Source: Kibdelosporangium persicum (GTDB lineage: Bacteria; Actinomycetota; Actinomycetes; Mycobacteriales; Pseudonocardiaceae). Taken from it: a stretch of DNA of 64,000 nt. The position numbers and the translations under genes are program-made. Each line of letters begins with the position of its first letter. Position 1 is the first letter of the stretch. The stretch spans positions 1-64,000 of the forward strand of contig NZ_JAAATY010000012.1 in the NCBI RefSeq assembly GCF_013280595.1, given 5' to 3'. The notes beneath the pieces are model-generated. The model was not told the origin of the DNA, did no database searches, and saw only the letters and a list, made by a program, of their open reading frames with translations. Shown here in pieces: positions 1 to 64,000 of this stretch.

Positions 1-160
1 ATAGCCGGGCCGGATGCGGCCCCTGACGCCACCGCGGGACCGCCCAAAGACAACCAGTATTCGCGGCGATCCCGCGGCGACGCCAGGAACCGCCCCACCG
101 AGCCGATTCCGGCCTCCGGCCGGGGCAGACTCTCATCGACCGGGACATTCGAAACACGAC
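1..160. other. left-edge region, no gene recognised
   Basis: I see no supportable gene here. A short + strand open frame starting near base 14 runs antisense into the cellulase gene and has no recognisable domain or ribosome-binding site. Confidence 0.4.
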
Positions 161-2155
<1,995 letters not shown>

Positions 2156-2173
2156 CTGACCTGGGGTTTGTTT

Positions 2174-2189
2174 CTGGGAGCGCTCCCAG
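2174..2189. promoter_or_regulatory. CebR/CelR-type operator
   Basis: The perfect 16-bp palindrome CTGGGAGCGCTCCCAG contains TGGGAGCGCTCCCA. That 14-mer is the established binding site of the LacI-family cellulose regulators CelR (Thermobifida) and CebR (Streptomyces), which release DNA in cellobiose. It lies about 100 bp upstream of the GH9 start. I saw no second copy in the window and no cebR gene here. Confidence 0.9.
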
Positions 2190-2227
2190 ACTTCACTGTA
2201 GCGAAGAGCCAGTCGATCGGTACTCCG

Positions 2228-2995
2228 TCATCCGGGTGACGGCGCTGTCAGCGTGACCAGCCAGCCGGGGTGGTCGGTGCTGCCCATCATGTCGATCTTC
2301 GTGGTTCGGCCGAACGACAGATCATCGCTGGCGTACACGTGCTGGACGTTGCCGTCGCCCCGGCGGGAGAACCCGCCGGGATCGCAGTCCCGCATGCTCG
2401 GCGAACCGTGGTCCCGCAGATTGAAGTCACCGGCGACGACAGCAGGCCGCGGATATCCTGCCACCCGAGCCATCAAGTCGCGGCACTGTGCGAGTGCGGT
2501 CGGCGCGTTGTCCGCGGACAAGTGCGTGGTACATACGCTCAAATGCGCCGCAGCAAGACACGCCCAAGCGCGTAGCTCACGGTGCCCGTCCGCAGCCGTG
2601 TACTGAGCGGCGTAGATACCGGACTCCTCGGCGAGACCCGCAAAGGCGGTGGCAACCATGACGATGTTGCCGTAGTGCTGGTCGCTGCCGCGGCACAGCA
2701 CGGGCGTGCCGTCGAGGTCGCGTGCCGCGACGAACAGCGCCCGCGCGGGCCCCATAGCCGGCCGCAGCCGGTCGACGTCACCGGAACATGCCTCGTTCAC
2801 CGACAGCACCTGCGGCTTGCTCGACCTGATCACCTCGGCGGCCTTGGCCATGACCGCGTCGCCTCGGTAACAGCCGGCCATCCCGCCGTGGCAGATGTTC
2901 AACTGCAGCACAGTGATCGTGGTGCCGGTGATCTTCGCCGCCGACGGCACGCCGAGGAACGCGAGCGTCACCAGGACGATGATCACGCGGTTCAT
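2228..2995 (-). CDS. exported endonuclease/exonuclease/phosphatase-family protein
   Basis: Predicted 255 aa with an N-terminal hydrophobic signal (VIIVLVTLAFLGVPSAA) followed by an EEP fold. Family landmarks are TVLQLNICHGG near the N-terminus, a glutamate in LSVNEACSG, AVVAGDFNLRD (the GDFN metal/substrate motif) and the terminal SDHPG-like STDHPG. EEP proteins cleave phosphodiesters or phosphomonoesters (DNases, sphingomyelinases, inositol phosphatases); the substrate cannot be told. An in-frame start 33 nt upstream is possible, but the chosen ATG puts the signal peptide at the N-terminus. Confidence 0.8.
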   Translation of the reverse strand: MNRVIIVLVTLAFLGVPSAAKITGTTITVLQLNICHGGMAGCYRGDAVMAKAAEVIRSSKPQVLSVNEACSGDVDRLRPAMGPARALFVAARDLDGTPVLCRGSDQHYGNIVMVATAFAGLAEESGIYAAQYTAADGHRELRAWACLAAAHLSVCTTHLSADNAPTALAQCRDLMARVAGYPRPAVVAGDFNLRDHGSPSMRDCDPGGFSRRGDGNVQHVYASDDLSFGRTTKIDMMGSTDHPGWLVTLTAPSPG

Positions 2996-3075
2996 GCCGA
3001 GACATAAGCAGACTTCCCGGCTTGCCACAACCGCGCGGCTCGGCCGATCAGGCTTCCCTGGCCCGCGCGGTCAGG

Positions 3076-4236
3076 TCACCTGCGTGCCGGCGTCAAAGGC
3101 CCTGTGGCGTAATAGGTCTTGCACACGGGACCGTCATAGTCGGTGGTCACTTCGAGCACGGCTTTCCCGTCCGGGGTGGGCAGCAGGTAAGGGCTGAAGT
3201 TGCGGCATCCCTCGTTGTTGACGCCCTCGACAGGGATCGGCGCGGGGATCTCGTACCACGGCCCGGCGCCGACGTGATCGTTGGCGAGGATGGTCTTGCC
3301 GTTGCCCGGCGAGATGCTGCCGTCGTCCTCCACCAGCATTTCGGTGATCACCAGGACTGTTCCGGCACTGCCGGGTCCCGCGCTCCACGCGACGGTCGGG
3401 GTATGCCTGCCGTACTTGCCGTCCGCGGTACGGATCACGGTGCCGAGGTCGTACGGGTCACCGAAGTCCCATCCGTCGGCGGAACGGCGGAAATACGCAC
3501 TGCAGAGGTGAACCAGGTCGTTGTTGCACACTTCGTAGGTCATGAAGTACGAGCCGTCGGGTAAGCGGATCGCGTTGATCATCCCGGGCCGGACGTACCA
3601 GTCGGTGTTGACCACGGTGTGCCGGTAGTCGGTCCAGGTGATGCCGTCCGCGGATCTGACCTGGACGAGTTTCTGGTCGTGGTTGGCCTTGTCGGTCTCG
3701 TCGGAGTAGAACGCGACCAGTGTGCCGTCGGCCGCGACCGCGAGGCTGGGTTCCCAGGTGTTGTACTGGTTGGGCGAAACCGCGATGTCCGAGACGTGCC
3801 GCCAGTTCCGGCCGACGTCGGAGCTGGCCCATAACCGCTGGCGGGTCTGGCGTTGCCCTTCCGGCGCCTGGTATCCGACCGTCACGGCCCATAACACCGT
3901 TCCCGCGGGCATGGCCCCGATGGGCGAAGGTAACTCGTACAGGAACGAGCAACAGATCCCGGCGCCGTTGGCCGCCGCGGGGTCCTCGATCGCGGCGATC
4001 TGCTGGAAGGTCTCGCCGCCGTCCGTGCTCGCGCTGATCACTCCGGCGCCCTGCGAGCCGAAGTTCGTGGTGATCGCGGCCAGGATTGTCCCGTTCGCCG
4101 GACCACTGTGCTCCAAACGGATCACCCGTGGATAAAAGCTTCCGCCGTCGTACAGCACACGACGTTCCGGCGCCGGCGCGCTCAGCAAAGTCGCGACCAG
4201 CATGACCACCGCACCCGCGGTCAGCACCACTGCCAC
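3076..4236 (-). CDS. exported sialidase-superfamily (BNR-repeat) protein
   Basis: Predicted 386 aa with an N-terminal membrane/signal segment (AVVLTAGAVVMLVATLLSA). The rest has the repeated beta-propeller signature of BNR/Asp-box proteins: SASTDGGETF, ASSDVGRNW, RSADGITW and RRSADGWDFG. Such six-bladed propellers occur in exo-sialidases and other glycan-binding hydrolases. Catalytic sialidase residues (Arg triad, Tyr/Glu) cannot be confidently assigned, so substrate is open. It sits in a run of minus-strand exported enzymes with the phosphatase and cellulase. The start is GTG. Confidence 0.75.
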   Translation of the reverse strand: MAVVLTAGAVVMLVATLLSAPAPERRVLYDGGSFYPRVIRLEHSGPANGTILAAITTNFGSQGAGVISASTDGGETFQQIAAIEDPAAANGAGICCSFLYELPSPIGAMPAGTVLWAVTVGYQAPEGQRQTRQRLWASSDVGRNWRHVSDIAVSPNQYNTWEPSLAVAADGTLVAFYSDETDKANHDQKLVQVRSADGITWTDYRHTVVNTDWYVRPGMINAIRLPDGSYFMTYEVCNNDLVHLCSAYFRRSADGWDFGDPYDLGTVIRTADGKYGRHTPTVAWSAGPGSAGTVLVITEMLVEDDGSISPGNGKTILANDHVGAGPWYEIPAPIPVEGVNNEGCRNFSPYLLPTPDGKAVLEVTTDYDGPVCKTYYATGPLTPARR

Positions 4237-4375
4237 CCCTACTACGTCAGGTGATCATTACTTCTCTCATCGTAACGGCCGCGGTCGGTGATCGGGTGAC
4301 GAACTGGTTGAACCACGCTGACCTGCCGATATAGTGGCGAATTCGCGGACATGCGAGGAGAAGGCCGGCCTGGAC

Positions 4376-5038
4376 ATGGCGCCACACAAAGCGATCAACT
4401 TCTGGACGTCCGTCAATCCGGCCTGGCAGGAGTGTTTTCTCCTTGCCTGGCAGTCCTTCCAGGCAAGGAGCATCCCGGTGGGCGCCGCACTCGCCGACGC
4501 CGATGGAACGATCGTGGCTCGCGGCCGAAACCGCTGGAACGAGAACAGCGGTCCACAGGGCCAACTCGCGGGCAGCAACCTCGCCCACGCCGAGGTCAAC
4601 GCGCTCGCCCGGCTGTCACCGGGCGACTATTCCGATCATGTCCTGTACACCACGCTGGAGCCCTGTTTCCTGTGCACCGCCGCACTTCGGCACAGCCACG
4701 TCGGAACCGTCCGGTTCGCCGCCCCGGATCCGGCCTGGCACGGCATCGACCAGCTCCCGCGGCTCAACCACAACATCGCCCGGCGCTGGCCGTTGCGCGA
4801 AGGTCCGGCCGGCGGACCGCTGCAGACCTTCGCGGCGGTCCTCCACCTCGTCTCAGCAGTGGAACGCGACATACAGTCCACAATAGACAGTCACTGGCCG
4901 GTGATGCCCGGCGCCGTGCGGCTCGCCAGGGAGCTTGCCGGACCGAAAGCCGATGACCTCCGCGGAATGCCTTTGGTCTCGGCGCTTCGCGCGGTGTGGA
5001 CGAGTCTCATCCGGCTGAGCACGCCGGGAAGGGACTAA
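4376..5038 (+). CDS. nucleoside/tRNA-adenosine deaminase-like protein
   Basis: This 220-aa protein belongs to the zinc-dependent cytidine/deoxycytidylate deaminase superfamily. The zinc site is complete: HAE (AHAEVNAL) plus PCFLC (LEPCFLCTAAL). The N-terminus (SFQARSIPVGAALADADG) matches nucleoside deaminases. The C-terminal ~90 residues beyond the catalytic core are not recognised. The ATG was chosen for its upstream GGAGAAGG, although the spacing (15 nt) is long; an in-frame GTG at 4334 is an alternative. Its stop overlaps the stop of the convergent oxidoreductase gene by a few bases (CTAA). Confidence 0.8.
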   Translation: MAPHKAINFWTSVNPAWQECFLLAWQSFQARSIPVGAALADADGTIVARGRNRWNENSGPQGQLAGSNLAHAEVNALARLSPGDYSDHVLYTTLEPCFLCTAALRHSHVGTVRFAAPDPAWHGIDQLPRLNHNIARRWPLREGPAGGPLQTFAAVLHLVSAVERDIQSTIDSHWPVMPGAVRLARELAGPKADDLRGMPLVSALRAVWTSLIRLSTPGRD

Positions 5039-5958
5039 CGCGGGACGGCAATTGTCTTGCCGGGCAACGTGCCAGCGTCGTGCCGGGCGTGCACCTCAGG
5101 CAGGTCGGCCAAAGCGACCCGCTCGGCGACGTGGACATGCAGCGTCCCAGCGTTCACCTGGCTGACGAGCCTGGCGAGCTGCTCGGCGTCACTGCGCACG
5201 AAGACGCTGGTCGAGCGCACCCCACGTGGGTCGGCCTCTGGCCCGGGTGTCGTCGTGGTGACCAGAACGCCTTTCGCACGGGCAAAACCTGCCAAGGTAA
5301 CCATGTCGGCGGGCGAGACCGGCGCGAAGTTCAGCACTGTGTCGAATTCGCCAGTGACGCCGTCGGTGCCACGACCGACCACGTCGGCGCCGTAGCCGCG
5401 CACCCGGTCGGCATTGCGCGGACCTGCTGTAGCCACAACCTTCACGCCTGCCCGCACGGCCAGCTGGACGGCGTAGCCGCCGACCGCGCCACCCGCTCCA
5501 TGCACGAGAATTCGCTGTCCCGCTTGAACATCAGCGTGTTCGAACAGCGCCTGCCACGCGGTCAGGCCACCCGAAGGCAGCGCGGCGGCGTCAGCGAGCG
5601 GAATCGCGGTCGGCGCCGACGCCAAGACGTCGACCGGCGCGATGACGTACTCGGCGGCCGCGCCGTCTGCCGTCATCGGCAAGAAGCCGACGACCTCGTC
5701 ACCGACCCGGAACCGGGTAACGCCCTCGCCCAACGCCTGCACGGTGCCCGCGACGTCGATGCCGGGCGTGTGCGGCAGCCGCACCGGGAAGACCTCCTGC
5801 ACGTAGCCGGCGCGAATGGTGGCGTCGATCGGGTTGAACGACGTGCCCGCCACGCGCAGCAGTACCTCACCGGTGCCCGGAAGCGGCTGGTCGATCTCCT
5901 CGGCACGCAGGACCGCCGCGTCGCCGTACTGGTGGAACCGAATCGCCTTCACAGTCAT
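5035..5958 (-). CDS. zinc-independent MDR quinone oxidoreductase
   Basis: NADPH-dependent medium-chain reductase of 307 aa. The GroES-like N-terminus contains GTSFNPIDATIRAGY and HTPGIDVAG. The Rossmann core has ILVHGAGGAVGGYAVQLA (AxxGxxG-type NADPH site). No structural or catalytic zinc cysteines are present, which places it with quinone/enone reductases rather than alcohol dehydrogenases. The start is set by GAGAGG just before the ATG. Two palindromic operators lie in the first 70 bp upstream, suggesting tight inducible control, probably by a regulator encoded elsewhere. Confidence 0.88.
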   Translation of the reverse strand: MTVKAIRFHQYGDAAVLRAEEIDQPLPGTGEVLLRVAGTSFNPIDATIRAGYVQEVFPVRLPHTPGIDVAGTVQALGEGVTRFRVGDEVVGFLPMTADGAAAEYVIAPVDVLASAPTAIPLADAAALPSGGLTAWQALFEHADVQAGQRILVHGAGGAVGGYAVQLAVRAGVKVVATAGPRNADRVRGYGADVVGRGTDGVTGEFDTVLNFAPVSPADMVTLAGFARAKGVLVTTTTPGPEADPRGVRSTSVFVRSDAEQLARLVSQVNAGTLHVHVAERVALADLPEVHARHDAGTLPGKTIAVPR

Positions 5959-5974
5959 CACCTCTCGGATATTT

Positions 5975-5990
5975 GCTTCGAATTCGAAGC
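5975..5990. promoter_or_regulatory. palindromic operator, site 1 of 2
   Basis: Perfect 16-bp palindrome GCTTCGAATTCGAAGC, 17 bp upstream of the oxidoreductase start codon. Together with the second site 34 bp away it looks like a dimeric repressor (TetR/MarR/HxlR type) binding pair. The cognate regulator is not adjacent. Confidence 0.75.
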
Positions 5991-6008
5991 ACAGCCCGAG
6001 TGTACATC

Positions 6009-6024
6009 GCTTCGAGTTCGAAGC
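6009..6024. promoter_or_regulatory. palindromic operator, site 2 of 2
   Basis: GCTTCGAGTTCGAAGC repeats the neighbouring palindrome with one mismatch. Centre-to-centre distance is 34 bp, just over three helical turns, so two dimers would bind nearly the same face of the DNA. Confidence 0.75.
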
Positions 6025-6268
6025 AAGTGGCTTCCCGATGTGATCCGCTCGACGCCGGGCGACCCCACGCCCAAGTCCGACGCCGGACATCGTGATGTGG
6101 CCACACGCGACGGTGCACACACGCGTACGCGACCACATTCGCGCCGCACCACCGCGATCAGTGATCAGTCAAGCCTCGCGCCACCGGCCGCCCGCTTGCG
6201 ATCCGCGGCTGTCCGTGCTCATGTAGTGCGCGGAGACGCCGCGCCCGACAGTGGATCAGGAGCAGCAA

Positions 6269-7441
6269 GTGGACGTACCAGACGCCATCTGGTGGCTGAC
6301 GATCATCGGGATCATCGGCCTGCTCCTGTTCGACTACTTCGCGCACATCCGCAAGGCACACGTGCCCACCATCCGGGAAGCCGCGTTCTGGTCGTCCGTC
6401 TACGTCGGGATAGCCGTCCTGTTCGGAATCGGTGTGCTGCTGTTCGGCGGCGTGACCATGGGCTCGGAGTACTTCGCCGGCTACGTCACCGAGAAGGCCC
6501 TGTCGGTCGACAACCTGTTCGTCTTCCTGGTGATCATGGCGAGCTTCAAGGTGCCCAGGGCGGACCAGCAGAAGGTGCTGCTGATCGGGATCGTGTTCTC
6601 GCTGATCGCCCGGACCGGTTTCATCGCGCTGGGCGCCGCCCTGATCAACCTGTTCGCGTGGGTGTTCTACCTGTTCGGGATCATCCTGCTGGTCACCGCG
6701 GGAAACCTGATCAAACCGAGTGGCAGCGAGGAACGCACCCCGGACAACTTCATGGTCCGCGTGGCCAGGAAACTGTTCCACACCTCGGATCGCTACGACG
6801 GCGACAAGCTGTTCACCGTCGAGAACGGCAAGCGGGTCATGACGCCGATGCTGCTGGTCATGGTGGCGATCGGCGGAACGGACCTGCTGTTCGCGCTGGA
6901 CTCCATCCCCGCCATCTTCGGCCTGACCCAGAACGTCTACCTGGTCTTCACCGCGACCGCGTTCTCCCTGCTCGGCCTGCGCCAGCTCTACTTCCTCATC
7001 GACGGCCTGCTCGACCGGCTGGTCTACCTGGCCTACGGGCTGGCGACCATCCTGGCGTTCATCGGCGTCAAGCTGATCCTGCACGCCCTGCACGAGAACA
7101 ACGTGCCCTTCATCAACAACGGCCAGCCCGTCAACGTCGCCGAGATCAGCACCGGCTTGTCGTTGGCCGTCATCTTCAGCGTCCTGTTCGTCACCGTCGT
7201 CGCCTCGTTGACCAGCAGGTGGGGCCGGGCCCAGAACGTCATCGCCCAGGCCCGGCGGCACGCGGTCCAACTGTGCGAGATCGAGGACGATCCGGCGCTG
7301 CGCGCGGAGATCTACGCCAAACTGCGTGCCGAGGAGGCCCAGCTCAAGCAGCTGCCGGAGAAGTACCGCGCCCGCATCCGTGAGGAAGAGAAGCTGATGG
7401 AGCTGTTCAGGCGGGCGCACGCCGAACAGGCGCACGCCTGA
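6269..7441 (+). CDS. TerC-family integral membrane protein
   Basis: A 390-aa polytopic protein with about nine hydrophobic segments. It carries the TerC/Alx signatures EKALSVDNLFVFLVIMASF and GGTDLLFALDSIPAIFG, whose acidic residues are thought to coordinate a metal ion in this family (tellurite resistance, Mn2+ efflux). The C-terminal ~60 residues form a charged, probably helical cytoplasmic tail. The GTG at 6269 is preferred because AGGAG sits 6 nt upstream; an earlier in-frame GTG at 6251 lacks this. I found no yybP-ykoY riboswitch upstream. Confidence 0.9.
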   Translation: MDVPDAIWWLTIIGIIGLLLFDYFAHIRKAHVPTIREAAFWSSVYVGIAVLFGIGVLLFGGVTMGSEYFAGYVTEKALSVDNLFVFLVIMASFKVPRADQQKVLLIGIVFSLIARTGFIALGAALINLFAWVFYLFGIILLVTAGNLIKPSGSEERTPDNFMVRVARKLFHTSDRYDGDKLFTVENGKRVMTPMLLVMVAIGGTDLLFALDSIPAIFGLTQNVYLVFTATAFSLLGLRQLYFLIDGLLDRLVYLAYGLATILAFIGVKLILHALHENNVPFINNGQPVNVAEISTGLSLAVIFSVLFVTVVASLTSRWGRAQNVIAQARRHAVQLCEIEDDPALRAEIYAKLRAEEAQLKQLPEKYRARIREEEKLMELFRRAHAEQAHA

Positions 7442-7480
7442 CCACCAACGGCGTCACACCGTCGACGTACCGCCGCTGCT

Positions 7481-7984
7481 TCAGCGTCCGGTGGAGCCGT
7501 CGATCAACTCCCGCAGGATGTCGGCGTGCCCGGCGTGCCGCGCGGTTTCCTCGATCAGGTGAGTCAGCGTCCAACGCCGGGACGGCGCCGGTCCGCCGCG
7601 CTTGGCCGGGCGGGGAGCCGCCTCGGTGAGGTCGTCCCAGGAAACGATCTCGCGGTTCGCCTCGGCCGTCGTTTCCCGGTAGCCGGCCAGGATCGTCTCG
7701 GCCGTCTCCGTGGGATCGAGGTGGAACGTGGCCTGCCAGTTCGTCACGCCGTGGCCCAGTAGCCAGTGCCTTTCCACATAGGTGAGGTGCTTGACCAGCC
7801 CGAGCAGGTTCGTTCCCGACGGCACACCGGCCACACGGGCCTGGGGTTCCGGCGCTTCCTCGGCCTTGGCGGCGACGGCGGCGCGCAGGTAGTCGAGGAA
7901 ACCGACGAGCACGTCCCGCTCCCCCGGTCCGGCCGTCGGCGGCCCGGTGTCGCGTTTCCGCTTCGCTTGACGTTGAGTTCGCAT
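7481..7984 (-). CDS. DinB-family (DUF664) protein
   Basis: Predicted 167 aa, four-helix-bundle DinB/YfiT type. The putative metal-binding histidines are in LVKHLTYVERHW and HLIEETARHAGHADILRE, the standard spacing in DUF664 proteins. Many relatives are mycothiol- or bacillithiol-dependent enzymes. A GGGGAG 3 nt before the ATG fixes the start; the frame is open further upstream but without family similarity. Confidence 0.85.
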   Translation of the reverse strand: MRTQRQAKRKRDTGPPTAGPGERDVLVGFLDYLRAAVAAKAEEAPEPQARVAGVPSGTNLLGLVKHLTYVERHWLLGHGVTNWQATFHLDPTETAETILAGYRETTAEANREIVSWDDLTEAAPRPAKRGGPAPSRRWTLTHLIEETARHAGHADILRELIDGSTGR

Positions 7985-8157
7985 TGTCTCCCCACGGGAT
8001 CGCCTGCGCACCAGCCTCGCGCCGACCGCCGCGGCGCGCACGAAAAGTTGCCGGTCCGGCAAGACCGGTGACTCGATATCAACTTCGCGCCACACTGTGT
8101 TCACGGATCGGTGAAAGGATGCCGTCGCCCCGGCCTGGCCTGTGAGGAAGTGACCGA

Positions 8158-8348
8158 ATGTCACGGTTGAGCGCCCTGCTCGCGGTCGTCACCAGCCTGC
8201 TGACCGGGGTCTCCGCGGCAGCCGCCGATCCCGCCGAGGCCAACACCGTGGCCTACGGCGCTTTCCAAGTGGTCCGTGCGACATCGTCCGCAGCTACGAC
8301 CCCCAGACCTCGGTGGTGCTCAGCACCAGCACCAAGACCACGACGTGA
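8158..8348 (+). pseudogene. remnant of a small secreted protein (frameshifted or deleted)
   Basis: The ATG at 8158 opens a clear signal peptide (LSALLAVVTSLLTGVSAAAADPAEA) and ~15 further residues. Around 8275 the sense appears to shift frame: the +2 frame reads CDIVRSYDPQTSVVLST and stops at 8346-8348, which looks like the end of a secreted protein. The original frame runs on as low-complexity Pro/Arg-rich sequence to 8397. I read this as a secreted-protein gene that has suffered an internal deletion or frameshift. The family is unknown. Confidence 0.5.
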
Positions 8349-8393
8349 CAGCGAGTCCGCGGCGGACGGACCCGGCGAGAAAGGCTTCGCAGC

Positions 8394-8843
8394 ATGACCG
8401 ACCTTTCAGCCTTTGCCGAGCTGATCCCGATGGACCACGGCCTGTGCGTGTTCAACACGGTTCGCCCCGACCGCGGCATCCAGTCCTCTGTGGTCAACGC
8501 CGGGGTACTGGAGCACCCGCTACGGGCGGGACGCGTGGTCGGGCTCGTGGCCATGGGCGGCTCACGCAAACTGCACAACCTGCGCGCCGAACCGCGAGCC
8601 ACGATCGTCGCCCGGGCCGGGTGGCGGTGGGCGACCGTCGAGGGTAGTGCCGAGATCGTCGGCCCTGACGATCCGCATCCGGATGTCGACGGCGAAGCCT
8701 TGCGGCTGTTGCTGCAGACCATCTTCCGCGCCGCGGGCGGCACGCACGAGGACTGGGGCGCCTACGACCGGGCGATGGCCGAAGAGCGACGTGCCGCCGT
8801 TCTCCTCACACCCCTACGCGTCTACAGCAACCCGACGGCCTGA
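8394..8843 (+). CDS. PPOX/F420-type flavin-reductase-fold protein
   Basis: 149 aa with the split-barrel signature of the pyridoxamine-5'-phosphate-oxidase/F420-dependent reductase superfamily: VVNAGVLEH, VGLVAMGGSRKLHNLRAEPRA and VEGSAEIVGPDD. Actinobacterial relatives bind F420 or heme and act on small aromatic substrates. Substrate is not predictable. Confidence 0.82.
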   Translation: MTDLSAFAELIPMDHGLCVFNTVRPDRGIQSSVVNAGVLEHPLRAGRVVGLVAMGGSRKLHNLRAEPRATIVARAGWRWATVEGSAEIVGPDDPHPDVDGEALRLLLQTIFRAAGGTHEDWGAYDRAMAEERRAAVLLTPLRVYSNPTA

Positions 8844-8906
8844 CGGCGGGGCCGACTCGTACTTTGGGCTGATCTGCGGGCGCACCGGCTCTCGTACCAT
8901 GAGTTG

Positions 8907-10043
8907 GTGTACGGCCTTCTCCGGTCCTTGTATGACGAGCCGAGCCCGTCCCGTCCGAACTCCCGGGCGTGGTGGGACTGGGCGCTGGTCGGCGTGATCG
9001 TGTCGGTCGCGGTGGCCGAGGGGGTCCTGCGTCAGGACCTGCCGTGGCGGGTGGTCTCGACCGTCATGACCGTGGGATTGGCGCCCACGCTCTTGTGGCG
9101 CCGGACCAGGCCGTTGCTGATGGTCGCGATCGCGTTCGGCGCCAGTGCCGTGGTTACCGTGCTGATCGGCGCTGAGCCACAGTCCAACACGATGGTGTTC
9201 GTGCTGCTTCTGGTGTACTCGCTGGTCCGGTGGGGGTCGGGACGCGAGGTCGTGCTCGGCACGGCGATCATCCTCGTGAAGCTCTGCCTGTCACTGCTCC
9301 TCGGCTACATCAGCCTCCCGGACACGCTCGCCGGACTCGTCGTGCTGTTCTCGGTGGGCGCACTGGGCTCGGCAATGCGTTACCGGGCCAAGGCGCGGAT
9401 GCGTGAACTCGACCAGGTCAAGCTGCTCGAACGGGAACGGCTGGCGCGCGACTTACACGACACGGTCGCCCATCACGTCTCGGCGATGGCGCTGCGGGCC
9501 GGGGCCGGTCTCGCGGCATCGGAGACGGAACCGAACGCGGCGACCGAGGCACTCACCGTGATCGAGTCGGAGGCGTCGCTGGCGCTCGCCGAGATGCGCA
9601 CCATGGTTCGTGTCCTGCGCCAGAACGAACCGGCGGACATCGCGCCGAACCCGCGCATCGGCGACGTCACGCGGCTGGCGACCCGAGCCGGGCCCGGACC
9701 GGATGTCGAGGTGGAGATCACCGGTGCCGTCGGCGACCTGCCGTCCTCAGTGGAGACGGCGATCTACCGTCTCGCACAGGAATCGGTCACCAACGCGAGA
9801 CGACACGCGCGCCACGCGACCCGCGTCGAAGTCCGGATCACCGCTGACGACACGTCGGTGTCCCTGCGTGTGAGCGACGACGGAGAACCCAGTCCGGCCG
9901 TGACGCCCGGTCACGGGCTCATCGGCATGATCGAGCGGGCCGACCTGCTCGGTGGCACGTGCCAAGCCGGTCCCGATCCCGAGCGTGGCTGGACCGTCAC
10001 GGCTGTGCTGCCCCGGATTCCGGTACCGGGGGCAGCGAGATGA
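8907..10043 (+). CDS. NarL-type sensor histidine kinase
   Basis: About 378 aa. Four or five N-terminal transmembrane helices (to ~residue 150) have no large extracellular sensor domain. They are followed by HisKA_3 (ERERLARDLHDTVAHHVSAM, with the phospho-acceptor His) and an HATPase_c domain (QESVTNARRHA; GHGLIGMIERADLLGG). The start is GTG 8907 or the adjacent TTG 8904; no clear ribosome-binding site is visible. The stop overlaps the regulator's ATG (ATGA), so the two genes are translationally coupled. Confidence 0.88.
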   Translation: MYGLLRSLYDEPSPSRPNSRAWWDWALVGVIVSVAVAEGVLRQDLPWRVVSTVMTVGLAPTLLWRRTRPLLMVAIAFGASAVVTVLIGAEPQSNTMVFVLLLVYSLVRWGSGREVVLGTAIILVKLCLSLLLGYISLPDTLAGLVVLFSVGALGSAMRYRAKARMRELDQVKLLERERLARDLHDTVAHHVSAMALRAGAGLAASETEPNAATEALTVIESEASLALAEMRTMVRVLRQNEPADIAPNPRIGDVTRLATRAGPGPDVEVEITGAVGDLPSSVETAIYRLAQESVTNARRHARHATRVEVRITADDTSVSLRVSDDGEPSPAVTPGHGLIGMIERADLLGGTCQAGPDPERGWTVTAVLPRIPVPGAAR

Positions 10044-10708
10044 GCATCCGCGTGGTCGTCGCCGACGATCAGGAGATCGCCCGGACCGGGTTGACGATGA
10101 TCCTCAACGCGCAGCCGGACATCGAGGTCGTCGGTGAGGCAGCCGACGGGCGGCGAGCGGTCGAGCTCGCCCGACGGCTGCGCCCTGACGTGTGCCTGTT
10201 CGACATCCGGATGCCTGAGCTCGACGGCATCGAAGCCACCCGCGCGCTCGCCGGACCGGCGGTCGGCGATCCGCTCGCCGTCGTCGTCATCACCACGTTC
10301 GACCTCGACGACTACGTCTACGCCGCGCTTCGGGCCGGTGCCAGGGGTTTCCTGCTCAAGGACTCCGGCCGTGCCATGCTCACCCAGGCCGTTCGCGCCG
10401 CGGCCAACGGCGACGCCCTGATCGCCCCGAGCATCACCGCCCGGCTGCTCGGCGCGTTCGCCAGCACCGGGCCCGCGTCAGCACCGGCACAACCGATCGA
10501 CGTGCTCACCGACCGCGAGGAGCAGATCCTCGTCGCCGTCGCCTCCGGCCGGACCAACAGCGAGATCGCGGCCGAATTCCACATCACGCTCAGCACGGTC
10601 AAAACCCACATCGCCAGCCTGATGGCCAAGCTGTCCGCCCGTAACCGGGTCGAGATCGCCATGTGGGCGTACGAGACCAACCGCGTGCGGAACGGATCCC
10701 GCCGATAG
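10040..10708 (+). CDS. NarL/FixJ-family response regulator
   Basis: 222 aa, partner of the upstream kinase through a 4-nt ATGA overlap. The receiver domain shows the acidic pair in VVADDQE, the phospho-Asp in CLFDIRMPELDG, and a conserved Lys in FLLKDSG. The C-terminal LuxR-type HTH reads LTDREEQILVAVASGRTN followed by STVKTHIASLMAKLSARNR. It probably controls the DUF2306/MDR genes immediately downstream; this target is inferred from position only. Confidence 0.92.
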   Translation: MSIRVVVADDQEIARTGLTMILNAQPDIEVVGEAADGRRAVELARRLRPDVCLFDIRMPELDGIEATRALAGPAVGDPLAVVVITTFDLDDYVYAALRAGARGFLLKDSGRAMLTQAVRAAANGDALIAPSITARLLGAFASTGPASAPAQPIDVLTDREEQILVAVASGRTNSEIAAEFHITLSTVKTHIASLMAKLSARNRVEIAMWAYETNRVRNGSRR

Positions 10709-10727
10709 TACGGCTTCGGCCCCGTAC
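10708..10727. promoter_or_regulatory. small inverted repeat after the regulator stop
   Basis: GTACGG and CCGTAC arms separated by 8 nt begin at the last base of the response-regulator stop codon. It may be a weak terminator or an operator for the downstream membrane-protein gene. Confidence 0.3.
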
Positions 10728-10796
10728 CATCGGCCGGTTCGACTCAGGCCCATCTTCCGATGAGGTGCCGGGCCTGGTGACGGCACGCTTTCGGGC

Positions 10797-11435
10797 ATGT
10801 CGACGGAAACTCCCCGCGCCAGACCGAGATGGCTCGCACCTGCCGGGCTGATCGCGCTGAGCGCGGTGCCGGTGATCGCCGGCGCGGCCCGGCTGACCGA
10901 ACTGGGCGGCGGTGGACCGGTCACCGCGCGGAACGCCCGGTTCTTCGCGGCTCCGTTGCCGTTGGTGCTGCACATCGTCGGCGCCAGCGCGTTCTGTGTG
11001 CTGGGCGCCTTGCAGTTCGCGCCGCGGCTGCGGGGCCGCGGCTGGCACCGTGCCGCCGGTCGCTGGCTTGTCCCTTGTGGACTGGTCGCCGCTCTTTCGG
11101 GACTGTGGATGACGTTGTCCTACCAGATCCCGGACAGCGTCGTGCTCGCCGCCGCCCGGCTCGTGTTCGGCTCGGCCATGGCGGTGTGCTTGGTCCTCGG
11201 AGTCGTCGCCATCCGGCGGCGGGACGTCATCCGGCACAGGGCGTGGATGACCCGGGGGTACGCCATCGGGCTGGGCGCGGGCACCCAGGTGCTGACTCTG
11301 CTGCCGTTGAGCGTCGTCACCGAGACACCCGACGAGCTCAGCAGGGCGTTGCTGGCCACCGCCGGCTGGGTGATCAACCTGGCCGTCGCCGAATGGATCA
11401 TCCGTAAACCGTTACGTGTCAAGGAGACTCGATGA
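10797..11435 (+). CDS. DUF2306-type membrane protein
   Basis: 212 aa with about six hydrophobic helices and the DUF2306 pattern: PLPLVLHIVGASAFCVLGALQF, RGRGWHRAAGRWL and RRRDVIRHRAWMTRGYAIGLGAG. These proteins resemble b-type cytochrome-like bundles with conserved His residues on helices; the function is unknown. The stop overlaps the next gene's ATG, so it is co-translated with the MDR reductase. Confidence 0.8.
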   Translation: MSTETPRARPRWLAPAGLIALSAVPVIAGAARLTELGGGGPVTARNARFFAAPLPLVLHIVGASAFCVLGALQFAPRLRGRGWHRAAGRWLVPCGLVAALSGLWMTLSYQIPDSVVLAAARLVFGSAMAVCLVLGVVAIRRRDVIRHRAWMTRGYAIGLGAGTQVLTLLPLSVVTETPDELSRALLATAGWVINLAVAEWIIRKPLRVKETR

Positions 11436-12418
11436 AAGCGATCGTTCAGGACCGGTACGGCTCACCCGACGTCCTGAAGCTCATGGACGTGCCGAAACCC
11501 ACGGCCGCGGACAACGAGGTGTTGGTGCGGGTGCATGCGGCGGCGGTCAACGCGTACGACTGGCACGTCATGCGAGGCGATCCGTACCTGATGCGCGTGA
11601 TGTCACCCGCTTGGTTCGGCCTGACCGGTCCGAAGAGGAGGATCAGAGGCCGGGACTTCGCCGGCCGTGTCGAGGCCGTGGGCAAGGCGGTGACCCAGTG
11701 GCGGCCCGGGGACGAGGTGTACGGGGATCTCGGTGACGCCAACGGGGCCTTCGCCGAACACGTCAGCGTCCCCGCCGGCCTCGTGGACCTGAAACCGGCG
11801 AACCTGACGTTCGAACAAGCGGCGGCGGTACCGCTGGCGGGCGGCACGGCCTTGGCGGGACTGCGAGAAGTCCAAGCCGGGCACCACGTTCTGATCAACG
11901 GCGCCTCAGGTGGAGTGGGGACGTTCGCCGTGCAGATCGCGAAGTCGCTCGGCGCGGACGTGACCGCCGTGTGCGGCAAGAGGAACATCGACCTCGTCGA
12001 GTCGCTCGGCGCTGACCACGTCATCGACTACACCCAGGAAGACGTCACCAGTGCCGGCCGGCACTACGACGTCGTTTTCGACCTCGTGGGCAATCATTCG
12101 CTGGCCCGGTTGCGCGGCATGCTGGAGCCCACCGGAACGCTTGTGCTCTCCGGCGGAGGCGTGTCCCGGGGCGGCAGCATGTTCGGCCCGATGGGCCTGA
12201 TCATCAGAGGCAAGATCATGTCCCGCTTCGTGCGCCACCGGATGGTGGTGCTGACCGTGACGCCCGGCAAAGAGCCGCTGACCGCGCTGCGGCGGCTCAT
12301 CGAGGCCGGGGAGGTCACCCCGGCCATCGACCGGACCTACCCGTTGCACAGGACGCCGGACGCGATCCGTTACCTCGAGGAGGAACACGCCAGGGCGAAG
12401 GTCGTCATCACCGTCTGA
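11432..12418 (+). CDS. NAD(P)-dependent MDR alcohol dehydrogenase/reductase
   Basis: 328 aa of the zinc-independent MDR superfamily (reticulon-4-interacting-protein/YhdH-like group). GroES-like N-terminus: VNAYDWHVMRGDPYL. Cofactor site: VLINGASGGVGTFAVQIAKSLGA. The C-terminal TYPLHRTPDAIRYLEEEHARAKVVI is typical. Coupled to the DUF2306 gene by ATGA overlap, which suggests a membrane-associated redox pair. Confidence 0.88.
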   Translation: MKAIVQDRYGSPDVLKLMDVPKPTAADNEVLVRVHAAAVNAYDWHVMRGDPYLMRVMSPAWFGLTGPKRRIRGRDFAGRVEAVGKAVTQWRPGDEVYGDLGDANGAFAEHVSVPAGLVDLKPANLTFEQAAAVPLAGGTALAGLREVQAGHHVLINGASGGVGTFAVQIAKSLGADVTAVCGKRNIDLVESLGADHVIDYTQEDVTSAGRHYDVVFDLVGNHSLARLRGMLEPTGTLVLSGGGVSRGGSMFGPMGLIIRGKIMSRFVRHRMVVLTVTPGKEPLTALRRLIEAGEVTPAIDRTYPLHRTPDAIRYLEEEHARAKVVITV

Positions 12419-12550
12419 CAGATCGACGAGTGTGGCGCACGTCATGTCTTGCTGAATCGCCTGCGGCGACGGGTTTTCCTCCGGCGGTTGGTCTTCATTG
12501 GTGACTAAGACATTCCACTTGAGACGAAACCGCGAACAAGGAAGCTGTAC

Positions 12551-12813
12551 ATGAGCACACCACAGGTGGAGCTGAGCTCCGCCAAGGCGAACCTGGCACT
12601 GGCCACGCTGTTCCTGGGCATGTTCGTCCTGGGCAGCGCCGAACTGCTCGTGGTCGGCGTGCTGAACCTGATCGCCGCCGACCTGAACGTGTCCATTCCG
12701 GCGGCAGGCACGCTGGTGACCGCCTACGCGCTGGCGCCTGGGCGACCAGTTTCCTCAAGCCGCCGGTCGTCGACGAGACCGAGCAACCGCTGGAAGCGGG
12801 CGCCGGAGGGTGA
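12551..12813 (+). pseudogene. MFS exporter with central deletion (N-terminus joined to extreme C-terminus)
   Basis: The frame begins as a normal AraJ/CmlR-type MFS exporter (FLGMFVLGSAELLVVGVLN, then GTLVTAYALA), with AAGGAAG before the ATG. Close to 12737 the sequence jumps to the last 24 residues of such a transporter in another frame: WATSFLKPPVVDETEQP, stop at 12811-12813. That tail matches the intact C-terminus WATSYLKPPVIEQAPEP of the MFS fragment near 48.5 kb. About 300 residues have been lost, and the junction lies in a short GGCGCCTGG-like stretch. Non-functional as a transporter. Confidence 0.8.
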
Positions 12814-12925
12814 GGACGGACCCGAACGGCGGACAACCCAAGGGCGGTCAACCATTCCGTTCATGTCAGTGATCCACTACTCTGGGTGAGATCTGGGGGC
12901 CGCGACGCGAAGGAGTAGTTTGTCG

Positions 12926-13354
12926 ATGGCCACCGTCACCCGTGTACTGCCTTGGACGATCACGGCGGCCGGTGACGTGCTCACCTTCACCTACGCCGCT
13001 GACGGCAGGCGGCACTCGTTTCCCCGGGTCTGGAACGGCCGGGGCCTGGGCGTCACCGAGGCCGACCTGCCCGCGTTCACCCGGGCGCTGGCCCAGGTTC
13101 CGGGCTCCGAGAACGTGATTCCGTCCCAGGACGACCGCACCGGGGAAACCCGGCCGTCCTGGTCACAGCCGCGCTACGACCAGGACGAATCGTTCGTGTA
13201 CATCACCGGTCCCTGCCACTTGCCCCGCCCTTTGCCTGGTTACGCGCCGACGTCGACGTTCACCATCGACATCCGCCACATAGCGGCGCTACGAGCCAGA
13301 CTGACGGCATTCCTCCGTACGCGCGAGAAGACACTCAGCCCACGACGGCGGTGA
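12926..13354 (+). CDS. hypothetical protein
   Basis: 142 aa, soluble, not recognised. It contains a beta-rich N-terminus (TITAAGDVLTFTYAADG) and a charged C-terminal helix (IAALRARLTAFLRTREK). Codon use is normal for the neighbourhood. The AGGAG at 12911-12915 would serve either the ATG at 12926 (10 nt) or a TTG at 12920 (4 nt). It converges on the following minus-strand gene with only 4 bp between them. Confidence 0.6.
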   Translation: MATVTRVLPWTITAAGDVLTFTYAADGRRHSFPRVWNGRGLGVTEADLPAFTRALAQVPGSENVIPSQDDRTGETRPSWSQPRYDQDESFVYITGPCHLPRPLPGYAPTSTFTIDIRHIAALRARLTAFLRTREKTLSPRRR

Positions 13355-13358
13355 CGGC

Positions 13359-13601
13359 TCAGCGTTGGCACAGGTCCCGGTGCGCGGCCCGGGCGGCGAG
13401 GATCGGCAGGAAACTCTGAAACTTGGCCTTGTCGGACAGCCTGCGGTACGCGGCGGCGACGGCCTGGCGGATGGACTGGTAGTCCACCTGGTTCGCGCAG
13501 CGCCGGGAGACCTCCTCGGCGGCCTGGTCGAGTTGCGCCTCGACCTTGGCGTGCAGGTCGTGCGGATCGCGGACGAGGTGCCCGTCGAGCATCGCGACCA
13601 C
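13359..13601 (-). CDS. three-helix-bundle dimerization-domain small protein
   Basis: 80 aa. The segment DYQSIRQAVAAAYRRLSDKAKFQSFLPILAARAAHRDL follows the pattern of actinobacterial three-helix-bundle dimerization proteins (helix, Phe-X-Pro-[IL]-L, Arg-Ala-rich helix). The divergently encoded HD-domain protein carries the same module at its N-terminus (RARLGGAPVQDFVPLLVERAVR). A GAGGAG 5-6 nt before the GTG supports the start. The molecular role of this family is not known. Confidence 0.65.
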   Translation of the reverse strand: MVAMLDGHLVRDPHDLHAKVEAQLDQAAEEVSRRCANQVDYQSIRQAVAAAYRRLSDKAKFQSFLPILAARAAHRDLCQR

Positions 13602-13737
13602 AGCTACTCCTCTCAGTCGGCCTACCGAAGTGGTTGCCCGGCGATCCAGCGGGTAAACGACTCACCACCGGGCAGACCTGAACAGCGGCGCCGCGAAGGC
13701 TTACGGTGATGCGGTGAGTGTCGTGGAAGGTGGTGAC

Positions 13738-14532
13738 GTGCTGACGACCATGTCGGCGGCAGTGCGGCGGCGTCACGTGGACGAACAGATCCGGCGCCTG
13801 GAATCCCGCCTGGTACGGGAGCACGACAAAGTGCCGCCAAGCCTGGTGCACGAGTGGATCGAGCGGGCACGGGCCCGGCTGGGCGGCGCGCCGGTGCAGG
13901 ACTTCGTGCCGCTGCTCGTGGAACGTGCGGTGCGGACTTCCGCGCGTGAGTTCCCTGTCGATTCGTCCGGGTTGTCGGGAACGTACCTGTCCAACTGGGC
14001 CCGGAACACCGCGAGGCGATTACTCGCCAAGGAGCTGCCCCGCCGATGGGCGCACACGGAAGGTGTGGCCCGCCGGGCGGAGCAGGTGGCGCATCTGCTG
14101 CCGCCCGGGGAACAGGACCTTCTGGTCGCCGCGGCGTGGTTGCACGACATCGGTTACGCCGCCGAACTGGTCGACACCGGATGGCACTCGCTCGACGGCG
14201 CGCGGTACCTGCGTCGAGCCGGCGTCTCCCCGCGCGTGTGCGGCCTGGTGGCACACCACTCGGGCGCGGCCGCCGTGGCCCACCTGCTCGGTCTGGCTGA
14301 CGGGCTCGCGGAGTTCGACGACGACCGTGGACGCCTCAGGGACGCGCTGTGGTACTGCGACATGACCACGGGCCCCGACGGGCATCCGACGACCCTGGAC
14401 AACCGGCTGGCGGAGATCCGGCGGCGGCGGGGACCCGAGGACCCGGTGGTCCGCGCTCTCGACATCAACGTCGACGAGCGCCGGGCGGCCGTCCGGCGCG
14501 TCCACCGGCTGTTGCGCCGGGCAGCGGCATGA
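13738..14532 (+). CDS. HD-domain phosphohydrolase with N-terminal three-helix module
   Basis: 264 aa. Residues ~10-65 form the same three-helix module as the adjacent small protein. A metal-dependent HD domain follows: RRWAHTEGVARRA, then AAWLHDIGYAAEL (HD pair), HSLDGARYLRRAG and VAHHSGA. HD domains hydrolyse phosphomonoesters or cyclic nucleotides, and the substrate here is unknown. GTG 13738 is chosen because GGAAGG lies 7 nt upstream; GTG 13714 and ATG 13750 are alternatives. Confidence 0.78.
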   Translation: MLTTMSAAVRRRHVDEQIRRLESRLVREHDKVPPSLVHEWIERARARLGGAPVQDFVPLLVERAVRTSAREFPVDSSGLSGTYLSNWARNTARRLLAKELPRRWAHTEGVARRAEQVAHLLPPGEQDLLVAAAWLHDIGYAAELVDTGWHSLDGARYLRRAGVSPRVCGLVAHHSGAAAVAHLLGLADGLAEFDDDRGRLRDALWYCDMTTGPDGHPTTLDNRLAEIRRRRGPEDPVVRALDINVDERRAAVRRVHRLLRRAAA

Positions 14533-14537
14533 CGCGC

Positions 14538-14700
14538 GGTCCAGCGGCGGCGTAGACCAGGGCGACGAGGGCCGGGACTTCGATCACGGTCCCGTAGGGC
14601 CGACGCGCGGCAGCAACCTGCCTTCGTACCACGCACGGCCACGGCTTCTCACCGAACCGGCGGGTCAGGTAGCCCGCGGCGAGCGGGATGCCGGGAAGAC
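14538..14700 (-). pseudogene. remnant of an ACR3 arsenite efflux transporter
   Basis: No open frame is annotatable, but the minus strand still encodes recognisable ACR3 pieces in order: GIPLAAGYLTRRFGEK (14692-14645), WYEGRLLPRVGP in a shifted frame (14631-14596), and VIEVPALVALVYAAAG (14587-14540), the usual C-terminal helix. One frameshift and one internal deletion separate them. The N-terminal two-thirds is missing. This fills the gap between the HD-domain gene and the sigma-factor gene. Confidence 0.7.
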
Positions 14701-14718
14701 CAGCGTGCCGGCCCGGTG

Positions 14719-16563
14719 CTACTTCTTCGGCGTGATGGTGACAGGAACCTCCGTCCGCAGCGGGACCGCGGAGTCCGTGGTGGCGGTGATGGTGCCGCTC
14801 ACCGCCTTGGGCCCCGCGAGCAGACGGAAGACGAACGTCACCGAGTCGCCTGGCGCCACTTGCTGGTCCGCCGCACAGACCACCGTGTCCTTGCCCGCCG
14901 GGCAGGAGACGGTCTGCTGCGCGGCGCCGTCCATCTGCAGCAAGGGCTTGCCGAGCAGGTTGTTGCCCGGTCCGACCACCTTGACGTCGTCGGGCAGGGA
15001 CAACGTCAACGTCGGGGGCGGCGCGGGGGCCGTACCGGAGTTGCGGATGGTGATCGGCAGCGTGGTGGGCGGTCCTCCGGTGGACGTGGTGAAACCGCTG
15101 GGGACGGTCAGCGTCAGGGCGGGCGTGGCCGTGCCCGCGCCTGGCGTGTTCCTCGGCGAGGCGGCGCTCGGCTGGCCCGCCGCAGGTGCCGCCGTGACCG
15201 GCGGTGGCGGTGGGGTGGCCTTCGGCGTGAGGGTGGCCGAGACGGCAGGCCCAGTCGCCGCGGCCGTCGTGGGGCCGCTGGTACTCGACACAGGCGGCGG
15301 TTCAGCGACCGTGGTGGGGCCGATCGACTGGTTCGGCGCGTCCGCTCCCGACGTGATGGCGATGACGAGCACCGCCGTCGAAGTCGCCGCACCAAGCCAA
15401 GGCAGCACCGAGGTGGAACTGCTCGCGGCGAGTGACACCGCCGCGGCCGCCTTGCCCGTCCCGGCGGCCAGGTAACCGGCGGTACCGACGCCGAGGACCA
15501 GAGGCGCCACGACGCCGCGCAGCGCTCCGTTGACGTCGGCCAACTCCGCCGCCAGTGCCCGGCACTCGACACAGCCGTCCAGGTGCGCCTCCACCTGCGC
15601 GGTTTCCCGCCTGGACAGGCCACTGCGGGTCCACGAGCCCAGCTTGGCGGCGGCAGCGCGGCAGCGCTCGGGCGGATTGTGCGTCACGTGCGCCTGGAGG
15701 TACGCCTTCCGCAAGCCCTCACGGGCCCGGTAGGCCGTCGCGGAGACGCTGTTGGGGGTCAGGCCGAGCAGTGGCGCGATCTCAGCGGGTGCCTGGCCCT
15801 CGATCTCGGTGTGCCACAACACCGTCTGCCAACGCTCAGGCAGGCTCGCGAACGCCCGGACTACCAGCGACCGGTCCAGCTGGGTCACGGCCGTGTCGTG
15901 GAACGGCAGGCTGGTAACACGTTCTACGCCCGTCACGGCCTCCACGTCGTCGGCCAGCTCAACCTTCCGATCCCGCCGTGTCTTGTCGTAGGCCGTGTGG
16001 CGCAAGGCGGTCAGCAGATACGGACGGAAGGCCGAGTCGGGACCGCCGCCCGCCAGCAACGACGCGAGGACTTTGGCGAAGGCGTCCGACACCAAGTCCT
16101 CGGCCTCGACCGGTGACCGGGCCACCTGGCGCGCAAGGTTCTGAGCGGCATGCACGTGACGCGTATACAGCTGTGCGTAAGCCTGGATCGTTCCGCCGCG
16201 CACGGCCTCGATCAGCTCCGCGTCCGAGGGCTGGCGCGGAGCCTCCTTCGCAGTGTCACCCCATCGAGTGACGTCCGGTTCCCGGTCAGCAGGCCGGACG
16301 CTCGCGGTGGGCCGGGCACGTGGTGGACGCGACGCCGGGCGGTCAGCCGGCCTGCGCGGTGCCGCGTCTTCAGTGCCGGCAGGCAGACTCCCCGTGTCCA
16401 GGCCGAGAGCGCGATCGAGGTCGGCCCGCATGACGGCCGCGTCGCTGGACCGCCACCGCTCCATCTCGCGTTCATCGGGGTGCCCGATCAACGGTCGTCC
16501 CCCTTCCGATGCTGTGAGTGATGAAGGGGACCTTATCGGTAACCGCGATTGCACCACGGCCAT
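14719..16563 (-). CDS. ECF sigma factor fused to zinc-finger anti-sigma, TM and extracellular domain
   Basis: 614 aa in one chain. Residues 1-110 are a disordered Pro/Arg-rich leader. Sigma region 2 lies at ~115-200 (VEAEDLVSDAFAKVL) and region 4 at ~230-290 (LPERWQTVLWHTEIEG; LGLTPNSVSATAYRAREGL). A zinc anti-sigma motif follows with C301 and H327-C331-C334. One transmembrane helix lies near 385-405. Then come a Thr/Pro-rich linker and an extracellular beta domain (~490-614, DUF11-like). It resembles ECF groups with membrane-tethered C-terminal extensions (ECF53-like), where release probably needs proteolysis. The start ATG abuts palindrome copy 2, whose arm supplies the purine-rich leader. 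Confidence 0.88.
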   Translation of the reverse strand: MAVVQSRLPIRSPSSLTASEGGRPLIGHPDEREMERWRSSDAAVMRADLDRALGLDTGSLPAGTEDAAPRRPADRPASRPPRARPTASVRPADREPDVTRWGDTAKEAPRQPSDAELIEAVRGGTIQAYAQLYTRHVHAAQNLARQVARSPVEAEDLVSDAFAKVLASLLAGGGPDSAFRPYLLTALRHTAYDKTRRDRKVELADDVEAVTGVERVTSLPFHDTAVTQLDRSLVVRAFASLPERWQTVLWHTEIEGQAPAEIAPLLGLTPNSVSATAYRAREGLRKAYLQAHVTHNPPERCRAAAAKLGSWTRSGLSRRETAQVEAHLDGCVECRALAAELADVNGALRGVVAPLVLGVGTAGYLAAGTGKAAAAVSLAASSSTSVLPWLGAATSTAVLVIAITSGADAPNQSIGPTTVAEPPPVSSTSGPTTAAATGPAVSATLTPKATPPPPPVTAAPAAGQPSAASPRNTPGAGTATPALTLTVPSGFTTSTGGPPTTLPITIRNSGTAPAPPPTLTLSLPDDVKVVGPGNNLLGKPLLQMDGAAQQTVSCPAGKDTVVCAADQQVAPGDSVTFVFRLLAGPKAVSGTITATTDSAVPLRTEVPVTITPKK

Positions 16564-16576
16564 GGCCACGCCCCCC

Positions 16577-16620
16577 TCGTGAGTGTTTGTCGGCGTTAGA
16601 ACCCTGATAAACACTCACGA
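16577..16620. repeat. dispersed palindromic element, copy 2
   Basis: CTCGTGAGTGTTTGTCGG pairs with CTGATAAACACTCACGA. The left arm carries two changes relative to the other copies, both still able to form G-U pairs in a + strand transcript. It lies 12 bp after the P450 stop and 13 bp before the ATG of the next minus-strand gene. Confidence 0.88.
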
Positions 16621-16632
16621 CGGATCATGCGG

Positions 16633-17952
16633 TCAGCGCAGGAGGGCGGGCAGGTGCTCGTATCCGCGCAGCACGCGGGTGCCGCGCCGGGTGGCACCGG
16701 GGCGCAGGCGCAGGTCCGGGAAGCGGTCGAACAGGACGCGGAGGCCGACCTCGCCTTCCATCCGCGCCAGCGAGGCGCCGAGGCAGTAGTGGCGGCCGGC
16801 GGAGAACGACACGTGTTCCCGGGCGTTCTCGCGGGTGACGTCGAAGGTCGCCGGGTCGCTGAAGAGGGCCGGATCACGGTTCGCGCCCGCCAGCACGGTG
16901 AGCGCGATGGCGCCTTCCGGGACGCGTACGCCCGCGATCTCGGTGTCCCGCAGGCAAGTCCGTCCGGTCAGCAACACCGGGGGATCGACGCGGAGTGTCT
17001 CCTCGACGGCGTTCGGCCATAAGCCGGGGTCGTCGCGGAGCGCTCCGAGCTGGGCGGGATTCCGGCAGAGCAGGGCGATCCCGTTGCCGAGCAGGTTGAC
17101 GGTCGTCTCGAAGCCCGCGGCGAGCACGAGCCCGGCGGTGGCCCTGAGCTCCGCGTCGGTCAGGCTGACGCCGTCCTCGCGTGCGGCGATGATCCGGCTC
17201 ATCAGGTTGTCGCCGGGGTGTGACCGCAGGTGGTCGAGGTGATCGGCGAGCCAGGAGTCGAACGCCGCCAGCGCCGCCTCCACGTTGCGGAACTCCCGCC
17301 ACGACAAGCCCATGTCGAGGCTGGGCGCGGCCGCCCCGCCGAGTTCCAGCACCCGTTGCCGTTGCTCCTCGGGGACGCCGAGGATCTCGGCGATCACGGT
17401 CACGGGCAGCAGGCTGCAGTACGTCTTGACGAGGTCGACAGGCCGCGACGGATCGAGAGTGTCGAGAAGGTCGTTGGCGATCTGCTCGGTGCGCTCACGC
17501 AGGTTCTCCACCGCGCGGACGGTGAAAACCCGGGTGACGAGCTTGCGATAACGGGTGTGCTCCGGCGGTTCGGTCGCCAGCAGGGACGGCGGCGCCACCG
17601 GATGCAGCACGTCGGGCGCCGACCACCGGCTCAGCCGGGGCAGCAGCCCGTCGCCGCTCGGCCCTACCCCGGACCGGAAGTCGTTGCTCGTCAGCACTTC
17701 CTTCACCGTCGAGTGGGTGGCGGTGACGAAGGCGAACCTCGTCCTGACCAAGGGACCCAGGTCACGGATCTCGGTGAACAGGCCGTCCAGCGCGGCGGTC
17801 GGCGCCTTCTCGGCCTCGTCGACCAGACGGGCCTGCAGGTCCCCGCGTCGAGCGGCCACCCGGAGCGCGGCGCGGGGCACGGCGTGGGCCAGCCCCCATC
17901 GCACCACTGGCTTCACCAACCTGATGGAGCGCGCCTTCAAGGTCGTCACCAC
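16633..17952 (-). CDS. cytochrome P450
   Basis: About 439 aa bacterial class I P450. I-helix AGFETT (oxygen activation), K-helix EETLR (ExxR), and heme-binding loop FSAGRHYCLG with the cysteine ligand. The N-terminus lacks a membrane anchor, so it is soluble and needs ferredoxin partners; none is encoded nearby. It is divergent from the radical SAM gene with a ~70-bp gap. The start is uncertain: GTG 17952 or 17949 gives a normal N-terminus, and ATG 17979 is also in frame. Confidence 0.93.
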   Translation of the reverse strand: MVTTLKARSIRLVKPVVRWGLAHAVPRAALRVAARRGDLQARLVDEAEKAPTAALDGLFTEIRDLGPLVRTRFAFVTATHSTVKEVLTSNDFRSGVGPSGDGLLPRLSRWSAPDVLHPVAPPSLLATEPPEHTRYRKLVTRVFTVRAVENLRERTEQIANDLLDTLDPSRPVDLVKTYCSLLPVTVIAEILGVPEEQRQRVLELGGAAAPSLDMGLSWREFRNVEAALAAFDSWLADHLDHLRSHPGDNLMSRIIAAREDGVSLTDAELRATAGLVLAAGFETTVNLLGNGIALLCRNPAQLGALRDDPGLWPNAVEETLRVDPPVLLTGRTCLRDTEIAGVRVPEGAIALTVLAGANRDPALFSDPATFDVTRENAREHVSFSAGRHYCLGASLARMEGEVGLRVLFDRFPDLRLRPGATRRGTRVLRGYEHLPALLR

Positions 17953-18021
17953 GCGACAATACCCACCATGCCTCGTCAATCCGTGTGGTGTAACCGCGCC
18001 TGAAGCGGGAACGCCGTGGGG

Positions 18022-19059
18022 ATGAGCACTTCGGGCAAGTTTTCACTGGTTCCGGACCTGCCGAAGGAACTGCAGGTCGAGGTGACCGGCGCATGCAATC
18101 TCCGGTGCCGGATGTGCTTGGTGCGCTACGCCCCGCCAGTGGGGCGCTCGGAAGGCGCGTTGTCGTATCCGGCGTTCCGCGACCTGGTCGACACGCTTCC
18201 CGAGCTGACCAAGCTGACGCTGCAGGGGCTGGGTGAGCCGTTGCTGGCGCCGCACCTGCTGGACATGATCCGTTACGCCACCGAACGTCGTGTCCAGGTC
18301 GGCTTCAACAGCAACGGTGTGCTGTTGAACCGCCAATGGGCCCGGGATCTGGTGGCGGCGGGCACCAGTTGGGTGCATATCTCCCTGGACGGCGCCACGG
18401 CGTCCACCTACGAGGATGTCCGGCATTCCACCACGTTCAAGCCCCGGCCCGGACAGTTCGACCAGGTGGTGGCGAACCTGCGCACGCTCGTGGCCGAGCG
18501 GGCCGCGGCAGGCGCGACCAAGCCGGTCATCAAGCTGGTGTTCGTGGCCATGCGGCGCAATGTCGCCGAACTGCCCGCCCTGGTCGACCTGGCCGCGGAT
18601 GTCGGTGTGGACGAACTGTGGGTGCAGAACCTGAGCCACACCTTCAGCGACACCGACCCGGCCGGACACTATTCCGCGATCCGGGCGTACACCGCCGAGG
18701 AAAGCCTTGTGGCGGCTGAAGACCAGGAGACCTCACGGCGTGCCTTCGCCGCGGCGGCCGCGAAGGCGGCCAGGCGTGGCCTGGATCTCCGGCTACCGGA
18801 GTTGACGGAGCAACAGGTACGGGACGATGCCGTCGGATGCACGTGGCCGTGGGAGTCCGCTTACGTGACCCACCGAGGCGAGGTGCAACCGTGCTGCATG
18901 GTGATGGGCAGCGATCGGGCCACTCTCGGCCGGCTCGACGAACAGCCGTTCACCGAGATCTGGAAAGGCGAGCGCTACCAACGTTTTCGGGCGGGACTGC
19001 GCAGCCAGGACCCGCCTGAGGTCTGCCGAGGTTGTTCCCTGTACCGCAGCATTTTCTAG
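18022..19059 (+). CDS. radical SAM protein with SPASM-type C-terminus
   Basis: 345 aa. The [4Fe-4S]-SAM motif CNLRCRMC (C25, C29, C32) begins a standard TIM-barrel, with GLGEPLLAP as the SAM-contacting GGE-like motif. The C-terminus has SPASM/twitch cysteines: DAVGCTWPW, EVQPCCMVMG and PPEVCRGCSLY, for one or two auxiliary clusters. Such proteins modify peptides (RiPP maturases), sugars or small metabolites. I found no precursor-peptide gene beside it. It converges with the GT2 gene, with a 4-bp overlap of stop codons (CTAG). Confidence 0.9.
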   Translation: MSTSGKFSLVPDLPKELQVEVTGACNLRCRMCLVRYAPPVGRSEGALSYPAFRDLVDTLPELTKLTLQGLGEPLLAPHLLDMIRYATERRVQVGFNSNGVLLNRQWARDLVAAGTSWVHISLDGATASTYEDVRHSTTFKPRPGQFDQVVANLRTLVAERAAAGATKPVIKLVFVAMRRNVAELPALVDLAADVGVDELWVQNLSHTFSDTDPAGHYSAIRAYTAEESLVAAEDQETSRRAFAAAAAKAARRGLDLRLPELTEQQVRDDAVGCTWPWESAYVTHRGEVQPCCMVMGSDRATLGRLDEQPFTEIWKGERYQRFRAGLRSQDPPEVCRGCSLYRSIF

Positions 19060-19904
19060 CTGACCAGGACGACCTGTCGCTCCACGGTCTCGGGCAACAG
19101 GTGTCGTTGCCTGGCGATCGCGGGAAGCCGGAGCAGGGCCGCGCCCAGCGCCGCCCTCGCGTCGCGGTCGCCCAGACCTCGCCTGGCCAGCGCTGTGGTT
19201 TCGGCCAGTGCGACGGTCAGTGGACGGCGCAGCCAGGTGGTGAGCAGATCGTTGCGCAGCTCCGCTCGCCGCCGGGTCGCCGACGGGCCACGGACACTGG
19301 ACGGCTGATGGTGGGCCACCACGTCGTCGACATAGCAGCAGGCCCAGCCGGACGCGGCCATGTCCCACGAGAACAGGCGTTCCTCACCCGGGAAGAACAG
19401 CACCGGGTTGAAGCCGCCCACAGCCAGGAACGCTTCCCTGCGGACGATCGACCCACAGCAGACGAAGCCCAGCACGGACGGTCCGGGCAGGTCGTCGGCC
19501 CGGCCCAGCGCGGACGACTTCATCTCCGCACAGACCGGGTCGACGACACCGCCGGGTTCGACCACGACGCGGGCCGCGACAAGGCCCAGCCTGGGGTGCC
19601 GTTCGAACAGCTCCTCCGCTCTGCGCAAGGCTTCCGGTGCCCACCACGAGTCGTCGTCACAGAAGGCCACATAGGACGTACGGGCCAGCCGCACACCATG
19701 GTTGCGCGCCGACGCACCGACGTTGCGCCCCAGCGCCACCGTCTCCACCCAGGGGAACTCCTGGGACACGCGGGCCACCGTGCCGTCGGACGAACCGTTG
19801 TCCACCACGATGACGGGCACCGACAGGTCCTTCAGATGTGCCAAGGTGCGCACCAGCTCGTCCACGCGGTCACGCGTGGCGATCACAACTGTTGTTTCAC
19901 CCAC
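19056..19904 (-). CDS. family 2 glycosyltransferase
   Basis: 282 aa GT-A fold. TTVVIATRDRVDELVRTLA and VIVVDNGSSDGT form the nucleotide-sugar site. YVAFCDDDSWW is the metal-binding DXD-type motif. GGFNPVLFFPGEERLFSWDM carries the ED-like catalytic region. The start is GTG with no transmembrane segment, so it acts in the cytosol or at the membrane face. Proximity to the radical SAM and P450 genes suggests a shared small-molecule or peptide pathway, but the opposite strands leave this open. Confidence 0.9.
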   Translation of the reverse strand: MGETTVVIATRDRVDELVRTLAHLKDLSVPVIVVDNGSSDGTVARVSQEFPWVETVALGRNVGASARNHGVRLARTSYVAFCDDDSWWAPEALRRAEELFERHPRLGLVAARVVVEPGGVVDPVCAEMKSSALGRADDLPGPSVLGFVCCGSIVRREAFLAVGGFNPVLFFPGEERLFSWDMAASGWACCYVDDVVAHHQPSSVRGPSATRRRAELRNDLLTTWLRRPLTVALAETTALARRGLGDRDARAALGAALLRLPAIARQRHLLPETVERQVVLVS

Positions 19905-19932
19905 TCGCGAGTGTTACCCGTTGCCTCCTCCG

Positions 19933-21561
19933 TTACACAGGCGATCTCGCTGCCGCAGGATTTTCCTGTCGTGGCTCCAGCAGCAGCGCTTGTTCACCGA
20001 GCAGCCGGCCGGTGAAGGCTTCACCTTGGCCGTCGCCATCGCTGGACACGCGGATCTGCCAGTCACCCCGTACATCGAACCGCCGCGGGTGATCGGCGAA
20101 GTTGATCACGGTGATCCGGGTGTCGGCATCGGCTCGCCGGGCGTACGCGAGCACTTCGGGCGGCGAGGGCAACTCGGTCCAGTCACCGGCCCGCAACGCC
20201 GGGCTGCGCCTGCGTTCGGCGATCAGTCGCCGGTAGAGCCGAAGGACCGAGCCGGGATCGCCGGCGGACGACTGGGCGGACAACTCCCCGGCGTCCGGCG
20301 GGAACGGCAGCCACGGGTCCTTTCCGGACCAGCCGTGCGGATGCCGTGCCAGCCAAGGGATCGGCGCACGCGACCCGTCGCGGCCACCCGGATCGACCCG
20401 GTTCTCGGGCGTGATCACCGCGTTCTCCAGCCCCAGTTCCTCGCCCTGGAACAGAAACGGCGTTCCACGCAGGCTCAGCAGCATGACGGCCGCGGCCCGG
20501 GTCCTGCGCAGCGAGCCACCGTAACGAGTGCGGTGCCGTTCGTTGTCGTGGTTGGACAACACCCAGGTCGGCCATGCCGCCGCGGCACCGAGTTCGCGTT
20601 CCACCTCACGCACGCACATCCGGAACACCACCGGGTCCCAAGGCGCGTCGAGTGGCGGGAAGTTGAACGACATGTGCAGTTCGTCGTCCGCGCCGTAGTA
20701 TTCGGCCACCTGCCGGGTGGAGCGGATGTTGACCTCGCCGACCAGCACGCGGTCACCGGGATAGGAGTCGATCAGCCCGCGCAGACCGCGCAGCACTTCG
20801 TGGCTGTACGGCTGGTCGTTGAAGTCCGACAACGGCTGTCCCGCCGCGCACCGCGGGTCGTCGGCGAACTGCGGGTCCTTGCCGACGCAGTGCGCCACGT
20901 CGATGCGGAACCCGTCGACGCCCCGGTCGAGCCAGAACCGCAGCACGTCGTGCATGGCCGCGACCACGTCCGGATTGCGCCAGTTGAGGTCCGGTTGTTC
21001 GGGCAGGAACAGGTGCAGGTAGTACTGGCCGGACTGCTCGTCCCACGTCCACGCGCTGCCCGCGCCCAGCGCGGCCCGCCAGTTGTTCGGCTCGTCCCGC
21101 CAGATGTACCAGTCCCGCTTCGGGTTGTCGCGTGAGGACCGCGACTCACGGAACCACGGATGCTGGTCGGACGTGTGGTTGGGAACGAAGTCCATCAGCA
21201 CCCGCAGGCCCAGCCGGTGCGCCTCGGCCAGCAGCGCGTCCATGTCCGCCAGGTCGCCGAACGCCGGGTCGATGTCGGTGTGGTCGCTGATGTCGTAGCC
21301 CGCGTCCGCCATCGGCGACCGGTAGACCGGCGACAGCCAGATCGCGTCCGCGCCCAGGTCACGCACATGGTCCAGGTGCTGGCGGATACCGGCGAGGTCA
21401 CCGACACCGTCACCGGCCGCGTCGGCGAACGAACGGGGATAGACCTGGTAGACGACCGCTTCTCGCCACCACGGATGCTGTCCGGTCAACGGCGCGGCTC
21501 CTTCCCCGTCGGCAGAACGCCCTCTGTCGAAGAGTGAACGCGCGTGCCGGACGCCAAACAT
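19933..21561 (-). CDS. GH13 alpha-glucosidase / oligo-1,6-glucosidase
   Basis: 542 aa intracellular alpha-amylase-family enzyme with no signal peptide. Conserved regions: DFVPNHTSDQHPWF, DGFRIDVAHCVGK (nucleophile Asp), VLVGEVNI (acid/base Glu) and WVLSNHDNERHRTRYGG (transition-state Asp). The HPWWREAVVYQVYPRSFAD start is typical of the GH13 subfamilies that cleave maltooligosaccharides, isomaltose or trehalulose. The ATG at 21561 is preferred, since the ATG at 21591 would leave only 5 bp to the divergent gene. The C-terminal beta domain ends normally. Confidence 0.92.
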   Translation of the reverse strand: MFGVRHARSLFDRGRSADGEGAAPLTGQHPWWREAVVYQVYPRSFADAAGDGVGDLAGIRQHLDHVRDLGADAIWLSPVYRSPMADAGYDISDHTDIDPAFGDLADMDALLAEAHRLGLRVLMDFVPNHTSDQHPWFRESRSSRDNPKRDWYIWRDEPNNWRAALGAGSAWTWDEQSGQYYLHLFLPEQPDLNWRNPDVVAAMHDVLRFWLDRGVDGFRIDVAHCVGKDPQFADDPRCAAGQPLSDFNDQPYSHEVLRGLRGLIDSYPGDRVLVGEVNIRSTRQVAEYYGADDELHMSFNFPPLDAPWDPVVFRMCVREVERELGAAAAWPTWVLSNHDNERHRTRYGGSLRRTRAAAVMLLSLRGTPFLFQGEELGLENAVITPENRVDPGGRDGSRAPIPWLARHPHGWSGKDPWLPFPPDAGELSAQSSAGDPGSVLRLYRRLIAERRRSPALRAGDWTELPSPPEVLAYARRADADTRITVINFADHPRRFDVRGDWQIRVSSDGDGQGEAFTGRLLGEQALLLEPRQENPAAARSPV

Positions 21562-21596
21562 CGTTTGCGCCCGTGGCCCACGGGTAGGCATGCCTC

Positions 21597-21866
21597 ATGA
21601 CCGAACAGCGACCACAGTCCGAGCAGCAGGAGAACCTGGAGCTGCGGGACGAACCGGAGACCCGCGACGATCCGGAGACCTGGCTCGAGAACGACCCGGA
21701 CGCCGTCAGGCCGGAGACCGGCACCGGCACCGAGGCGCCGCAACTGGCGACGCCGGACGGCGGTGGCGCCCCGGCCGACGAGGAACCGACCGAGATCGCC
21801 GAGGGCGCCGGTGACGACTACCCGGCCGGTCCGGAACAGCAGGCCATGCGCGTCGAAGAGGGCTGA
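21597..21866 (+). CDS. small acidic, probably disordered protein
   Basis: 89 aa, very rich in Glu, Asp, Pro, Gly and Gln, with no hydrophobic core and no recognisable domain (DEPETRDDPETWLENDPDAV). Divergent from the GH13 gene. Similar short acidic proteins are common in actinobacteria and uncharacterised. Codon bias is consistent with a coding gene. Confidence 0.6.
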   Translation: MTEQRPQSEQQENLELRDEPETRDDPETWLENDPDAVRPETGTGTEAPQLATPDGGGAPADEEPTEIAEGAGDDYPAGPEQQAMRVEEG

Positions 21867-21890
21867 CCCCCTGCTCTTCACGCGGGCCGT

Positions 21891-22439
21891 TCAGCGCGGG
21901 TGGTTCGCCCGGATGTTGCGGGCGGCTGACTCGACGGTCTGGACGAGGCGGCGTTGCCGGGTCTCCGGCCGCTTCGCCGCCGAGATCCACTCCAGGATCA
22001 GCCGTTTCGACGACGGCGGGAAACGGGCGAAGTTCGCCGCCGCCGGCTCGTTGCCGTCCAGCAGCTCCTTCAGGTCCGCGGGCACCGTCGGGGCCTGCCA
22101 CGTTCCAGTCGCCTTGGCGAGGTCGATCAGGGCCTGGCCGCGTGGCGTCATCAGGCCCTGCTCGATCATCCGCGCGGCCCGTTCCCGGTTGAGCCCGCTC
22201 CACGAGCTGCGCGGATTCCTCGGGCTGAACCGGAGCCGCGAGCTGGTCGCGTCCCGTTTGCGGTGGTGACTGTCGATCCAGCCGAAGCACAGTGCCTGTT
22301 CGATCGCCTCGTGGTAGCGGGGACTCGGGTTCGGGCTGTCCTTGTGGTGCAGGACCAGCCAGACCTCCTTGGCCGAGTCGCAGTTCCCGGCCAGCCACGC
22401 ACGCCACTCCGCCGTGTCGCGGGCGTAGAACGTGCTCAT
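21891..22439 (-). CDS. YdeI/OmpD-associated-family protein
   Basis: 182 aa. The characteristic N-terminus is present (EWRAWLAGN, EVWLVLHHKDSPNPSPRYHEAIEQALCFGWIDSHH), as is the C-terminal bacteriocin-protection helical part (FARFPPSSKRLILEWISAAKRPETR). Members are linked to resistance to cationic peptides or bacteriocins, but the mechanism is unclear. Its ATG overlaps the stop of the upstream VOC gene (ATGA), so the two form an operon. Confidence 0.85.
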   Translation of the reverse strand: MSTFYARDTAEWRAWLAGNCDSAKEVWLVLHHKDSPNPSPRYHEAIEQALCFGWIDSHHRKRDATSSRLRFSPRNPRSSWSGLNRERAARMIEQGLMTPRGQALIDLAKATGTWQAPTVPADLKELLDGNEPAAANFARFPPSSKRLILEWISAAKRPETRQRRLVQTVESAARNIRANHPR

Positions 22440-22834
22440 CCGAGGATCTCCAGGTAGTGCTTGTTGTACATGACGCCGAGGACGTTGCCGAACGGGTCGA
22501 TCACCGACGCGGGCACGAAACCCGGCCCGCGTTCGATCACCGGCATGTGCGGCTTCGCACCGAGCTCGACGAGGCGCTCGACGGCGGCCCGCACGTCGTC
22601 CACGTGCCAGTACATGATCGCGCCGCCCGGCCGGTCCCGGTCGTCCGGCGCGAAGCGGGCGTCGACGATGCCCAGTTCGTGCTGGTAGTCGCCGATGCGG
22701 AACTCGACGTACGCCGGTTTGCCGTCGGCCTCGCGGACGAAGTACGGCTCGATCCCCAGCACCTCGCTGTACCACGCCACGGCGGCCGGGACGTCCTCGG
22801 CGAAGATGTTCACGGTGGCCAGTCCTCGCAGCAT
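22436..22834 (-). CDS. VOC/glyoxalase-family protein
   Basis: 132 aa with paired beta-alpha-beta-beta-beta modules: TVNIFAEDVPAAVAWYSEVLGIEP, then GGAIMYWHVDDVRAAVERLVELGA, and the terminal SVIDPFGNVLGVMYNKHY. Members include bleomycin-binding proteins, glyoxalases and dioxygenases. The start at 22834 is supported by GGAAGG upstream; the longer open frame has no similarity. Transcribed with the YdeI gene. Confidence 0.87.
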   Translation of the reverse strand: MLRGLATVNIFAEDVPAAVAWYSEVLGIEPYFVREADGKPAYVEFRIGDYQHELGIVDARFAPDDRDRPGGAIMYWHVDDVRAAVERLVELGAKPHMPVIERGPGFVPASVIDPFGNVLGVMYNKHYLEILG

Positions 22835-22880
22835 CGCTCTTTCCTTCCCTCGATGAGCCGATGCCGCCATCCTGTCCACC

Positions 22881-22905
22881 AAAGTGCTCATCAACTGAGC
22901 ACTTT
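22881..22905. terminator. hairpin after the histidine phosphatase gene
   Basis: AAAGTGCTCA and TGAGCACTTT form a perfect 10-bp stem with a 5-nt loop, starting at the phosphatase stop codon. It is positioned as a terminator for that gene. It also lies about 47 bp upstream of the VOC start, so an operator role is possible. Confidence 0.55.
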
Positions 22906-23528
22906 CAGCTCAGCGTTCGGAATTCCCTCGGGAAGCCGGTCCACCGCAGGTCGACGGGCAGGTGACCCATGTCGTTGAAGACGAGCAACTCCGGCGCGCG
23001 CCCGGGCGCGTACTGGATGACGGTCAGCGCCGCGTTGGCATGGTTGAGCGCCAGCCACCGCCACCTGGGCGACTCCTGTGCCTCCCGGATCAGCCATCCG
23101 GCCAGGTAGTTGTGGGTGACGAGCAGTTCGTAGCGGTCCTCGTCGCCCTCCACCGGTCCGGTGAACCGCGCGACGGCCTCCTTGACCAGTTTGGCGCCGC
23201 GCTGGCGTTCCAGGATCGTGAACTGGCTCAGGAAGCTGAGCAGCAGATCCGCCGACTCCGCCGGCAGTTCCGCACGCTGCGGCATGTACGGGATGTAGTC
23301 GCCCGCGGCCTCCACGGCGTGCAGAGGCACGTCGCCGCCCACCTGGTCGGCGATCAGCTTCGCGGTCTGCTCCGCGCGGGCCAGCGGCCCGTGGTGGATC
23401 ACGTCGAAGGAGGTGTTCGCCAGCCGGCGCCCGAGCAGCCGCGCCTGGCGGCTGCCGGTCTCCGTCAACGCCGTCCCGTCCGGCAGTGTCTCCCCGTGCC
23501 TGGTCAGAAACAGGTAGCGACTGCCCAT
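22905..23528 (-). CDS. histidine phosphatase (phosphoglycerate-mutase-like) family protein
   Basis: 207 aa. The catalytic RHG motif is at the N-terminus (LFLTRHGETLPDGTALTETG). The second catalytic His is in LVTHNYLAGWL, with an acidic residue in VEGDEDRYE. SixA/phosphatase-type rather than a glycolytic mutase by length. Lies 24 bp after the sigma-recombinase gene and is probably co-transcribed with it. Confidence 0.85.
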   Translation of the reverse strand: MGSRYLFLTRHGETLPDGTALTETGSRQARLLGRRLANTSFDVIHHGPLARAEQTAKLIADQVGGDVPLHAVEAAGDYIPYMPQRAELPAESADLLLSFLSQFTILERQRGAKLVKEAVARFTGPVEGDEDRYELLVTHNYLAGWLIREAQESPRWRWLALNHANAALTVIQYAPGRAPELLVFNDMGHLPVDLRWTGFPREFRTLS

Positions 23529-23552
23529 GGTGCCTCCCCGGGTGGATCTCTG

Positions 23553-25505
23553 TCAGGGGGACGTATCGGACCGGGTACGGTTGCCCGCCCTGAGTTGTTT
23601 CAGGGTGTACCCCCGGCCTGCGGGGTCGATCCGCCTTGTCGCCTGTTTGAACAGATACTCCGCACGCGGGTACGACAGGCGGCCCCGGCCGGTCTCCGGA
23701 CAGAGATCACCGGGCGCGGGCATCCGCGCGGGGACCGGCCGCCGGTCGGCCAGGAACAGCGGGCCCCGTGTCCGCCCGGCTGTCAGCCGCGGCAACAGGC
23801 CGGCTGTCGCAGAACGCCAGCTCACCCACGAACGACCGGTCCTGGCCCTGCGGTCGTCGAAGTCGATGTCCTCGACGTTCACCGACAACACCGTTGTCAC
23901 CGCCGCGCCGGACTCGTGCAGCAACCGCCACAACACCCGTTCCCGGACCGGAACGTCCAGTGCCCAGACAGCTTCCAGCCGCACGGGGTCGAGCGCCGGT
24001 GTCCCACTTGACGACTCGGTGCGCCAGTCCAGGTCCGCGTCGAGACCCGCCAGCTCCGCCCACACCGCGAAGGATCTGATGGCCGACCGATGCCGGTTCC
24101 ACGTCCTGGGGGCCGCGTCCTGCCACGCTGTCGCGAAAACCCGGGCCACGTGCTCGGACTTCAGCGAGCGCAACGGCAACTGCTCCCCCAACGCCCGGCT
24201 CAGCCGCCGCAGTGTCTGGCCGTAGGAATGGACCGTGGCCGCGTTCAGATCAGGACGGGCGAGGAAATCACGGGTGGCGTCCCCCAGGGTGGGGCCGGTC
24301 GACGCCGGAACAATCGACGCCGCCCGCCGCGCCAGGAAGGCCCGCTCGGCGGCGTTCTTCGTCAGCGCGGCGGCCCGTTGGTACTCCAGCCGCGCTTCCT
24401 CGTGCCGTCCGACCTGCTCCAGCAGGTCACCCCGGACGCTGGGCAGCAGGTGGTAGTCCCGCAGAGCCGGATCGTCCACCAGGCGGTCGGCCAGCGCCAG
24501 TCCGGCTTCCGGGCCGTACGCCCTGCCCATCGCCACCGCCCGGTTGAGCTGGACGACCGGAGTGGGCAGGAGCCGGACCAACGCCGTGTACAGGTTGGAG
24601 ATCTGGATCCAGTCGGTGTCCTGCGCGGTTCGGGCCTGTGCGTGGCATACGGCGATCGCGGCCTGCAGGACGTACGGGCCGGGTGTGCCGCCGATGTCAC
24701 GGGCCCGCAGCATCGCGGTGAAGCCCCGGCGGATCAGCACCGGGTCCCAGCGGCCACGGTCCTGCTCGTGCAGCTGGATCGGCTCGCCCGACGGCCCGGT
24801 CCGGGCGGCCTGCCGGGACGCCTGGATCTCCATCAACGCGACCAGGCCGTGCACCTCGGCCTCCTGAGGTGCGAGCGTGGCCAGCATCCGGCCGAGCCGT
24901 AACGCTTCCAGGCACAGGCCGGGCCGCATCAGGTCATCGCCGGACGTGGCGGAATAGCCTTCGTTGAAGATCAGGTAGATGACTTCGAGGATCGCGGGGA
25001 TGTCGGCGGTCCGCGACCGCTCGTGTTCGGCCAGCGTGCGTTTCGCCGCGGCGATCCGCTGGGTGATGTTCAGTTCGGTGGTCAGGAACGCCCTGGCGAT
25101 CTCCGCCGCGCTCAGGCCGCCCAGCAGCCGCAGGGTGAGCGCGGCACGGTCCTTCGGCGCGAGGACCGGGCTGCAGGTGATGAACATCAGCCGCAGGACG
25201 TCATCGTCGCCACTGTCGGCGCTGTCGTCGTCCTGCTGGTCCTGGACGAGTTGCGCCTGCTTGCTCTCCGCCAGCCTGGCGCGCCGGATGTGGTCGACGG
25301 CCCGGCGTTTGGCGATGGCCATGAGCCAGGCGCCCGGGTTGTCCGGGACGCCCGACTCGGGCCACTGTTCCAGCGCGGCGACGAGCGCGTCCTGGGCCAG
25401 TTCCTCGGCCAGTCCGACGTCGTGCACCATCCGGGTCAGCCCGCCGATGATCTTCGCGGCCTCGAGTTTCCAGACCGCGTCGATCGCTCGATGGGCGTCG
25501 GTCAC
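23553..25505 (-). CDS. ECF42 sigma factor fused to a degenerate tyrosine-recombinase domain
   Basis: 650 aa, far longer than the ~400-420 aa of ordinary ECF42 factors. Residues 1-160 are sigma regions 2 and 4 (GLAEELAQDALVAALEQWP; LGGLSAAEIARAFLTTE). Residues 165-398 are the DUF6596/TPR-like extension with the family hallmark PTPVVQLNRAVAM. Residues ~406-645 are a tyrosine-recombinase fold: SAM-like core-binding helices (ATVHSYGQTLRRLSRAL) and a catalytic-like domain (LSVNVEDIDFD, LSYPRAEYLFKQAT). The active site is dead: box I Arg is absent, the HxxR motif reads KQLR, and the chain ends before the Tyr. The GTG start overlaps the YCII stop (GTGA). Confidence 0.87.
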   Translation of the reverse strand: MTDAHRAIDAVWKLEAAKIIGGLTRMVHDVGLAEELAQDALVAALEQWPESGVPDNPGAWLMAIAKRRAVDHIRRARLAESKQAQLVQDQQDDDSADSGDDDVLRLMFITCSPVLAPKDRAALTLRLLGGLSAAEIARAFLTTELNITQRIAAAKRTLAEHERSRTADIPAILEVIYLIFNEGYSATSGDDLMRPGLCLEALRLGRMLATLAPQEAEVHGLVALMEIQASRQAARTGPSGEPIQLHEQDRGRWDPVLIRRGFTAMLRARDIGGTPGPYVLQAAIAVCHAQARTAQDTDWIQISNLYTALVRLLPTPVVQLNRAVAMGRAYGPEAGLALADRLVDDPALRDYHLLPSVRGDLLEQVGRHEEARLEYQRAAALTKNAAERAFLARRAASIVPASTGPTLGDATRDFLARPDLNAATVHSYGQTLRRLSRALGEQLPLRSLKSEHVARVFATAWQDAAPRTWNRHRSAIRSFAVWAELAGLDADLDWRTESSSGTPALDPVRLEAVWALDVPVRERVLWRLLHESGAAVTTVLSVNVEDIDFDDRRARTGRSWVSWRSATAGLLPRLTAGRTRGPLFLADRRPVPARMPAPGDLCPETGRGRLSYPRAEYLFKQATRRIDPAGRGYTLKQLRAGNRTRSDTSP

Positions 25506-25828
25506 CCGAAGACCTGGTGCACCCGGCTGACGCCGCCGCCGGTGATGGCGAAGAACCGGCGGGCGATCTCCTCCAACTCGTCCTTGGAGCGCACGTCGAC
25601 CAACGCGAACCCGCCGACCGTCTCCTTGGCCTCGGCGTACGGGCCGTCGGTCACGGTGAGCTCGCCGTCCTTCACCGTCATCAGCATGCCGTCGGGGTCG
25701 AGGCCGCCGGTGGCGACGAGGATTCCGGCCGCGGACAGTTCCTCGACGAACTTGCCCATCTCGACGAACAGCTTCTCGTCCGGCGCGGCTTCGTTCTCGT
25801 CCCGCATGGTCATCATCATGTAACGCAT
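25502..25828 (-). CDS. YCII/DGPF-family protein, ECF42 partner
   Basis: 108 aa with the diagnostic TDGPYAEAKETVGGF segment of DGPF proteins. These are encoded next to ECF42 sigma factors across bacteria. The fold is a dimeric ferredoxin-like YCII domain; its biochemical role is uncertain. GAAAGG lies 8 nt before the ATG. Translationally coupled to the sigma gene by the 4-nt GTGA overlap, exactly the conserved ECF42 arrangement. Confidence 0.92.
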   Translation of the reverse strand: MRYMMMTMRDENEAAPDEKLFVEMGKFVEELSAAGILVATGGLDPDGMLMTVKDGELTVTDGPYAEAKETVGGFALVDVRSKDELEEIARRFFAITGGGVSRVHQVFG

Positions 25829-25880
25829 CGTTTCGGGCCTTTCTGAGTGAGGTTTCGCCCTCACGTCGAACCGCGCATGC

Positions 25881-25906
25881 GACAGGGAATGTACCCGTTC
25901 CCTGTC
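25881..25906. promoter_or_regulatory. inverted repeat in divergent promoter region
   Basis: GACAGGGAA and TTCCCTGTC form perfect 9-bp arms separated by 8 nt. It sits between the YCII gene (minus) and the DUF998 gene (plus), so it may be an operator for one or both. No regulator is assigned. Confidence 0.5.
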
Positions 25907-25959
25907 ACATCGTCGATCCGACGTCGAGGCAGGCACCACCGATCGAAAGGACCGGAAAG

Positions 25960-26505
25960 ATGACCACTCGTACGCTTCTCACCTGCGGGATCGTCGCCGC
26001 GCCGCTGTGGACCGTCGTCTCGCTCGCGCAGGCCGCCGTCCGCCCCGGTTACTCGCTGGCCCGTGAACCGCTCAGCATGCTGGCCGTCGGCCCGGCGGGC
26101 TGGATCCAGGTCGTGAACTTCGTCGTCGCGGGCGTGCTGTTCGTGCTCGGCGCGATCGGCCTGCGGCGGGTGCTCGGCCGCACCTGGGCGCCGCGGCTGG
26201 TGCTGATCAACGGCGTCGGCATGGTCGCGGCAGGGATCTTCACCATGGACAGTCAGCCGTACGCCCACATGGCGGCGGGCACGATCTCCTTCGCCTGCCT
26301 GATCGCGGCCTGCTACGTGCTCGGCAAGCACTTCGGCTGGGTCTCGTGGGCGGCGGGCACGGCACTGCTCGCCGGCGACCTCTGGGCGATGAGCGGCGGT
26401 CCAGTCGGCTCTCTGACGCTGGCCGCCGGAGCGATCGCGGCTATGTTGTGGATCTCCACGGTGGCCGCCAGGTACCGTCAAGATCTCTCCGTGGTGGCGG
26501 TCTGA
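25960..26505 (+). CDS. DUF998-type membrane protein
   Basis: 181 aa, five or six transmembrane helices. The DUF998 pattern is clear: GIVAAPLWTVVSLAQAAVRPGYSLAREPLSMLAVGP and QVVNFVVAGVLFVLGAIGLRR. Function is unknown. Divergent from the ECF42 pair, a neighbourhood where an ECF42 target gene could lie. Confidence 0.82.
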   Translation: MTTRTLLTCGIVAAPLWTVVSLAQAAVRPGYSLAREPLSMLAVGPAGWIQVVNFVVAGVLFVLGAIGLRRVLGRTWAPRLVLINGVGMVAAGIFTMDSQPYAHMAAGTISFACLIAACYVLGKHFGWVSWAAGTALLAGDLWAMSGGPVGSLTLAAGAIAAMLWISTVAARYRQDLSVVAV

Positions 26506-26519
26506 GAGGACGGGTGCGC

Positions 26520-27161
26520 ATGGTCGAGATCATCGGGGCCGGCTTCGGCCGCACCGGCACGGCCTCGTTGAAGCGGGCGTTGGAGACACTCGGTTTCGAA
26601 CCCTGTCACCACATGAGCGAAGTGCTCAAGCAACCGAGGACCACGATCGCGTGGACCGCGGCGCTCGACGGCGACCCCAGTGTGCTGCCCGATCTGCTGA
26701 GCGGCTACCGGGCCACACTGGACTTCCCCGGCTGCCTGCTGTGGCGCGAGCTGATGGACCTCTACCCGTCGGCGAAGGTCCTGCTCAGCGTGCGTGACCC
26801 GAAACAGTGGTACGACAGCGCCCGCGCCACGATCCTGAACCCGATCCGCAACGAGAACATCGACGAGAAACTCGCCGCGCTGCTGACGCCGTTCTCCGAG
26901 GCGATGGCGCGGCGAGGTTTCCGCCGCGACCTCGACGAGGCCGCCACCATCGCCGCGTTCACCCGGCACAACGAGGCTGTGCTGGCGAGCGTCGAGCCGT
27001 CCCGCCTGCTGGTCTACGAGGTCGGGCAGGGGTGGGAGCCGCTCTGCTCCTTCCTCGGAGCCGGCGTGCCGGACATGCCGTTCCCGCAGTCGAACGACTC
27101 CGCCGCGTTCCAGGGCAACGTCACCCGGGTGCTCACCGGCCAGGCCGAAGACCTCGGCTGA
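26520..27161 (+). CDS. sulfotransferase-family (P-loop) protein
   Basis: 213 aa. The 5'-PSB loop reads GAGFGRTGTASLKRALETLG and the 3'-PB region includes KVLLSVRDPKQWYDSA. This matches the actinobacterial/eukaryotic 'sulfotransferase family protein' group (NAD-dependent-epimerase neighbours) that probably uses PAPS. Acceptor unknown. The ATG at 26520 follows GAGAGGA and lies 15 nt after the DUF998 stop, so the two probably share a transcript. Confidence 0.82.
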   Translation: MVEIIGAGFGRTGTASLKRALETLGFEPCHHMSEVLKQPRTTIAWTAALDGDPSVLPDLLSGYRATLDFPGCLLWRELMDLYPSAKVLLSVRDPKQWYDSARATILNPIRNENIDEKLAALLTPFSEAMARRGFRRDLDEAATIAAFTRHNEAVLASVEPSRLLVYEVGQGWEPLCSFLGAGVPDMPFPQSNDSAAFQGNVTRVLTGQAEDLG

Positions 27162-27192
27162 GCTGCCCGGCGGAACGGTTCCACGCCGGGAC

Positions 27193-28374
27193 TTATGCGG
27201 TCGCCAGCGCCGACAGGTCCCCGTCGAGGCCGAACTGCTTGTACAGGGCCGCCACCGCGTCGGGCAGCGTGGCGCGGTCGACGAGGAACGTCGTCCGGAC
27301 CTGGGTGCAGGACACGCATTCCGCGTCGATCCCGGTGTCCAGGAAGGCCCGCAACGCCAGGGCGGTCAGGCCGGGACGGCTCAGCAGGCCGGCGCCGACC
27401 AGGGACACGGTCGCCACGGACCTCCGCAGCCACGCGCCGGGCAACGCGGCCAAAGCGTCCACTGCGGACGATTCGGGGATACAGCACGACAGGCCGTCCC
27501 GCCAGGTCACCGAATCGACCGGGATCGCCGACTCGGCAAGGACGTCCAGCACGTCCGCGGCGATCTCCAGGAACGATCCACCGGCACGGACGACAAGCTG
27601 GGCGACGTCCGAGACATGCGTGATCGCCGTGACACCCACGCGGGCCTCCAGGTCGCCGGTGATCGTCGTCCCGTCGCCTCTGCCGGACGAATGCCGGACC
27701 GTGAAGTCGATGCCGTGGGCCGCGGCGAGTTCCACCGCTCGCGAATGCATCACCCGGGCGCCGGAGTACGCCATCTCGGCCATGGTGTGAGCGTCGAGGG
27801 AAGGCAGCAGAGGCGGCGCCGGGATCACCCTGGGGTCGGCTTGCCGGATGCCGTCCACATCGGTGTAGATCTCGCAGCGAGCACCGTGCGCGATGGCCAA
27901 CGCGATCGCCGACGTGTCCGAGCCGCCACGGCCGAGCGTGATGATCGCGCCGTCCGGGCCGGCGGCCTGGAATCCCGCGACCACCACGACGTGGTCACGC
28001 ACCAGCCAGTCCCGTACCGGGGTCACGTCCACCCGATCCACCACACCGGAGCCAGGCCGGCCGGTCGCGTGCAGCCCCGCCTGCGGCCCGGTCATCGACA
28101 CCGCGGGCACGCCCACCGAACGCAAAGCGATGGTCAGCAGAGCCGCGGCGGCGTTCTCCCCTGTCGCCAGCAGCTTGTCGACCTCGGCCAGGTCCGGCGC
28201 GGCGCTGATCGAACTGGCCGCCGCGACCAGCCGATCCGTGGCGTCACCGCGAGCCGAGACCACGACGATCACAGCGCCGGTCCCGTGGGCCCGAGCCACC
28301 TGGCGAGCGACGGCGAGAACCTGCTCGTCAGTGGCCAGGGAGCTGCCGCCGTACTTCTGGACGGTGATATCCAT
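27193..28374 (-). CDS. aspartokinase with ACT domains (cluster paralogue)
   Basis: 393 aa, phosphorylates L-aspartate to 4-phospho-aspartate. The catalytic domain opens with VQKYGGSS (usual form KFGGTS) and includes GENAAAALL, TLGRGGSDTSAIALA and YTDVDGIRQADPR. Two ACT domains occupy ~residues 255-390. It starts 5 bp after the condensation-like gene, so both are one transcript. That linkage, rather than to aspartate-semialdehyde dehydrogenase, suggests a pathway-specific paralogue feeding an aspartate-derived product. Whether it escapes Lys/Thr feedback cannot be read from sequence. Confidence 0.9.
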   Translation of the reverse strand: MDITVQKYGGSSLATDEQVLAVARQVARAHGTGAVIVVVSARGDATDRLVAAASSISAAPDLAEVDKLLATGENAAAALLTIALRSVGVPAVSMTGPQAGLHATGRPGSGVVDRVDVTPVRDWLVRDHVVVVAGFQAAGPDGAIITLGRGGSDTSAIALAIAHGARCEIYTDVDGIRQADPRVIPAPPLLPSLDAHTMAEMAYSGARVMHSRAVELAAAHGIDFTVRHSSGRGDGTTITGDLEARVGVTAITHVSDVAQLVVRAGGSFLEIAADVLDVLAESAIPVDSVTWRDGLSCCIPESSAVDALAALPGAWLRRSVATVSLVGAGLLSRPGLTALALRAFLDTGIDAECVSCTQVRTTFLVDRATLPDAVAALYKQFGLDGDLSALATA

Positions 28375-28379
28375 GGCGA

Positions 28380-29645
28380 TCACGCCGCGGCTGGTTCGAT
28401 GGCATCGACCAACTCCGCGACCCGGATGTCCGGCGCGGCGTTGCGCAGCACGGAATCCATCGCGCGCAGGATCCGGCCTACGTGCCCAGGCGGCACGTAG
28501 GCCGTGTCGACACGCACAGCCAGAGTGAGAAGCGTCGCGTCCCCGGCGAAAGCGATCGAACAACGGCCCAGCTGGTACGGCCACCCTGGCAGGTCGTGCA
28601 GCGCGTAGTCCCGGCCCGGGTCGGGAGCGCGCGGCTCGGCTCGAAGCCCGCATTCCCGCAGATCGTTGACGCTGAACGTCTCCTGCGACAGGCCGGCCGC
28701 GTCCAGCGCCGCCGACAGGTCCACAGGCGACCACATGGCGTGGCGGGCGGATCTCATCCGGCCGTGCCACATCTCGTCCACCAGATGGCCGAAAGTCCGC
28801 GTACGGTCCACGTCGACGACAAGCGGTGTGTTCTGCGCCAGGATTCCCACGTGTTCGGCGAGGCGCGGCATGTGCCGGTTGGACACCTCCAGCCGCAGGC
28901 ACAGGCTTCCCCGGTGCACCGCCTGCAACGCGATCGCGACCACAGCGAGCATGACGGCCCGGGATGTGGATCTCTTCGCCAGGCGCGCCAGCCGCGCGGC
29001 GTTGGCCGACGACGTCAGCCCGGCCGCGAGCGTCCCGCCGCCACCCCGGTAACCGGTGAAGGGAGCGTCTACTTTGGCCAACTCGGCAGTCCAGAAAGCA
29101 ACCGCTTCGTCGCTGCGCCAGCGATAACCGTCCTGCAACGCGAGCACGTCACGGGGATTGATGTCGGTTTGCGGGGCCAGGCCGGTCTGCACCAGCAGGC
29201 CGATCGCCGAAGCGTCCATGGCCAGGTTCGACACGCACATCACCACGCTGCGCGGCGTGCCGTTCCGCGTGACCACCGCGAAGTCGAACGGCTGTCTACC
29301 ACGTTCGAAACGGTCGGCCGCCCGCAACTGGTGACTCACCTCATCGACCACGAAGTCGTGCCGGGCACCGGCTTCCACGATCTCGACCGGGTACTCCCCC
29401 GTGCCGCACAGGCGCTGGACCGGACCGGGCAGGATCTGGGTCCGCATGCCTTCGTAACGCCCGACCGCCCGGGAGATCCGCGCGAGCACCTCGGGCAGGG
29501 TGTCATCGACCGGCAGGACGGCCACGCAGTCGCGGTACCAGCCCGAGGTGTCCTGCCGGTGTATCGAGTCCCATTGGGCGTGCTGCGCCCATGTGACCGG
29601 GCCTTCCCAGTCCGCACCGGTGAACCGGCCCACCTCGACGCGCAT
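28380..29645 (-). CDS. stand-alone condensation-domain-like protein, atypical active site
   Basis: 421 aa, resembling the NRPS condensation/acyltransferase superfamily: TWAQHAQWDSIH at the N-terminus, an N-lobe beta strand with the active-site region, and the C-lobe segments EAVAFWTAELAKVDAPF and NTPLVVDVDRTRTFGHLVDEMW. The position of the HHxxxDG motif reads SNLAMDA (S139-A145), so both histidines are lost and only Asp144 remains. It may be a non-catalytic scaffold or use other chemistry. No adenylation or carrier domain is nearby. The ATG at 29645 is chosen for GGAAGGG 6 nt upstream. Confidence 0.72.
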   Translation of the reverse strand: MRVEVGRFTGADWEGPVTWAQHAQWDSIHRQDTSGWYRDCVAVLPVDDTLPEVLARISRAVGRYEGMRTQILPGPVQRLCGTGEYPVEIVEAGARHDFVVDEVSHQLRAADRFERGRQPFDFAVVTRNGTPRSVVMCVSNLAMDASAIGLLVQTGLAPQTDINPRDVLALQDGYRWRSDEAVAFWTAELAKVDAPFTGYRGGGGTLAAGLTSSANAARLARLAKRSTSRAVMLAVVAIALQAVHRGSLCLRLEVSNRHMPRLAEHVGILAQNTPLVVDVDRTRTFGHLVDEMWHGRMRSARHAMWSPVDLSAALDAAGLSQETFSVNDLRECGLRAEPRAPDPGRDYALHDLPGWPYQLGRCSIAFAGDATLLTLAVRVDTAYVPPGHVGRILRAMDSVLRNAAPDIRVAELVDAIEPAAA

Positions 29646-29780
29646 GATCGTCCCTTCCACAACAGCTTGCCGTCCGGGTGATCCGGCCGATGTCCCTGGT
29701 GCTCGGGTGTCCATTGTGGTCACGGAGGCCTCCCCGCGGTGCCCGGCTGATTCAGCACGGTAACCACCGCAAGGCTTTGA

Positions 29781-29816
29781 TCAGTTAACCCTCGGTTATC
29801 CGCCCGGCCTAACTGA
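29781..29816. promoter_or_regulatory. divergent promoter region with TCAGTTA/TAACTGA inverted repeat
   Basis: Seven-bp arms TCAGTTA (29781-29787) and TAACTGA (29810-29816) enclose further GGTTA/TAACC-like heptamers. The region controls the condensation-like/aspartokinase pair to the left and the ABC/SARP/P450 genes to the right. Such A/T-rich repeated heptamers in a GC-rich gap are typical of SARP binding regions, so the downstream BTAD regulator is the natural candidate. Confidence 0.5.
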
Positions 29817-29846
29817 TTTCTAACCGTGCGTGCATACCTTCGCGGG

Positions 29847-31712
29847 ATGAACGGCACCGACAGGATCATGCGGGGCGCGATCAACGCCGCGAGCACACCC
29901 AAGGGCCTGCGCAAGGGCACAGTGCGCCGGGTTTTCGAGTTCGCCCGGCCGCTGCGCCGCAGGCTCATGGTGTTCCTGCTGCTCACCGTGGTCGCCGCGG
30001 TGTTGTTGCTGATCACACCACTGCTCGCCGGACACATCGTGGACACGATCGTCGGCAACGGGAACGCGACGGTGGTCATTTGGCTCGCCGTCACGATCGC
30101 CGTCGTCGCGGTCGCCAGTGCTGTGATCGGTCTCGCGGAGCGCTGGCAGTCGGCCAACATCGGCGAGGCGCTGATCTACGACCTGCGCCGGGCCGTGTAC
30201 GAACACGTCCAGCGCATGCCGGTGGCGTTCTTCTCCCGCACGAGAACCGGCGCGCTGGTCAGCAGGCTCAACACGGACGTCATCGGCGCGCAGAAGGCAT
30301 TCACGTCCACACTGTCCAGTGTGGTCACCAACATCATCCAGCTGGTGCTCACGCTTGCCGTGATGATGACGCTCTCGTGGCAGGTCACCGCGCTGTCGCT
30401 GGTCCTGCTGCCGATCTTCATCGTGCCCACGCGCAAACTCGGCCGCCGGATGGCCGCCCTGCAACGGGAAGCGGCCGACCACAACGCGACGATGACCACC
30501 CAGATGACCGAACGGTTCTCGGCTCCTGGCGCGACACTGGTGAAACTGTTCGGCAGGCCCGCGGTGGAGGCCGACGAGTTCGGCAGGCGTGCGGGCCGCG
30601 TCCGTGACATCGGCGTGCGGACCGCGATGCTGACCCGCTGGTTCCTGACCAGTCTGACGCTGGTCTCCGCGCTGGCCCAGGCTCTGGTGTACGGGGTGGG
30701 CGGCTACCTCGCCCTGTCCGGCGAACTGGCCGCGGGCACGATCGTCACGCTCGCTCTGCTGCTGACCAGGCTCTACACCCCGTTGACCCAGCTGGCCAGC
30801 GTACGGGTGGACGTGATGACCGCGCTGGTGTCGTTCGAGCGGGTCTTCGAGGTGCTCGACCTGCCACCGATGATCACCGAGAAGCCCGGCGCGGTTGCGG
30901 TTCCCGAGGGCGACGTCTCGGTCGAGTTCGACGACGTGCGCTTCTCGTATCCCGCCGCGAGCGACGTTTCGCTGGCGTCGCTGGAGGAAGTCACGTCGTT
31001 CGACCAGCACGGCGGCGAAGAGGTCCTGCACGGCATCACCTTCCGTGCCAGGCCTGGCGAGATGGTCGCCTTGGTCGGCTCATCGGGAGCGGGGAAGTCG
31101 ACCATCGCCGGGCTGGTCCCCCGTCTGTACGACGTGGACAGCGGGGCGGTCCGCCTGTCCGGTGTGGACGTCCGGGACATCCGGTTCCGGTCGCTGCGGT
31201 CGGCAGTCGGTGTGGTGACGCAGGACGGGCACCTGTTCCACGACACGATCCGGGCCAATCTGACGTACGCCCGGCTCGGCGCGACCGAACCGGAACTCTG
31301 GGACGCACTGCGCCGTGCCCGACTGGCCGACCTGGTCCGCCGCATGCCCGACGGACTGGAAACCGTGGTCGGCGAGCGCGGCTACCGGTTGTCCGGCGGG
31401 GAACGGCAACGGCTCACCATCGCGCGGCTCCTGCTCGCCCAACCACGCGTCGTCATCCTCGACGAGGCCACCGCGCACCTGGATTCGGCCTCCGAAGCGG
31501 CTGTCCAGGAGGCGTTGGCGGACGCCCTGACGGGCCGGACCGCGATCGTCATCGCCCACCGGCTGTCGACCGTCCGGGCCGCCGACCAGATCCTCGTCGT
31601 GGAAGGCGGACGGATCGCCGAACGCGGCACGCACGAGTCGCTGCTTGCGAAGAACGGCAGGTACGCGCGGCTGCACCGGACGCAGTTCGCCGAGCGAGTG
31701 ACGGCCGCGTGA
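29847..31712 (+). CDS. ABC exporter, fused permease-ATPase
   Basis: 621 aa half-transporter: six transmembrane helices over ~residues 30-330, then a nucleotide-binding domain. Walker A GSSGAGKST, signature LSGGERQR, Walker B VVILDEAT, H-loop IVIAHRLST. The NBD has a ~20-residue insertion before Walker A (SLASLEEVTSFDQHGGEE). Likely exports the product of this locus as a homodimer or with the second ABC protein at 33.7-35.5 kb. The start could also be GTG 29826; no clear ribosome-binding site distinguishes them. Confidence 0.92.
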   Translation: MNGTDRIMRGAINAASTPKGLRKGTVRRVFEFARPLRRRLMVFLLLTVVAAVLLLITPLLAGHIVDTIVGNGNATVVIWLAVTIAVVAVASAVIGLAERWQSANIGEALIYDLRRAVYEHVQRMPVAFFSRTRTGALVSRLNTDVIGAQKAFTSTLSSVVTNIIQLVLTLAVMMTLSWQVTALSLVLLPIFIVPTRKLGRRMAALQREAADHNATMTTQMTERFSAPGATLVKLFGRPAVEADEFGRRAGRVRDIGVRTAMLTRWFLTSLTLVSALAQALVYGVGGYLALSGELAAGTIVTLALLLTRLYTPLTQLASVRVDVMTALVSFERVFEVLDLPPMITEKPGAVAVPEGDVSVEFDDVRFSYPAASDVSLASLEEVTSFDQHGGEEVLHGITFRARPGEMVALVGSSGAGKSTIAGLVPRLYDVDSGAVRLSGVDVRDIRFRSLRSAVGVVTQDGHLFHDTIRANLTYARLGATEPELWDALRRARLADLVRRMPDGLETVVGERGYRLSGGERQRLTIARLLLAQPRVVILDEATAHLDSASEAAVQEALADALTGRTAIVIAHRLSTVRAADQILVVEGGRIAERGTHESLLAKNGRYARLHRTQFAERVTAA

Positions 31713-31764
31713 CGCCTGGAGCGGCAGGGTCGAAGCCGGATCCATCCTGGAGAGGGGAGCGACC

Positions 31765-32505
31765 ATGCAGATCCGGTGCCTCGGGGACTTCTCCGTGGAG
31801 ATCGACGGCAGGCCGGTGCTGCACTGGCGAGCGGGCAAGGCCCGCAGCCTGTTCCAGTACCTGCTGGTCAACCGTGGCCGGCTGGTCTCGGCGCACCGGC
31901 TGCGCGAGGTGCTGTGGCCGGAGCGCGACGTCTCACCGCAGTCCAGTTCGCTGAAGGTCGCCATGCACGCGGTCCGCAAGATGTTGGCCCCGCACGACGA
32001 GATCACCATCGAGCACGACAACGGCTACTACCGGCTGACCACGCGGGACGTCCGGATCGACTTCGAGGACCTGGCCCGCTGCGCCAGCGCGGCCCGCCAG
32101 GCCGGGGACGCCGCCGTGCCGCACCACCGGCGGGTGGTCGAGCTGTACTCGGGCGAGTTCCTCGCGGGCGAGCACGCCGACTGGGTCGTCGAACACCGCG
32201 AGTGGTGCAAGGCGCTCGTGCTGCACTCGTTGCGTCAGATCAGCGCGGACGCGTTGCGGGAGAACGACTATCTGCACGCGATCGAGGCGAGCAAGCGGAT
32301 ACTGGAGATCGACCCGTGCGCCGAGGGCGCGTACCAGACCCTGATGATCATGCATGCCCGGCTGGGCGAGCTGGGCCGCGTGCACAGCTGGTACCAGCTC
32401 TGCGCCCGGCGGCTGCGAGCGGAACTGGACGTCGAACCGACCCGGCTGACCCGGCGCATCCTGGCCGGATCCATGCGTGGCGATCTTCGTGCGACGGCCG
32501 CCTGA
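31765..32505 (+). CDS. SARP/AfsR-type regulator (wHTH + BTAD)
   Basis: 246 aa: N-terminal OmpR-like winged helix (IRCLGDFSVEIDGRPV, then LVNRGRLVSAHRLREVLWPE and SLKVAMHAVRKML), followed by the bacterial transcriptional activation domain (VVELYSGEFLAGEHADWVVEHREW; RILEIDPCAEGAYQTLMIMH). This is the architecture of pathway-specific antibiotic activators. GGAGAGGGG lies before the ATG. It is 52 bp after the ABC gene and 16 bp before the P450 gene, so probably in the same transcript. Confidence 0.93.
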   Translation: MQIRCLGDFSVEIDGRPVLHWRAGKARSLFQYLLVNRGRLVSAHRLREVLWPERDVSPQSSSLKVAMHAVRKMLAPHDEITIEHDNGYYRLTTRDVRIDFEDLARCASAARQAGDAAVPHHRRVVELYSGEFLAGEHADWVVEHREWCKALVLHSLRQISADALRENDYLHAIEASKRILEIDPCAEGAYQTLMIMHARLGELGRVHSWYQLCARRLRAELDVEPTRLTRRILAGSMRGDLRATAA

Positions 32506-32521
32506 CCGCGACTAGTGTGGT

Positions 32522-33709
32522 GTGGTGACCGAAGCCTCACCCTTCACCGAGACCACCGGGACGGCCCGGTACGCTGGATTCGCCGCCCTGGCCGAGAACG
32601 GACCGGTCCAGCAGGTCACGCTGTTCACCGGCGTGCCCGTCTGGCTGATCACCGGGCACGCCGAGGTGCGGCAGGCGCTGACCAACCCGGACATCGTCAA
32701 GTCGATCACGGAGGTGCCGCACCGCGACCACCTCCCGCCGGACCTGATCGCCGCGATGAACACCCATCTGTTGTCCGCCAACCCGCCCGACCACACCCGG
32801 CTGCGCAGGCTTGTCTCGGCCGCGTTCACCCGGCGCCGGATCGACGCGCTGGAGCCGCGGATCAGGCAGATCAGCGCGTCACTGCTGGATTCGCTGTCGG
32901 CGTCACCGGTCGACCTGGTCAGTGCGTACGCCTATCCCCTGCCGATCACGGTGATCTCCGAGCTGATCGGCGTGCCCTCGTTGCGCCAGGACGTCTTCCG
33001 GCGGCTCTCGTCGATCGTCACCACCGGATACGCGCACTCCGCCGAGGAGTACGTCGCCGCGGTCACCGAGATGGTCGACCTGATCCGCGACCTGATCGCG
33101 GAGAAACGCTCCGATCCGGGTGACGACCTGATGTCGGACCTGATCGCCGTCCGCGACGGCGGCGACAAGCTGTCCGACGACGAGCTCACCTCGATGGTCT
33201 TCGTACTGCTGGTCGCCGGTCACGAAACCACCGTCAACCTCATCAGCACAGGCATCTACAACCTGCTCAAGCATCCCGACCAGCTCGAGAGGCTGCGCGC
33301 GGACCGGACGCTCATGCCGTCCGCCATCGAGGAACTGCTGCGCTACGACGGTCCGGCGATGGTCACCGTTCCGGCCCACACCAAGGCGCCCGTGCGGATC
33401 GGTGACGTCACCATCCCGGCGAACCAGGTCGTCCTGCCGACACTGGCCACCGCGGACCGCGACCCGAGCCGGTTCTCCGCCCCCGATTCGCTCGACATCA
33501 CCCGGACCGACAACCCGCACATGGCGTTCGGGCACGGCATCCACCACTGCCTTGGCGCGCCGTTGGCACGTCTGGAAGCGCGGATCGCACTCACCGACGT
33601 GCTGGCCAGGTTTCCGTCGTTACGCCTGGCCAGGCCCGAGGAGGACGCGCCGCGCAACCCGGCGCTGCTGCTCAACGGGCTGGCCCGGTTGGACGTGTTC
33701 ACCGACTGA
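32522..33709 (+). CDS. cytochrome P450, CYP107-like
   Basis: 395 aa soluble P450. I-helix VAGHETT, K-helix EELLR, heme loop FGHGIHHCLG with the cysteine ligand, and NPPDHTRLRRLVSAAF in the C-helix. Macrolide- and peptide-tailoring P450s of actinomycetes have this layout. Start GTG 32522 or 32525. It converges with the second ABC gene with an 11-bp overlap of the coding ends. Probable tailoring oxidase of the 27-35 kb locus. Confidence 0.93.
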   Translation: MVTEASPFTETTGTARYAGFAALAENGPVQQVTLFTGVPVWLITGHAEVRQALTNPDIVKSITEVPHRDHLPPDLIAAMNTHLLSANPPDHTRLRRLVSAAFTRRRIDALEPRIRQISASLLDSLSASPVDLVSAYAYPLPITVISELIGVPSLRQDVFRRLSSIVTTGYAHSAEEYVAAVTEMVDLIRDLIAEKRSDPGDDLMSDLIAVRDGGDKLSDDELTSMVFVLLVAGHETTVNLISTGIYNLLKHPDQLERLRADRTLMPSAIEELLRYDGPAMVTVPAHTKAPVRIGDVTIPANQVVLPTLATADRDPSRFSAPDSLDITRTDNPHMAFGHGIHHCLGAPLARLEARIALTDVLARFPSLRLARPEEDAPRNPALLLNGLARLDVFTD

Positions 33710-35504
33710 CGCGGCTCGGCTCGTGCGCGGTGTCCTCTTCGGTTTCGTCTTCGAGGAAGCCGCCGGACTGGTGTTGCCAGAGCCGGGCGTAGGTGCCGTC
33801 GAGCTCGAGCAGGTCGGCGTGCGTGCCCTGCTCGATGATCCGGCCGCGGTCGAGCACGACCAGCTGGTCCATCCGCGCCACCGTGCTCAGCCGGTGCGCC
33901 ACCACGAGCGCGGTCCGTCCTTCCATCAGCCGCCAGAGTGCTTCCTGGACAAGGATTTCGCTCTCCGAGTCGAGCGCGCTCGTCGCCTCGTCGAGCAGCA
34001 GGATCGGGGCGTCGCGCAGGATCGCCCTGGCGAGGGCGACACGTTGCCGTTGCCCGCCGGAGAGCTTCACCCCGCGCTCGCCGACCAGGGTGTCGAACCC
34101 GTCCGGCAGCCCGGACGCGAACTCCGTGACGTGCGCCGCTTCCGCCGCGCGCAGGATCTCCTCGTCCGACGCGTCCGGCCGGGCGAACGCGATGTTCTCC
34201 TTCAGCGTCCGGTGGAACATCGCCGGGTCCTGCGGGACGTACGCGATCAGGCTGCGCAGGTCGGCTTGTTTGAGCTTGCTGATGTCCTGCCCGCCGATCG
34301 TGATCCGGCCGCCGTCGATGTCCATCATCCGCAGCAGCAGCTTGGTCAGCGTGCTCTTGCCGCCGCCGGACCGGCCGACCAGCCCGACCTTCGTCCCGCT
34401 GGGCACGGTCAGCGTGAGACCGGTGAACAGGTCCGGCGCGCCGGCGTGCGCGAAGACGACGTTGTCGAACCGGACATCGGCGGCCTGCGGCCGCAGCTGT
34501 TCCGGCCTGGCCGGGTCGACCACGGTCGGCGGGTCGAGCAGCAGTTCGGTGAACTGCGCGGCCTCGGTCAGCGAGCTCTCCATCCGCCGGTAGATCTGGT
34601 TGAACTCGAACATGATCCGGGTCGCGTTCGTGAAGTACGCGAACGTCACCACGACCGCCTCGACACCGACGTTGCCGAGGGTGATCGCGAGGAACAGGCC
34701 CAAAGCGTTGGTCAGCACCGAAAGCGGCCCGACGACCATGTCGATCCGCAGGTTCGCGTAGTCCCACGACCGCATCGCCAGCCGCCGGTGCTCGGCGACC
34801 CGCGAACGGTGCTCGGCCGCTTCCCGGTCCTCCGCGGCGAAGGCCCGTACGGTCTCCATGTTCGTCAGGCTGTCCGCGACATGCCCGGACACCCGGGCGA
34901 TCGCGGCCTCCCGATTGTCCACAAGGATCTGACGCCGCCGGATCAGGGGCGCGATGACCAGGCCGGTCAACGCGATCATGCCGACGAGTACCAGGACGAG
35001 AACGGGGTCGTAGGTCCACAACACGACGGACGCGAAACCCAACGGGACGAAGTTCGCGACCACCGAGAACGCCAGCGTGTCGACGATGTCGGTGAACCGG
35101 CTGGCGAAGCTCAGCGACCGCTTGGTCAGCGAACCCGCGAAGTTGTCGTGGAAGAAGGCCGCGTCCTTGGCCAGCAGCGCCTGCATGCCGACGACGCCGA
35201 GGTGCTCGCTGCCCAGCCCGTCCACCCGGTTGAGGCAGTGCACGCCGATCCGCCAGAACACCTCGGCGAGCAACAACAGCCCGGCGAAACCCACCAGGTA
35301 GGACAGCACGTCCCGGCCCCCGCCGGCGAGGTGACCGGCCAGCTGCGCTACGACGAGCGGCGTGACGTAGTACAGACAAGTGTTGCCCAGCGCGGGAAAA
35401 ACCATCGCGGGTACGGAGAATCGCTTGAGACGGACCAGTTCCAGCCAGTAGTACCGCAGTGCCAACGTGAGCGATTGACGACGAGTCGACCTCTCAGCTG
35501 CCAT
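33699..35504 (-). CDS. second ABC exporter, fused permease-ATPase
   Basis: 601 aa. Six-helix permease (~20-320), then the ATPase with Walker A GRSGGGKST, LSGGQRQR, ILLLDEAT and LVVAHRLST. The C-terminal tail is acidic (LEDETEEDTAHEPS). A GGGAAGGGGAAGG purine run precedes the ATG at 35504. The frame is open further upstream only through palindrome copy 3. Lies tail-to-tail with the P450. Confidence 0.93.
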   Translation of the reverse strand: MAAERSTRRQSLTLALRYYWLELVRLKRFSVPAMVFPALGNTCLYYVTPLVVAQLAGHLAGGGRDVLSYLVGFAGLLLLAEVFWRIGVHCLNRVDGLGSEHLGVVGMQALLAKDAAFFHDNFAGSLTKRSLSFASRFTDIVDTLAFSVVANFVPLGFASVVLWTYDPVLVLVLVGMIALTGLVIAPLIRRRQILVDNREAAIARVSGHVADSLTNMETVRAFAAEDREAAEHRSRVAEHRRLAMRSWDYANLRIDMVVGPLSVLTNALGLFLAITLGNVGVEAVVVTFAYFTNATRIMFEFNQIYRRMESSLTEAAQFTELLLDPPTVVDPARPEQLRPQAADVRFDNVVFAHAGAPDLFTGLTLTVPSGTKVGLVGRSGGGKSTLTKLLLRMMDIDGGRITIGGQDISKLKQADLRSLIAYVPQDPAMFHRTLKENIAFARPDASDEEILRAAEAAHVTEFASGLPDGFDTLVGERGVKLSGGQRQRVALARAILRDAPILLLDEATSALDSESEILVQEALWRLMEGRTALVVAHRLSTVARMDQLVVLDRGRIIEQGTHADLLELDGTYARLWQHQSGGFLEDETEEDTAHEPSRVSR

Positions 35505-35570
35505 CCTTCCCCTTCCCACCGCCGGAAACACCCATCTTGCCCGGCCCGGTGGGATCTGGCGATCGATTAA

Positions 35571-35622
35571 CCCCTCGTGAGTGTTTATCAGTGTTAGAAC
35601 ACGGATAAACACTCACGAGGGG
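35571..35622. repeat. dispersed palindromic element, copy 3
   Basis: Perfect 19-bp arms (35571-35589 and 35604-35622; core CCTCGTGAGTGTTTATC), with an additional inner GTGTT/AACAC pair, so nearly the whole 52 bp can fold. It begins 9 bp after the stop of the GH87-like gene and lies upstream of the ABC gene. Confidence 0.92.
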
Positions 35623-35631
35623 TTCAGGGGT

Positions 35632-38600
35632 TTAGTCGCGGGTGATGGTGAAGGGGGAGCCGGGCTCGACCACGATGTCGCCGGTGGCCGAGTTGGTGAT
35701 GGTCACGCCGGACAGGGTCGCGCTTCCCCGGGCGCTGCCCTGGGCCAGGATGCCCGCGCCGTTGTTGGACTTGTCGATCCGGACTCCGGTGATGGCCACG
35801 TTCGGCATGGTGCCACCGCCGCCCTTGAACTGGATGCCGTCATACGTCGAGTCGACGATGTCGGTGTCCCTGATGGTCACGCCGGTGATGTCACGGTTCT
35901 GGGCGAACAACGTGATCGCGCCGAACTTCTGCTGCTCACCCCAGAACACGCCGCCCGCCCGGTACAGACCGTTGTTGGCGATCAGCGTCTGCCCGCTGAA
36001 CGGCAGCGGGTCGTGGTCCGTCGCCAGCATGATGCCGGGGTAGTTCATCGTGTCGTAGATGAGGTTGTTCTCGATCTTGTTGTTGTAGCCGCCGTAGATC
36101 GCGGCACCGTTGGCACGCCACGGCAACTGGATCGTGTTGTTGACGAAGCTGTTGTCGTGCGCGATGTCGACGTTCGGGTCCTTGACGTACCTGTTGGCCC
36201 AGATCGCCAGCGAGTCGTCCCCCGTCGTGCGGAACGACGAGTCGAACACGCGGGAGTTGCGCGTGCCGTTGGTGAAGTTGATCCCGTCGGCGTAGGTGTT
36301 GCGGATTCGCATCCCGGTGAACTCCAGGCCGTCGGCCGGTCCCCACAACTCGGGGATGTTGTCGAAGTCCCGGCCGACCCAGACACCCACGTTCGCGTGC
36401 TCGATCCAGACGTTGCTGATCTTCGTACCGGTGCCGAAACGGCCGTTGAGCCCCACGCCGCCCTCGGCGCCGCCACCGCCGCGAATCCGGCCCGAGCCGA
36501 AGATCGCGATGTCCGAGATCCGCACGTTCTTGTCGATGTCGAAGCCGAAGTTGCCCTCGTGCGGGTGGTTGATGCCGCCCGCGTTCTGCGGTTCCGTCAA
36601 CGTGTACAGCTGCGAGTGCCACATGCCCGCACCGCGGATGGTCACGTTGCTGATCCCGACCTGGTTGTACTGCCCGCGGTTGAGCGGGTCGTCGGTGAGG
36701 ATCTTCTGTTCCTGCCGCCACTGTCCGGCCGGAATCCAGACGCAGCCGATCACGCCGTTCTGGTCGTCGGTCACCGCGCGCTGGATCGCCGCGGTGTCGT
36801 CGATGCCGTCGTTGGGCACCGCGCCGTACGACGTGATCGAGGTGCACCCGGCCGGCTGGGGCGCCGCCGGGGCGACCTGCTCCAGGTCGATCAGGTCGAT
36901 GATGTAGAACGCCGCGGTGTCACCGGCGTCGCGCTGGAGCTTGAACTTCGTGCCTGGCGGGTACGAAGTGGACAGCAGCGCGTGCGACTCGTCGAAGAGC
37001 CTGCGCGCATTGGCCTGTGGCGTGTTCGTCAGGCCCTCGGGGTCGTCGGTGGTTCCGTACAGCCAGCTGTGCTTGGACGACAGCGTCAGCTTCTGGGCGA
37101 AGGTCCCGTTGATGTACAGGCTGATCGTCGCGTCGATGCCGCCGCCGTTCGGCGCGTCCGGAATGGAATTGCGGACCACGATGGAGTTCGCCGCGTTGGT
37201 CGACGTGAACTCGACGAACTGACCGGTGTTGTTCAGCCGCACGGACTGCCTGCCGGACGACTCCGTGGCGAAGTTGGTGTGCCCGAACGTCCGCAACGGG
37301 TCCGTCTGCAGCAGAGTTCCTTGGTAGTTGGCGGCTTCCGCCTCGTACTCGACGTACGGCAGGGCCGCGCCGCGCCCGACGACGATCGACTTGGCCAGCG
37401 AGTTGTTCGTCTCGTTGGTCTCAGCGACAACGTTCGTCGCGTCGGCGGTCGCGGTGATCGTGGCACCGCCGTTCGTGGCAGTCCAGCTCCCGCTGACAGG
37501 CACGGTGACGGTCGCCCCAGCGGCGACCGACGACGTGTTCGTGTTCAACGTGGTGCCGCCGACCGTCAGACGCGTCACGGTGGTCGCACCGGACGCCGTG
37601 GTGCCGCGGTTGTTCACGGACACGCTGAACGTGACCGTCGCACCGACCGCCGGGTTCGGCGGGTTGGAGGTGATGCTGGTGATCTGGAGGTCAGGGCCAG
37701 GCGCTTGACCCACGACGAGCTGCGAAGACGCCGTCAGGCTGTTGTTGTCGTCGTTCTGTTCGGTAATTGCGTTGTTGGGATCAACAACCGACGTGACGTT
37801 GTAGCTGCCCATCGCACGTCGCCCCACGTCCACCGAGACCGTGGTCGACGCACCGGCGGCCAATCCATCGACAGGCGCACTACCTGCGACAACGCCGCCA
37901 AGACTGACGTTGACCGTGGTCGCGCCCGCGGCCGCGGGACCAATGTTCTGGACGGTCGCACGGACCGTGATCGCGTCGGTCTCCGTGGGCGACGCAGGTG
38001 TCCACGCCAACGCCGAGACGGTCAGGTCCGGGTTCGGCGCGGCCGTGCCCATCACCTGCAACTCGCCGACCTGGCCGCCGGGAGCACCGGTGTTGCCGGT
38101 GAACCGCAGCCGCAGGTCGGCCACGCGTGCCGTCACCGGGATGGTCACCGTGTTGCCTGACGCCGGGTCGAATCCATACGGCGCCAAGGCTTTCAGCGAC
38201 GTGAACGACGTGCCGGACTGATCGCGGCCGAGCACCTCGAGCGTCTGGGTTCGCGGTCCCCAGACCGGGTCGGGGTTGAGCTTGACCACGACCGAACTGA
38301 CGTCGGCGTTCGAGCCGAGCTTCACGGTCAGCACGCCGTCGTACCCGGCGGATTCCCAGTAGGTGCCGACGTTGTTGTCGTTGGCGTTGGCCGCGACGAA
38401 ACTGTGGACGTGCGAGTTCGCCTCGATCGGCTTGCCCACGGCCAGGTTGACCGCTCCCCCGCCAGGAGGCGGGTCCTCTTCGGTGCCGTAGATCTCGAAC
38501 TCCGACACCTGCGCGGCAGGCCATCCGGTGTTCGCGGTGATGTGCACGCGTACGTATCGCGCGCTCGTGGCACTGAAATCGATGGTCACCGCGTTGGCCG

Positions 38601-38991
38601 ACGACGGCGAGAACACGCGGTTCGCGGACGGTGACAACGCGGAGAACGTGGAGCCGTCAGTGCTGCCCTGCACGCTGAGGGTCTGCGTGCGGGCGCCCCA
38701 CGAGCCGGGCAGTTTCAGCACGACCTGGTCGACGCTGACGGAACCGCCGAGATCGATCTGCACCCATTGCGGGAGCGCGTTGTTGGCGCTTTCCCAGTAC
38801 GACTGGGCATTGCCGTCATTGACGTTGCCCGCCGGGAACCCGCCCTGGGTCCCGCTCGCGGTGACGGTCTTGCCGAGGGACAAGTTGGGGCCGCCGGCCG
38901 CCGAGGCCGGGCTCGGCACGATCCCCGCGGCGATCAGACCCGCCGCGAGGATGCCGCTGATGAGCCGCAAGCGACGCTGCTTACGTTCCAT
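35632..38991 (-). CDS. secreted multidomain GH87-like alpha-1,3-glucanase (mycodextranase)
   Basis: 1119 aa secreted enzyme with a signal peptide ending near SPASA-AGG. In order: F5/8C discoidin domain (~33-168), second discoidin-like domain (~180-314), two CARDB beta domains (~320-430 and 433-535), a CBM35/CBM6-like domain (~545-705, VEYEAEAANYQGTLLQ), and a right-handed beta-helix catalytic domain (~715-1119). The catalytic region matches GH87: ADGINFTNGTRNS followed by FRTTGDDSLAIW, giving the Asp and DD pair. Bacterial GH87 enzymes with discoidin/CBM modules degrade fungal cell-wall or dental alpha-1,3-glucan. Palindrome copy 3 follows the stop. Confidence 0.85.
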   Translation of the reverse strand: MERKQRRLRLISGILAAGLIAAGIVPSPASAAGGPNLSLGKTVTASGTQGGFPAGNVNDGNAQSYWESANNALPQWVQIDLGGSVSVDQVVLKLPGSWGARTQTLSVQGSTDGSTFSALSPSANRVFSPSSANAVTIDFSATSARYVRVHITANTGWPAAQVSEFEIYGTEEDPPPGGGAVNLAVGKPIEANSHVHSFVAANANDNNVGTYWESAGYDGVLTVKLGSNADVSSVVVKLNPDPVWGPRTQTLEVLGRDQSGTSFTSLKALAPYGFDPASGNTVTIPVTARVADLRLRFTGNTGAPGGQVGELQVMGTAAPNPDLTVSALAWTPASPTETDAITVRATVQNIGPAAAGATTVNVSLGGVVAGSAPVDGLAAGASTTVSVDVGRRAMGSYNVTSVVDPNNAITEQNDDNNSLTASSQLVVGQAPGPDLQITSITSNPPNPAVGATVTFSVSVNNRGTTASGATTVTRLTVGGTTLNTNTSSVAAGATVTVPVSGSWTATNGGATITATADATNVVAETNETNNSLAKSIVVGRGAALPYVEYEAEAANYQGTLLQTDPLRTFGHTNFATESSGRQSVRLNNTGQFVEFTSTNAANSIVVRNSIPDAPNGGGIDATISLYINGTFAQKLTLSSKHSWLYGTTDDPEGLTNTPQANARRLFDESHALLSTSYPPGTKFKLQRDAGDTAAFYIIDLIDLEQVAPAAPQPAGCTSITSYGAVPNDGIDDTAAIQRAVTDDQNGVIGCVWIPAGQWRQEQKILTDDPLNRGQYNQVGISNVTIRGAGMWHSQLYTLTEPQNAGGINHPHEGNFGFDIDKNVRISDIAIFGSGRIRGGGGAEGGVGLNGRFGTGTKISNVWIEHANVGVWVGRDFDNIPELWGPADGLEFTGMRIRNTYADGINFTNGTRNSRVFDSSFRTTGDDSLAIWANRYVKDPNVDIAHDNSFVNNTIQLPWRANGAAIYGGYNNKIENNLIYDTMNYPGIMLATDHDPLPFSGQTLIANNGLYRAGGVFWGEQQKFGAITLFAQNRDITGVTIRDTDIVDSTYDGIQFKGGGGTMPNVAITGVRIDKSNNGAGILAQGSARGSATLSGVTITNSATGDIVVEPGSPFTITRD

Positions 38992-39134
38992 GGTGTCCTC
39001 TGTTCTGGTGTGGCGAAGGGCAGGGGTGATCGGCAGACATCGAGGACACGCCTGCCGAAGGTTTGCACATGTTGGACGAGTTCTTGCAGGGTCAGCGTCA
39101 AAGTTTTCAGATGCTCGCCGGTTAAGTCAACGGT

Positions 39135-39779
39135 TCAGACGTGCCCGCGCAGCCGCGACCAGGCCAGCACCACGTGCACCCGGTCAGGAACGCCCAGCTT
39201 GCCGAGGATGTTCGAGACGTGCACTTTCACCGTGTACCTGCTGATATGCAGCCGCTCGGCGATCGCGTCGTTGGCCATGCCCTCGGCGATCAGCTCGCAG
39301 ACCTCACGTTCCCGGACCGACAGGCCGCGGATGGCCCGCACCAGCGCCTGGTCCTCCGGGGTGGGCATGGCGGGGCGGAAGGCGGCGATCATCCGGGCCG
39401 TGGCCTCCGGGGCGAGCACTGCCTGACCCGCGGCGACGATCCGGATGCCGTCCCGCAGCCGTTCGCTGGGCGCGTCCTTCAGCAGGAAGCCGCTGGCCCC
39501 GGCCTGCAGCGCGGCGTAGACGTAACTGTCCAGGTCGTACGTCGTCAGGATGAGCACCCGGGCGCGACCGGCGATCCGGCGGGTGGCCTCGATCCCGTCC
39601 AGCACGGGCATCCGGATGTCCATCAGCACCACGTCGGGCGCGTGCTGGTCCACCGCGGTCACGGCCTGCGCGCCGTTGGCCGCGACGCCGACCACGGACA
39701 AGTCGGGCGCCGCGTCGATGATCTTCACCAGGGCTTCCCGGAGGAGCTGTTCGTCGTCGCAGACCACTACGCGGAGCAC
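39135..39779 (-). CDS. NarL-family response regulator
   Basis: 214 aa: receiver with VVVCDDEQ, phospho-Asp in VVLMDIRMPVLDG and Lys in FLLKDAP. LuxR HTH: LSVREREVCELIAEGMAN, then SRYTVKVHVSNILGKLGV. GTG start, 13-bp overlap with the kinase gene upstream. Last gene of the 44.0-39.1 kb operon. Confidence 0.93.
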   Translation of the reverse strand: MLRVVVCDDEQLLREALVKIIDAAPDLSVVGVAANGAQAVTAVDQHAPDVVLMDIRMPVLDGIEATRRIAGRARVLILTTYDLDSYVYAALQAGASGFLLKDAPSERLRDGIRIVAAGQAVLAPEATARMIAAFRPAMPTPEDQALVRAIRGLSVREREVCELIAEGMANDAIAERLHISRYTVKVHVSNILGKLGVPDRVHVVLAWSRLRGHV

Positions 39780-40846
39780 TCGGCACTCCTCGTGGGCAGG
39801 ACGGCGCGTACCTCGAACCCGCCGTCGGGCCGCGGGCCCGCGGTGAGTGAGCCGCCGACGAGCGAGACACGCTCCCGCATGCCGATCAAGCCCATGCCCG
39901 TCCCCGGACCGGGTGTCCGCGTGGACCGGGCGTTGGTGACGCTCACCGACAAGTGGTCCGCGGTGAACGAGAGCGACACGGTGGTGGCCACCGGTCCGGC
40001 GTGTTTGATCACGTTCGTCAGCGACTCCTGGATCACGCGGTAGGCGGCGTGCGAGATGCTGGCGTCGACCGGTCCCTCGTTTCCTTCCCGTATCACGGTG
40101 ATCGGCGGACCGGGGACCGCCGAGACCAACGCCTCGATCTGGTCGAGCCCCGGCGGAACGATCAGCGGGTCGTGGTCGGCGGCGGACGCGCTCCTGCGCA
40201 GCACGCCGAGCAGGCGCCGCAATTCCGCGAGGGAGTTGCGGCCCGTCCGCGCGACTCGTTCCAGCGTCCTGCGGGTCTCGTCGGCCGATCCGGTCTCCGC
40301 GGCCGCGGTCGCGTCGAGCACCATCGTGGTCACTGAATGGTTCAGGATGTCGTGCAGTTCCCGTGCCAGCAGAGCACGTTCACGCTCGGCGGCACGCCGT
40401 TCGATCTCCGCTCGTGCCGCCTCCAGTTCCCGGATCCGGGTGCGTTGACGGGCACCGAGCCGTCCGCTCATCCAGAACCCGACGAACATCAGCGCCACCG
40501 ACGTGATGCCCACCATGGCGAACACCGTCGGCGAGCCGCCGCCGATGCTCAGCACCATGCCGCCCGCCAGCAGCGACAAGCCGATGGTGAGCCCGATGCG
40601 CTGCTGCAGCGGTTTGCCCCACGTGCCCAACGCGGAGGCCGCGACGAGGAACGCGACGAAGATCTCCGCGTCGGCCACGATCAGCACGGTCTCCAGCGCC
40701 ATCACGACGATCAGCACCGTCAACGGGAACCGGCGGCACCACACGATCGCGAAGGTCTGCCCGGTCGCCACGGCCAGGACGGTCCACACCGGACCGCGGT
40801 TGGGTCCGTCCAGGATGGACAGCCATGCGGCCATCAACGGCAGCAT
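39767..40846 (-). CDS. sensor histidine kinase
   Basis: About 359 aa. The N-terminus (MLPLMAAWLSIL onward) has four or five membrane helices with no separate sensor domain. HisKA_3 reads ALLARELHDILNHSVTTMVL; the ATPase region has QESLTNVIKHAG and GMGLIGMRERVSLVGG. The open frame continues upstream but overlaps the preceding gene; the ATG at 40846 is only 18 bp after that gene's stop. The lack of an extracellular sensor suggests that the co-encoded membrane/exported proteins, or membrane state, provide the signal. Confidence 0.87.
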   Translation of the reverse strand: MLPLMAAWLSILDGPNRGPVWTVLAVATGQTFAIVWCRRFPLTVLIVVMALETVLIVADAEIFVAFLVAASALGTWGKPLQQRIGLTIGLSLLAGGMVLSIGGGSPTVFAMVGITSVALMFVGFWMSGRLGARQRTRIRELEAARAEIERRAAERERALLARELHDILNHSVTTMVLDATAAAETGSADETRRTLERVARTGRNSLAELRRLLGVLRRSASAADHDPLIVPPGLDQIEALVSAVPGPPITVIREGNEGPVDASISHAAYRVIQESLTNVIKHAGPVATTVSLSFTADHLSVSVTNARSTRTPGPGTGMGLIGMRERVSLVGGSLTAGPRPDGGFEVRAVLPTRSAECSA

Positions 40847-40863
40847 GGCGGGCAGGGCGTCGC

Positions 40864-41427
40864 TCAGTCGTTCCAGCCCAGGACGGCCTTGCGCCGGACC
40901 CGGAGCCAGCCACGGCCCAGCACCACCAGCGCCACCGCCCACGGTGTCATGCCGACCGCCCAGCTCAGGCCCGCCGGTGGTCCCGGCATCGGCCCCGCCG
41001 TGATCGGCAACGTGGCCCGCGCCGTCCCGTCCGGGCCGTTCACCGCGAATTCGAAGTGCCACAGGCCCTCCTCGGGTAAGGCGACGACGTCCAGTCCCCA
41101 CGCGTGCCGCGCTCGCGGATGCCGCTGCAACCGCATGTCGGGGTCGCCGTCCAGGCCGACGATGCCCAGAGCCCGCGCTTCGCCCGACGGCGTGATCGCG
41201 CGGATGGTGCCCGTCCGCCCCTCGATCCCCCCGGTGGGCTCGAACGTGAAGTCTAGCGATCGCCCTGCTTTGACCGGCCAGTCGGTGAAGGAGGCGGTCA
41301 ACGTCCCGGTTCCCAGCGGTATCCGCTCACTGTGCACGATCGTGAGCGGCTCGGGCTGCGCGGAGGCGGCCGGCGCCGTCAGGACCACCAGGATCGCGAC
41401 ACAGATCGCGAGGCGCAGCCTTTTCAT
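40864..41427 (-). CDS. exported, membrane-anchored protein of unknown function
   Basis: 187 aa: signal peptide (LAICVAILVVLTAPAASA), a ~115-residue extracytoplasmic beta-rich domain (RSLDFTFEPTGGIEG; GLWHFEFAVNGPDGTA), and a C-terminal membrane helix (LSWAVGMTPWAVALVVLG) with a basic tail. Topology is like anchored CopC/YcnI-type metal-associated proteins, but I do not recognise the family. Its ATG overlaps the upstream gene's stop (ATGA). Confidence 0.7.
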   Translation of the reverse strand: MKRLRLAICVAILVVLTAPAASAQPEPLTIVHSERIPLGTGTLTASFTDWPVKAGRSLDFTFEPTGGIEGRTGTIRAITPSGEARALGIVGLDGDPDMRLQRHPRARHAWGLDVVALPEEGLWHFEFAVNGPDGTARATLPITAGPMPGPPAGLSWAVGMTPWAVALVVLGRGWLRVRRKAVLGWND

Positions 41428-42434
41428 GCCGTCACCGCCTGCCGTGCCGAGTGCCTCATCAGCGCGGCACTCTGCCAGCCGAACCGGCCCGCGACCGCCC
41501 CGAGGACCGTCGCGAGGACCGTGTTCACCAGGAAACCGCCTTCGGAACCCTCGATGATGAACACGGACAAGGCCGCGACGAACCCCACCGCGGCACCCAC
41601 CACGGCCATCGTGACGACCGGCGAGACGTCACGTCGCCGGGCGATCCGCACGACTCCCGCGGCGAGGAACGCGAGGACCGGGAAGAGCAGTGGCATCGCG
41701 AGGGCGACCATGGGGATGCCCAGGGCGTTGTCCCGGATCGGCTGGCCGATGCCCTCCGCGTACAACGAGGTCGCGACGGGCGGGAAGAAGTACGTGGCGG
41801 CGTGCACCGCGATGTACACCAGGCCGAGCGCGCCGACCCACCAGGCACTTCGCGTGATTCCCGCGATGACGCACAACGTCCACGCCGCCAGAGCGCCCGC
41901 GCCGAGCAGGTTCAGCCGGACGCCCATGACCGATCCGTCGAGCAGGATCGAACTGGAGGCGACGCTGAACGCTCCGGCGGCGGCCAGGCCCCACAGGCCG
42001 GACCTGGTCTCCCGCAGCGCGGCGAACGCCATGATCACCGCGATCGCCTGGACCTGCATGGCGATCTGCAGGCTCAGGTGCGACGGTGTGCTCTCCAGCA
42101 GGTCGAACCCGTAGATGGTGTGCCACCACAGGTCCACCATCCCGTAGGTCAGATGTCCCGCGGCGCCCAGACCGCCGACCAGGAACGCCATCGGGGCGTG
42201 GAAACCCAGCACTCGCACGCTGGATCCGGCGGGCTCACGACTGGTCAACACCACAACGAGGCTCGTCAGGCCGATCAACGCGGTGCCGAAGTAGAACATC
42301 AGATGTGGTGCGGTGAAGAACGTGTCGGGTCCGACGTCGACGTGCCATTGCCCGTCCCACGCCACCCCCAGCCACAGCGAGCAGAACCCGGCCAGCAGCA
42401 GCCACGCGCCGATCACTTGCCGCCTCGGTACCAT
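41424..42434 (-). CDS. polytopic membrane protein with conserved-looking histidines
   Basis: 336 aa, about nine transmembrane helices. Histidines sit at or near helix ends: WDGQWHVDVGPDTFFTAPHLMFYFG, LGFHAPMAF, DLWWHTIYGFDLL and STPSHLSL. The pattern suggests metal or heme ligation, but I cannot assign a characterised family. The ATG at 42434 is preferred, with AGGAG 6 nt upstream. It lies between a FixH/YtkA-type protein and an anchored exported protein in a six-gene operon ending in a kinase/regulator pair. Confidence 0.68.
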   Translation of the reverse strand: MVPRRQVIGAWLLLAGFCSLWLGVAWDGQWHVDVGPDTFFTAPHLMFYFGTALIGLTSLVVVLTSREPAGSSVRVLGFHAPMAFLVGGLGAAGHLTYGMVDLWWHTIYGFDLLESTPSHLSLQIAMQVQAIAVIMAFAALRETRSGLWGLAAAGAFSVASSSILLDGSVMGVRLNLLGAGALAAWTLCVIAGITRSAWWVGALGLVYIAVHAATYFFPPVATSLYAEGIGQPIRDNALGIPMVALAMPLLFPVLAFLAAGVVRIARRRDVSPVVTMAVVGAAVGFVAALSVFIIEGSEGGFLVNTVLATVLGAVAGRFGWQSAALMRHSARQAVTA

Positions 42435-42443
42435 TGCCATCTC

Positions 42444-42803
42444 CTATTTCACGGTTATCTCGAACTTCACGACGGTCTCGTCGGCGCGGACGGTCAGCTC
42501 CCACCGGCCCGTCATCGCGAACAGTTCGCCGGTCGCCCGGAAGACACCCGGCTTTTCCCGGGTGGCAACCACTTCCGGCGTCAGGTGACCCATCTGCGGC
42601 ATCGTGGCGTGCATCGCCACGGCCTTCACTTCCGGCGGGACTTCAACCTGCGCGGTGACGGTTCCCGTGCCGGGTCTGTCCACCTGCACGGTGATTCCTT
42701 CCCTGCTGAGGCGGACGGGTTCCGCTCCGGTCAACGCGGTCACCAGCACGACCACGGCGGCGACGACGGCCAGCGCGAGCACGAGGACGATCGGACGCTT
42801 CAC
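42444..42803 (-). CDS. FixH/YtkA-like membrane-anchored protein
   Basis: 119 aa: one N-terminal membrane anchor (PIVLVLALAVVAAVVVLVTAL), then an Ig-like domain of the YtkA/FixH type. MHATMPQMGHLTPEVVATREKPGVFRA is the hallmark 'M-P-x-M-x-H' metal-binding region; FixH/YtkA proteins are linked to copper and heme-copper oxidase assembly. GTG start overlapping the stop of the upstream gene (GTGA). Confidence 0.8.
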   Translation of the reverse strand: MKRPIVLVLALAVVAAVVVLVTALTGAEPVRLSREGITVQVDRPGTGTVTAQVEVPPEVKAVAMHATMPQMGHLTPEVVATREKPGVFRATGELFAMTGRWELTVRADETVVKFEITVK

Positions 42804-44023
42804 GACGTCACCTCGATCAGGTGCGGGGCCGTGGTGATCTGGAAGTCCCTGACGTACTGGACCCAGGCGAAGTAGCGGCCAGGCCGGGGAAAGCTGACCG
42901 TGAAGCGCAGTCCCGGGCCGTGCGTGGCGACGGTTCCGTCCGATGTGGACGACATCTGTTCGTGCCCGTGCCCGAGGTAGGTCCCGTCCTGGTCACGGAC
43001 GATCAGGTGCCCGGCCATCTCCAGCCACGACTGCAGGCCCGTGGTGCCGGTGTGCACCTCGATGGTCACCGGACGGCCGGCCGGAAAGGTCCAGGAAGCA
43101 GCGCGTTCCGGCACCTGCCGCGCGGGCCCGGAGACCTCGAAGGCCCCGGACACGAGCTGACCGCCCGCGTCGGTTCGCTCGAACTCCGCATGCGCCAGAT
43201 ACCGTCCCGCCCGGTCGGCGGTGAGCCGGGCCTCGACGCGGCCGGAATCGGTCCTCAGTGGATGGAGATGCTGGAAGAACTCGCCGTCCTGGCTCGTGAT
43301 CACCAGGTGGACGAGTGCGGCGTGGTGCACCGCGAGGTCGTCGACGGGTTGTCCGGTCGATCCGTCGGCCAGGTCGAACCGAACCGTGAACTCCTCCCCC
43401 GCGGCCGGTCTCGCCGGGGAGACCGTCAGAAACGCCTGCGCGTTGGGACGACCTGTGTCACGCACCTCGGTCACGAGCTGAGGGGAAACCACGGCGACCG
43501 TAGCCGCGACGACCATGGCGATGACACCGACGCCGCCCAGCGACAACGCGGTCCCCCGCCGGGATCTCGCACCGGCGACCATCGCTGCCGCGAGCATCAC
43601 TCCGGCGGCGCCGAAACCGCCGTACACCACCATTTCCCACGGCGCGGGCCGGGGCACTCGCACGGTGAACGGCAGGACCGAGACTTCGCTTGCCGCTGTC
43701 AGGCGGAGTTCGTGCGGCCCGACGTCCCGGACGTGCAGCACGAGGGGGTAAGTGCCGGGACGGTCGCGTCGCAGCTGAACCGTCCCGGCACTGTCATTCA
43801 CCGCGATGCCGACCGTCTGCTCACGAACCGGTTGGTACGCGACGAGATCGACGTACAACGGGCCAGGGACCGCGGGCGTGCGTCTGATCACGACGGTCAG
43901 CTCGGAGCCCGCGATCGTCTGGGCCAACTGGAGGTCCGCGTCCGCGCTGACCACGTGCGCCGACGCGGGCACCGCGGCCGCCATCAGCACTACTGAGACT
44001 CCAAGCACCAAACGGATGAGCAC
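42800..44023 (-). CDS. secreted/membrane protein with CopC-like and His-rich domains
   Basis: 407 aa. Signal peptide ending in ASAHVVSADA places a His at the mature N-terminus, as in CopC-type copper proteins. A first beta domain (~25-125) is followed by two membrane helices (~130-190). A C-terminal extracytoplasmic part contains DLAVHHAALVHLVITSQDGEFFQHLHP and YLGHGHEQM, rich in His and likely to bind metal. Closely related proteins are annotated as copper/heavy-metal-associated. First gene of the operon; GTG start with a weak ribosome-binding site. Confidence 0.72.
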   Translation of the reverse strand: MLIRLVLGVSVVLMAAAVPASAHVVSADADLQLAQTIAGSELTVVIRRTPAVPGPLYVDLVAYQPVREQTVGIAVNDSAGTVQLRRDRPGTYPLVLHVRDVGPHELRLTAASEVSVLPFTVRVPRPAPWEMVVYGGFGAAGVMLAAAMVAGARSRRGTALSLGGVGVIAMVVAATVAVVSPQLVTEVRDTGRPNAQAFLTVSPARPAAGEEFTVRFDLADGSTGQPVDDLAVHHAALVHLVITSQDGEFFQHLHPLRTDSGRVEARLTADRAGRYLAHAEFERTDAGGQLVSGAFEVSGPARQVPERAASWTFPAGRPVTIEVHTGTTGLQSWLEMAGHLIVRDQDGTYLGHGHEQMSSTSDGTVATHGPGLRFTVSFPRPGRYFAWVQYVRDFQITTAPHLIEVTS

Positions 44024-44094
44024 GATTCCGAGCGTAGGAACGTGTCACCGCCGGCACATACGGCTCGAGTAGCGACTTCACTAGTGCCGGGGAA

Positions 44095-44652
44095 CTACTT
44101 CCGGTCGAACCACGTCACGTACGTGCCGGTGTCGAAGGAGATGTGCTCGACCGGCGTGAACTGCGTGGGCTGGAAGTTCCCGCTGACCAGGGACACGCCG
44201 GCCCCGGCGATCACCGGGTAGCTCTTGATGACCAGCCGGTCGATCTCCGGCAGCAGGCACCCCGCCAGCTTTCCGCCGCCACACACCCAGATGTCCAGCC
44301 CGTCCCGCTGCTTCAACTCCTTGACCAGCGGCACCGGATCACGCACCACCGTCACCGCCGGATGGTGGGACTTCTCCAGCGTGGTCGACACGACGTACTG
44401 CTCCAGGTGCGCGAAGGGATTGGCGGGACCGGCCAGGTACGTGCTCAGGCCCATGAGGACCGCGTCGAAGTTCTTGTTCGGCACGTCCCCCAGGCCGATC
44501 TGATCGCGGAACTGGGTCGGTATCGTGTCCGGGAATCTCTCGGCCATCCATGCCGTGTAGGCGTCGTTCCCCGGGTAGAAGTCATATTCCCCGCCCGGGC
44601 CCGCGATGTACCCGTCCAGCGAGACGGCGGCGTAGTAGACAAGCTTTCGCAT
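44095..44652 (-). CDS. dihydrofolate-reductase-family (RibD C-terminal) protein, copy A
   Basis: 185 aa, RibD_C/DHFR-like NADPH-binding fold: MRKLVYYAAVSLDGYIAGPGGEYDF, AVLMGLSTYL, and DGLDIWVCGGGKLAGCLLPEIDRLVI. Not a true DHFR; substrates of these small reductases are mostly unknown. GGAG lies 6 nt before the ATG. Tandem paralogue of the gene 12 bp upstream, and probably co-transcribed with it under the divergent TetR regulator. Confidence 0.88.
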   Translation of the reverse strand: MRKLVYYAAVSLDGYIAGPGGEYDFYPGNDAYTAWMAERFPDTIPTQFRDQIGLGDVPNKNFDAVLMGLSTYLAGPANPFAHLEQYVVSTTLEKSHHPAVTVVRDPVPLVKELKQRDGLDIWVCGGGKLAGCLLPEIDRLVIKSYPVIAGAGVSLVSGNFQPTQFTPVEHISFDTGTYVTWFDRK

Positions 44653-44663
44653 GACGTTCTCCT

Positions 44664-45233
44664 TCACTTCCGGTCGAACCAGGTCACGTACACGCCGCTG
44701 TCGAAGGACACCTGCTTGGTCGGCGTGAACCGCGTCGGCTGGAACGCCCCGTTGACCGCGAGCACGCCCGTGCCCGCGATGACCGGATAGCTCTTGATCA
44801 CGAGCTGGTCGATCTCCGGCAGCAACGAACCGGCCAGCTTCCCGCCGCCGGCCAGCCAGATGTCCAGCCCGTCCGCCTGTTTGAGCTCTTTGACCAGCGG
44901 CAGCGGATCACGTACCAGCGTCACCGCCGGATCGTCGATCTTCTCGAACGTTGTCGACACGACGTACTGCTTGACGTGGGCATACGGGCTGGTGATGTCG
45001 ATGTCCAGCGCGGGCTGGTAGGTGCCGAGGCCCATCACCAGCGTGTCGAACGCCTTGTTCGGCGCGTCGTCGAACCCCAGGTGCTTTCGGACGTGCGTCG
45101 GCAGTGTCTCCGGGTAGTGCTCGGCCATCCAGGCCATGTACTCGTCGGACACGGGATAGAAGTCGATCTCGCCACCGGGCCCGGCGATGTACCCGTCCAG
45201 CGAGATGCCGACGTAGTAGACGAGCTTTCGCAT
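44664..45233 (-). CDS. dihydrofolate-reductase-family (RibD C-terminal) protein, copy B
   Basis: 189 aa, same architecture and most of the same sequence as copy A (MRKLVYYVGISLDGYIAGPGGEIDF; LDIWLAGGGKLAGSLLPEIDQLVI). The intervening region differs more (GTYQPALDIDITSPYAHVKQ). A recent tandem duplication is the simplest reading. AAAGGGGG precedes the ATG. The start is 80 bp from the divergent TetR gene with an operator between them. Confidence 0.88.
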   Translation of the reverse strand: MRKLVYYVGISLDGYIAGPGGEIDFYPVSDEYMAWMAEHYPETLPTHVRKHLGFDDAPNKAFDTLVMGLGTYQPALDIDITSPYAHVKQYVVSTTFEKIDDPAVTLVRDPLPLVKELKQADGLDIWLAGGGKLAGSLLPEIDQLVIKSYPVIAGTGVLAVNGAFQPTRFTPTKQVSFDSGVYVTWFDRK

Positions 45234-45258
45234 AACGCCCCCTTTGGAGTACTCTGAC

Positions 45259-45295
45259 TGAAGTGGTTTGACCATAGTACTTCATCTGAAGTGGT
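45259..45295. promoter_or_regulatory. operator region between reductase pair and TetR gene
   Basis: TGAAGTGGT occurs twice (45259-45267 and 45287-45295), and ACTTCATCTGAAGT (45279-45292) is a 14-bp near-palindrome using the same half-site. This is the expected layout for autoregulation by the adjacent TetR-family protein with co-repression of the reductases. Confidence 0.7.
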
Positions 45296-45312
45296 GTCAA
45301 CAGGAGGCTGAA

Positions 45313-45894
45313 ATGCGGCAGAACCCCGCTCGGCGCGCCGCCTTGCTGGACGCGGCCATCGAGGTGCTGGCACGGGACGGGTCGCGTGGGCTCACGCTGC
45401 GCGCGGTCGACAAGGAGGCCGGTGTGCCGATCGGCACCGCGTCCAACTACTTCGACAGCCGGGACACGCTGCTCACCCAGGCAGGCGCCCGGGTGTACGA
45501 GCGGCTGATCCCCCAGGACGTCACCATCGAGGAGCAGATGTCGACAGCGGAGGGCACCGAGGGCTTCCTCCGGCTGATGCGCGAGACGATCGGTCGTGTG
45601 TCCGGTTTCCGAACCGGTTACCTCGCGCTGCTGGAGCTGCGGCTGGAGGCGACCCGGCGGCCGGAACTGCGCAAGGTGCTCACCGAGCGGGTGCGCGCCG
45701 ACATGGACGACAACGTGGCCCGGCACCTGGAGTCCGGGCTGCCGGGCGACGCGGTCTCCGTGCGACTGCTCCAGCTGGCGTTCAGCTGGCTGATCCTGGA
45801 ACAGCTGACCCTGCCGGACATCTTCACCGACGAGGAACGCGACACCCTGATCACCGAGGCCGTGATTCGACTGACGGCGAAACAGGTGCTGTAG
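45313..45894 (+). CDS. TetR-family transcriptional regulator
   Basis: 193 aa. N-terminal HTH: RRAALLDAAIEVLARDGSRGLTLRAVDKEAGVPIGTASNYFDSRDTLL, the TetR signature. The C-terminal ligand domain is all-helical. AGGAGG lies 5 nt before the ATG. Divergent from the two RibD-type reductases and flanked by its likely operator, so it is probably their repressor. Confidence 0.93.
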   Translation: MRQNPARRAALLDAAIEVLARDGSRGLTLRAVDKEAGVPIGTASNYFDSRDTLLTQAGARVYERLIPQDVTIEEQMSTAEGTEGFLRLMRETIGRVSGFRTGYLALLELRLEATRRPELRKVLTERVRADMDDNVARHLESGLPGDAVSVRLLQLAFSWLILEQLTLPDIFTDEERDTLITEAVIRLTAKQVL

Positions 45895-45929
45895 TCTCAG
45901 CCGGCACGTTCGAGAACTGGGGAACCACC

Positions 45930-46610
45930 ATGCGCCGGATCATTGCCGCGCTCGCTGTCTGTGCGGCGGCCGCCGGGTGTACGACGACTGTGACCGCGAC
46001 GCCGGTCCCGGCCGGTGACGTCGGGACGACCTCGACGAAGTCCACGACGTCCCGCAAGCCGACCGCCACGTCGACGCCGCAGCCGTACCTGACCGAGACC
46101 CCGGTGCTGGAGATCAACGAGGCCGCCACCAAGCCGGGCACGAAGCTGAAGTTCGGCACGCAGGGCGTCGTGCCCGCGTTCAGCCGGTACGCCAAGGGAA
46201 ACCTCGGTGTCACGGTCACCGTGGAGAGCGTCAAGGCGCCGGACGCGGACATCGACAAGCTGCCGCTGAAGGAGGAGGACAAGGCCAAGCTGCGCGGCAA
46301 GAACTTCTTCTACGTCCGTGCGGAACTGGAGAACCTCGACGGCGTGAACTTCACCGGCTTCCAGGCGCCGATCTTCACCGCCAGCACGAAGAGCGGCGGC
46401 TTCCCCGGCACGCTGCTCGGCACCTCGAAGATCTCCGTCACCGGGTGCGCCGAGGCGTTGTTCGCGCCGGACACCTTCACCACGAAAGGCGCGAAGTTCC
46501 CGACGTGCCGGCTCTACTTCGGCCTGGCGTCCGACCCGATCACGTCGCTGCGGTACGGCGAGAAACCGTACGACCGTGACCCCGCCAAGGCCGTGACCTG
46601 GCAGAGCTGA
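45930..46610 (+). CDS. lipoprotein of unknown function
   Basis: 226 aa. Lipobox AAAAGC after a short signal (RRIIAALAVCAAAAGC), then a Thr/Ser-rich spacer (TTSTKSTTSRKPTATSTP) that would span the cell wall. A ~150-residue beta domain of DUF4352-like appearance follows (NLGVTVTVESVKAP, FFYVRAELENLDGVNF), with two cysteines (GCAEALFAP, PTCRLYFG) that may form a disulfide. Surface-exposed; role unknown. Confidence 0.8.
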   Translation: MRRIIAALAVCAAAAGCTTTVTATPVPAGDVGTTSTKSTTSRKPTATSTPQPYLTETPVLEINEAATKPGTKLKFGTQGVVPAFSRYAKGNLGVTVTVESVKAPDADIDKLPLKEEDKAKLRGKNFFYVRAELENLDGVNFTGFQAPIFTASTKSGGFPGTLLGTSKISVTGCAEALFAPDTFTTKGAKFPTCRLYFGLASDPITSLRYGEKPYDRDPAKAVTWQS

Positions 46611-46617
46611 ACAGGCT

Positions 46618-46842
46618 CTAATCGCCGCGCACGGTCAGCACCACCCGAAGGACGTGCTCGACGGCGGACGGGAAGACCGCGCCACGCAGTTCGCCGCGGG
46701 TGGCCAGGTTCTGGGACGCGAACTCCAGCATGCGGTCCGCGCCCATCCGCCGGACCACCAGCGCGGCGATCTCCTCCAGCTCCAGGCCGGGGTTGTCCAG
46801 GCGGGTCAGGGCGAACTCGACGATTAGCTCCTCGTCCGTCAT
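46618..46842 (-). CDS. small hypothetical protein
   Basis: 74 aa from the ATG at 46842 (TDEELIVEFALTRLDNPGLELEEIAALVVRRM), mostly helical and acidic; not recognised. An upstream in-frame ATG at 46908 would add 22 residues but would place the inverted repeat at 46872-46892 inside the gene, so the shorter form is preferred. It ends 7 bp from the lipoprotein stop. Confidence 0.5.
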   Translation of the reverse strand: MTDEELIVEFALTRLDNPGLELEEIAALVVRRMGADRMLEFASQNLATRGELRGAVFPSAVEHVLRVVLTVRGD

Positions 46843-46871
46843 CGCCCGTCCGCCCCTCGGGATCGCCGTCC

Positions 46872-46892
46872 TGACAGGGATCACCACTGTCA
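46872..46892. promoter_or_regulatory. inverted repeat between divergent genes
   Basis: TGACAG and CTGTCA arms are separated by 9 nt, between the small minus-strand gene and the cupin gene. Likely an operator for one of them. Confidence 0.4.
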
Positions 46893-46965
46893 CAGTTCGG
46901 TCCGCCATCTTGTCTTCGCTCGTGCACGGCCGGATCACCCCGGCCACGACTCACGAAGGACCACG

Positions 46966-47397
46966 ATGAGCACCGACCACGGGCACCACATCGATTATCC
47001 CGATTCGACCGCTCCGCCACCCAGACTCGAGGTGGTCGCGACCGTGCCGGGCGCGCCGCCGGCGCCCGAGGGCGCGGAGGCGATGACCATTCTGGTCACC
47101 CTGCCGCCCGGCAGCCCCGGCGCGCCCCCGCACCGGCACTCCGGCCCCGCGTACGGGTACGTGATCAAGGGGGAGATCGTCTTCGAGCTCGAAGGCGAGC
47201 CCGAGCGTGTCGTCAAGGCGGGCGAGGCCTTCTGGGAGCCGGGCGGCGACGTGATCCACTACCAGGACGGCAACCACCTCACCGACGAGGAATCCGCCTT
47301 CGTGGTGACCATGTTCTGCGCGCCTGGCCAGCCGATGCTGACGGTGGTGAGCGCGGAGGAACTGGAGGCGCGGCGGGATCGGCGTGCACCGCGATGA
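46966..47397 (+). CDS. cupin-domain protein, copy 1
   Basis: 143 aa single cupin: PPGSPGAPPHRHSGPAYGYVIKGEIVFELEG gives the first cupin motif (HxH...E-like), and EPGGDVIHYQDGN the second. Relatives bind a divalent metal in the barrel and include dioxygenases and sensors. Its stop overlaps the next cupin's ATG, so the two are co-translated. Confidence 0.85.
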   Translation: MSTDHGHHIDYPDSTAPPPRLEVVATVPGAPPAPEGAEAMTILVTLPPGSPGAPPHRHSGPAYGYVIKGEIVFELEGEPERVVKAGEAFWEPGGDVIHYQDGNHLTDEESAFVVTMFCAPGQPMLTVVSAEELEARRDRRAPR

Positions 47398-47732
47398 CCA
47401 GGACGTCCCTGACGGCGCTCGTCCGTGATCAGCTCGACCTCGCCCGCTCGGCGAACAGCGGCCGCAGCGCCACCACCGTCCATGGTGGACATGAGCGGTC
47501 CTTGCGGCAGACCGTGATGGCGTTACGGCAGGGCGAGCACATGCACGAGCAAGAACACCCTGGCGAAGTCACTGTGCAGGTTCTGCACGGACGTGTCCGC
47601 CTGGTGGCCGGACCCGACTCGTGGGTCGGCGGTCCCGGCGACCTGTTGACCATGCCGGATCGCCGGCATCGCGTGGAGGCGTTGGAGGACAGCGCCTTCC
47701 TGTTCACCACCGCACGACAGCTCACGGCCTGA
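47394..47732 (+). CDS. cupin-domain protein, copy 2
   Basis: 112 aa cupin without catalytic accessory domains: QTVMALRQGEHMHEQEHPGEVTVQVLHGRVRLV and GGPGDLLTMPDRRHRVEALEDSAFLFT. This is the LuxR-independent 'cupin domain-containing' type often implicated in stress or quorum-signal handling. Coupled to copy 1 by ATGA overlap. Confidence 0.82.
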   Translation: MTRTSLTALVRDQLDLARSANSGRSATTVHGGHERSLRQTVMALRQGEHMHEQEHPGEVTVQVLHGRVRLVAGPDSWVGGPGDLLTMPDRRHRVEALEDSAFLFTTARQLTA

Positions 47733-47837
47733 TCTCTCCGAGGGCGGGAACCGAGTGGCTCCCGCCCTCCGCCGAGCATGACACCCCCGGGAATGGGTAC
47801 GCGGGTGGTGACCACGAACGCCGCAAGGGGTGAAGGC

Positions 47838-48083
47838 ATGACCGTCCGCGAAGAAGACGTGCAACGCCTGTTGGACGCCGAAGTCGACAATGCGGTGATG
47901 GTGTTGCTGGAAGGACGCGTCCAGGTGGTCGCCGCGGCGGACCTGGATTCGCCGCAGTACCGGGGTGCGTTGCGGGTGGCTTCGCGGGAGGACATCGCCA
48001 AGCGGCACGGCCCGCTGGGCGAGCACGAGCTCAAAGAGGTGGCCGCCCAGCTCGACATGGAGATCGCCGAGCTCGGCGGGTAG
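47838..48083 (+). CDS. small hypothetical protein
   Basis: 81 aa from the ATG preceded by GGGGTGAAGG. Contains REEDVQRLLDAEVDNAVMVLLEGRVQVV and a C-terminal helix (HELKEVAAQLDMEIAELGG). Well-behaved alpha/beta composition, no recognised family. Confidence 0.6.
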   Translation: MTVREEDVQRLLDAEVDNAVMVLLEGRVQVVAAADLDSPQYRGALRVASREDIAKRHGPLGEHELKEVAAQLDMEIAELGG

Positions 48084-48171
48084 AAACCCGGATCGGCGGG
48101 ACCCGGCGGCCGCCGCCGATCAAGTGGCCGCGTACTTTTCTGTCGAGGCTGGCCTGCCCCCGTGTTCCTGG

Positions 48172-48544
48172 CGCGACCACGGGCACGGCGGCCGCCCTGC
48201 TGGCGCTGTATTTCGTCGGCTCCATCCCGATCCTCGTGGCGCTTGTGCTGCCGGCGTGGGGGACGCTCGCGATGAGCATGGCCCCGTCGCTCCAGCTCCG
48301 TGTGGTGACTCTGGCCGGTCCCGGCGGCCGGTTGGCGTCCTCGCTGCCCGCCTCCGCGGTCAACGTGGGAATCGCGGCAGGCTCGGCCGCCGGCGGGGTC
48401 GCGATCAGCGATTTCGGCCCTTCGGCTCCGATGATCACAGGGGCGGCCATCGCCGTGGTCGGCGTCATGCTCGCCTGGGCCACCAGCTACCTCAAACCAC
48501 CGGTGATCGAGCAGGCGCCGGAGCCGGCTGCCCGGCCGTCCTGA
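48172..48544 (+). pseudogene. C-terminal fragment of an MFS exporter
   Basis: The reading frame carries the last four or so helices of an AraJ/CmlR-type MFS transporter (TAAALLALYFVGSIPILVALVLP, ASSLPASAVNVGIAAGSAAGG, VVGVMLAWATSYLKPPV). The preceding ~250 residues are missing and no plausible start precedes the homology; a GTG at 48236 would give a 102-aa piece. Its C-terminus closely matches the tail of the deleted MFS gene at 12.7 kb. Confidence 0.75.
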
Positions 48545-48636
48545 CGGAGCTTCCGGCCCACCGGCGAGGACCGGCGTTGGGGACACCGCGTGCGCAGCTC
48601 ACATTCCCCGGGCCGCGGCTGGGCCAAGATGTGTCC

Positions 48637-49371
48637 ATGATCGAGGTGACTGAGCAGGACGGCGTCGCGATCCTGCGACTGGACCACGGCCCGGTGAACG
48701 CGCTGGATCTGGAGATCCTGACCGAACTGCCGGACGCACTGGCCCGCGTCGCCGACGCCCGCGCGGTGGTGCTGACCGGTGCGGGCCGGTGTTTCTCGGC
48801 GGGTGTGGACCTGAAGCGGATCATCGACGGCGGCCCCGGCTACGTTCAGGAGTTCATCCCGGCGCTGGGCCGGGCCGCGTACGCCTGGTTCACCCATCCG
48901 AAGCCGACCGTCGCCGCGGTCAACGGGCACGCCTTGGCCGGCGGCTGCGTACTCGCCGCAGCCGCCGACGTCACCCTGATGTCGGGTGGCACGATCGGCC
49001 TCACCGAGCTGGCCGCCGGAGTGCCGTTCCCGACCGTGCCGCTCGAGATCATGCGGCACGCCTGCGCCGCGGTCACCTCGCTCGTCCTGACTGCCAAGAC
49101 GATGGGCCCGAATGAGGCCGTGGCGATCGGGCTGGTCGACGAGGTGGTCACGCCCGACGAGCTGATCGCGGTCGCGACCACCCGCGCGGACAAGCTCGCC
49201 GGGGTCCCGTCGGCTGTGTACGCGTTGAGCAAGACGCAGTTGCGACGGCCCGCCGTGCAGCGCATCGACGAGCTGCGGGCCGTCGACGATCCCACCGTGA
49301 TCGAGATCTGGGGTTCCGACGCCACGCGCGACTACCTCACCGGCTTCATGGCGTCGCTCGGACGAGGCTGA
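48637..49371 (+). CDS. enoyl-CoA hydratase/isomerase family protein
   Basis: 244 aa crotonase fold. ALTGAGRCFSAGVDLKRII-type oxyanion region (VVLTGAGRCFSAGVDL) and the second oxyanion Gly in NGHALAGGCVLAAAADV are present. The usual catalytic Glu pair is partly replaced (TELAAGVPFPTVPLEIMRH), so hydratase versus isomerase/hydrolase activity is open. No fatty-acid-degradation neighbours. Confidence 0.88.
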   Translation: MIEVTEQDGVAILRLDHGPVNALDLEILTELPDALARVADARAVVLTGAGRCFSAGVDLKRIIDGGPGYVQEFIPALGRAAYAWFTHPKPTVAAVNGHALAGGCVLAAAADVTLMSGGTIGLTELAAGVPFPTVPLEIMRHACAAVTSLVLTAKTMGPNEAVAIGLVDEVVTPDELIAVATTRADKLAGVPSAVYALSKTQLRRPAVQRIDELRAVDDPTVIEIWGSDATRDYLTGFMASLGRG

Positions 49372-49377
49372 CGCCTT

Positions 49378-50718
49378 TCAGGTCAGCACAAGTTGCGTGA
49401 CCGAAGGACCCGGCAGCGAGACGGTCACCTGGCCACCGGAAACCGTGACGGTGCCGAGGTCGGCAGGCTTGGCGTAGCTCACGGTGTTTCCGTCCTTCTG
49501 GTACACCGCTCCCCTGCTGACGCCCGGCCCGACCGAGATCACGGCGTTGCGCGCCGACATGCCCTTGTTCACCAGCACGACGACCTTGGGGTTGTCCGAC
49601 GCGTAGACCTCGACGTCCGGCAACGTGGTGGCCGACTTCACCAGGCTGGTCCCGAAGTGGGCCAGCCCGGTGCCCTGCTGCCCGGTGAAGAAGCCGACGC
49701 CCTGGTAGACCGGCATCCGCTCGTTCACCCCGGCACCGTTCTCGTGCGGCCGGTCGTACAGCAGGCCCAGCGCGCCGTTCTTGTCGCCGTACACGTAGCC
49801 GCGGGCGCCCGCCTCCGCGAGCCTGCCGAAGACGCTGGCGCCCCACCAGATCGCGGCGTTGCGGTACTGGACCGGTTCGGTGCCGATGTTGTCGCAGCCC
49901 GGCGGATCGGGGTGGATTCCCCAGTCGGAGTTGGTCTCCCCGATCTGGATGCCGATCCGGTCCGCTCGCGCGGGCACCGTCTCGGCGATCAACGCGCGGA
50001 CCGCCGACACGTCCGACGTCCACTGCGCCGTGTCGGCGAGCAACTTGACGTCACATACCGCGTGTTCGCCCGCGCCGTACTTGTGGAAGTCGACGAAGTC
50101 CGTACGGCTGCCGCTGAGCGAAAGGAATTCGGCGAGGTAGTCCATCCGCGGGTGTGACACGGCAGGCCCACCCACGCTGATGGCCGGGTCGACGGCCTTC
50201 ATCGCGTCGTAGGTGGCGTTGAACCTCGCCGCGTACGACGACGCCAGCTTGTCGCCCTTGGTGTCCGGCTCGTTGCCGACGATCCACCTGCCGACCGGGT
50301 TTCCGCCCTGGTTGAAGTGCCGCACCAGGTTGGCGGCGTCGACCGGGTCCTCCGGCACGATCAGCACCGGCTGGGCCCCAGCCTTTTTGATCGACGTGAC
50401 CCACGCGTCACCGGAGACGGTCGTGTCCGCACCCGCTCCGCCTGCGACGATGGCGCTGGTCGGATCGCCGGGCCGGGCGTACGTCAGGTGCATCCGCATC
50501 GAGCCGTACCTGCCGGTGAGCATCGCTTGGTGCTGCGGATCGTTGGTGAGGTAACTGCCGTACCCGTAGCCGGTGATGGCGGCGCTGAAGGTGTCCGCGG
50601 GAACCGCGCGCACGACCGTGCCGAAGTCGACCGTCACGGTCGCAGCCGCGGCGTGAGCTGTGGCAGTCGTCACTGCGGCTAACGCGACAACCACGACAGG
50701 CAGGCACATCCGTACCAT
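49378..50718 (-). CDS. secreted clan-A glycoside hydrolase (GH39/GH30-like)
   Basis: 446 aa, signal peptide ([19 protein letters not shown]). A TIM-barrel retaining glycosidase is suggested by WIVGNEPDTKG (acid/base Glu after Asn) and IGIQIGETNSDWG (nucleophile Glu). A ~90-residue C-terminal beta domain follows (VEVYASDNPKVVVLVNKG). Bond specificity (xylan, glucuronoxylan, etc.) is not evident. Divergent from the MFS gene, with ~200 bp of regulatory DNA between. Confidence 0.75.
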   Translation of the reverse strand: MVRMCLPVVVVALAAVTTATAHAAAATVTVDFGTVVRAVPADTFSAAITGYGYGSYLTNDPQHQAMLTGRYGSMRMHLTYARPGDPTSAIVAGGAGADTTVSGDAWVTSIKKAGAQPVLIVPEDPVDAANLVRHFNQGGNPVGRWIVGNEPDTKGDKLASSYAARFNATYDAMKAVDPAISVGGPAVSHPRMDYLAEFLSLSGSRTDFVDFHKYGAGEHAVCDVKLLADTAQWTSDVSAVRALIAETVPARADRIGIQIGETNSDWGIHPDPPGCDNIGTEPVQYRNAAIWWGASVFGRLAEAGARGYVYGDKNGALGLLYDRPHENGAGVNERMPVYQGVGFFTGQQGTGLAHFGTSLVKSATTLPDVEVYASDNPKVVVLVNKGMSARNAVISVGPGVSRGAVYQKDGNTVSYAKPADLGTVTVSGGQVTVSLPGPSVTQLVLT

Positions 50719-50924
50719 CGAAACCTCACCGATTCCCTAGTCGACCTGCGCGAACCAGGGCCAGTGTCGGCCTGACGCGTACAAGATCCGTACAACGGAA
50801 GCAACCGGAAATTCGGGTGAAACGCGACCGCGAGGTACGGAAGACTAGCAACAGCCGATGAATTCCGCCAGGGGCGCCGGTCTGTATCGGCGACAGCACA
50901 CGAACCACCAACGGGGGTATTTTG
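50719..50924. promoter_or_regulatory. divergent intergenic region, no defined site seen
   Basis: Gap between the glycosidase and the EmrB-type exporter. It must hold two promoters, but I see no strong palindrome or repeat. Confidence 0.3.
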
Positions 50925-52367
50925 ATGTCCACTGCGAGCTTGGAACGACCGCCTACGACGGCGGGCCGCACCCCGACGGTGGTGCGGCTGCTGGTGGCGG
51001 CCACGTTCGTGGTGATCCTCAACGAGACCATCATGATCAACGCCATTCCCCGGCTGATGGAGTCGTTGCAGGTCACTGAGCAGTCCGCGCAGTGGGTGTC
51101 CACCGCGTTCATGCTGACCATGGCCGCCGTGATCCCGATGACCGGCTGGTTCCTGCAACGAGTGACCACGCGCCAGGCGTACGTGATCGCGATGAGCGTG
51201 TTCCTGGGTGGCACCGTCCTGTCGGCCGTCGCGCCTACGTTCGAGGTGCTGCTGCTCGGCCGGATCGTGCAGGCGGCGGGCACGGCCGTGATGATGCCGC
51301 TGCTGATGACCACGTTGATGATGGTGGTGCCCGAGGAAGACCGCGGCCGCGTGATGGGCAACGTCACCATGGCGATCTCGGTGGCACCCGCGCTCGGGCC
51401 CGCCGTGTCCGGGCTGATCCTGCAGCTCGGTTCCTGGCGGCTGCTGTTCGTGGTGGTGCTGCCGATCACCGCGCTGATCGCCGTGTTCGGCCTGCGGAAG
51501 CTGGAGAACATCGGCGAGCCGGAGGTCAGCACCATCGACTGGCTCAGTGTCATGGTGGCGGCGCTCGGCTTCGGTGGCCTGGTGTACGGCCTGAGCCTGT
51601 TCGGTGAGGGCGCCGGGCACATCGGCCTCGGCATCGGCTTCGTCGCCGCCGGCGGCGCGACCATCGCGGTGTTCGTGCTCCGGCAGCTCAGCCTGCAGCG
51701 CAAGGGCAAACCGCTGCTGGACCTGCGCATCCTTCGGCACGGCACCTACACGCTGTCGTTGGCGCTCATGTCCATCGCGTTCCTGACCATGCTCGGGTCG
51801 ATGATCCTGTTGCCGCTCTACCTGCAGAACCTCCGCGGACTGAGCCCGCTGCAGACAGGCCTGCTGGTGATGCCGGGCGGGCTGGCGATGGGTCTGCTGG
51901 GGCCGTTGGTCGGCAGGGTGTTCGACCGGGTCGGCAGCAGGCCGCTGGTGCTGCCCGGCACGATCGGCATGGTGCTGGCCCTCGCCGGGCTCACCCAGGT
52001 CTCGGCGACGATGCCGTACTGGCAGATCCTCGGGCTGCACACGCTGCTGATGGTCAGCCTGGCGGCGTCGTTCACGCCGGTGTTCACCCTCGGCATGGGT
52101 GCGTTGCCGCGGTCGCTGTACTCACACGGCAGCTCGATGCTCGGCACGCTGCAGCAGGTCGCGGCGGCGTTCGGCACGGCGCTCGCGGTCACCGTGCTGT
52201 CCGCCCGGGCCAGCAGCCTGGTCGCCGACGGCGTCGACACGGCGTCCGCGCAGTTGAGCGGCATGCGGCTGGCGTTCCTCATCACAGCGGTTCTCGGGTT
52301 GGCGACAGTCGCGATCGCCATGAAACTCCCCCGCCGCGCCGACACCGACACCAACACCACCTCGTGA
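50925..52367 (+). CDS. DHA2 (EmrB/QacA) family MFS drug exporter
   Basis: 480 aa, fourteen-helix type. NETIMINAIPRLMESLQVTEQSAQWVSTAFMLTMA is the DHA2 motif around helix 1-2, and GRIVQAAGTAVMMPLL matches motif C-like packing of proton antiporters. GGGGGT precedes the ATG. The last codons (Thr-Thr-Ser-stop) come from palindrome copy 4. Confidence 0.92.
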   Translation: MSTASLERPPTTAGRTPTVVRLLVAATFVVILNETIMINAIPRLMESLQVTEQSAQWVSTAFMLTMAAVIPMTGWFLQRVTTRQAYVIAMSVFLGGTVLSAVAPTFEVLLLGRIVQAAGTAVMMPLLMTTLMMVVPEEDRGRVMGNVTMAISVAPALGPAVSGLILQLGSWRLLFVVVLPITALIAVFGLRKLENIGEPEVSTIDWLSVMVAALGFGGLVYGLSLFGEGAGHIGLGIGFVAAGGATIAVFVLRQLSLQRKGKPLLDLRILRHGTYTLSLALMSIAFLTMLGSMILLPLYLQNLRGLSPLQTGLLVMPGGLAMGLLGPLVGRVFDRVGSRPLVLPGTIGMVLALAGLTQVSATMPYWQILGLHTLLMVSLAASFTPVFTLGMGALPRSLYSHGSSMLGTLQQVAAAFGTALAVTVLSARASSLVADGVDTASAQLSGMRLAFLITAVLGLATVAIAMKLPRRADTDTNTTS

Positions 52368-52410
52368 GTGTTTATCAGGGTTAGAACACGGATAAACACT
52401 CACGAGGTGG
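52357..52410. repeat. dispersed palindromic element, copy 4 (shared gene ends)
   Basis: Perfect 20-bp arms (52357-52376 and 52391-52410; CCACCTCGTGAGTGTTTATC). Each arm encodes ACC TCG TGA, so the element supplies the last codons and stops of both converging genes. The cleanest case for a bidirectional terminator role. Confidence 0.93.
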
Positions 52411-52780
52411 GTTTGCGGGCGACGATGAGGGCGCCCGCGACGCAGCCTGCGAAGAACGGCGACGGCACGAGCAGGACGCCGCCCACCAGGCACCACGCCG
52501 CCACGCCCCAGCCGATCCAGGCGGGCACAGCCACTTCGCGTCCGGCCAGGTGCCAGATCAGGCAGCCCAGCAGGATCAGCGGCACGCCGAAGGACCCCAC
52601 GCCCGCCCAGAACGCGACCGCGTTCTGCAGGGCGGCCTGGTCACCGGCGAACCGGAGCGGAACGGCCGCCCATCCCCAGCGGGTCATGTCGTCCCACGTG
52701 AAGAACGTCAGCAACGAGAGGTGCCCCGCCCCGAGCACGACCATGATCCCGCTTGCCCACCGCAGTCTGACGGCGCTCAT
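52400..52780 (-). CDS. DUF6463-like small membrane protein
   Basis: 126 aa with four hydrophobic helices: SGIMVVLGAGHLSLLTFFTW, FWAGVGSFGVPLILLGCLIWHLA, IGWGVAAWCLVGGVLLVPSP. Family matches the actinobacterial DUF6463 type; function unknown. Divergent from the TetR gene with two palindromic operators between, so it is a probable target of that regulator. Start ATG 52780 (GTG 52792 possible). Confidence 0.75.
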   Translation of the reverse strand: MSAVRLRWASGIMVVLGAGHLSLLTFFTWDDMTRWGWAAVPLRFAGDQAALQNAVAFWAGVGSFGVPLILLGCLIWHLAGREVAVPAWIGWGVAAWCLVGGVLLVPSPFFAGCVAGALIVARKPTS

Positions 52781-52839
52781 CGTGTGCACCACGACTGCGC
52801 GACGTCTTCGGGCCTTCTCGGCATGATCTCACCCCATCT

Positions 52840-52877
52840 ATACGGTGCCGTATGGTTCATTTGTACGCTAACGTATA
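52840..52877. promoter_or_regulatory. twin TetR operators
   Basis: ATACGGTGCCGTAT (52840-52853) is a perfect 6+2+6 palindrome, and GTACGCTAACGTATA just after it (52863-52877) repeats the half-site imperfectly. Position between the divergent DUF6463 and TetR genes fits autoregulation. Confidence 0.7.
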
Positions 52878-52916
52878 CCCGGCGAGGCGATCAACGGAGG
52901 TGGCGAGATTCCTGCC

Positions 52917-53459
52917 GTGGCACGCACCCCACGAAGCCGCTGGATCGAGGCGGGGCTCGAAGCCCTCGCCCGTGGCGGGCCCGACGCGGTCCGGGTGGAG
53001 ACGCTCGCCGCTGATCTCGGGGTGACGAAGGGGGGCTTCTACGGGTACTTCGACGGCCGTCCGGCATTGCTGGCCGAGCTGCTCGACGAGTGGGAACGCC
53101 GCTGCACCAAGGAAATCCTGGCCCAGGTCGAGGCCGGAGGCGGCGACCCGGCCGAGCGGATCCGGCGCGCCGGTCAGCTGACCTTCTCGCCGGACTTCCA
53201 CCGGATCGACCTGGCGGTCCGGGCATGGGCCCGGCACGACGAGGCGGTGGCGAAGCGCCTGCGACGGATGGACAACGAGCGCATGGAGTTCCTGCGCAAG
53301 ATGTTCGGTACGTTCGTCACCGATCCCGCCGAGGTGGAAGCCCGCAGTGTTCTGGCGTTCACCCTCGCGATCGGCCGCCACTTCATGGCGGCGGACCACC
53401 CCGGGTACACCAAACGCGAAGCCGTCTCCCTGGCCGGCGAGTACCTGTTGCGTCCTTAG
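52917..53459 (+). CDS. TetR-family transcriptional regulator
   Basis: 180 aa. HTH: RSRWIEAGLEALARGGPDAVRVETLAADLGVTKGGFYGYFDGRPALL. Helical C-terminal domain of the TetR_C group with RRAGQLTFSPDFHRIDLAVRAWA. GTG start; GGAGGT lies 16 nt upstream, a long spacing. The stop overlaps the convergent dehydrogenase stop by 4 bp. Confidence 0.9.
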   Translation: MARTPRSRWIEAGLEALARGGPDAVRVETLAADLGVTKGGFYGYFDGRPALLAELLDEWERRCTKEILAQVEAGGGDPAERIRRAGQLTFSPDFHRIDLAVRAWARHDEAVAKRLRRMDNERMEFLRKMFGTFVTDPAEVEARSVLAFTLAIGRHFMAADHPGYTKREAVSLAGEYLLRP

Positions 53460-54334
53460 CCTTCGCCACGCAGTTCGATGCCGGCCTGTTCTTCAAGCCA
53501 CGCCGTGGCCATGAGCTCACCGTCGACCGGACCGAAGTGGCGCAGCGCAGTCCGATGCAGCTCGGCGACAGCCGAGGTGAGCGGATGCGGAACACCAGCC
53601 CGGTCGGCGCTTCGCTCGACCGAGTCGAGCTCCTCGACGCACCGGTCCAGCCCGAAGTCACGCAGGTAGTCGCCGTCGAGCAACGCGGGAAGGTGTTGGC
53701 CGACATAGGCACTGTCGCCCGCACTGCCGAGGAGCAGTTCACGCATGCGGTCCGGGCGTTGCCCGTGGCGTTGTGCCAGCAGCAGGACTTCGGTCGTCAA
53801 AGTCGCGTGCCCGAACCACAGCAGGTTGATCAACAGCTTGGTCAGGTACCCCTTACCGGACCCGCCGACGTGATGGATCTTCCCGGCGAACGACCGCAGA
53901 ACCGGAGTGCTCGCACGGAGCACGTCAGGATCACCGCCCACGTACAGCGTCACCGTGCCCGCACGCATCGCCTGCACCCCACCGCCGATCGGCGCGTCGA
54001 GGTACCTGGAGCCATGCCTGCGGGCGCATTCCTCGCCCAGTTCGACGGACGCACTGGTCATGTCGATCCAGACCGCGTCATCCCCCAACGCGGACAGCGC
54101 CGGGCCCAGCGCGAACTCCCGGAGTTCGGGAATGCCCGGCAGTACCGTGAACAGCAACTGGCTACCGCCCGCGACCGTAACAGCGTCCCGCGCCCATTCG
54201 GCGCCGGATTTCTCCACCACGCCACGGCGTTCCGGACGGATGTCCGTCGCGATCACGTGATGGCCCGCGGCTGCCAGGCGAGTCAGCAGAGCAGCGCCGA
54301 TCCTCCCCACACCGACGACTCCCATCGCTGTCAT
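53456..54334 (-). CDS. NAD(P)-binding 3-hydroxyacid/6-phosphogluconate-dehydrogenase-like protein
   Basis: 292 aa. N-terminal Rossmann site MGVVGVGRIGAALLTRLAAAGHHVIATD, substrate-binding SASVELGEECARRHGSRYLDAPIGGGVQAM (the GG-x-GG-like loop of beta-hydroxyacid dehydrogenases), and catalytic Lys in GSGKGYLTKLLINLLW. The ATG at 54334 is preferred over 54340, because GGAG then has normal spacing. Specific substrate unknown. Confidence 0.85.
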   Translation of the reverse strand: MTAMGVVGVGRIGAALLTRLAAAGHHVIATDIRPERRGVVEKSGAEWARDAVTVAGGSQLLFTVLPGIPELREFALGPALSALGDDAVWIDMTSASVELGEECARRHGSRYLDAPIGGGVQAMRAGTVTLYVGGDPDVLRASTPVLRSFAGKIHHVGGSGKGYLTKLLINLLWFGHATLTTEVLLLAQRHGQRPDRMRELLLGSAGDSAYVGQHLPALLDGDYLRDFGLDRCVEELDSVERSADRAGVPHPLTSAVAELHRTALRHFGPVDGELMATAWLEEQAGIELRGEG

Positions 54335-54408
54335 GTCCATCTCCAGTCTGCACGGAAAGTCATTCGATGGTGTGATCGTAAGCAGATGTTCTACGCGAAG
54401 GAGTGTGT

Positions 54409-55518
54409 ATGCCCGACGGTGCCTACGTCGTGGACTGCGCCGTGTACGTGGACGGCAAGCGGCTGCCCGGCCGTTGGTCACACGCCGAAGCGATCGCCGA
54501 GGTGCGTGAGCGCGGCACCGGATTCGTCTGGATTGGACTGCACGAGCCGACTGCCGACGAGATCGAAGGCGTCGCCGAGATGTACGGGTTGCACGAACTC
54601 GCGGTGGAAGACGCCGTGCACGCACATCAGCGCCCGAAACTCGAGCACTACGACGGCATGCTGTTCATGGTGCTCAAGACCGTGCACTACGTTGCGCACG
54701 AGGCGCCGGACACCGCGAACGAGATCGTCGAGACAGGCGAGATCATGGCCTTTCTCGGCCGGGACTTCATCGTCAACGTCCGCCACGGCGACCACTCCCG
54801 CCTGCACGGCCTGAGAAAGGAGCTCGAAGCCCGGCCGGAACGGCTGCAGTCCGGCCCCGCCGCCGTGCTGCACGCCATCGCCGACAGCGTGGTGGACAAC
54901 TACCTGGCGGTCAGTGACTCCTTCGAACAGGACATCGAGGAAAGCGAATCCATGGTGTTCGCGCCGGACAGCCCGATCGGTGCCGAGCAGATGTACCTGT
55001 TGAAACGGGAACTGCTGGAACTGCGACGGGCGGCCGCACCGCTGACGGCACCGTTGCGCCGGCTGGTCGAGGCGGACAACCCGTTGGTGTCGCCGGAAGT
55101 GCGGTCGTACTTCCGGGACGTGGACGACCACCTGACGATGGTCACCGAGCGTGTGGCCCGCGCGGACGACCTGCTGAACACCCTTGTGGACGCGACGCTG
55201 GCGAAGATCTCGTTGCAGCAGAACAACGACATGCGCAAGATCACCTCGTGGGCCGCGGTCATCGCGGTGCCGACCATGGCGGTCGGCGTGTACGGCATGA
55301 ACTTCGACTTCATGCCGGAGTTGCGCTGGACCTACGGCTATCCCATCATGCTGGGCGTCATCCTGCTGGTGTGCATGGTCGTGTACCGGGCACTGAAACG
55401 CAATCGCTGGCTGGGGTCCGGGCGTACCGTGCTCTGGGTCGTTCCGCTGCTGGTCGCCTGGATCGTGCTGATCGCCGTGCAGATCTCGCTCGGTATCGGC
55501 CGTGCGCCCGCTCCTTGA
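54409..55518 (+). CDS. CorA-family magnesium/cobalt transporter
   Basis: 369 aa: large soluble N-terminal domain, long helix (EQDIEESESMVFAP, LVDATLAKISLQQNNDMRKITSWAAV), then two C-terminal membrane helices. The signature YGMNFDFMPELRWTYGYP contains the GMN selectivity motif. AAGGAG lies 5 nt before the ATG. Confidence 0.95.
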   Translation: MPDGAYVVDCAVYVDGKRLPGRWSHAEAIAEVRERGTGFVWIGLHEPTADEIEGVAEMYGLHELAVEDAVHAHQRPKLEHYDGMLFMVLKTVHYVAHEAPDTANEIVETGEIMAFLGRDFIVNVRHGDHSRLHGLRKELEARPERLQSGPAAVLHAIADSVVDNYLAVSDSFEQDIEESESMVFAPDSPIGAEQMYLLKRELLELRRAAAPLTAPLRRLVEADNPLVSPEVRSYFRDVDDHLTMVTERVARADDLLNTLVDATLAKISLQQNNDMRKITSWAAVIAVPTMAVGVYGMNFDFMPELRWTYGYPIMLGVILLVCMVVYRALKRNRWLGSGRTVLWVVPLLVAWIVLIAVQISLGIGRAPAP

Positions 55519-55524
55519 CGGTCC

Positions 55525-56316
55525 TCACGCCTTCGGCTCGCGGTTGTAGAGCTTCTTCGCCCACAGATAACCGGCCAACGCGATCAGCACGCACCATCCG
55601 GCCGCGTACATCGCGCTGTTGCCGATCGGTGTGCCCATCAGCAGGCCGCGCACCGTGTCGATGAACGGGGTGAAGGGCTGGTACTCGGCGAACCACCGCA
55701 GCCCGGCGGGCATCGAGTCAGTCGGCACGAACCCGCTGCCCATCATCGGCAGGATCATCAACGGCAGCGGGAGGTTGCTCGCGGTGGCGGGGTTGTCACT
55801 CACCATGCCCAGTGCGACGCACAGCCACGTCAGCGCGAACGAGATCATCACGAGCAGGCCCGCCGCGGCGATCCAGTCACCGAAACCGGCTGTGGGCTCG
55901 AATCCCACGAGCAGCGCCGCGACCAGGACGATCGCCACGCTGGCCATCGCCTGGACCAGGCTGCCAAGCACGTGTCCGGTGAGGACGGACACCCGGGCGA
56001 TGGCCATGGTCCGGAACCGGGCCACGATGCCCGTGGTCATGTCGGTGACGACCGAGATGGTCGTGCCTTGTGCCGCGGAGGCGACGGTCATCAGGAGGAT
56101 GCCCGGTGCCACGTAGTTCGCGTAGTCGGCACGGCCGCCCACCGGTCCGCCGAGACCGGCGCCGAGCATGGCGCCGAACACGTAGACGAACAGCAGCAGG
56201 AAGATCACCGGTATTCCGGCGAACATCAGGATGAGCGACGGGTAGCGGAGCATGTGCCGCACCTGGCGGCGCAGCATGGTCGCCGAGTCGGTCAAGGCGG
56301 CGGAAACAGTACTCAT
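55525..56316 (-). CDS. DrrB-type ABC-2 permease
   Basis: 263 aa, six transmembrane helices. ABC-2 signature around YVAPGILLMTVASAAQGTTISVVTDMTTGIVARFRTMAIARVSVL and GFVPTDSMPAGLRWFAEYQPFTPFIDTVRGLLMG. Its ATG overlaps the stop of the ATPase gene upstream (ATGA), so the pair forms a DrrAB-like drug/lipid exporter. Confidence 0.93.
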   Translation of the reverse strand: MSTVSAALTDSATMLRRQVRHMLRYPSLILMFAGIPVIFLLLFVYVFGAMLGAGLGGPVGGRADYANYVAPGILLMTVASAAQGTTISVVTDMTTGIVARFRTMAIARVSVLTGHVLGSLVQAMASVAIVLVAALLVGFEPTAGFGDWIAAAGLLVMISFALTWLCVALGMVSDNPATASNLPLPLMILPMMGSGFVPTDSMPAGLRWFAEYQPFTPFIDTVRGLLMGTPIGNSAMYAAGWCVLIALAGYLWAKKLYNREPKA

Positions 56317-57275
56317 CGGGCGGGCTCCTGGTCCACGACCGGGTTGCCGGTCAGCGCGAAGAAGACGTCGTCGAGGTCGGGCCGGTGGATCCGCAGGTCG
56401 TCCACGTCCGACTGGTCGCGGTCGAGCCAGTCCAGCAGTGACCGCACCGATTTCACGTCACCCTGGCTGGAAATCCGCAAGGTCAGGGTGTCGTCGTTGC
56501 GGGACAACACCTCCAGTGCCCGCGCCGCGCGATCGTAGCTGCCGGTGTCGGCGAACCGCAGCGTCACGTGCCCACCGCCGACGAGCCGCTTGAGTTCGTC
56601 CGCGGTGCCGTGCGCGACCAGCTTTCCCTTGTCCAGCACCGCGATCCGGTCGGCGAGCAGGTCGGCCTCCGCCAGGTACTGGGTGCTGAGGAAGATCGTC
56701 ACGCCGTCCTCGGCCACCAGTCTGCGGATGCTGTCCCACATGGTTCGCCTGCTGCGCGGGTCCAAGCCGGTCGTCGGCTCGTCCAGGAAGATCACCTTGG
56801 GGCGTCCGACGAGCGTCATGGCGAGGTCGAGGCGACGCCGCATCCCGCCGGAGTAGGTGGCCGTCGTTCTCTTCGCGGCGTCGACAAGATCGAACCGCGT
56901 GAGCAGTTCGGCGACGCGCTGCCTGCGGTCACGGCGGGACAACCGGTGCAGGTCGGCCATCAGCAGCAGGTTCTCGTCACCGGTGAGCAGGTGGTCCACC
57001 GCGGAGAACTGACCGGTGACGCCGATCAGGGCGCGGACGGCGTCCGGGTCGCGGGCCACGTCGTGACCACCGACCCGCAGCTCGCCCGAGTCGGCGCGGA
57101 TCAGCGTGGACATGATCCGCACCATCGTGGTCTTGCCCGCGCCGTTCGCACCGAGCAGCGCGAAGATCGATCCCGCGGGGATGTCGAGGTCGATCCCGTC
57201 GAGCACGACATGATCGCCGTACGCCTTGCGCAGCCCGGTCACGGTCAGCGCGCTGGCGAAGTGGTTGGAGGTCAT
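56313..57275 (-). CDS. DrrA-type ABC transporter ATPase
   Basis: 320 aa: Walker A GANGAGKTT, signature YSGGMRRRLD, Walker B VIFLDEPTTGLD, plus the DrrA-type C-terminal domain (~220-320). Daunorubicin-resistance family ATPases drive export of amphipathic drugs. Divergent from the HTH_38-MarR regulator gene, with a long inverted repeat between. Confidence 0.95.
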   Translation of the reverse strand: MTSNHFASALTVTGLRKAYGDHVVLDGIDLDIPAGSIFALLGANGAGKTTMVRIMSTLIRADSGELRVGGHDVARDPDAVRALIGVTGQFSAVDHLLTGDENLLLMADLHRLSRRDRRQRVAELLTRFDLVDAAKRTTATYSGGMRRRLDLAMTLVGRPKVIFLDEPTTGLDPRSRRTMWDSIRRLVAEDGVTIFLSTQYLAEADLLADRIAVLDKGKLVAHGTADELKRLVGGGHVTLRFADTGSYDRAARALEVLSRNDDTLTLRISSQGDVKSVRSLLDWLDRDQSDVDDLRIHRPDLDDVFFALTGNPVVDQEPAR

Positions 57276-57389
57276 GGTTTTTCGTTTCTGTTGCCCTTCA
57301 GTGCGCGGCGAACGCTAGGTTTCGTTCAGCGAATGGTCAATCAGAGATCTCCAGAAACTTCCCTTTGAGCAGGCCAGAAGGCTACTGAG

Positions 57390-57440
57390 TTGCAATGAGT
57401 CTGCCGCTGAACGCAACAACAGTGGCGGAGGTCATTGCAA
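57390..57440. promoter_or_regulatory. long imperfect inverted repeat between drrA-like gene and regulator
   Basis: TTGCAATGA (57390-57398) and TCATTGCAA (57432-57440), with inner GCCGCTG/CAGTGGC arms, form an IR of ~20 bp per side around a 10-nt loop. TGAACGCA is also directly repeated (inside the loop and again 24 bp later). Probable operator for the divergent regulator. Confidence 0.65.
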
Positions 57441-57493
57441 TGGTGTGCGCCTGAACGCATACTGGCGGCCTCGTCGAGCCGCAGGAGAAACCG

Positions 57494-58210
57494 ATGCCCG
57501 GAGGAAGACTGACCCAGGAGGACCGCCAGGACATCGCCGCCGGGCTGGCCGACGGGCTCAGCTACGCCGAGATCGCCCACCGGCTCGGCCGCCCGACGTC
57601 CACGATCTCCCGTGAGGTCGCGCGCAACGGCGGAGGACACCGATACCGCGCACGGCAGGCACAACGGGCCACAGCGGAACGTGCCCGGCGCGGCAAATCA
57701 CGCCGTGCGGCGACACCGCGGCCGGACCTGTGCGCACACGGGCGCGATCCGCAGGCCGTCGACGCTTTCAGCGAGGAGTTCATCGATCTGGCCGTCAAGA
57801 TGGGACTCCCCCGGATGACGGCCAAGGTGCTCGGCTGCCTGTACACGACGGACAGCGGCAGCATCACCGCCGCCGAACTGGTCCACCGGCTCCGGGTGAG
57901 CCCGGCGTCGATCTCGGCGGCGGTGAAGTCCCTCGAGGAGCAGGAACTGATCACCCGGGTCCGCGACCCAGGCCAACGACGCGACCGGTACGTGATCGAC
58001 GACGACGTCTGGTACCGGGCGATGCTCGCCAGCGCCCGGATCAACGCCACCATGGCCGAAAAGGCCCGGCAGGGCGCGGAGATCCTCGGCGCCACGACAC
58101 CCGCGGGACAGCGGCTGCGAGACGTCGGCGAGTTCCTCGAACGGGTCTACGAGGACTCCGTCCGGGCCGCCGAACACTGGCGCGCGATCCGTACCAAGGC
58201 CACACGGTGA
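57494..58210 (+). CDS. regulator with IS30-type HTH_38 fused to MarR/GbsR domain
   Basis: 238 aa with two DNA-binding modules. Residues 1-50 are the HTH_38 helix-turn-helix known from IS30 transposases (RLTQEDRQDIAAGLADGLSYAEIAHRLGRPTSTISREV). Residues ~95-175 are a MarR/GbsR winged helix (MTAKVLGCLYTTDSG; LRVSPASISAAVKSLEEQELITRVRDPGQRRDRY). Divergent from DrrAB; probably controls it through the long inverted repeat. The N-terminal module points to domestication of a transposase HTH. Confidence 0.87.
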   Translation: MPGGRLTQEDRQDIAAGLADGLSYAEIAHRLGRPTSTISREVARNGGGHRYRARQAQRATAERARRGKSRRAATPRPDLCAHGRDPQAVDAFSEEFIDLAVKMGLPRMTAKVLGCLYTTDSGSITAAELVHRLRVSPASISAAVKSLEEQELITRVRDPGQRRDRYVIDDDVWYRAMLASARINATMAEKARQGAEILGATTPAGQRLRDVGEFLERVYEDSVRAAEHWRAIRTKATR

Positions 58211-58281
58211 ACGAACCCGGGCGTGTGAGCGTGGTCATGGGCGGACCGGTGAAACCGGTCTGTTGCGCGTAACTTCGGCGC

Positions 58282-59589
58282 ATGGCGTACGCGAAGATCA
58301 CGGCAGCCGGCAGTGAAGAGGTGCAGCGACGGGCAGCGGGCGGGCTCCGGGCCGCCGGGCTGGACGTCGGTGACCGGGTGGTGCTGTCCCTGCCGACGTC
58401 AGGCGTTCTGCTCGCTGTCGCGCTCGGCGCCCTGCGCAGCGGAGTCGTGCCCGTCATGCTCGATCCCGCGCTCACGGCCACGGAGCACGCCGAACTCGTC
58501 GCCGACGCGGAGGCCGCACTCGTCGTCAACGATCAGGATACGTTGCGGAAGGTTGTGCAGGGCCCGGCAACCGAGTTGGCCGACGTGCCCTTGGCGCGTC
58601 CGATGCACTACACCTCGGGCACATCCGGCCGACGCAAAGGCGTGTGGAGTGGCGTGCTGGACGAGACAGCCGCGCGCGCACTGTTCACCGAGGAAGTCGA
58701 ACTGTGGCAGTTCGACGCGGCCGACCGGCACCTGGTGCTCGGGCCGTTGTACCACTCCGCGCCGCTACGGTTCGCCACGCACACACTGCTTTCCGGCGGG
58801 TCCGTGCTCCTGCCTGACCGCTTCGATCCCGCGGCGGCGATCGCGGCGATGGCCGAGTTCCGGCCGACCACCGCGTTCTGCGCACCGACCCACCTCAAGC
58901 GGATCTTCGCCGCGGGCAGCCCGTCGACCGGCTCGTTCCGGCTGCTCGCCCACGCCGGTGAGGCGTGCCCCGACGATCTGAAGCGACGTGTCATCGACAC
59001 GTTCCCAGCCGACAGCGTGGTGGAGTTCTACGGCTCGACCGAGGCGCAGTTCACCGTTTGCCGTACCAGCGAATGGCTTTCCCGGCCGGGCACAGTCGGG
59101 CGCGCGCGTCCCGGGCGCCGGTTGACTGTGGACGCCGAAGGCGTCATCTGGTGCGAAGTGCCGGAGCACGCCAGGTTCAGCTACTGGCGTGCTCCGGACA
59201 AGACGGCGGCGGCCTGGCGCGGCGCGCGGCTCACGGTGCGGGATACCGGCAGGCTGGACGACGACGGTTACCTCTACCTGGACGGCCGCCGGGACGACTT
59301 GATCATCACCGGGGGCGTCAACGTGTACCCGCTGGAGATCGAGCGCGTGCTGAACGCGTGCCCTGGCGTGCGGGAAAGTGCGGTGTTCGGCGTCGCCGAC
59401 GAGCACTGGGGCCAACGGGTGTGCGCCGCCGTGGTCGGCGATGTCACCACCGCGGACCTCGCCGAGTACGCCAAGGCCGGCCTGGCCCCGGCGAAGCGGC
59501 CGAAGGACTACCACCTGGTGGACGAACTGCCCACGTCGGCGAACGGGAAGGTCTCCCGGCGGGCCCTGCCGGGAATGTTCAGTCGTTGA
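58282..59589 (+). CDS. AMP-dependent acyl-CoA synthetase/ligase
   Basis: 435 aa ANL-superfamily adenylating enzyme. P-loop YTSGTSGRRKG, A5 EFYGSTEAQF, hinge DDLIITGGVNVYPLEIE, catalytic Lys in SANGKVSRR. Shorter than usual (~500-540 aa) because the N-terminal substrate lobe is trimmed. Acid substrate unknown. Its 3' end overlaps the PucR-type regulator's end by 11 bp (convergent). Confidence 0.9.
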   Translation: MAYAKITAAGSEEVQRRAAGGLRAAGLDVGDRVVLSLPTSGVLLAVALGALRSGVVPVMLDPALTATEHAELVADAEAALVVNDQDTLRKVVQGPATELADVPLARPMHYTSGTSGRRKGVWSGVLDETAARALFTEEVELWQFDAADRHLVLGPLYHSAPLRFATHTLLSGGSVLLPDRFDPAAAIAAMAEFRPTTAFCAPTHLKRIFAAGSPSTGSFRLLAHAGEACPDDLKRRVIDTFPADSVVEFYGSTEAQFTVCRTSEWLSRPGTVGRARPGRRLTVDAEGVIWCEVPEHARFSYWRAPDKTAAAWRGARLTVRDTGRLDDDGYLYLDGRRDDLIITGGVNVYPLEIERVLNACPGVRESAVFGVADEHWGQRVCAAVVGDVTTADLAEYAKAGLAPAKRPKDYHLVDELPTSANGKVSRRALPGMFSR

Positions 59590-60613
59590 GCAGCCGCCAG
59601 GCCACGAGGGCGAGCCTGACCCGGGTCAGCCCGGCGGGCTCGGTCAGTTCGATGCCGAGCGTCCTGCCGATCTGTTCAAGCCGGCGGGAGACGCTGCTGT
59701 GGTGCAGGTGCAGCAGATCCGCGGCTTGGCGCAGGGACCCCGTGGCACAGTAGGCGTCCAGCGTTTCCATGTCCGCTGGGCTGTCGGCCATCCGGGCGAT
59801 CGCGGCCACGTCGGCGTTGCCGCGTGAGACGTCCTGAGGTATCTCGGCCAGCAGCGCCAGCGCGCCCAGGTCGTCGTGGTGGACGACGGGCTCCCGCGGA
59901 CCGGTGAACCGCAGGGCGGTGCGGGCCTGGCGCCAGGACTGGTCAGGGCTTTCGGCGTTGCCGACGCCCACACGGACGCCCTCGGGCAGCCGGGAAGTGT
60001 CCACGGTGGTGGCCAGGATGACACCGACGTCGCCCAGTGGTGCGGCTTTCACCGGACGGGCCGGGCAGAGCAGGCTGCCGATCTGGTCGAGCGGAAGCCG
60101 CGAGCGGACAGCGGCGACGCGGATGGGCAGGTCGGCGTCGAAACCCAGGAGCCGCAACGCACGGGCTCTGGCCGCCTCCTCGCTTTCGCAGCTGATCACC
60201 AGCTCGACGAGGGCCGGGTCGGCCATGGTGGTGCGAGCCGGGCCGTAGCGTTCGACGACCGCCGCGGCGGCGATGGCGAGCCGGTCCAGCACCACGTCGT
60301 CGAGCGGATTGGGGGTGCCGGGACGTTCCAGCCAGACCGTGCCGATCTCCTCGTCGTCGAGCGTGATCGGCAAGGATGTCGACGCGGGGGCCGGTGGAGT
60401 GGACGCTTGTTTGCCGTCCGGCGACACGCGGATCGCCCGGCCCGTGCTGTGCAGCCGGATTCCGGCGACGCATTCGGCCAGCGCCGCGGAGGCTCGGGCG
60501 AGTGCCGGCAGGTCCACCCGCCTGCGCATCAGGGTGTCGTAGAACATCACCACCCGCAGCGCGCCTTCGACGTGCGTGTCCAGGTGCGACAGCCGTTGCG
60601 CCAGTGCCTCCAT
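59579..60613 (-). CDS. PucR/CdaR-type transcriptional regulator
   Basis: 344 aa. An N-terminal sensor-like part (to ~290) with a GGDEF-like middle, then a C-terminal HTH_30: CATGSLRQAADLLHLHHSSVSRRLEQIGRTLG. This is the standard PucR layout for control of catabolic genes. Tail-to-tail with the ligase gene. Confidence 0.85.
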   Translation of the reverse strand: MEALAQRLSHLDTHVEGALRVVMFYDTLMRRRVDLPALARASAALAECVAGIRLHSTGRAIRVSPDGKQASTPPAPASTSLPITLDDEEIGTVWLERPGTPNPLDDVVLDRLAIAAAAVVERYGPARTTMADPALVELVISCESEEAARARALRLLGFDADLPIRVAAVRSRLPLDQIGSLLCPARPVKAAPLGDVGVILATTVDTSRLPEGVRVGVGNAESPDQSWRQARTALRFTGPREPVVHHDDLGALALLAEIPQDVSRGNADVAAIARMADSPADMETLDAYCATGSLRQAADLLHLHHSSVSRRLEQIGRTLGIELTEPAGLTRVRLALVAWRLLND

Positions 60614-60706
60614 GGCTGCAGGTTAGCGCCGATCGGTGCGTGATCACGGCGGAATGCCCGACAGCCGGCGGACGACCCGGCACCGCGGTTGGCGGAGGAT
60701 GACGGC

Positions 60707-61603
60707 ATGGATCCCGAACTCGAAGCCTTCGTCCCGCTGTTCCCCGAGACCGACCTGATCGACCCGGTCGCCGACCGGGAGAACTACGCCAAGCTCGCCG
60801 CCGCGGTCCCCGCGCCGGACACCACAGGGCTGCTGATCGAGGACCGCGTTGTGCCCGCCGGAGTGGAGGTCCCGGTGCGGATCTACCGCCCGCACCAGGC
60901 GCAGGGCGCGATCGTCTGGATGCACGGCGGCGGCTGGGTCATGGGCGACCTGGACACCGAGCACCCCGGAGCCGCACGGATCGCGACGGCTTCAGGTGCC
61001 GTGGTGATCTCGGTGGGCTACCGCCAGGCACCGGAGAACCCGTTCCCCGCGGCCTTGGACGACGTGTACGCGGTGCTGACGTGGACGGCTGAGAACGCGA
61101 CCGAACTGGGCATCGACCCGGAGCGCATCGCGGTCGCCGGGCACAGCGCGGGGGGAAACCTCGCGGCCGCGGTGTCATTGCGTGCACGCGACGAGCAAGG
61201 GCCCCGGATCTGCTTCCAACTGCTCAACGAACCGGCGCTCGACGACCGGCAGGAAACGTGGTCACAGCGCACCTTCACCGACACGCCATGGTCCAACCGC
61301 GACAGAGTCCGCGCGGCGTGGCGGCACTACCTCGGCTCCGCGCCCGCCACGCCGTACGCCGCCCCGGCACGGGCTGACGACCTGTCCGGCCTGCCGCCCG
61401 CCTACATCGCCACCGCCGAGTTGTGCCCGAACCGCGACGAGGACATCGCGTACGCGCTACGGCTGTTGCAGGCCGGGGTGTCGGTCGAACTGCACCAATG
61501 GCCCGGCACGTTCCACGGGTCGCTCGCCGTCCTGTCCGCCGACGTCTCACAACGGCAGCTCACCGAAGTCGCAGCCGCCCTGCGCCGCGCCCTGGCCGAG
61601 TAG
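60707..61603 (+). CDS. alpha/beta hydrolase (HSL-type esterase)
   Basis: 298 aa. The oxyanion-hole MHGGGWVMG and nucleophile elbow GHSAGGNLA place it in the hormone-sensitive-lipase (HSL/family IV) esterases; the catalytic His follows in PGTFHGS. GGAGG lies 8 nt before the ATG. Cytosolic; likely a short-chain ester hydrolase. Confidence 0.9.
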   Translation: MDPELEAFVPLFPETDLIDPVADRENYAKLAAAVPAPDTTGLLIEDRVVPAGVEVPVRIYRPHQAQGAIVWMHGGGWVMGDLDTEHPGAARIATASGAVVISVGYRQAPENPFPAALDDVYAVLTWTAENATELGIDPERIAVAGHSAGGNLAAAVSLRARDEQGPRICFQLLNEPALDDRQETWSQRTFTDTPWSNRDRVRAAWRHYLGSAPATPYAAPARADDLSGLPPAYIATAELCPNRDEDIAYALRLLQAGVSVELHQWPGTFHGSLAVLSADVSQRQLTEVAAALRRALAE

Positions 61604-61604
61604 C

Positions 61605-61800
61605 GCGTGTTTCATGAGCGTTGATCGAGGCGATGACCAGGACAGCTTCGAAGCGCACGGCAGCAGGTAGCCACCGCACGGTTGCGTTTGAGCCGGTTGA
61701 CGCAGCACTCCACCGCGTGCCGCTGCGTGCAGACTTCCGGATCAAACGCCACCGGTCGGCCCGCTGGTCGCGAGCGGATATCGGGCGCGTGGGCCCGGAC
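61605..61800 (-). pseudogene. remnant of an IS5-family transposase 3' end
   Basis: No full ORF, but two adjacent frames preserve the end of a DDE transposase: RPAGRPVAFDPEVCTQRHAVECCVNRLKRNRAVAT (about 61770-61665), then, shifted, VRFEAVLVIASINAHETR (about 61665-61605). The N-RLK-x-x-R-A-V-A-T and V-x-A-S-I-N motifs are typical of IS5/IS427-group transposases. Terminal inverted repeats and the N-terminal half are missing. Confidence 0.75.
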
Positions 61801-61835
61801 GAATCCGGCGAGGCAAAGACCGGCGCGCATCGATG

Positions 61836-63539
61836 TCAGCGGGTTCTTCTGCTCTGGGAATCCGCGGCCAGAATCAGGTACGCGCTGGCTGTCCACGTGT
61901 AGGCACGGTCGCGCAAGCCTTGTCCGGTCAGGGCGTCGAAGTTCTCGGCGAAGCCGGACTTCTCGCACAGCGCGCGAAACCGGGCGCTCACCCGGTCGGC
62001 GAGGTCGACGGCTCCGCCCCGGCGCAAGCCGTCCTCGATCAGGATCGTCGCAGGTGCCCAGACAGGACCTCGCCAGTACCCATCGGCTTCGTAGTGCGGA
62101 GAGCTCGGCAGTTCGGTGGCGAGTCCGGCCGGTGTCAGGTGTTCGGCCACGCTCGTGGTGAGCGTGGCGTGCACGTCGGCAGGGAGTTCAGCGCCGAGAA
62201 CAACCGGCATGAGGTCGAGCAGACTTGCTGTGGTGTGTGACGTGCCGTCGGTCGCGCGGCTGGTGAATCGGGAGCCGTCCCATAACTGCTCGAGCATCGC
62301 CGCGAGCATGGTGTCAGCTTCATGCGCCCAGCGTGTCGCGGCCGTCGAGTCACCGAGCTCCTTCGCCAGTCGTGCCAGTTCCCGCATCTGCACCACCAGG
62401 AACGCCGTGAGGTCGGCGGACTGCACCAAACGCTGTTCGGCGAAGACGGTGGCGTTGTCCCAGCCGCTGTCGTTGCCGTGCTCGTAGTGCGGGAACGGTT
62501 GACCGAGCGCCCGGCGGTGGTCGAGCCAGAAGTTCGTCCATGCCGCCAGTTGCCGGTAGAGACGGGGCAGCTTGGCGGCCGGTAGCCCACGGGGAAGGCG
62601 CTCGCGCAGTCTGTTCACCGCCCAGCCATGGATGGGCGGTTTGACGAAGTTGTGCAGGATCTCGGCGTGGGTGATCGAGTCGGGCAAGGCCCCGGTTTCG
62701 GTCTGGTGGTCGAACACGACCTGGAGTTGGTCCCAGGCCAGCCCGGGCGCCGCGCGAGCCAGTGCCAGAGCGTTGAAGCAGTGGTCCCAGCTCCAGATCT
62801 TGTCCATCCAGTGTTTGGACATCAGCACCGCGGGCCGGTGGACGAACCCGGCCGGTTCCACTATGGCCGACCACAGGACGTAGCAGGCGAGTTCGGCCGC
62901 CGGAGTCCGATCGTCGCGCCACGGCGCGACCGCGTCGGCGAACTCCGCGAAGGATCGCCGCGATGCCGCCACGACCTCCGGAAACCGCGAGTGGCCTGAG
63001 AAACGTTCCCGCGCGGTGGTCAGTTCCTCCAGCACGAGTTCCCACTCGTCACCGTCATCACCGATGACGACCGCCCGCTCGGCCACGCCCAGTGCGCCTG
63101 CTCCGAGCCCGCGGACCGAACCGGACAGACGGGTCAGCCGGTAGCGGTGGCCTGTCTCGTAGGAGGTGAAGACGTAGGAGGAGGTCACCGGGTCGTGGAA
63201 GAAGTAGGTCCCGGTGAAGGGCGTCAGCGTGGCGTCGGCCGCGGCGATGCGCAACCCCAGGCCGCGTCCGGAAAACCTCAGCGACGAAGGCGACTCGAAC
63301 GCCGCATCCGCTCGTCCCCGCCCCGCGGACCAGGTCAGCACCGCTGGATTCGCCGTCACCTCGGTCGGCACGCGCGCGCCACTGAGCGCCGGCACCAGGC
63401 GGAGTACCGCGTGCATACCGTTGCGGTGCGAGACGAGGTGGAGGTCCTCGGCGTACGTGGCCGGCGCGACCACCGGGGAAACGCTCACCCAGGATCCCCG
63501 ATAGCTGAACGGTATCTCCCGCACCGAGAAGTCGTCCAC
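61836..63539 (-). CDS. (alpha/alpha)6-barrel glycosidase (GH63/GDE-like)
   Basis: 567 aa, cytosolic (no signal). N-terminal beta-sandwich to ~200 (PFTGTYFFHDPVTSSYVF), then an (alpha/alpha)6 barrel with KIWSWDHCFNALALA, NDSGWDNATVFAE and YWRGPVWAPATILI, as in GH63, mannosylglycerate hydrolase and glycogen-debranching-type enzymes. AGGAGG precedes the GTG start. Directly downstream (17 bp) of a sugar ABC permease gene, so it probably hydrolyses the imported glycoside. Confidence 0.82.
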   Translation of the reverse strand: MDDFSVREIPFSYRGSWVSVSPVVAPATYAEDLHLVSHRNGMHAVLRLVPALSGARVPTEVTANPAVLTWSAGRGRADAAFESPSSLRFSGRGLGLRIAAADATLTPFTGTYFFHDPVTSSYVFTSYETGHRYRLTRLSGSVRGLGAGALGVAERAVVIGDDGDEWELVLEELTTARERFSGHSRFPEVVAASRRSFAEFADAVAPWRDDRTPAAELACYVLWSAIVEPAGFVHRPAVLMSKHWMDKIWSWDHCFNALALARAAPGLAWDQLQVVFDHQTETGALPDSITHAEILHNFVKPPIHGWAVNRLRERLPRGLPAAKLPRLYRQLAAWTNFWLDHRRALGQPFPHYEHGNDSGWDNATVFAEQRLVQSADLTAFLVVQMRELARLAKELGDSTAATRWAHEADTMLAAMLEQLWDGSRFTSRATDGTSHTTASLLDLMPVVLGAELPADVHATLTTSVAEHLTPAGLATELPSSPHYEADGYWRGPVWAPATILIEDGLRRGGAVDLADRVSARFRALCEKSGFAENFDALTGQGLRDRAYTWTASAYLILAADSQSRRTR

Positions 63540-63556
63540 CTAACCCTCCTTTCCGG

Positions 63557-64000
63557 TCAGTCCCTGACAGCACCCGCGGTGATGCCCGAGGCCACGAAAC
63601 GCTGGGCCAGCACGAGCAGGATGGTCGCGGGCACGGAAGCGACGACGGCGGTCGCCATGATCGCGTTCCACTCCTGGTTGTTGTTGCCGATATAGCGGTA
63701 GATGCCGAGCGTCAACGGCTTCAGCGAGCCTCCGCTGTCGAGCGTCGCGGCGAACACGAAATCCGACCACGCCCACAAGAACGCGAACAACGCCGCGGTG
63801 ACGATCCCGTTGCGGCTAACGGGGAGCACGATCGACCAGAAGGTGCGCAGCGCACCGGCTCCGTCGATCCGTGCCGCTTGAACCAGGTCGTCGGGTACGG
63901 CGGCCATGAAGGCGGTGAGGATCAACACGGCGAACGGAACCGCGATGGTGGAGTCCGCGAAGATCAATCCCCACAGCGTGTTGGTGATACCAAGGCTCAC
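63557..64000 (-). CDS. carbohydrate ABC transporter permease, MalG type (partial)
   Basis: The visible 147 residues are the C-terminal part; the 5' end lies beyond the window. Four hydrophobic helices and the cytoplasmic EAA loop, DDLVQAARIDGAGALRTFWSIVLPVSRNGI, identify a CUT1 sugar permease. The stop is 17 bp before the glycosidase start, forming an uptake-and-hydrolysis operon. Confidence 0.9.
   Translation of the reverse strand: MSLGITNTLWGLIFADSTIAVPFAVLILTAFMAAVPDDLVQAARIDGAGALRTFWSIVLPVSRNGIVTAALFAFLWAWSDFVFAATLDSGGSLKPLTLGIYRYIGNNNQEWNAIMATAVVASVPATILLVLAQRFVASGITAGAVRD

Follow-up and report, generated by a model that had tools for sequence, protein, structure and literature searches.

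Probable partial takeover of promoter recognition in an ECF42-type sigma factor by a captured, catalytically dead tyrosine recombinase module

Introduction

What could a sigma factor gain from a dead tyrosine recombinase attached to its C-terminus? The question is raised by a gene of Kibdelosporangium persicum lying in a stretch of 64,000 nucleotides (the window), in which the first-pass annotation had noted an ECF42 sigma factor fused in frame to a catalytically dead tyrosine recombinase. Two readings of the added part had been offered, a DNA-binding module that targets the sigma factor or a fossil appended by chance. Beyond this, our analysis located a candidate target site, and its sequence comparisons indicate that -35 reading by sigma region 4 seems to have been replaced in the window's clade.

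Results

A single uninterrupted open reading frame with a GTG start (23553-25505, minus strand) encodes a chain of 650 amino acids with Pfam matches of both kinds, confirming that the two parts are joined. The ECF42-type half (residues 1-398; 24312-25505, minus strand) matches Sigma70_r2 (residues 22-77, E 1.9e-10), Sigma70_r4_2 (residues 109-158, E 4.9e-7) and DUF6596 (residues 169-268, E 9.9e-34) above the gathering cut-offs, followed by weak TPR matches below the Pfam cut-off, i.e. the ECF42 layout of sigma2 and sigma4 without sigma3 and with a DUF6596/TPR extension. Linkage to a YCII/DGPF gene is a trait of the ECF42 family, and the coupling noted at first pass is real: the YCII gene (25502-25828, minus strand) overlaps the sigma start by 4 nt, and a YCII match was found in 71 of the 72 fused loci (all except L031).

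Residues 399-650 (23556-24311, minus strand) constitute a tyrosine-recombinase-derived domain comprising a core-binding and a truncated catalytic part. The profile check proposed for this half gave a divided answer, as Phage_int_SAM_1 matched residues 422-484 (24054-24242, minus strand; E 3.2e-7, above the gathering cut-off, improving to 1e-7 with the C-terminal part alone), whereas the catalytic domain PF00589 had no Pfam match in the window protein even at E 1. Among the 80 members of the domain alignment, Phage_int_SAM_1 is present in 79 and PF00589 is listed for 9. The full-length fusion L071 matches PF00589 (48.2 bits, cut-off 27.1) in a chain that also carries sigma r2/r4 and DUF6596, with Phage_int_SAM_1 below threshold (21.1 bits, cut-off 22.3). 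Furthermore, XerD (1a0p) is matched at E 8e-6, and most of the window domain can be aligned to intact standalone recombinases (e.g. L099 over residues 16-241 of 252); the homology to tyrosine recombinases covers both the SAM-like core-binding and the catalytic-domain sequence.

The predicted catalytic death also holds: the box I Arg is replaced by Ala, the HxxR box has degenerated to KQLR (residues 636-639; 23589-23600, minus strand) and the chain ends 11 residues later, ahead of the box III His and the Tyr, a pattern (A..KQLR, no His III, no Tyr) that is not that of an active tyrosine recombinase. Inspection of the window by eye led us to reject a missing catalytic end encoded just downstream, the next gene lying only 24 nt past the stop. 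Arg I is lost in 74 and Tyr in 76 of 77 fused proteins, 72 of which stop near the same point, shortly after the HxxR position, while all 21 standalones keep Arg I, Arg II (the HxxR Arg), His III and Tyr.

The search for the same fusion in other genomes, with loci fetched by similarity to the window domain and near relatives hence over-represented, yielded 72 fused loci among 80 relatives. They form one clade spanning many actinobacterial genera, with the fusion on one side of a branch in both the C-domain tree (bootstraps not settled, clade A branch unstarred at 88/96) and the sigma-half tree (with a long-branch warning). In each of the seven other genomes of the genus, an open frame encodes the domain, preceded by 401-450 residues; together with the fused relatives this excludes a sequencing frameshift joining two genes. 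The dN/dS ratio of the recombinase half, also suggested as a check, was 0.11-0.46 in all 20 hand-chosen pairs (some with common members), indicating purifying selection. Apart from this gene, the domain is matched in the window genome by a single protein, the recombinase-like L010 (316 aa, E 0.01).

The region upstream of the YCII-sigma operon contains half-site letters TTCCCTGTCRCAT within a site at 25860-25925. The proximal recombinase-type half-site TTCCCTGTCGCAT (25877-25889, minus strand) lies 8 nt from the CGAC core (25865-25868, minus strand) of an ECF42-type -10 element (TTCGACG). The distal half-site TTCCCTGTCACAT (25898-25910, plus strand) probably serves the divergent DUF998 gene (25960-26505, plus strand), a likely second target, with the CGAC core of the divergent -10 at 25919-25922 (plus strand). 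The canonical ECF42 autoregulated promoter (TGTCGA -35, CGA(C/T) -10) was not found in the window; the CGACG -10 is present and GTCGA-N-CGAY is absent, so that the protein is ECF42 by descent with an altered promoter type.

We compared fused and non-fused loci for the 13-bp half-site TTCCCTGTCACAT, using a threshold of at least 11/14 for the fused ones. It was found at most 230 bp upstream of YCII in all 63 clade B loci, the window among them, and in all 14 clade A loci, and it was absent from all 20 nearest non-fused ECF42 loci anywhere in 2.7-3.5 kb, 13 of which carry a TGTCGA-type promoter. Clade A promoters retain the normal ECF42 form, with GTCGA-N-CGAY in 13 of the 14, and their half-sites are placed further upstream in two helical registers (43-45 or 54-56 nt). 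Of the 63 clade B loci, three show GTCGA-N-CGAY, by eye never at the promoter's own CGAC; a second regular expression, TGTCG-N-CGAYG, separates the clades less well (8/14 in A, 5/63 in B). In clade B the normal -35 is gone, and the half-site, nearly invariant in its letters, starts within its place, overlaps the former -35 by about 4-5 nt and ends 8-9 nt before the ECF42 -10 (CGACG). The half-site sits mostly in the -35/-10 spacer and covers the former -35 only partly, a position in which a clamp of the recombinase type and RNA polymerase might get in each other's way.

A single half-site at threshold was present in 13 of the 63 clade B loci (7 proximal only, 6 distal only). Of 50 fused loci, 38 have a spacer of 8 bp between the paired 13-mers, compared with 7 bp in the clearest standalone sites. 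Palindrome and divergent gene were associated among fused loci (53/54 versus 3/9, Fisher 8e-6), an association that lost significance once the tree was allowed for (about 3 concordant and 0 discordant pairs). We also looked for the exact promoter pattern in 296 genomes of the class. Nine of these have a sigma match extending beyond residue 620; seven of the nine carry the pattern, always at the locus of that match, and it occurs in 1 of the remaining 287. The lone exact motif in genome G229 (L112), with no ECF or YCII match there, was treated as chance. Among the more distant non-fused ECF42 loci of the window genome (L002-L008), the canonical pattern occurs in only 2 of 7, and in L003, one of the two, it came from an extended stretch ahead of the sigma gene. 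Genomes of the genus each have a single site region, a paralogous operon in K. banguiense being the exception. With this operon and the fused loci set aside, a scan of 8 genus genomes allowing two mismatches revealed no wider regulon (3 extra hits, 2 in the reversed control).

Intact standalone recombinases are marked by the same letters. A half-site (at least 10/14) lies just upstream of the own open reading frame in 9 of 21 (L091 and L122 having identical domains), as an inverted pair and/or a third direct copy. Five of the nine have inverted 13-mers with at most two mismatches and a 7-bp spacer, an arrangement of inverted 13-mers that arises in 2.5-11.5% of shuffled upstream regions, and four (L091, L120-L122) have irregular pairs only. 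The half-site letters adjoin L086, L092, L097, L099 and L100, whose loci have no sigma or YCII match; the site triplet of L098 is about 5.9 kb away, and no recognisable half-site was found upstream of L096 and of L123, which groups with L086, nearest the fusions. Eight standalones are 43-52% identical to the window domain. The letters were absent from the nine most distant standalones; a similar layout of a pair plus a third copy is seen in other letters at L133/L134, L135, L140 and L143, as expected if every recombinase reads its own site, and a plasmid homologue (H1) shows this layout too. A phage origin was rejected, since L099 had no match in the phage collection and matched 136 plasmid records, 133 of them below 60% identity.

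The sigma4 recognition-helix region comprises residues 144-158 (25032-25076, minus strand), with the register set by alignment and the contacts taken from PMC6713349. Residues 153, 149 and 146 align with sigmaE R176, S172 and T169, which contact -35 DNA, and residue 150 with R173, a backbone contact, as given in PMC6713349. Among the 398 sigma-half positions, exactly 153, 149 and 146 show the most released constraint in clade B. R153 is present in 40 of 40 clade A and non-fused sequences and in 2 of 63 of clade B, where 12 different residues occupy the position. Since this loss and that of the canonical -35 happened once, at the level of the clade, their association counts as n=1 plus later diversification. 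Q149 is found in 40/40 and 28/63, respectively. While the base-reading positions 146, 148, 149 and 153 are variable in the window's clade, residue 150 is Arg in 95% of clade B and K155 is conserved.

Discussion

We consider it probable that this ECF42-type sigma factor has had its promoter recognition partly taken over by a DNA-binding module captured from a dead recombinase. The earlier suggestion that the recombinase part serves as a DNA-binding module for targeting the sigma factor gains support from conservation, purifying selection and the half-sites, because the domain is conserved and the half-site of its nearer intact relatives sits in the promoters of the fused genes. The module, i.e. 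the core-binding domain and the first half of the catalytic domain, would read the 13-bp half-site. In clade B, where the canonical TGTCGA is lost, it seems to replace -35 reading by sigma region 4 and would supply sequence specificity, while sigma4, having lost its base-reading residues and kept the backbone-contact arginine, probably docks unspecifically. The two half-sites, facing away from each other, would make up a divergent promoter pair, one side driving the YCII-sigma-module operon in a putative positive autoregulation and the other usually driving DUF998. With so long an element, the sigma factor would act at essentially a single locus in each genome, and the input signal presumably enters via the TPR-like extension.

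At the level of the sigma-factor family, the evidence leans, less firmly, towards the view that a captured recombinase domain took over upstream recognition from sigma region 4 and that its former recombination half-site was installed in the promoters. The steps appear to be preserved in living clades: a non-fused state with a canonical promoter, a fusion with a (nearly) full-length recombinase and half-sites upstream of the canonical promoter, and finally a truncated module alongside a blunted sigma4 and promoters lacking the canonical -35.

Several other readings have to be weighed. The module might be an accessory, activator-type tether, with sigma4 still reading a changed -35 in or beside the half-site. 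Clade A, with its canonical -35 and half-sites further upstream, suggests that tethering may be the ancestral mode, and in clade B R150 and K155 are conserved and the former -35 is only partly overlapped; we nevertheless regard this as unlikely for clade B, whose residues 146, 149 and 153 are variable rather than fixed to new residues although the half-site is nearly invariant. Rather improbable is a reader in trans, either an independent transcription factor or an intact recombinase, that would recognise the half-site and leave the fused domain another role such as dimerisation. Palindromic sites are indeed typical of ordinary dimeric repressors, but the same letters adjoin intact recombinases without sigma or YCII, for which reason we rejected a generic repressor site as the main reading; moreover, the window genome offers only L010 as another domain match, the site follows the fusion in its distribution, and sigma4 differs between the promoter types.

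Still on the site itself, its inverted layout with 8 nt between the arms resembles recombinase core sites, and another recombinase could in principle flip or excise the promoter. This is very doubtful given the single site region per genome in the genus (the K. banguiense operon aside), the clade B loci with just one half-site at threshold and the lack of an intact close recombinase among the matches in the window genome. The least credible reading, to which we give almost no weight, is the fossil of the first-pass annotation, a recombinase gene joined by chance and now decaying neutrally. The lost catalytic residues, the truncated chain and a dN/dS that in 18 of 20 pairs exceeds the sigma-half value would suit it, but the fusion forms one clade over many actinobacterial genera, 27 columns are invariant across the 80 aligned sequences, intact recombinases included, dN/dS stays below 0.5 in every pair, and the half-sites are conserved at the promoters of fused loci. 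The captured DNA-binding module remains our preferred reading.

If this is true, a very narrow new promoter specificity was gained by swallowing the DNA-binding domain of a mobile element together with its site. With its preserved intermediates, the system would let the co-evolution of protein and promoter be put to the test, and synthetic biology could use it as a natural template for building orthogonal sigma factors. No sigma-recombinase fusion was among the matches listed in a full-text literature search judged by titles and abstract starts, the main ECF42 and classification papers being outside its scope.

Clostridial SigI factors read the -35 with an unusual C-terminal domain instead of an ordinary sigma4; that domain is unrelated to the window module and has no recombinase origin. 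The standalone actinobacterial recombinases (L086, L091, L092, L096-L100 and others, as well as the plasmid homologue H1) belong to the same family as the window domain, and the nearer ones adjoin the same half-site. Unlike it, they are free-standing with intact catalytic residues and presumably carry out recombination. With ECF42 sigma factors (Streptomyces venezuelae Sven_0747 and others; reviewed in PMC8999054), the window protein shares sigma2-sigma4, the TPR-type extension and the -10. It also has the YCII/DGPF partner gene usual in the family. It differs from them in the extra recombinase-derived domain, and its clade in the 13-bp half-site starting in place of the lost -35 and in the variable base-reading residues of sigma4. 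A functional parallel may be seen in MrpR, the master repressor of phage SPbeta, in which, according to PMC10516654, a dead tyrosine-recombinase fold acts as a sequence-specific transcription regulator. The window domain has the same dead fold and a putative regulator's role, with a conserved promoter element that tracks the fusion and is its candidate binding site. MrpR is a free-standing phage repressor; the window domain, in contrast, is a truncated part of a sigma-factor fusion and presumably activates. PMC10516654 also suggests that dead tyrosine recombinases serve as transcription regulators more widely than thought, and the present locus, if correctly read, would add a sigma-factor case to such recruitment.

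Domain architecture and spread of the fusion

The gene at 23553-25505 (minus strand) encodes a single chain of 650 amino acids. Domain searches of this chain identified sigma2, sigma4 and DUF6596 within residues 1-398, the ECF42-type sigma half, where TPR matches were weak and sub-threshold, and Phage_int_SAM_1, the core-binding domain of tyrosine recombinases, at residues 422-484 (E 3e-7). In the window, the YCII gene and the start of the sigma gene share 4 nt; domain content and YCII linkage both agree with the first-pass annotation of the first part as an ECF42 factor with a YCII partner. The recombinase fold proposed for the last part was likewise recovered, by the Phage_int_SAM_1 match and by a profile built from 80 C-terminal sequences (the window and 79 relatives), which matched XerD (1a0p) at E 8e-6. 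Phage_int_SAM_1 was found in 79 of these 80 sequences and PF00589 in nine.

The C-terminal domain is present in all seven other genomes of the genus, in which the same open frame runs 401-450 residues upstream of it. Among the matches listed from a bacterial genome scan (best 80 of 117), 72 of 80 relatives are fused to a sigma factor, and the fused chains span many actinobacterial genera, e.g. Streptosporangium, Nonomuraea, Streptomyces, Amycolatopsis, Actinomycetospora and Catellatospora. In a class sample of 296 genomes, at least nine carried a match extending past residue 620 and at least four further genomes (G021, G081, G130, G283) a full-length-type fusion. The fusion is thus not unique. 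In 20 hand-chosen close pairs, some with common members, dN/dS was 0.11-0.46 for the recombinase half vs 0.09-0.38 for the sigma half, the former being higher in 18 pairs. The alternative raised earlier, a fossil appended by chance, is ruled out by the genus-wide presence, the 72 fusions across many genera and the recombinase-half dN/dS in all 20 pairs.

Stepwise loss of catalytic residues

Arg I, the Arg of HxxR, His III and Tyr are intact in every one of the 21 standalone relatives; the His of HxxR is intact in 20. Among 77 fused chains, the window counted, Arg I is lost in 74 and everything from His III onward is missing in 72, in line with the catalytically dead recombinase described at first reading. 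Tyr is replaced by Phe in four fused chains (L125-L127, L131), and one (L071) retains R..HxxR..H..Y without the Lys; these sigma factors, joined to a nearly full-length recombinase, are evolutionary intermediates. In the C-domain tree, the bootstraps of which had not settled, the fused chains lie on one side of a branch (99/89); clade A (88/96) holds all full-length fusions and clade B (100/98), the window included, is truncated throughout. The sigma half gives the same grouping. The recombinase domain thus appears to have died in steps.

A recombinase-type half-site at fused and standalone loci

Upstream of YCII lies a palindrome, ACGTCGAACCGCGCATGCGACAGGGAA-N8-TTCCCTGTCACATCGTCGATCCGACGT (25863-25924), kept in most relatives and consisting of two TTCCCTGTCRCAT half-sites, each followed by CGAC after 8 nt. 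The pattern has two exact matches in the window; shuffles gave 0.04 even at two mismatches. In all eight Kibdelosporangium genomes its matches lie no more than about 2.2 kb from the fused domain, the sole exception being a paralogous operon of K. banguiense; the reversed pattern gave no matches in these eight. That operon (L115, G002:C1:10705874) carries a truncated sigma gene: a second palindrome accompanies YCII, DUF998 and a sigma fragment of residues 3-77 only. The exact pattern was found in 8 of the 296 class genomes, i.e. seven of the nine with a match past residue 620, always at the fused locus, and G229. The other two of these nine lack exact matches: in G166 each half is present with one mismatch, and G148, which belongs to clade A, has one direct copy only. 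The lone exact half-site with CGAC in G229 (L112, G229:C15:20382), a genome without the fusion and with no sigma or YCII match nearby, is taken as chance.

The half-site (at least 10/14) also stands just upstream of the gene itself in 9 of 21 intact standalone recombinases, all among the nearer ones (L086, L091, L092, L097, L099, L100, L120, L121, L122), counting both L091 and L122, whose domains are identical. Most show two inverted copies and a third in direct orientation, L086 having exact TTCCCTGTCGCAT twice; an inverted 13-mer scan allowing two mismatches passed five of the nine pairs and failed L091 and L120-L122. The same layout occurs in a plasmid homologue (78% identity to L099). The nearer standalones L096 and L123 have no upstream half-site. 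In L098 (L098:1-6918), another of the nearer ones, about 5.9 kb separate the recombinase ORF from the site triplet and from a recombinase gene start resembling that of L100; the separation is probably an insertion. Distant standalones (L133/L134, L135, L140, L143) show similar layouts in other letters, consistent with a separate recognition site for each recombinase, with the caveat that shuffled regions yield single inverted pairs at 2.5-11.5%; upstream of the remaining distant ones the scan found nothing convincing. Matches to the family were found in 136 plasmid records from actinobacteria; the phage collection gave none. One small plasmid, pFAJ2600, carries both a standalone member (L175:1907-2188) and a gene annotated as a sigma-factor-like helix-turn-helix protein.

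Promoter architecture and the sigma4 change

The half-site was found in none of the 20 nearest non-fused ECF42 loci, 13 of which have a TGTCGA-N-TTCGAC promoter; the window genome's own more distant non-fused loci show this canonical pattern in only 2/7. In clade A, forward half-sites occur at 14/14 loci, two in tandem at 13 (spacing 17-18 or 26-27 nt) and reversed at none, and a canonical promoter follows downstream in 13/14, with GTCGA 43-45 or 54-56 nt away, two classes that differ by roughly one turn of the helix. In clade A loci such as L150 and L080, the stretch from the half-sites to the canonical -35 repeatedly holds another element, CCAGGTCA/CCTGGTCA-like.

All 63 clade B loci carry the half-site (forward 57, reversed 56, single only 13). 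GTCGA-N-CGAY occurs in three of them, and on visual inspection none of these matches falls on the CGAC that belongs to the promoter; the variant TGTCG-N-CGAYG occurs in 5/63, counted by pattern alone, vs 8/14 in clade A. In 53 of the 57 loci with a forward half-site, 8 or 9 nt separate it from the CGAY downstream. TGTCGA lies 18-23 nt before CGAC at non-fused ECF42 loci, so that just 4-5 nt of the half-site coincide with the former -35 and the rest falls in the spacer. Reversed half-sites are present at 53/54 loci with a divergent gene, either DUF998 (named from the domain search; 25960-26505, plus strand, in the window) or one we take to be DUF1801-like, vs 3/9 without (Fisher 8e-6); tree-corrected, about three independent pairs were concordant and none discordant, which is not significant. 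The best reading of the palindrome is therefore a pair of putative promoters placed back to back.

Across 398 aligned sigma-half positions (63 clade B, 14 clade A, 26 non-fused), clade B gained most variability at 153, 149 and 146. Position 153 is Arg in 40/40 others and 2/63 of clade B, which has 12 different residues there; 149 is Gln in 40/40 vs 28/63. Aligned to SigL, and taking the known contacts in their sequence order, these three positions correspond to sigmaE R176, S172 and T169, and 148 to R171. Published work describes R176, S172 and R171 as base-specific -35 contacts (PMC6713349, PMC3397946) and R173 as a backbone contact (PMC6713349); its equivalent, R150, is still Arg in 95% of clade B. 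Judged from these substitutions, sigma4 appears to have let go of -35 base reading in clade B. The canonical -35 and the constraint on the residues that read it thus disappear together on one branch, a coincidence that counts as a single event.

Proposed mechanism and known systems

Most likely, the recombinase-derived module would read the half-site and sigma2 the -10, with sigma4 docking without base reading; a module gripping the -35/-10 spacer like a clamp would need to fit beside RNA polymerase. From sequence, we infer half-site binding, geometry and autoregulation. The added DNA-binding module targeting the sigma factor, suggested by the first-pass annotation, gains support from the half-site at fused promoters and intact relatives and its absence from the 20 non-fused loci. 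Two ECF reviews mention TPR extensions of ECF42, and "integrase" and "recombinase" are absent from them; the main ECF42 papers lay outside this check and priority is unproven. By descent the fused protein is an ECF42 sigma factor, a family with which it shares domain content and YCII linkage, although its promoter lacks the canonical -35. Functionally it is no tyrosine recombinase. MrpR is a dead recombinase serving as a DNA-binding regulator (PMC10516654), and by analogy the fused protein may use its domain likewise, whereas here the dead recombinase sits inside a sigma factor.
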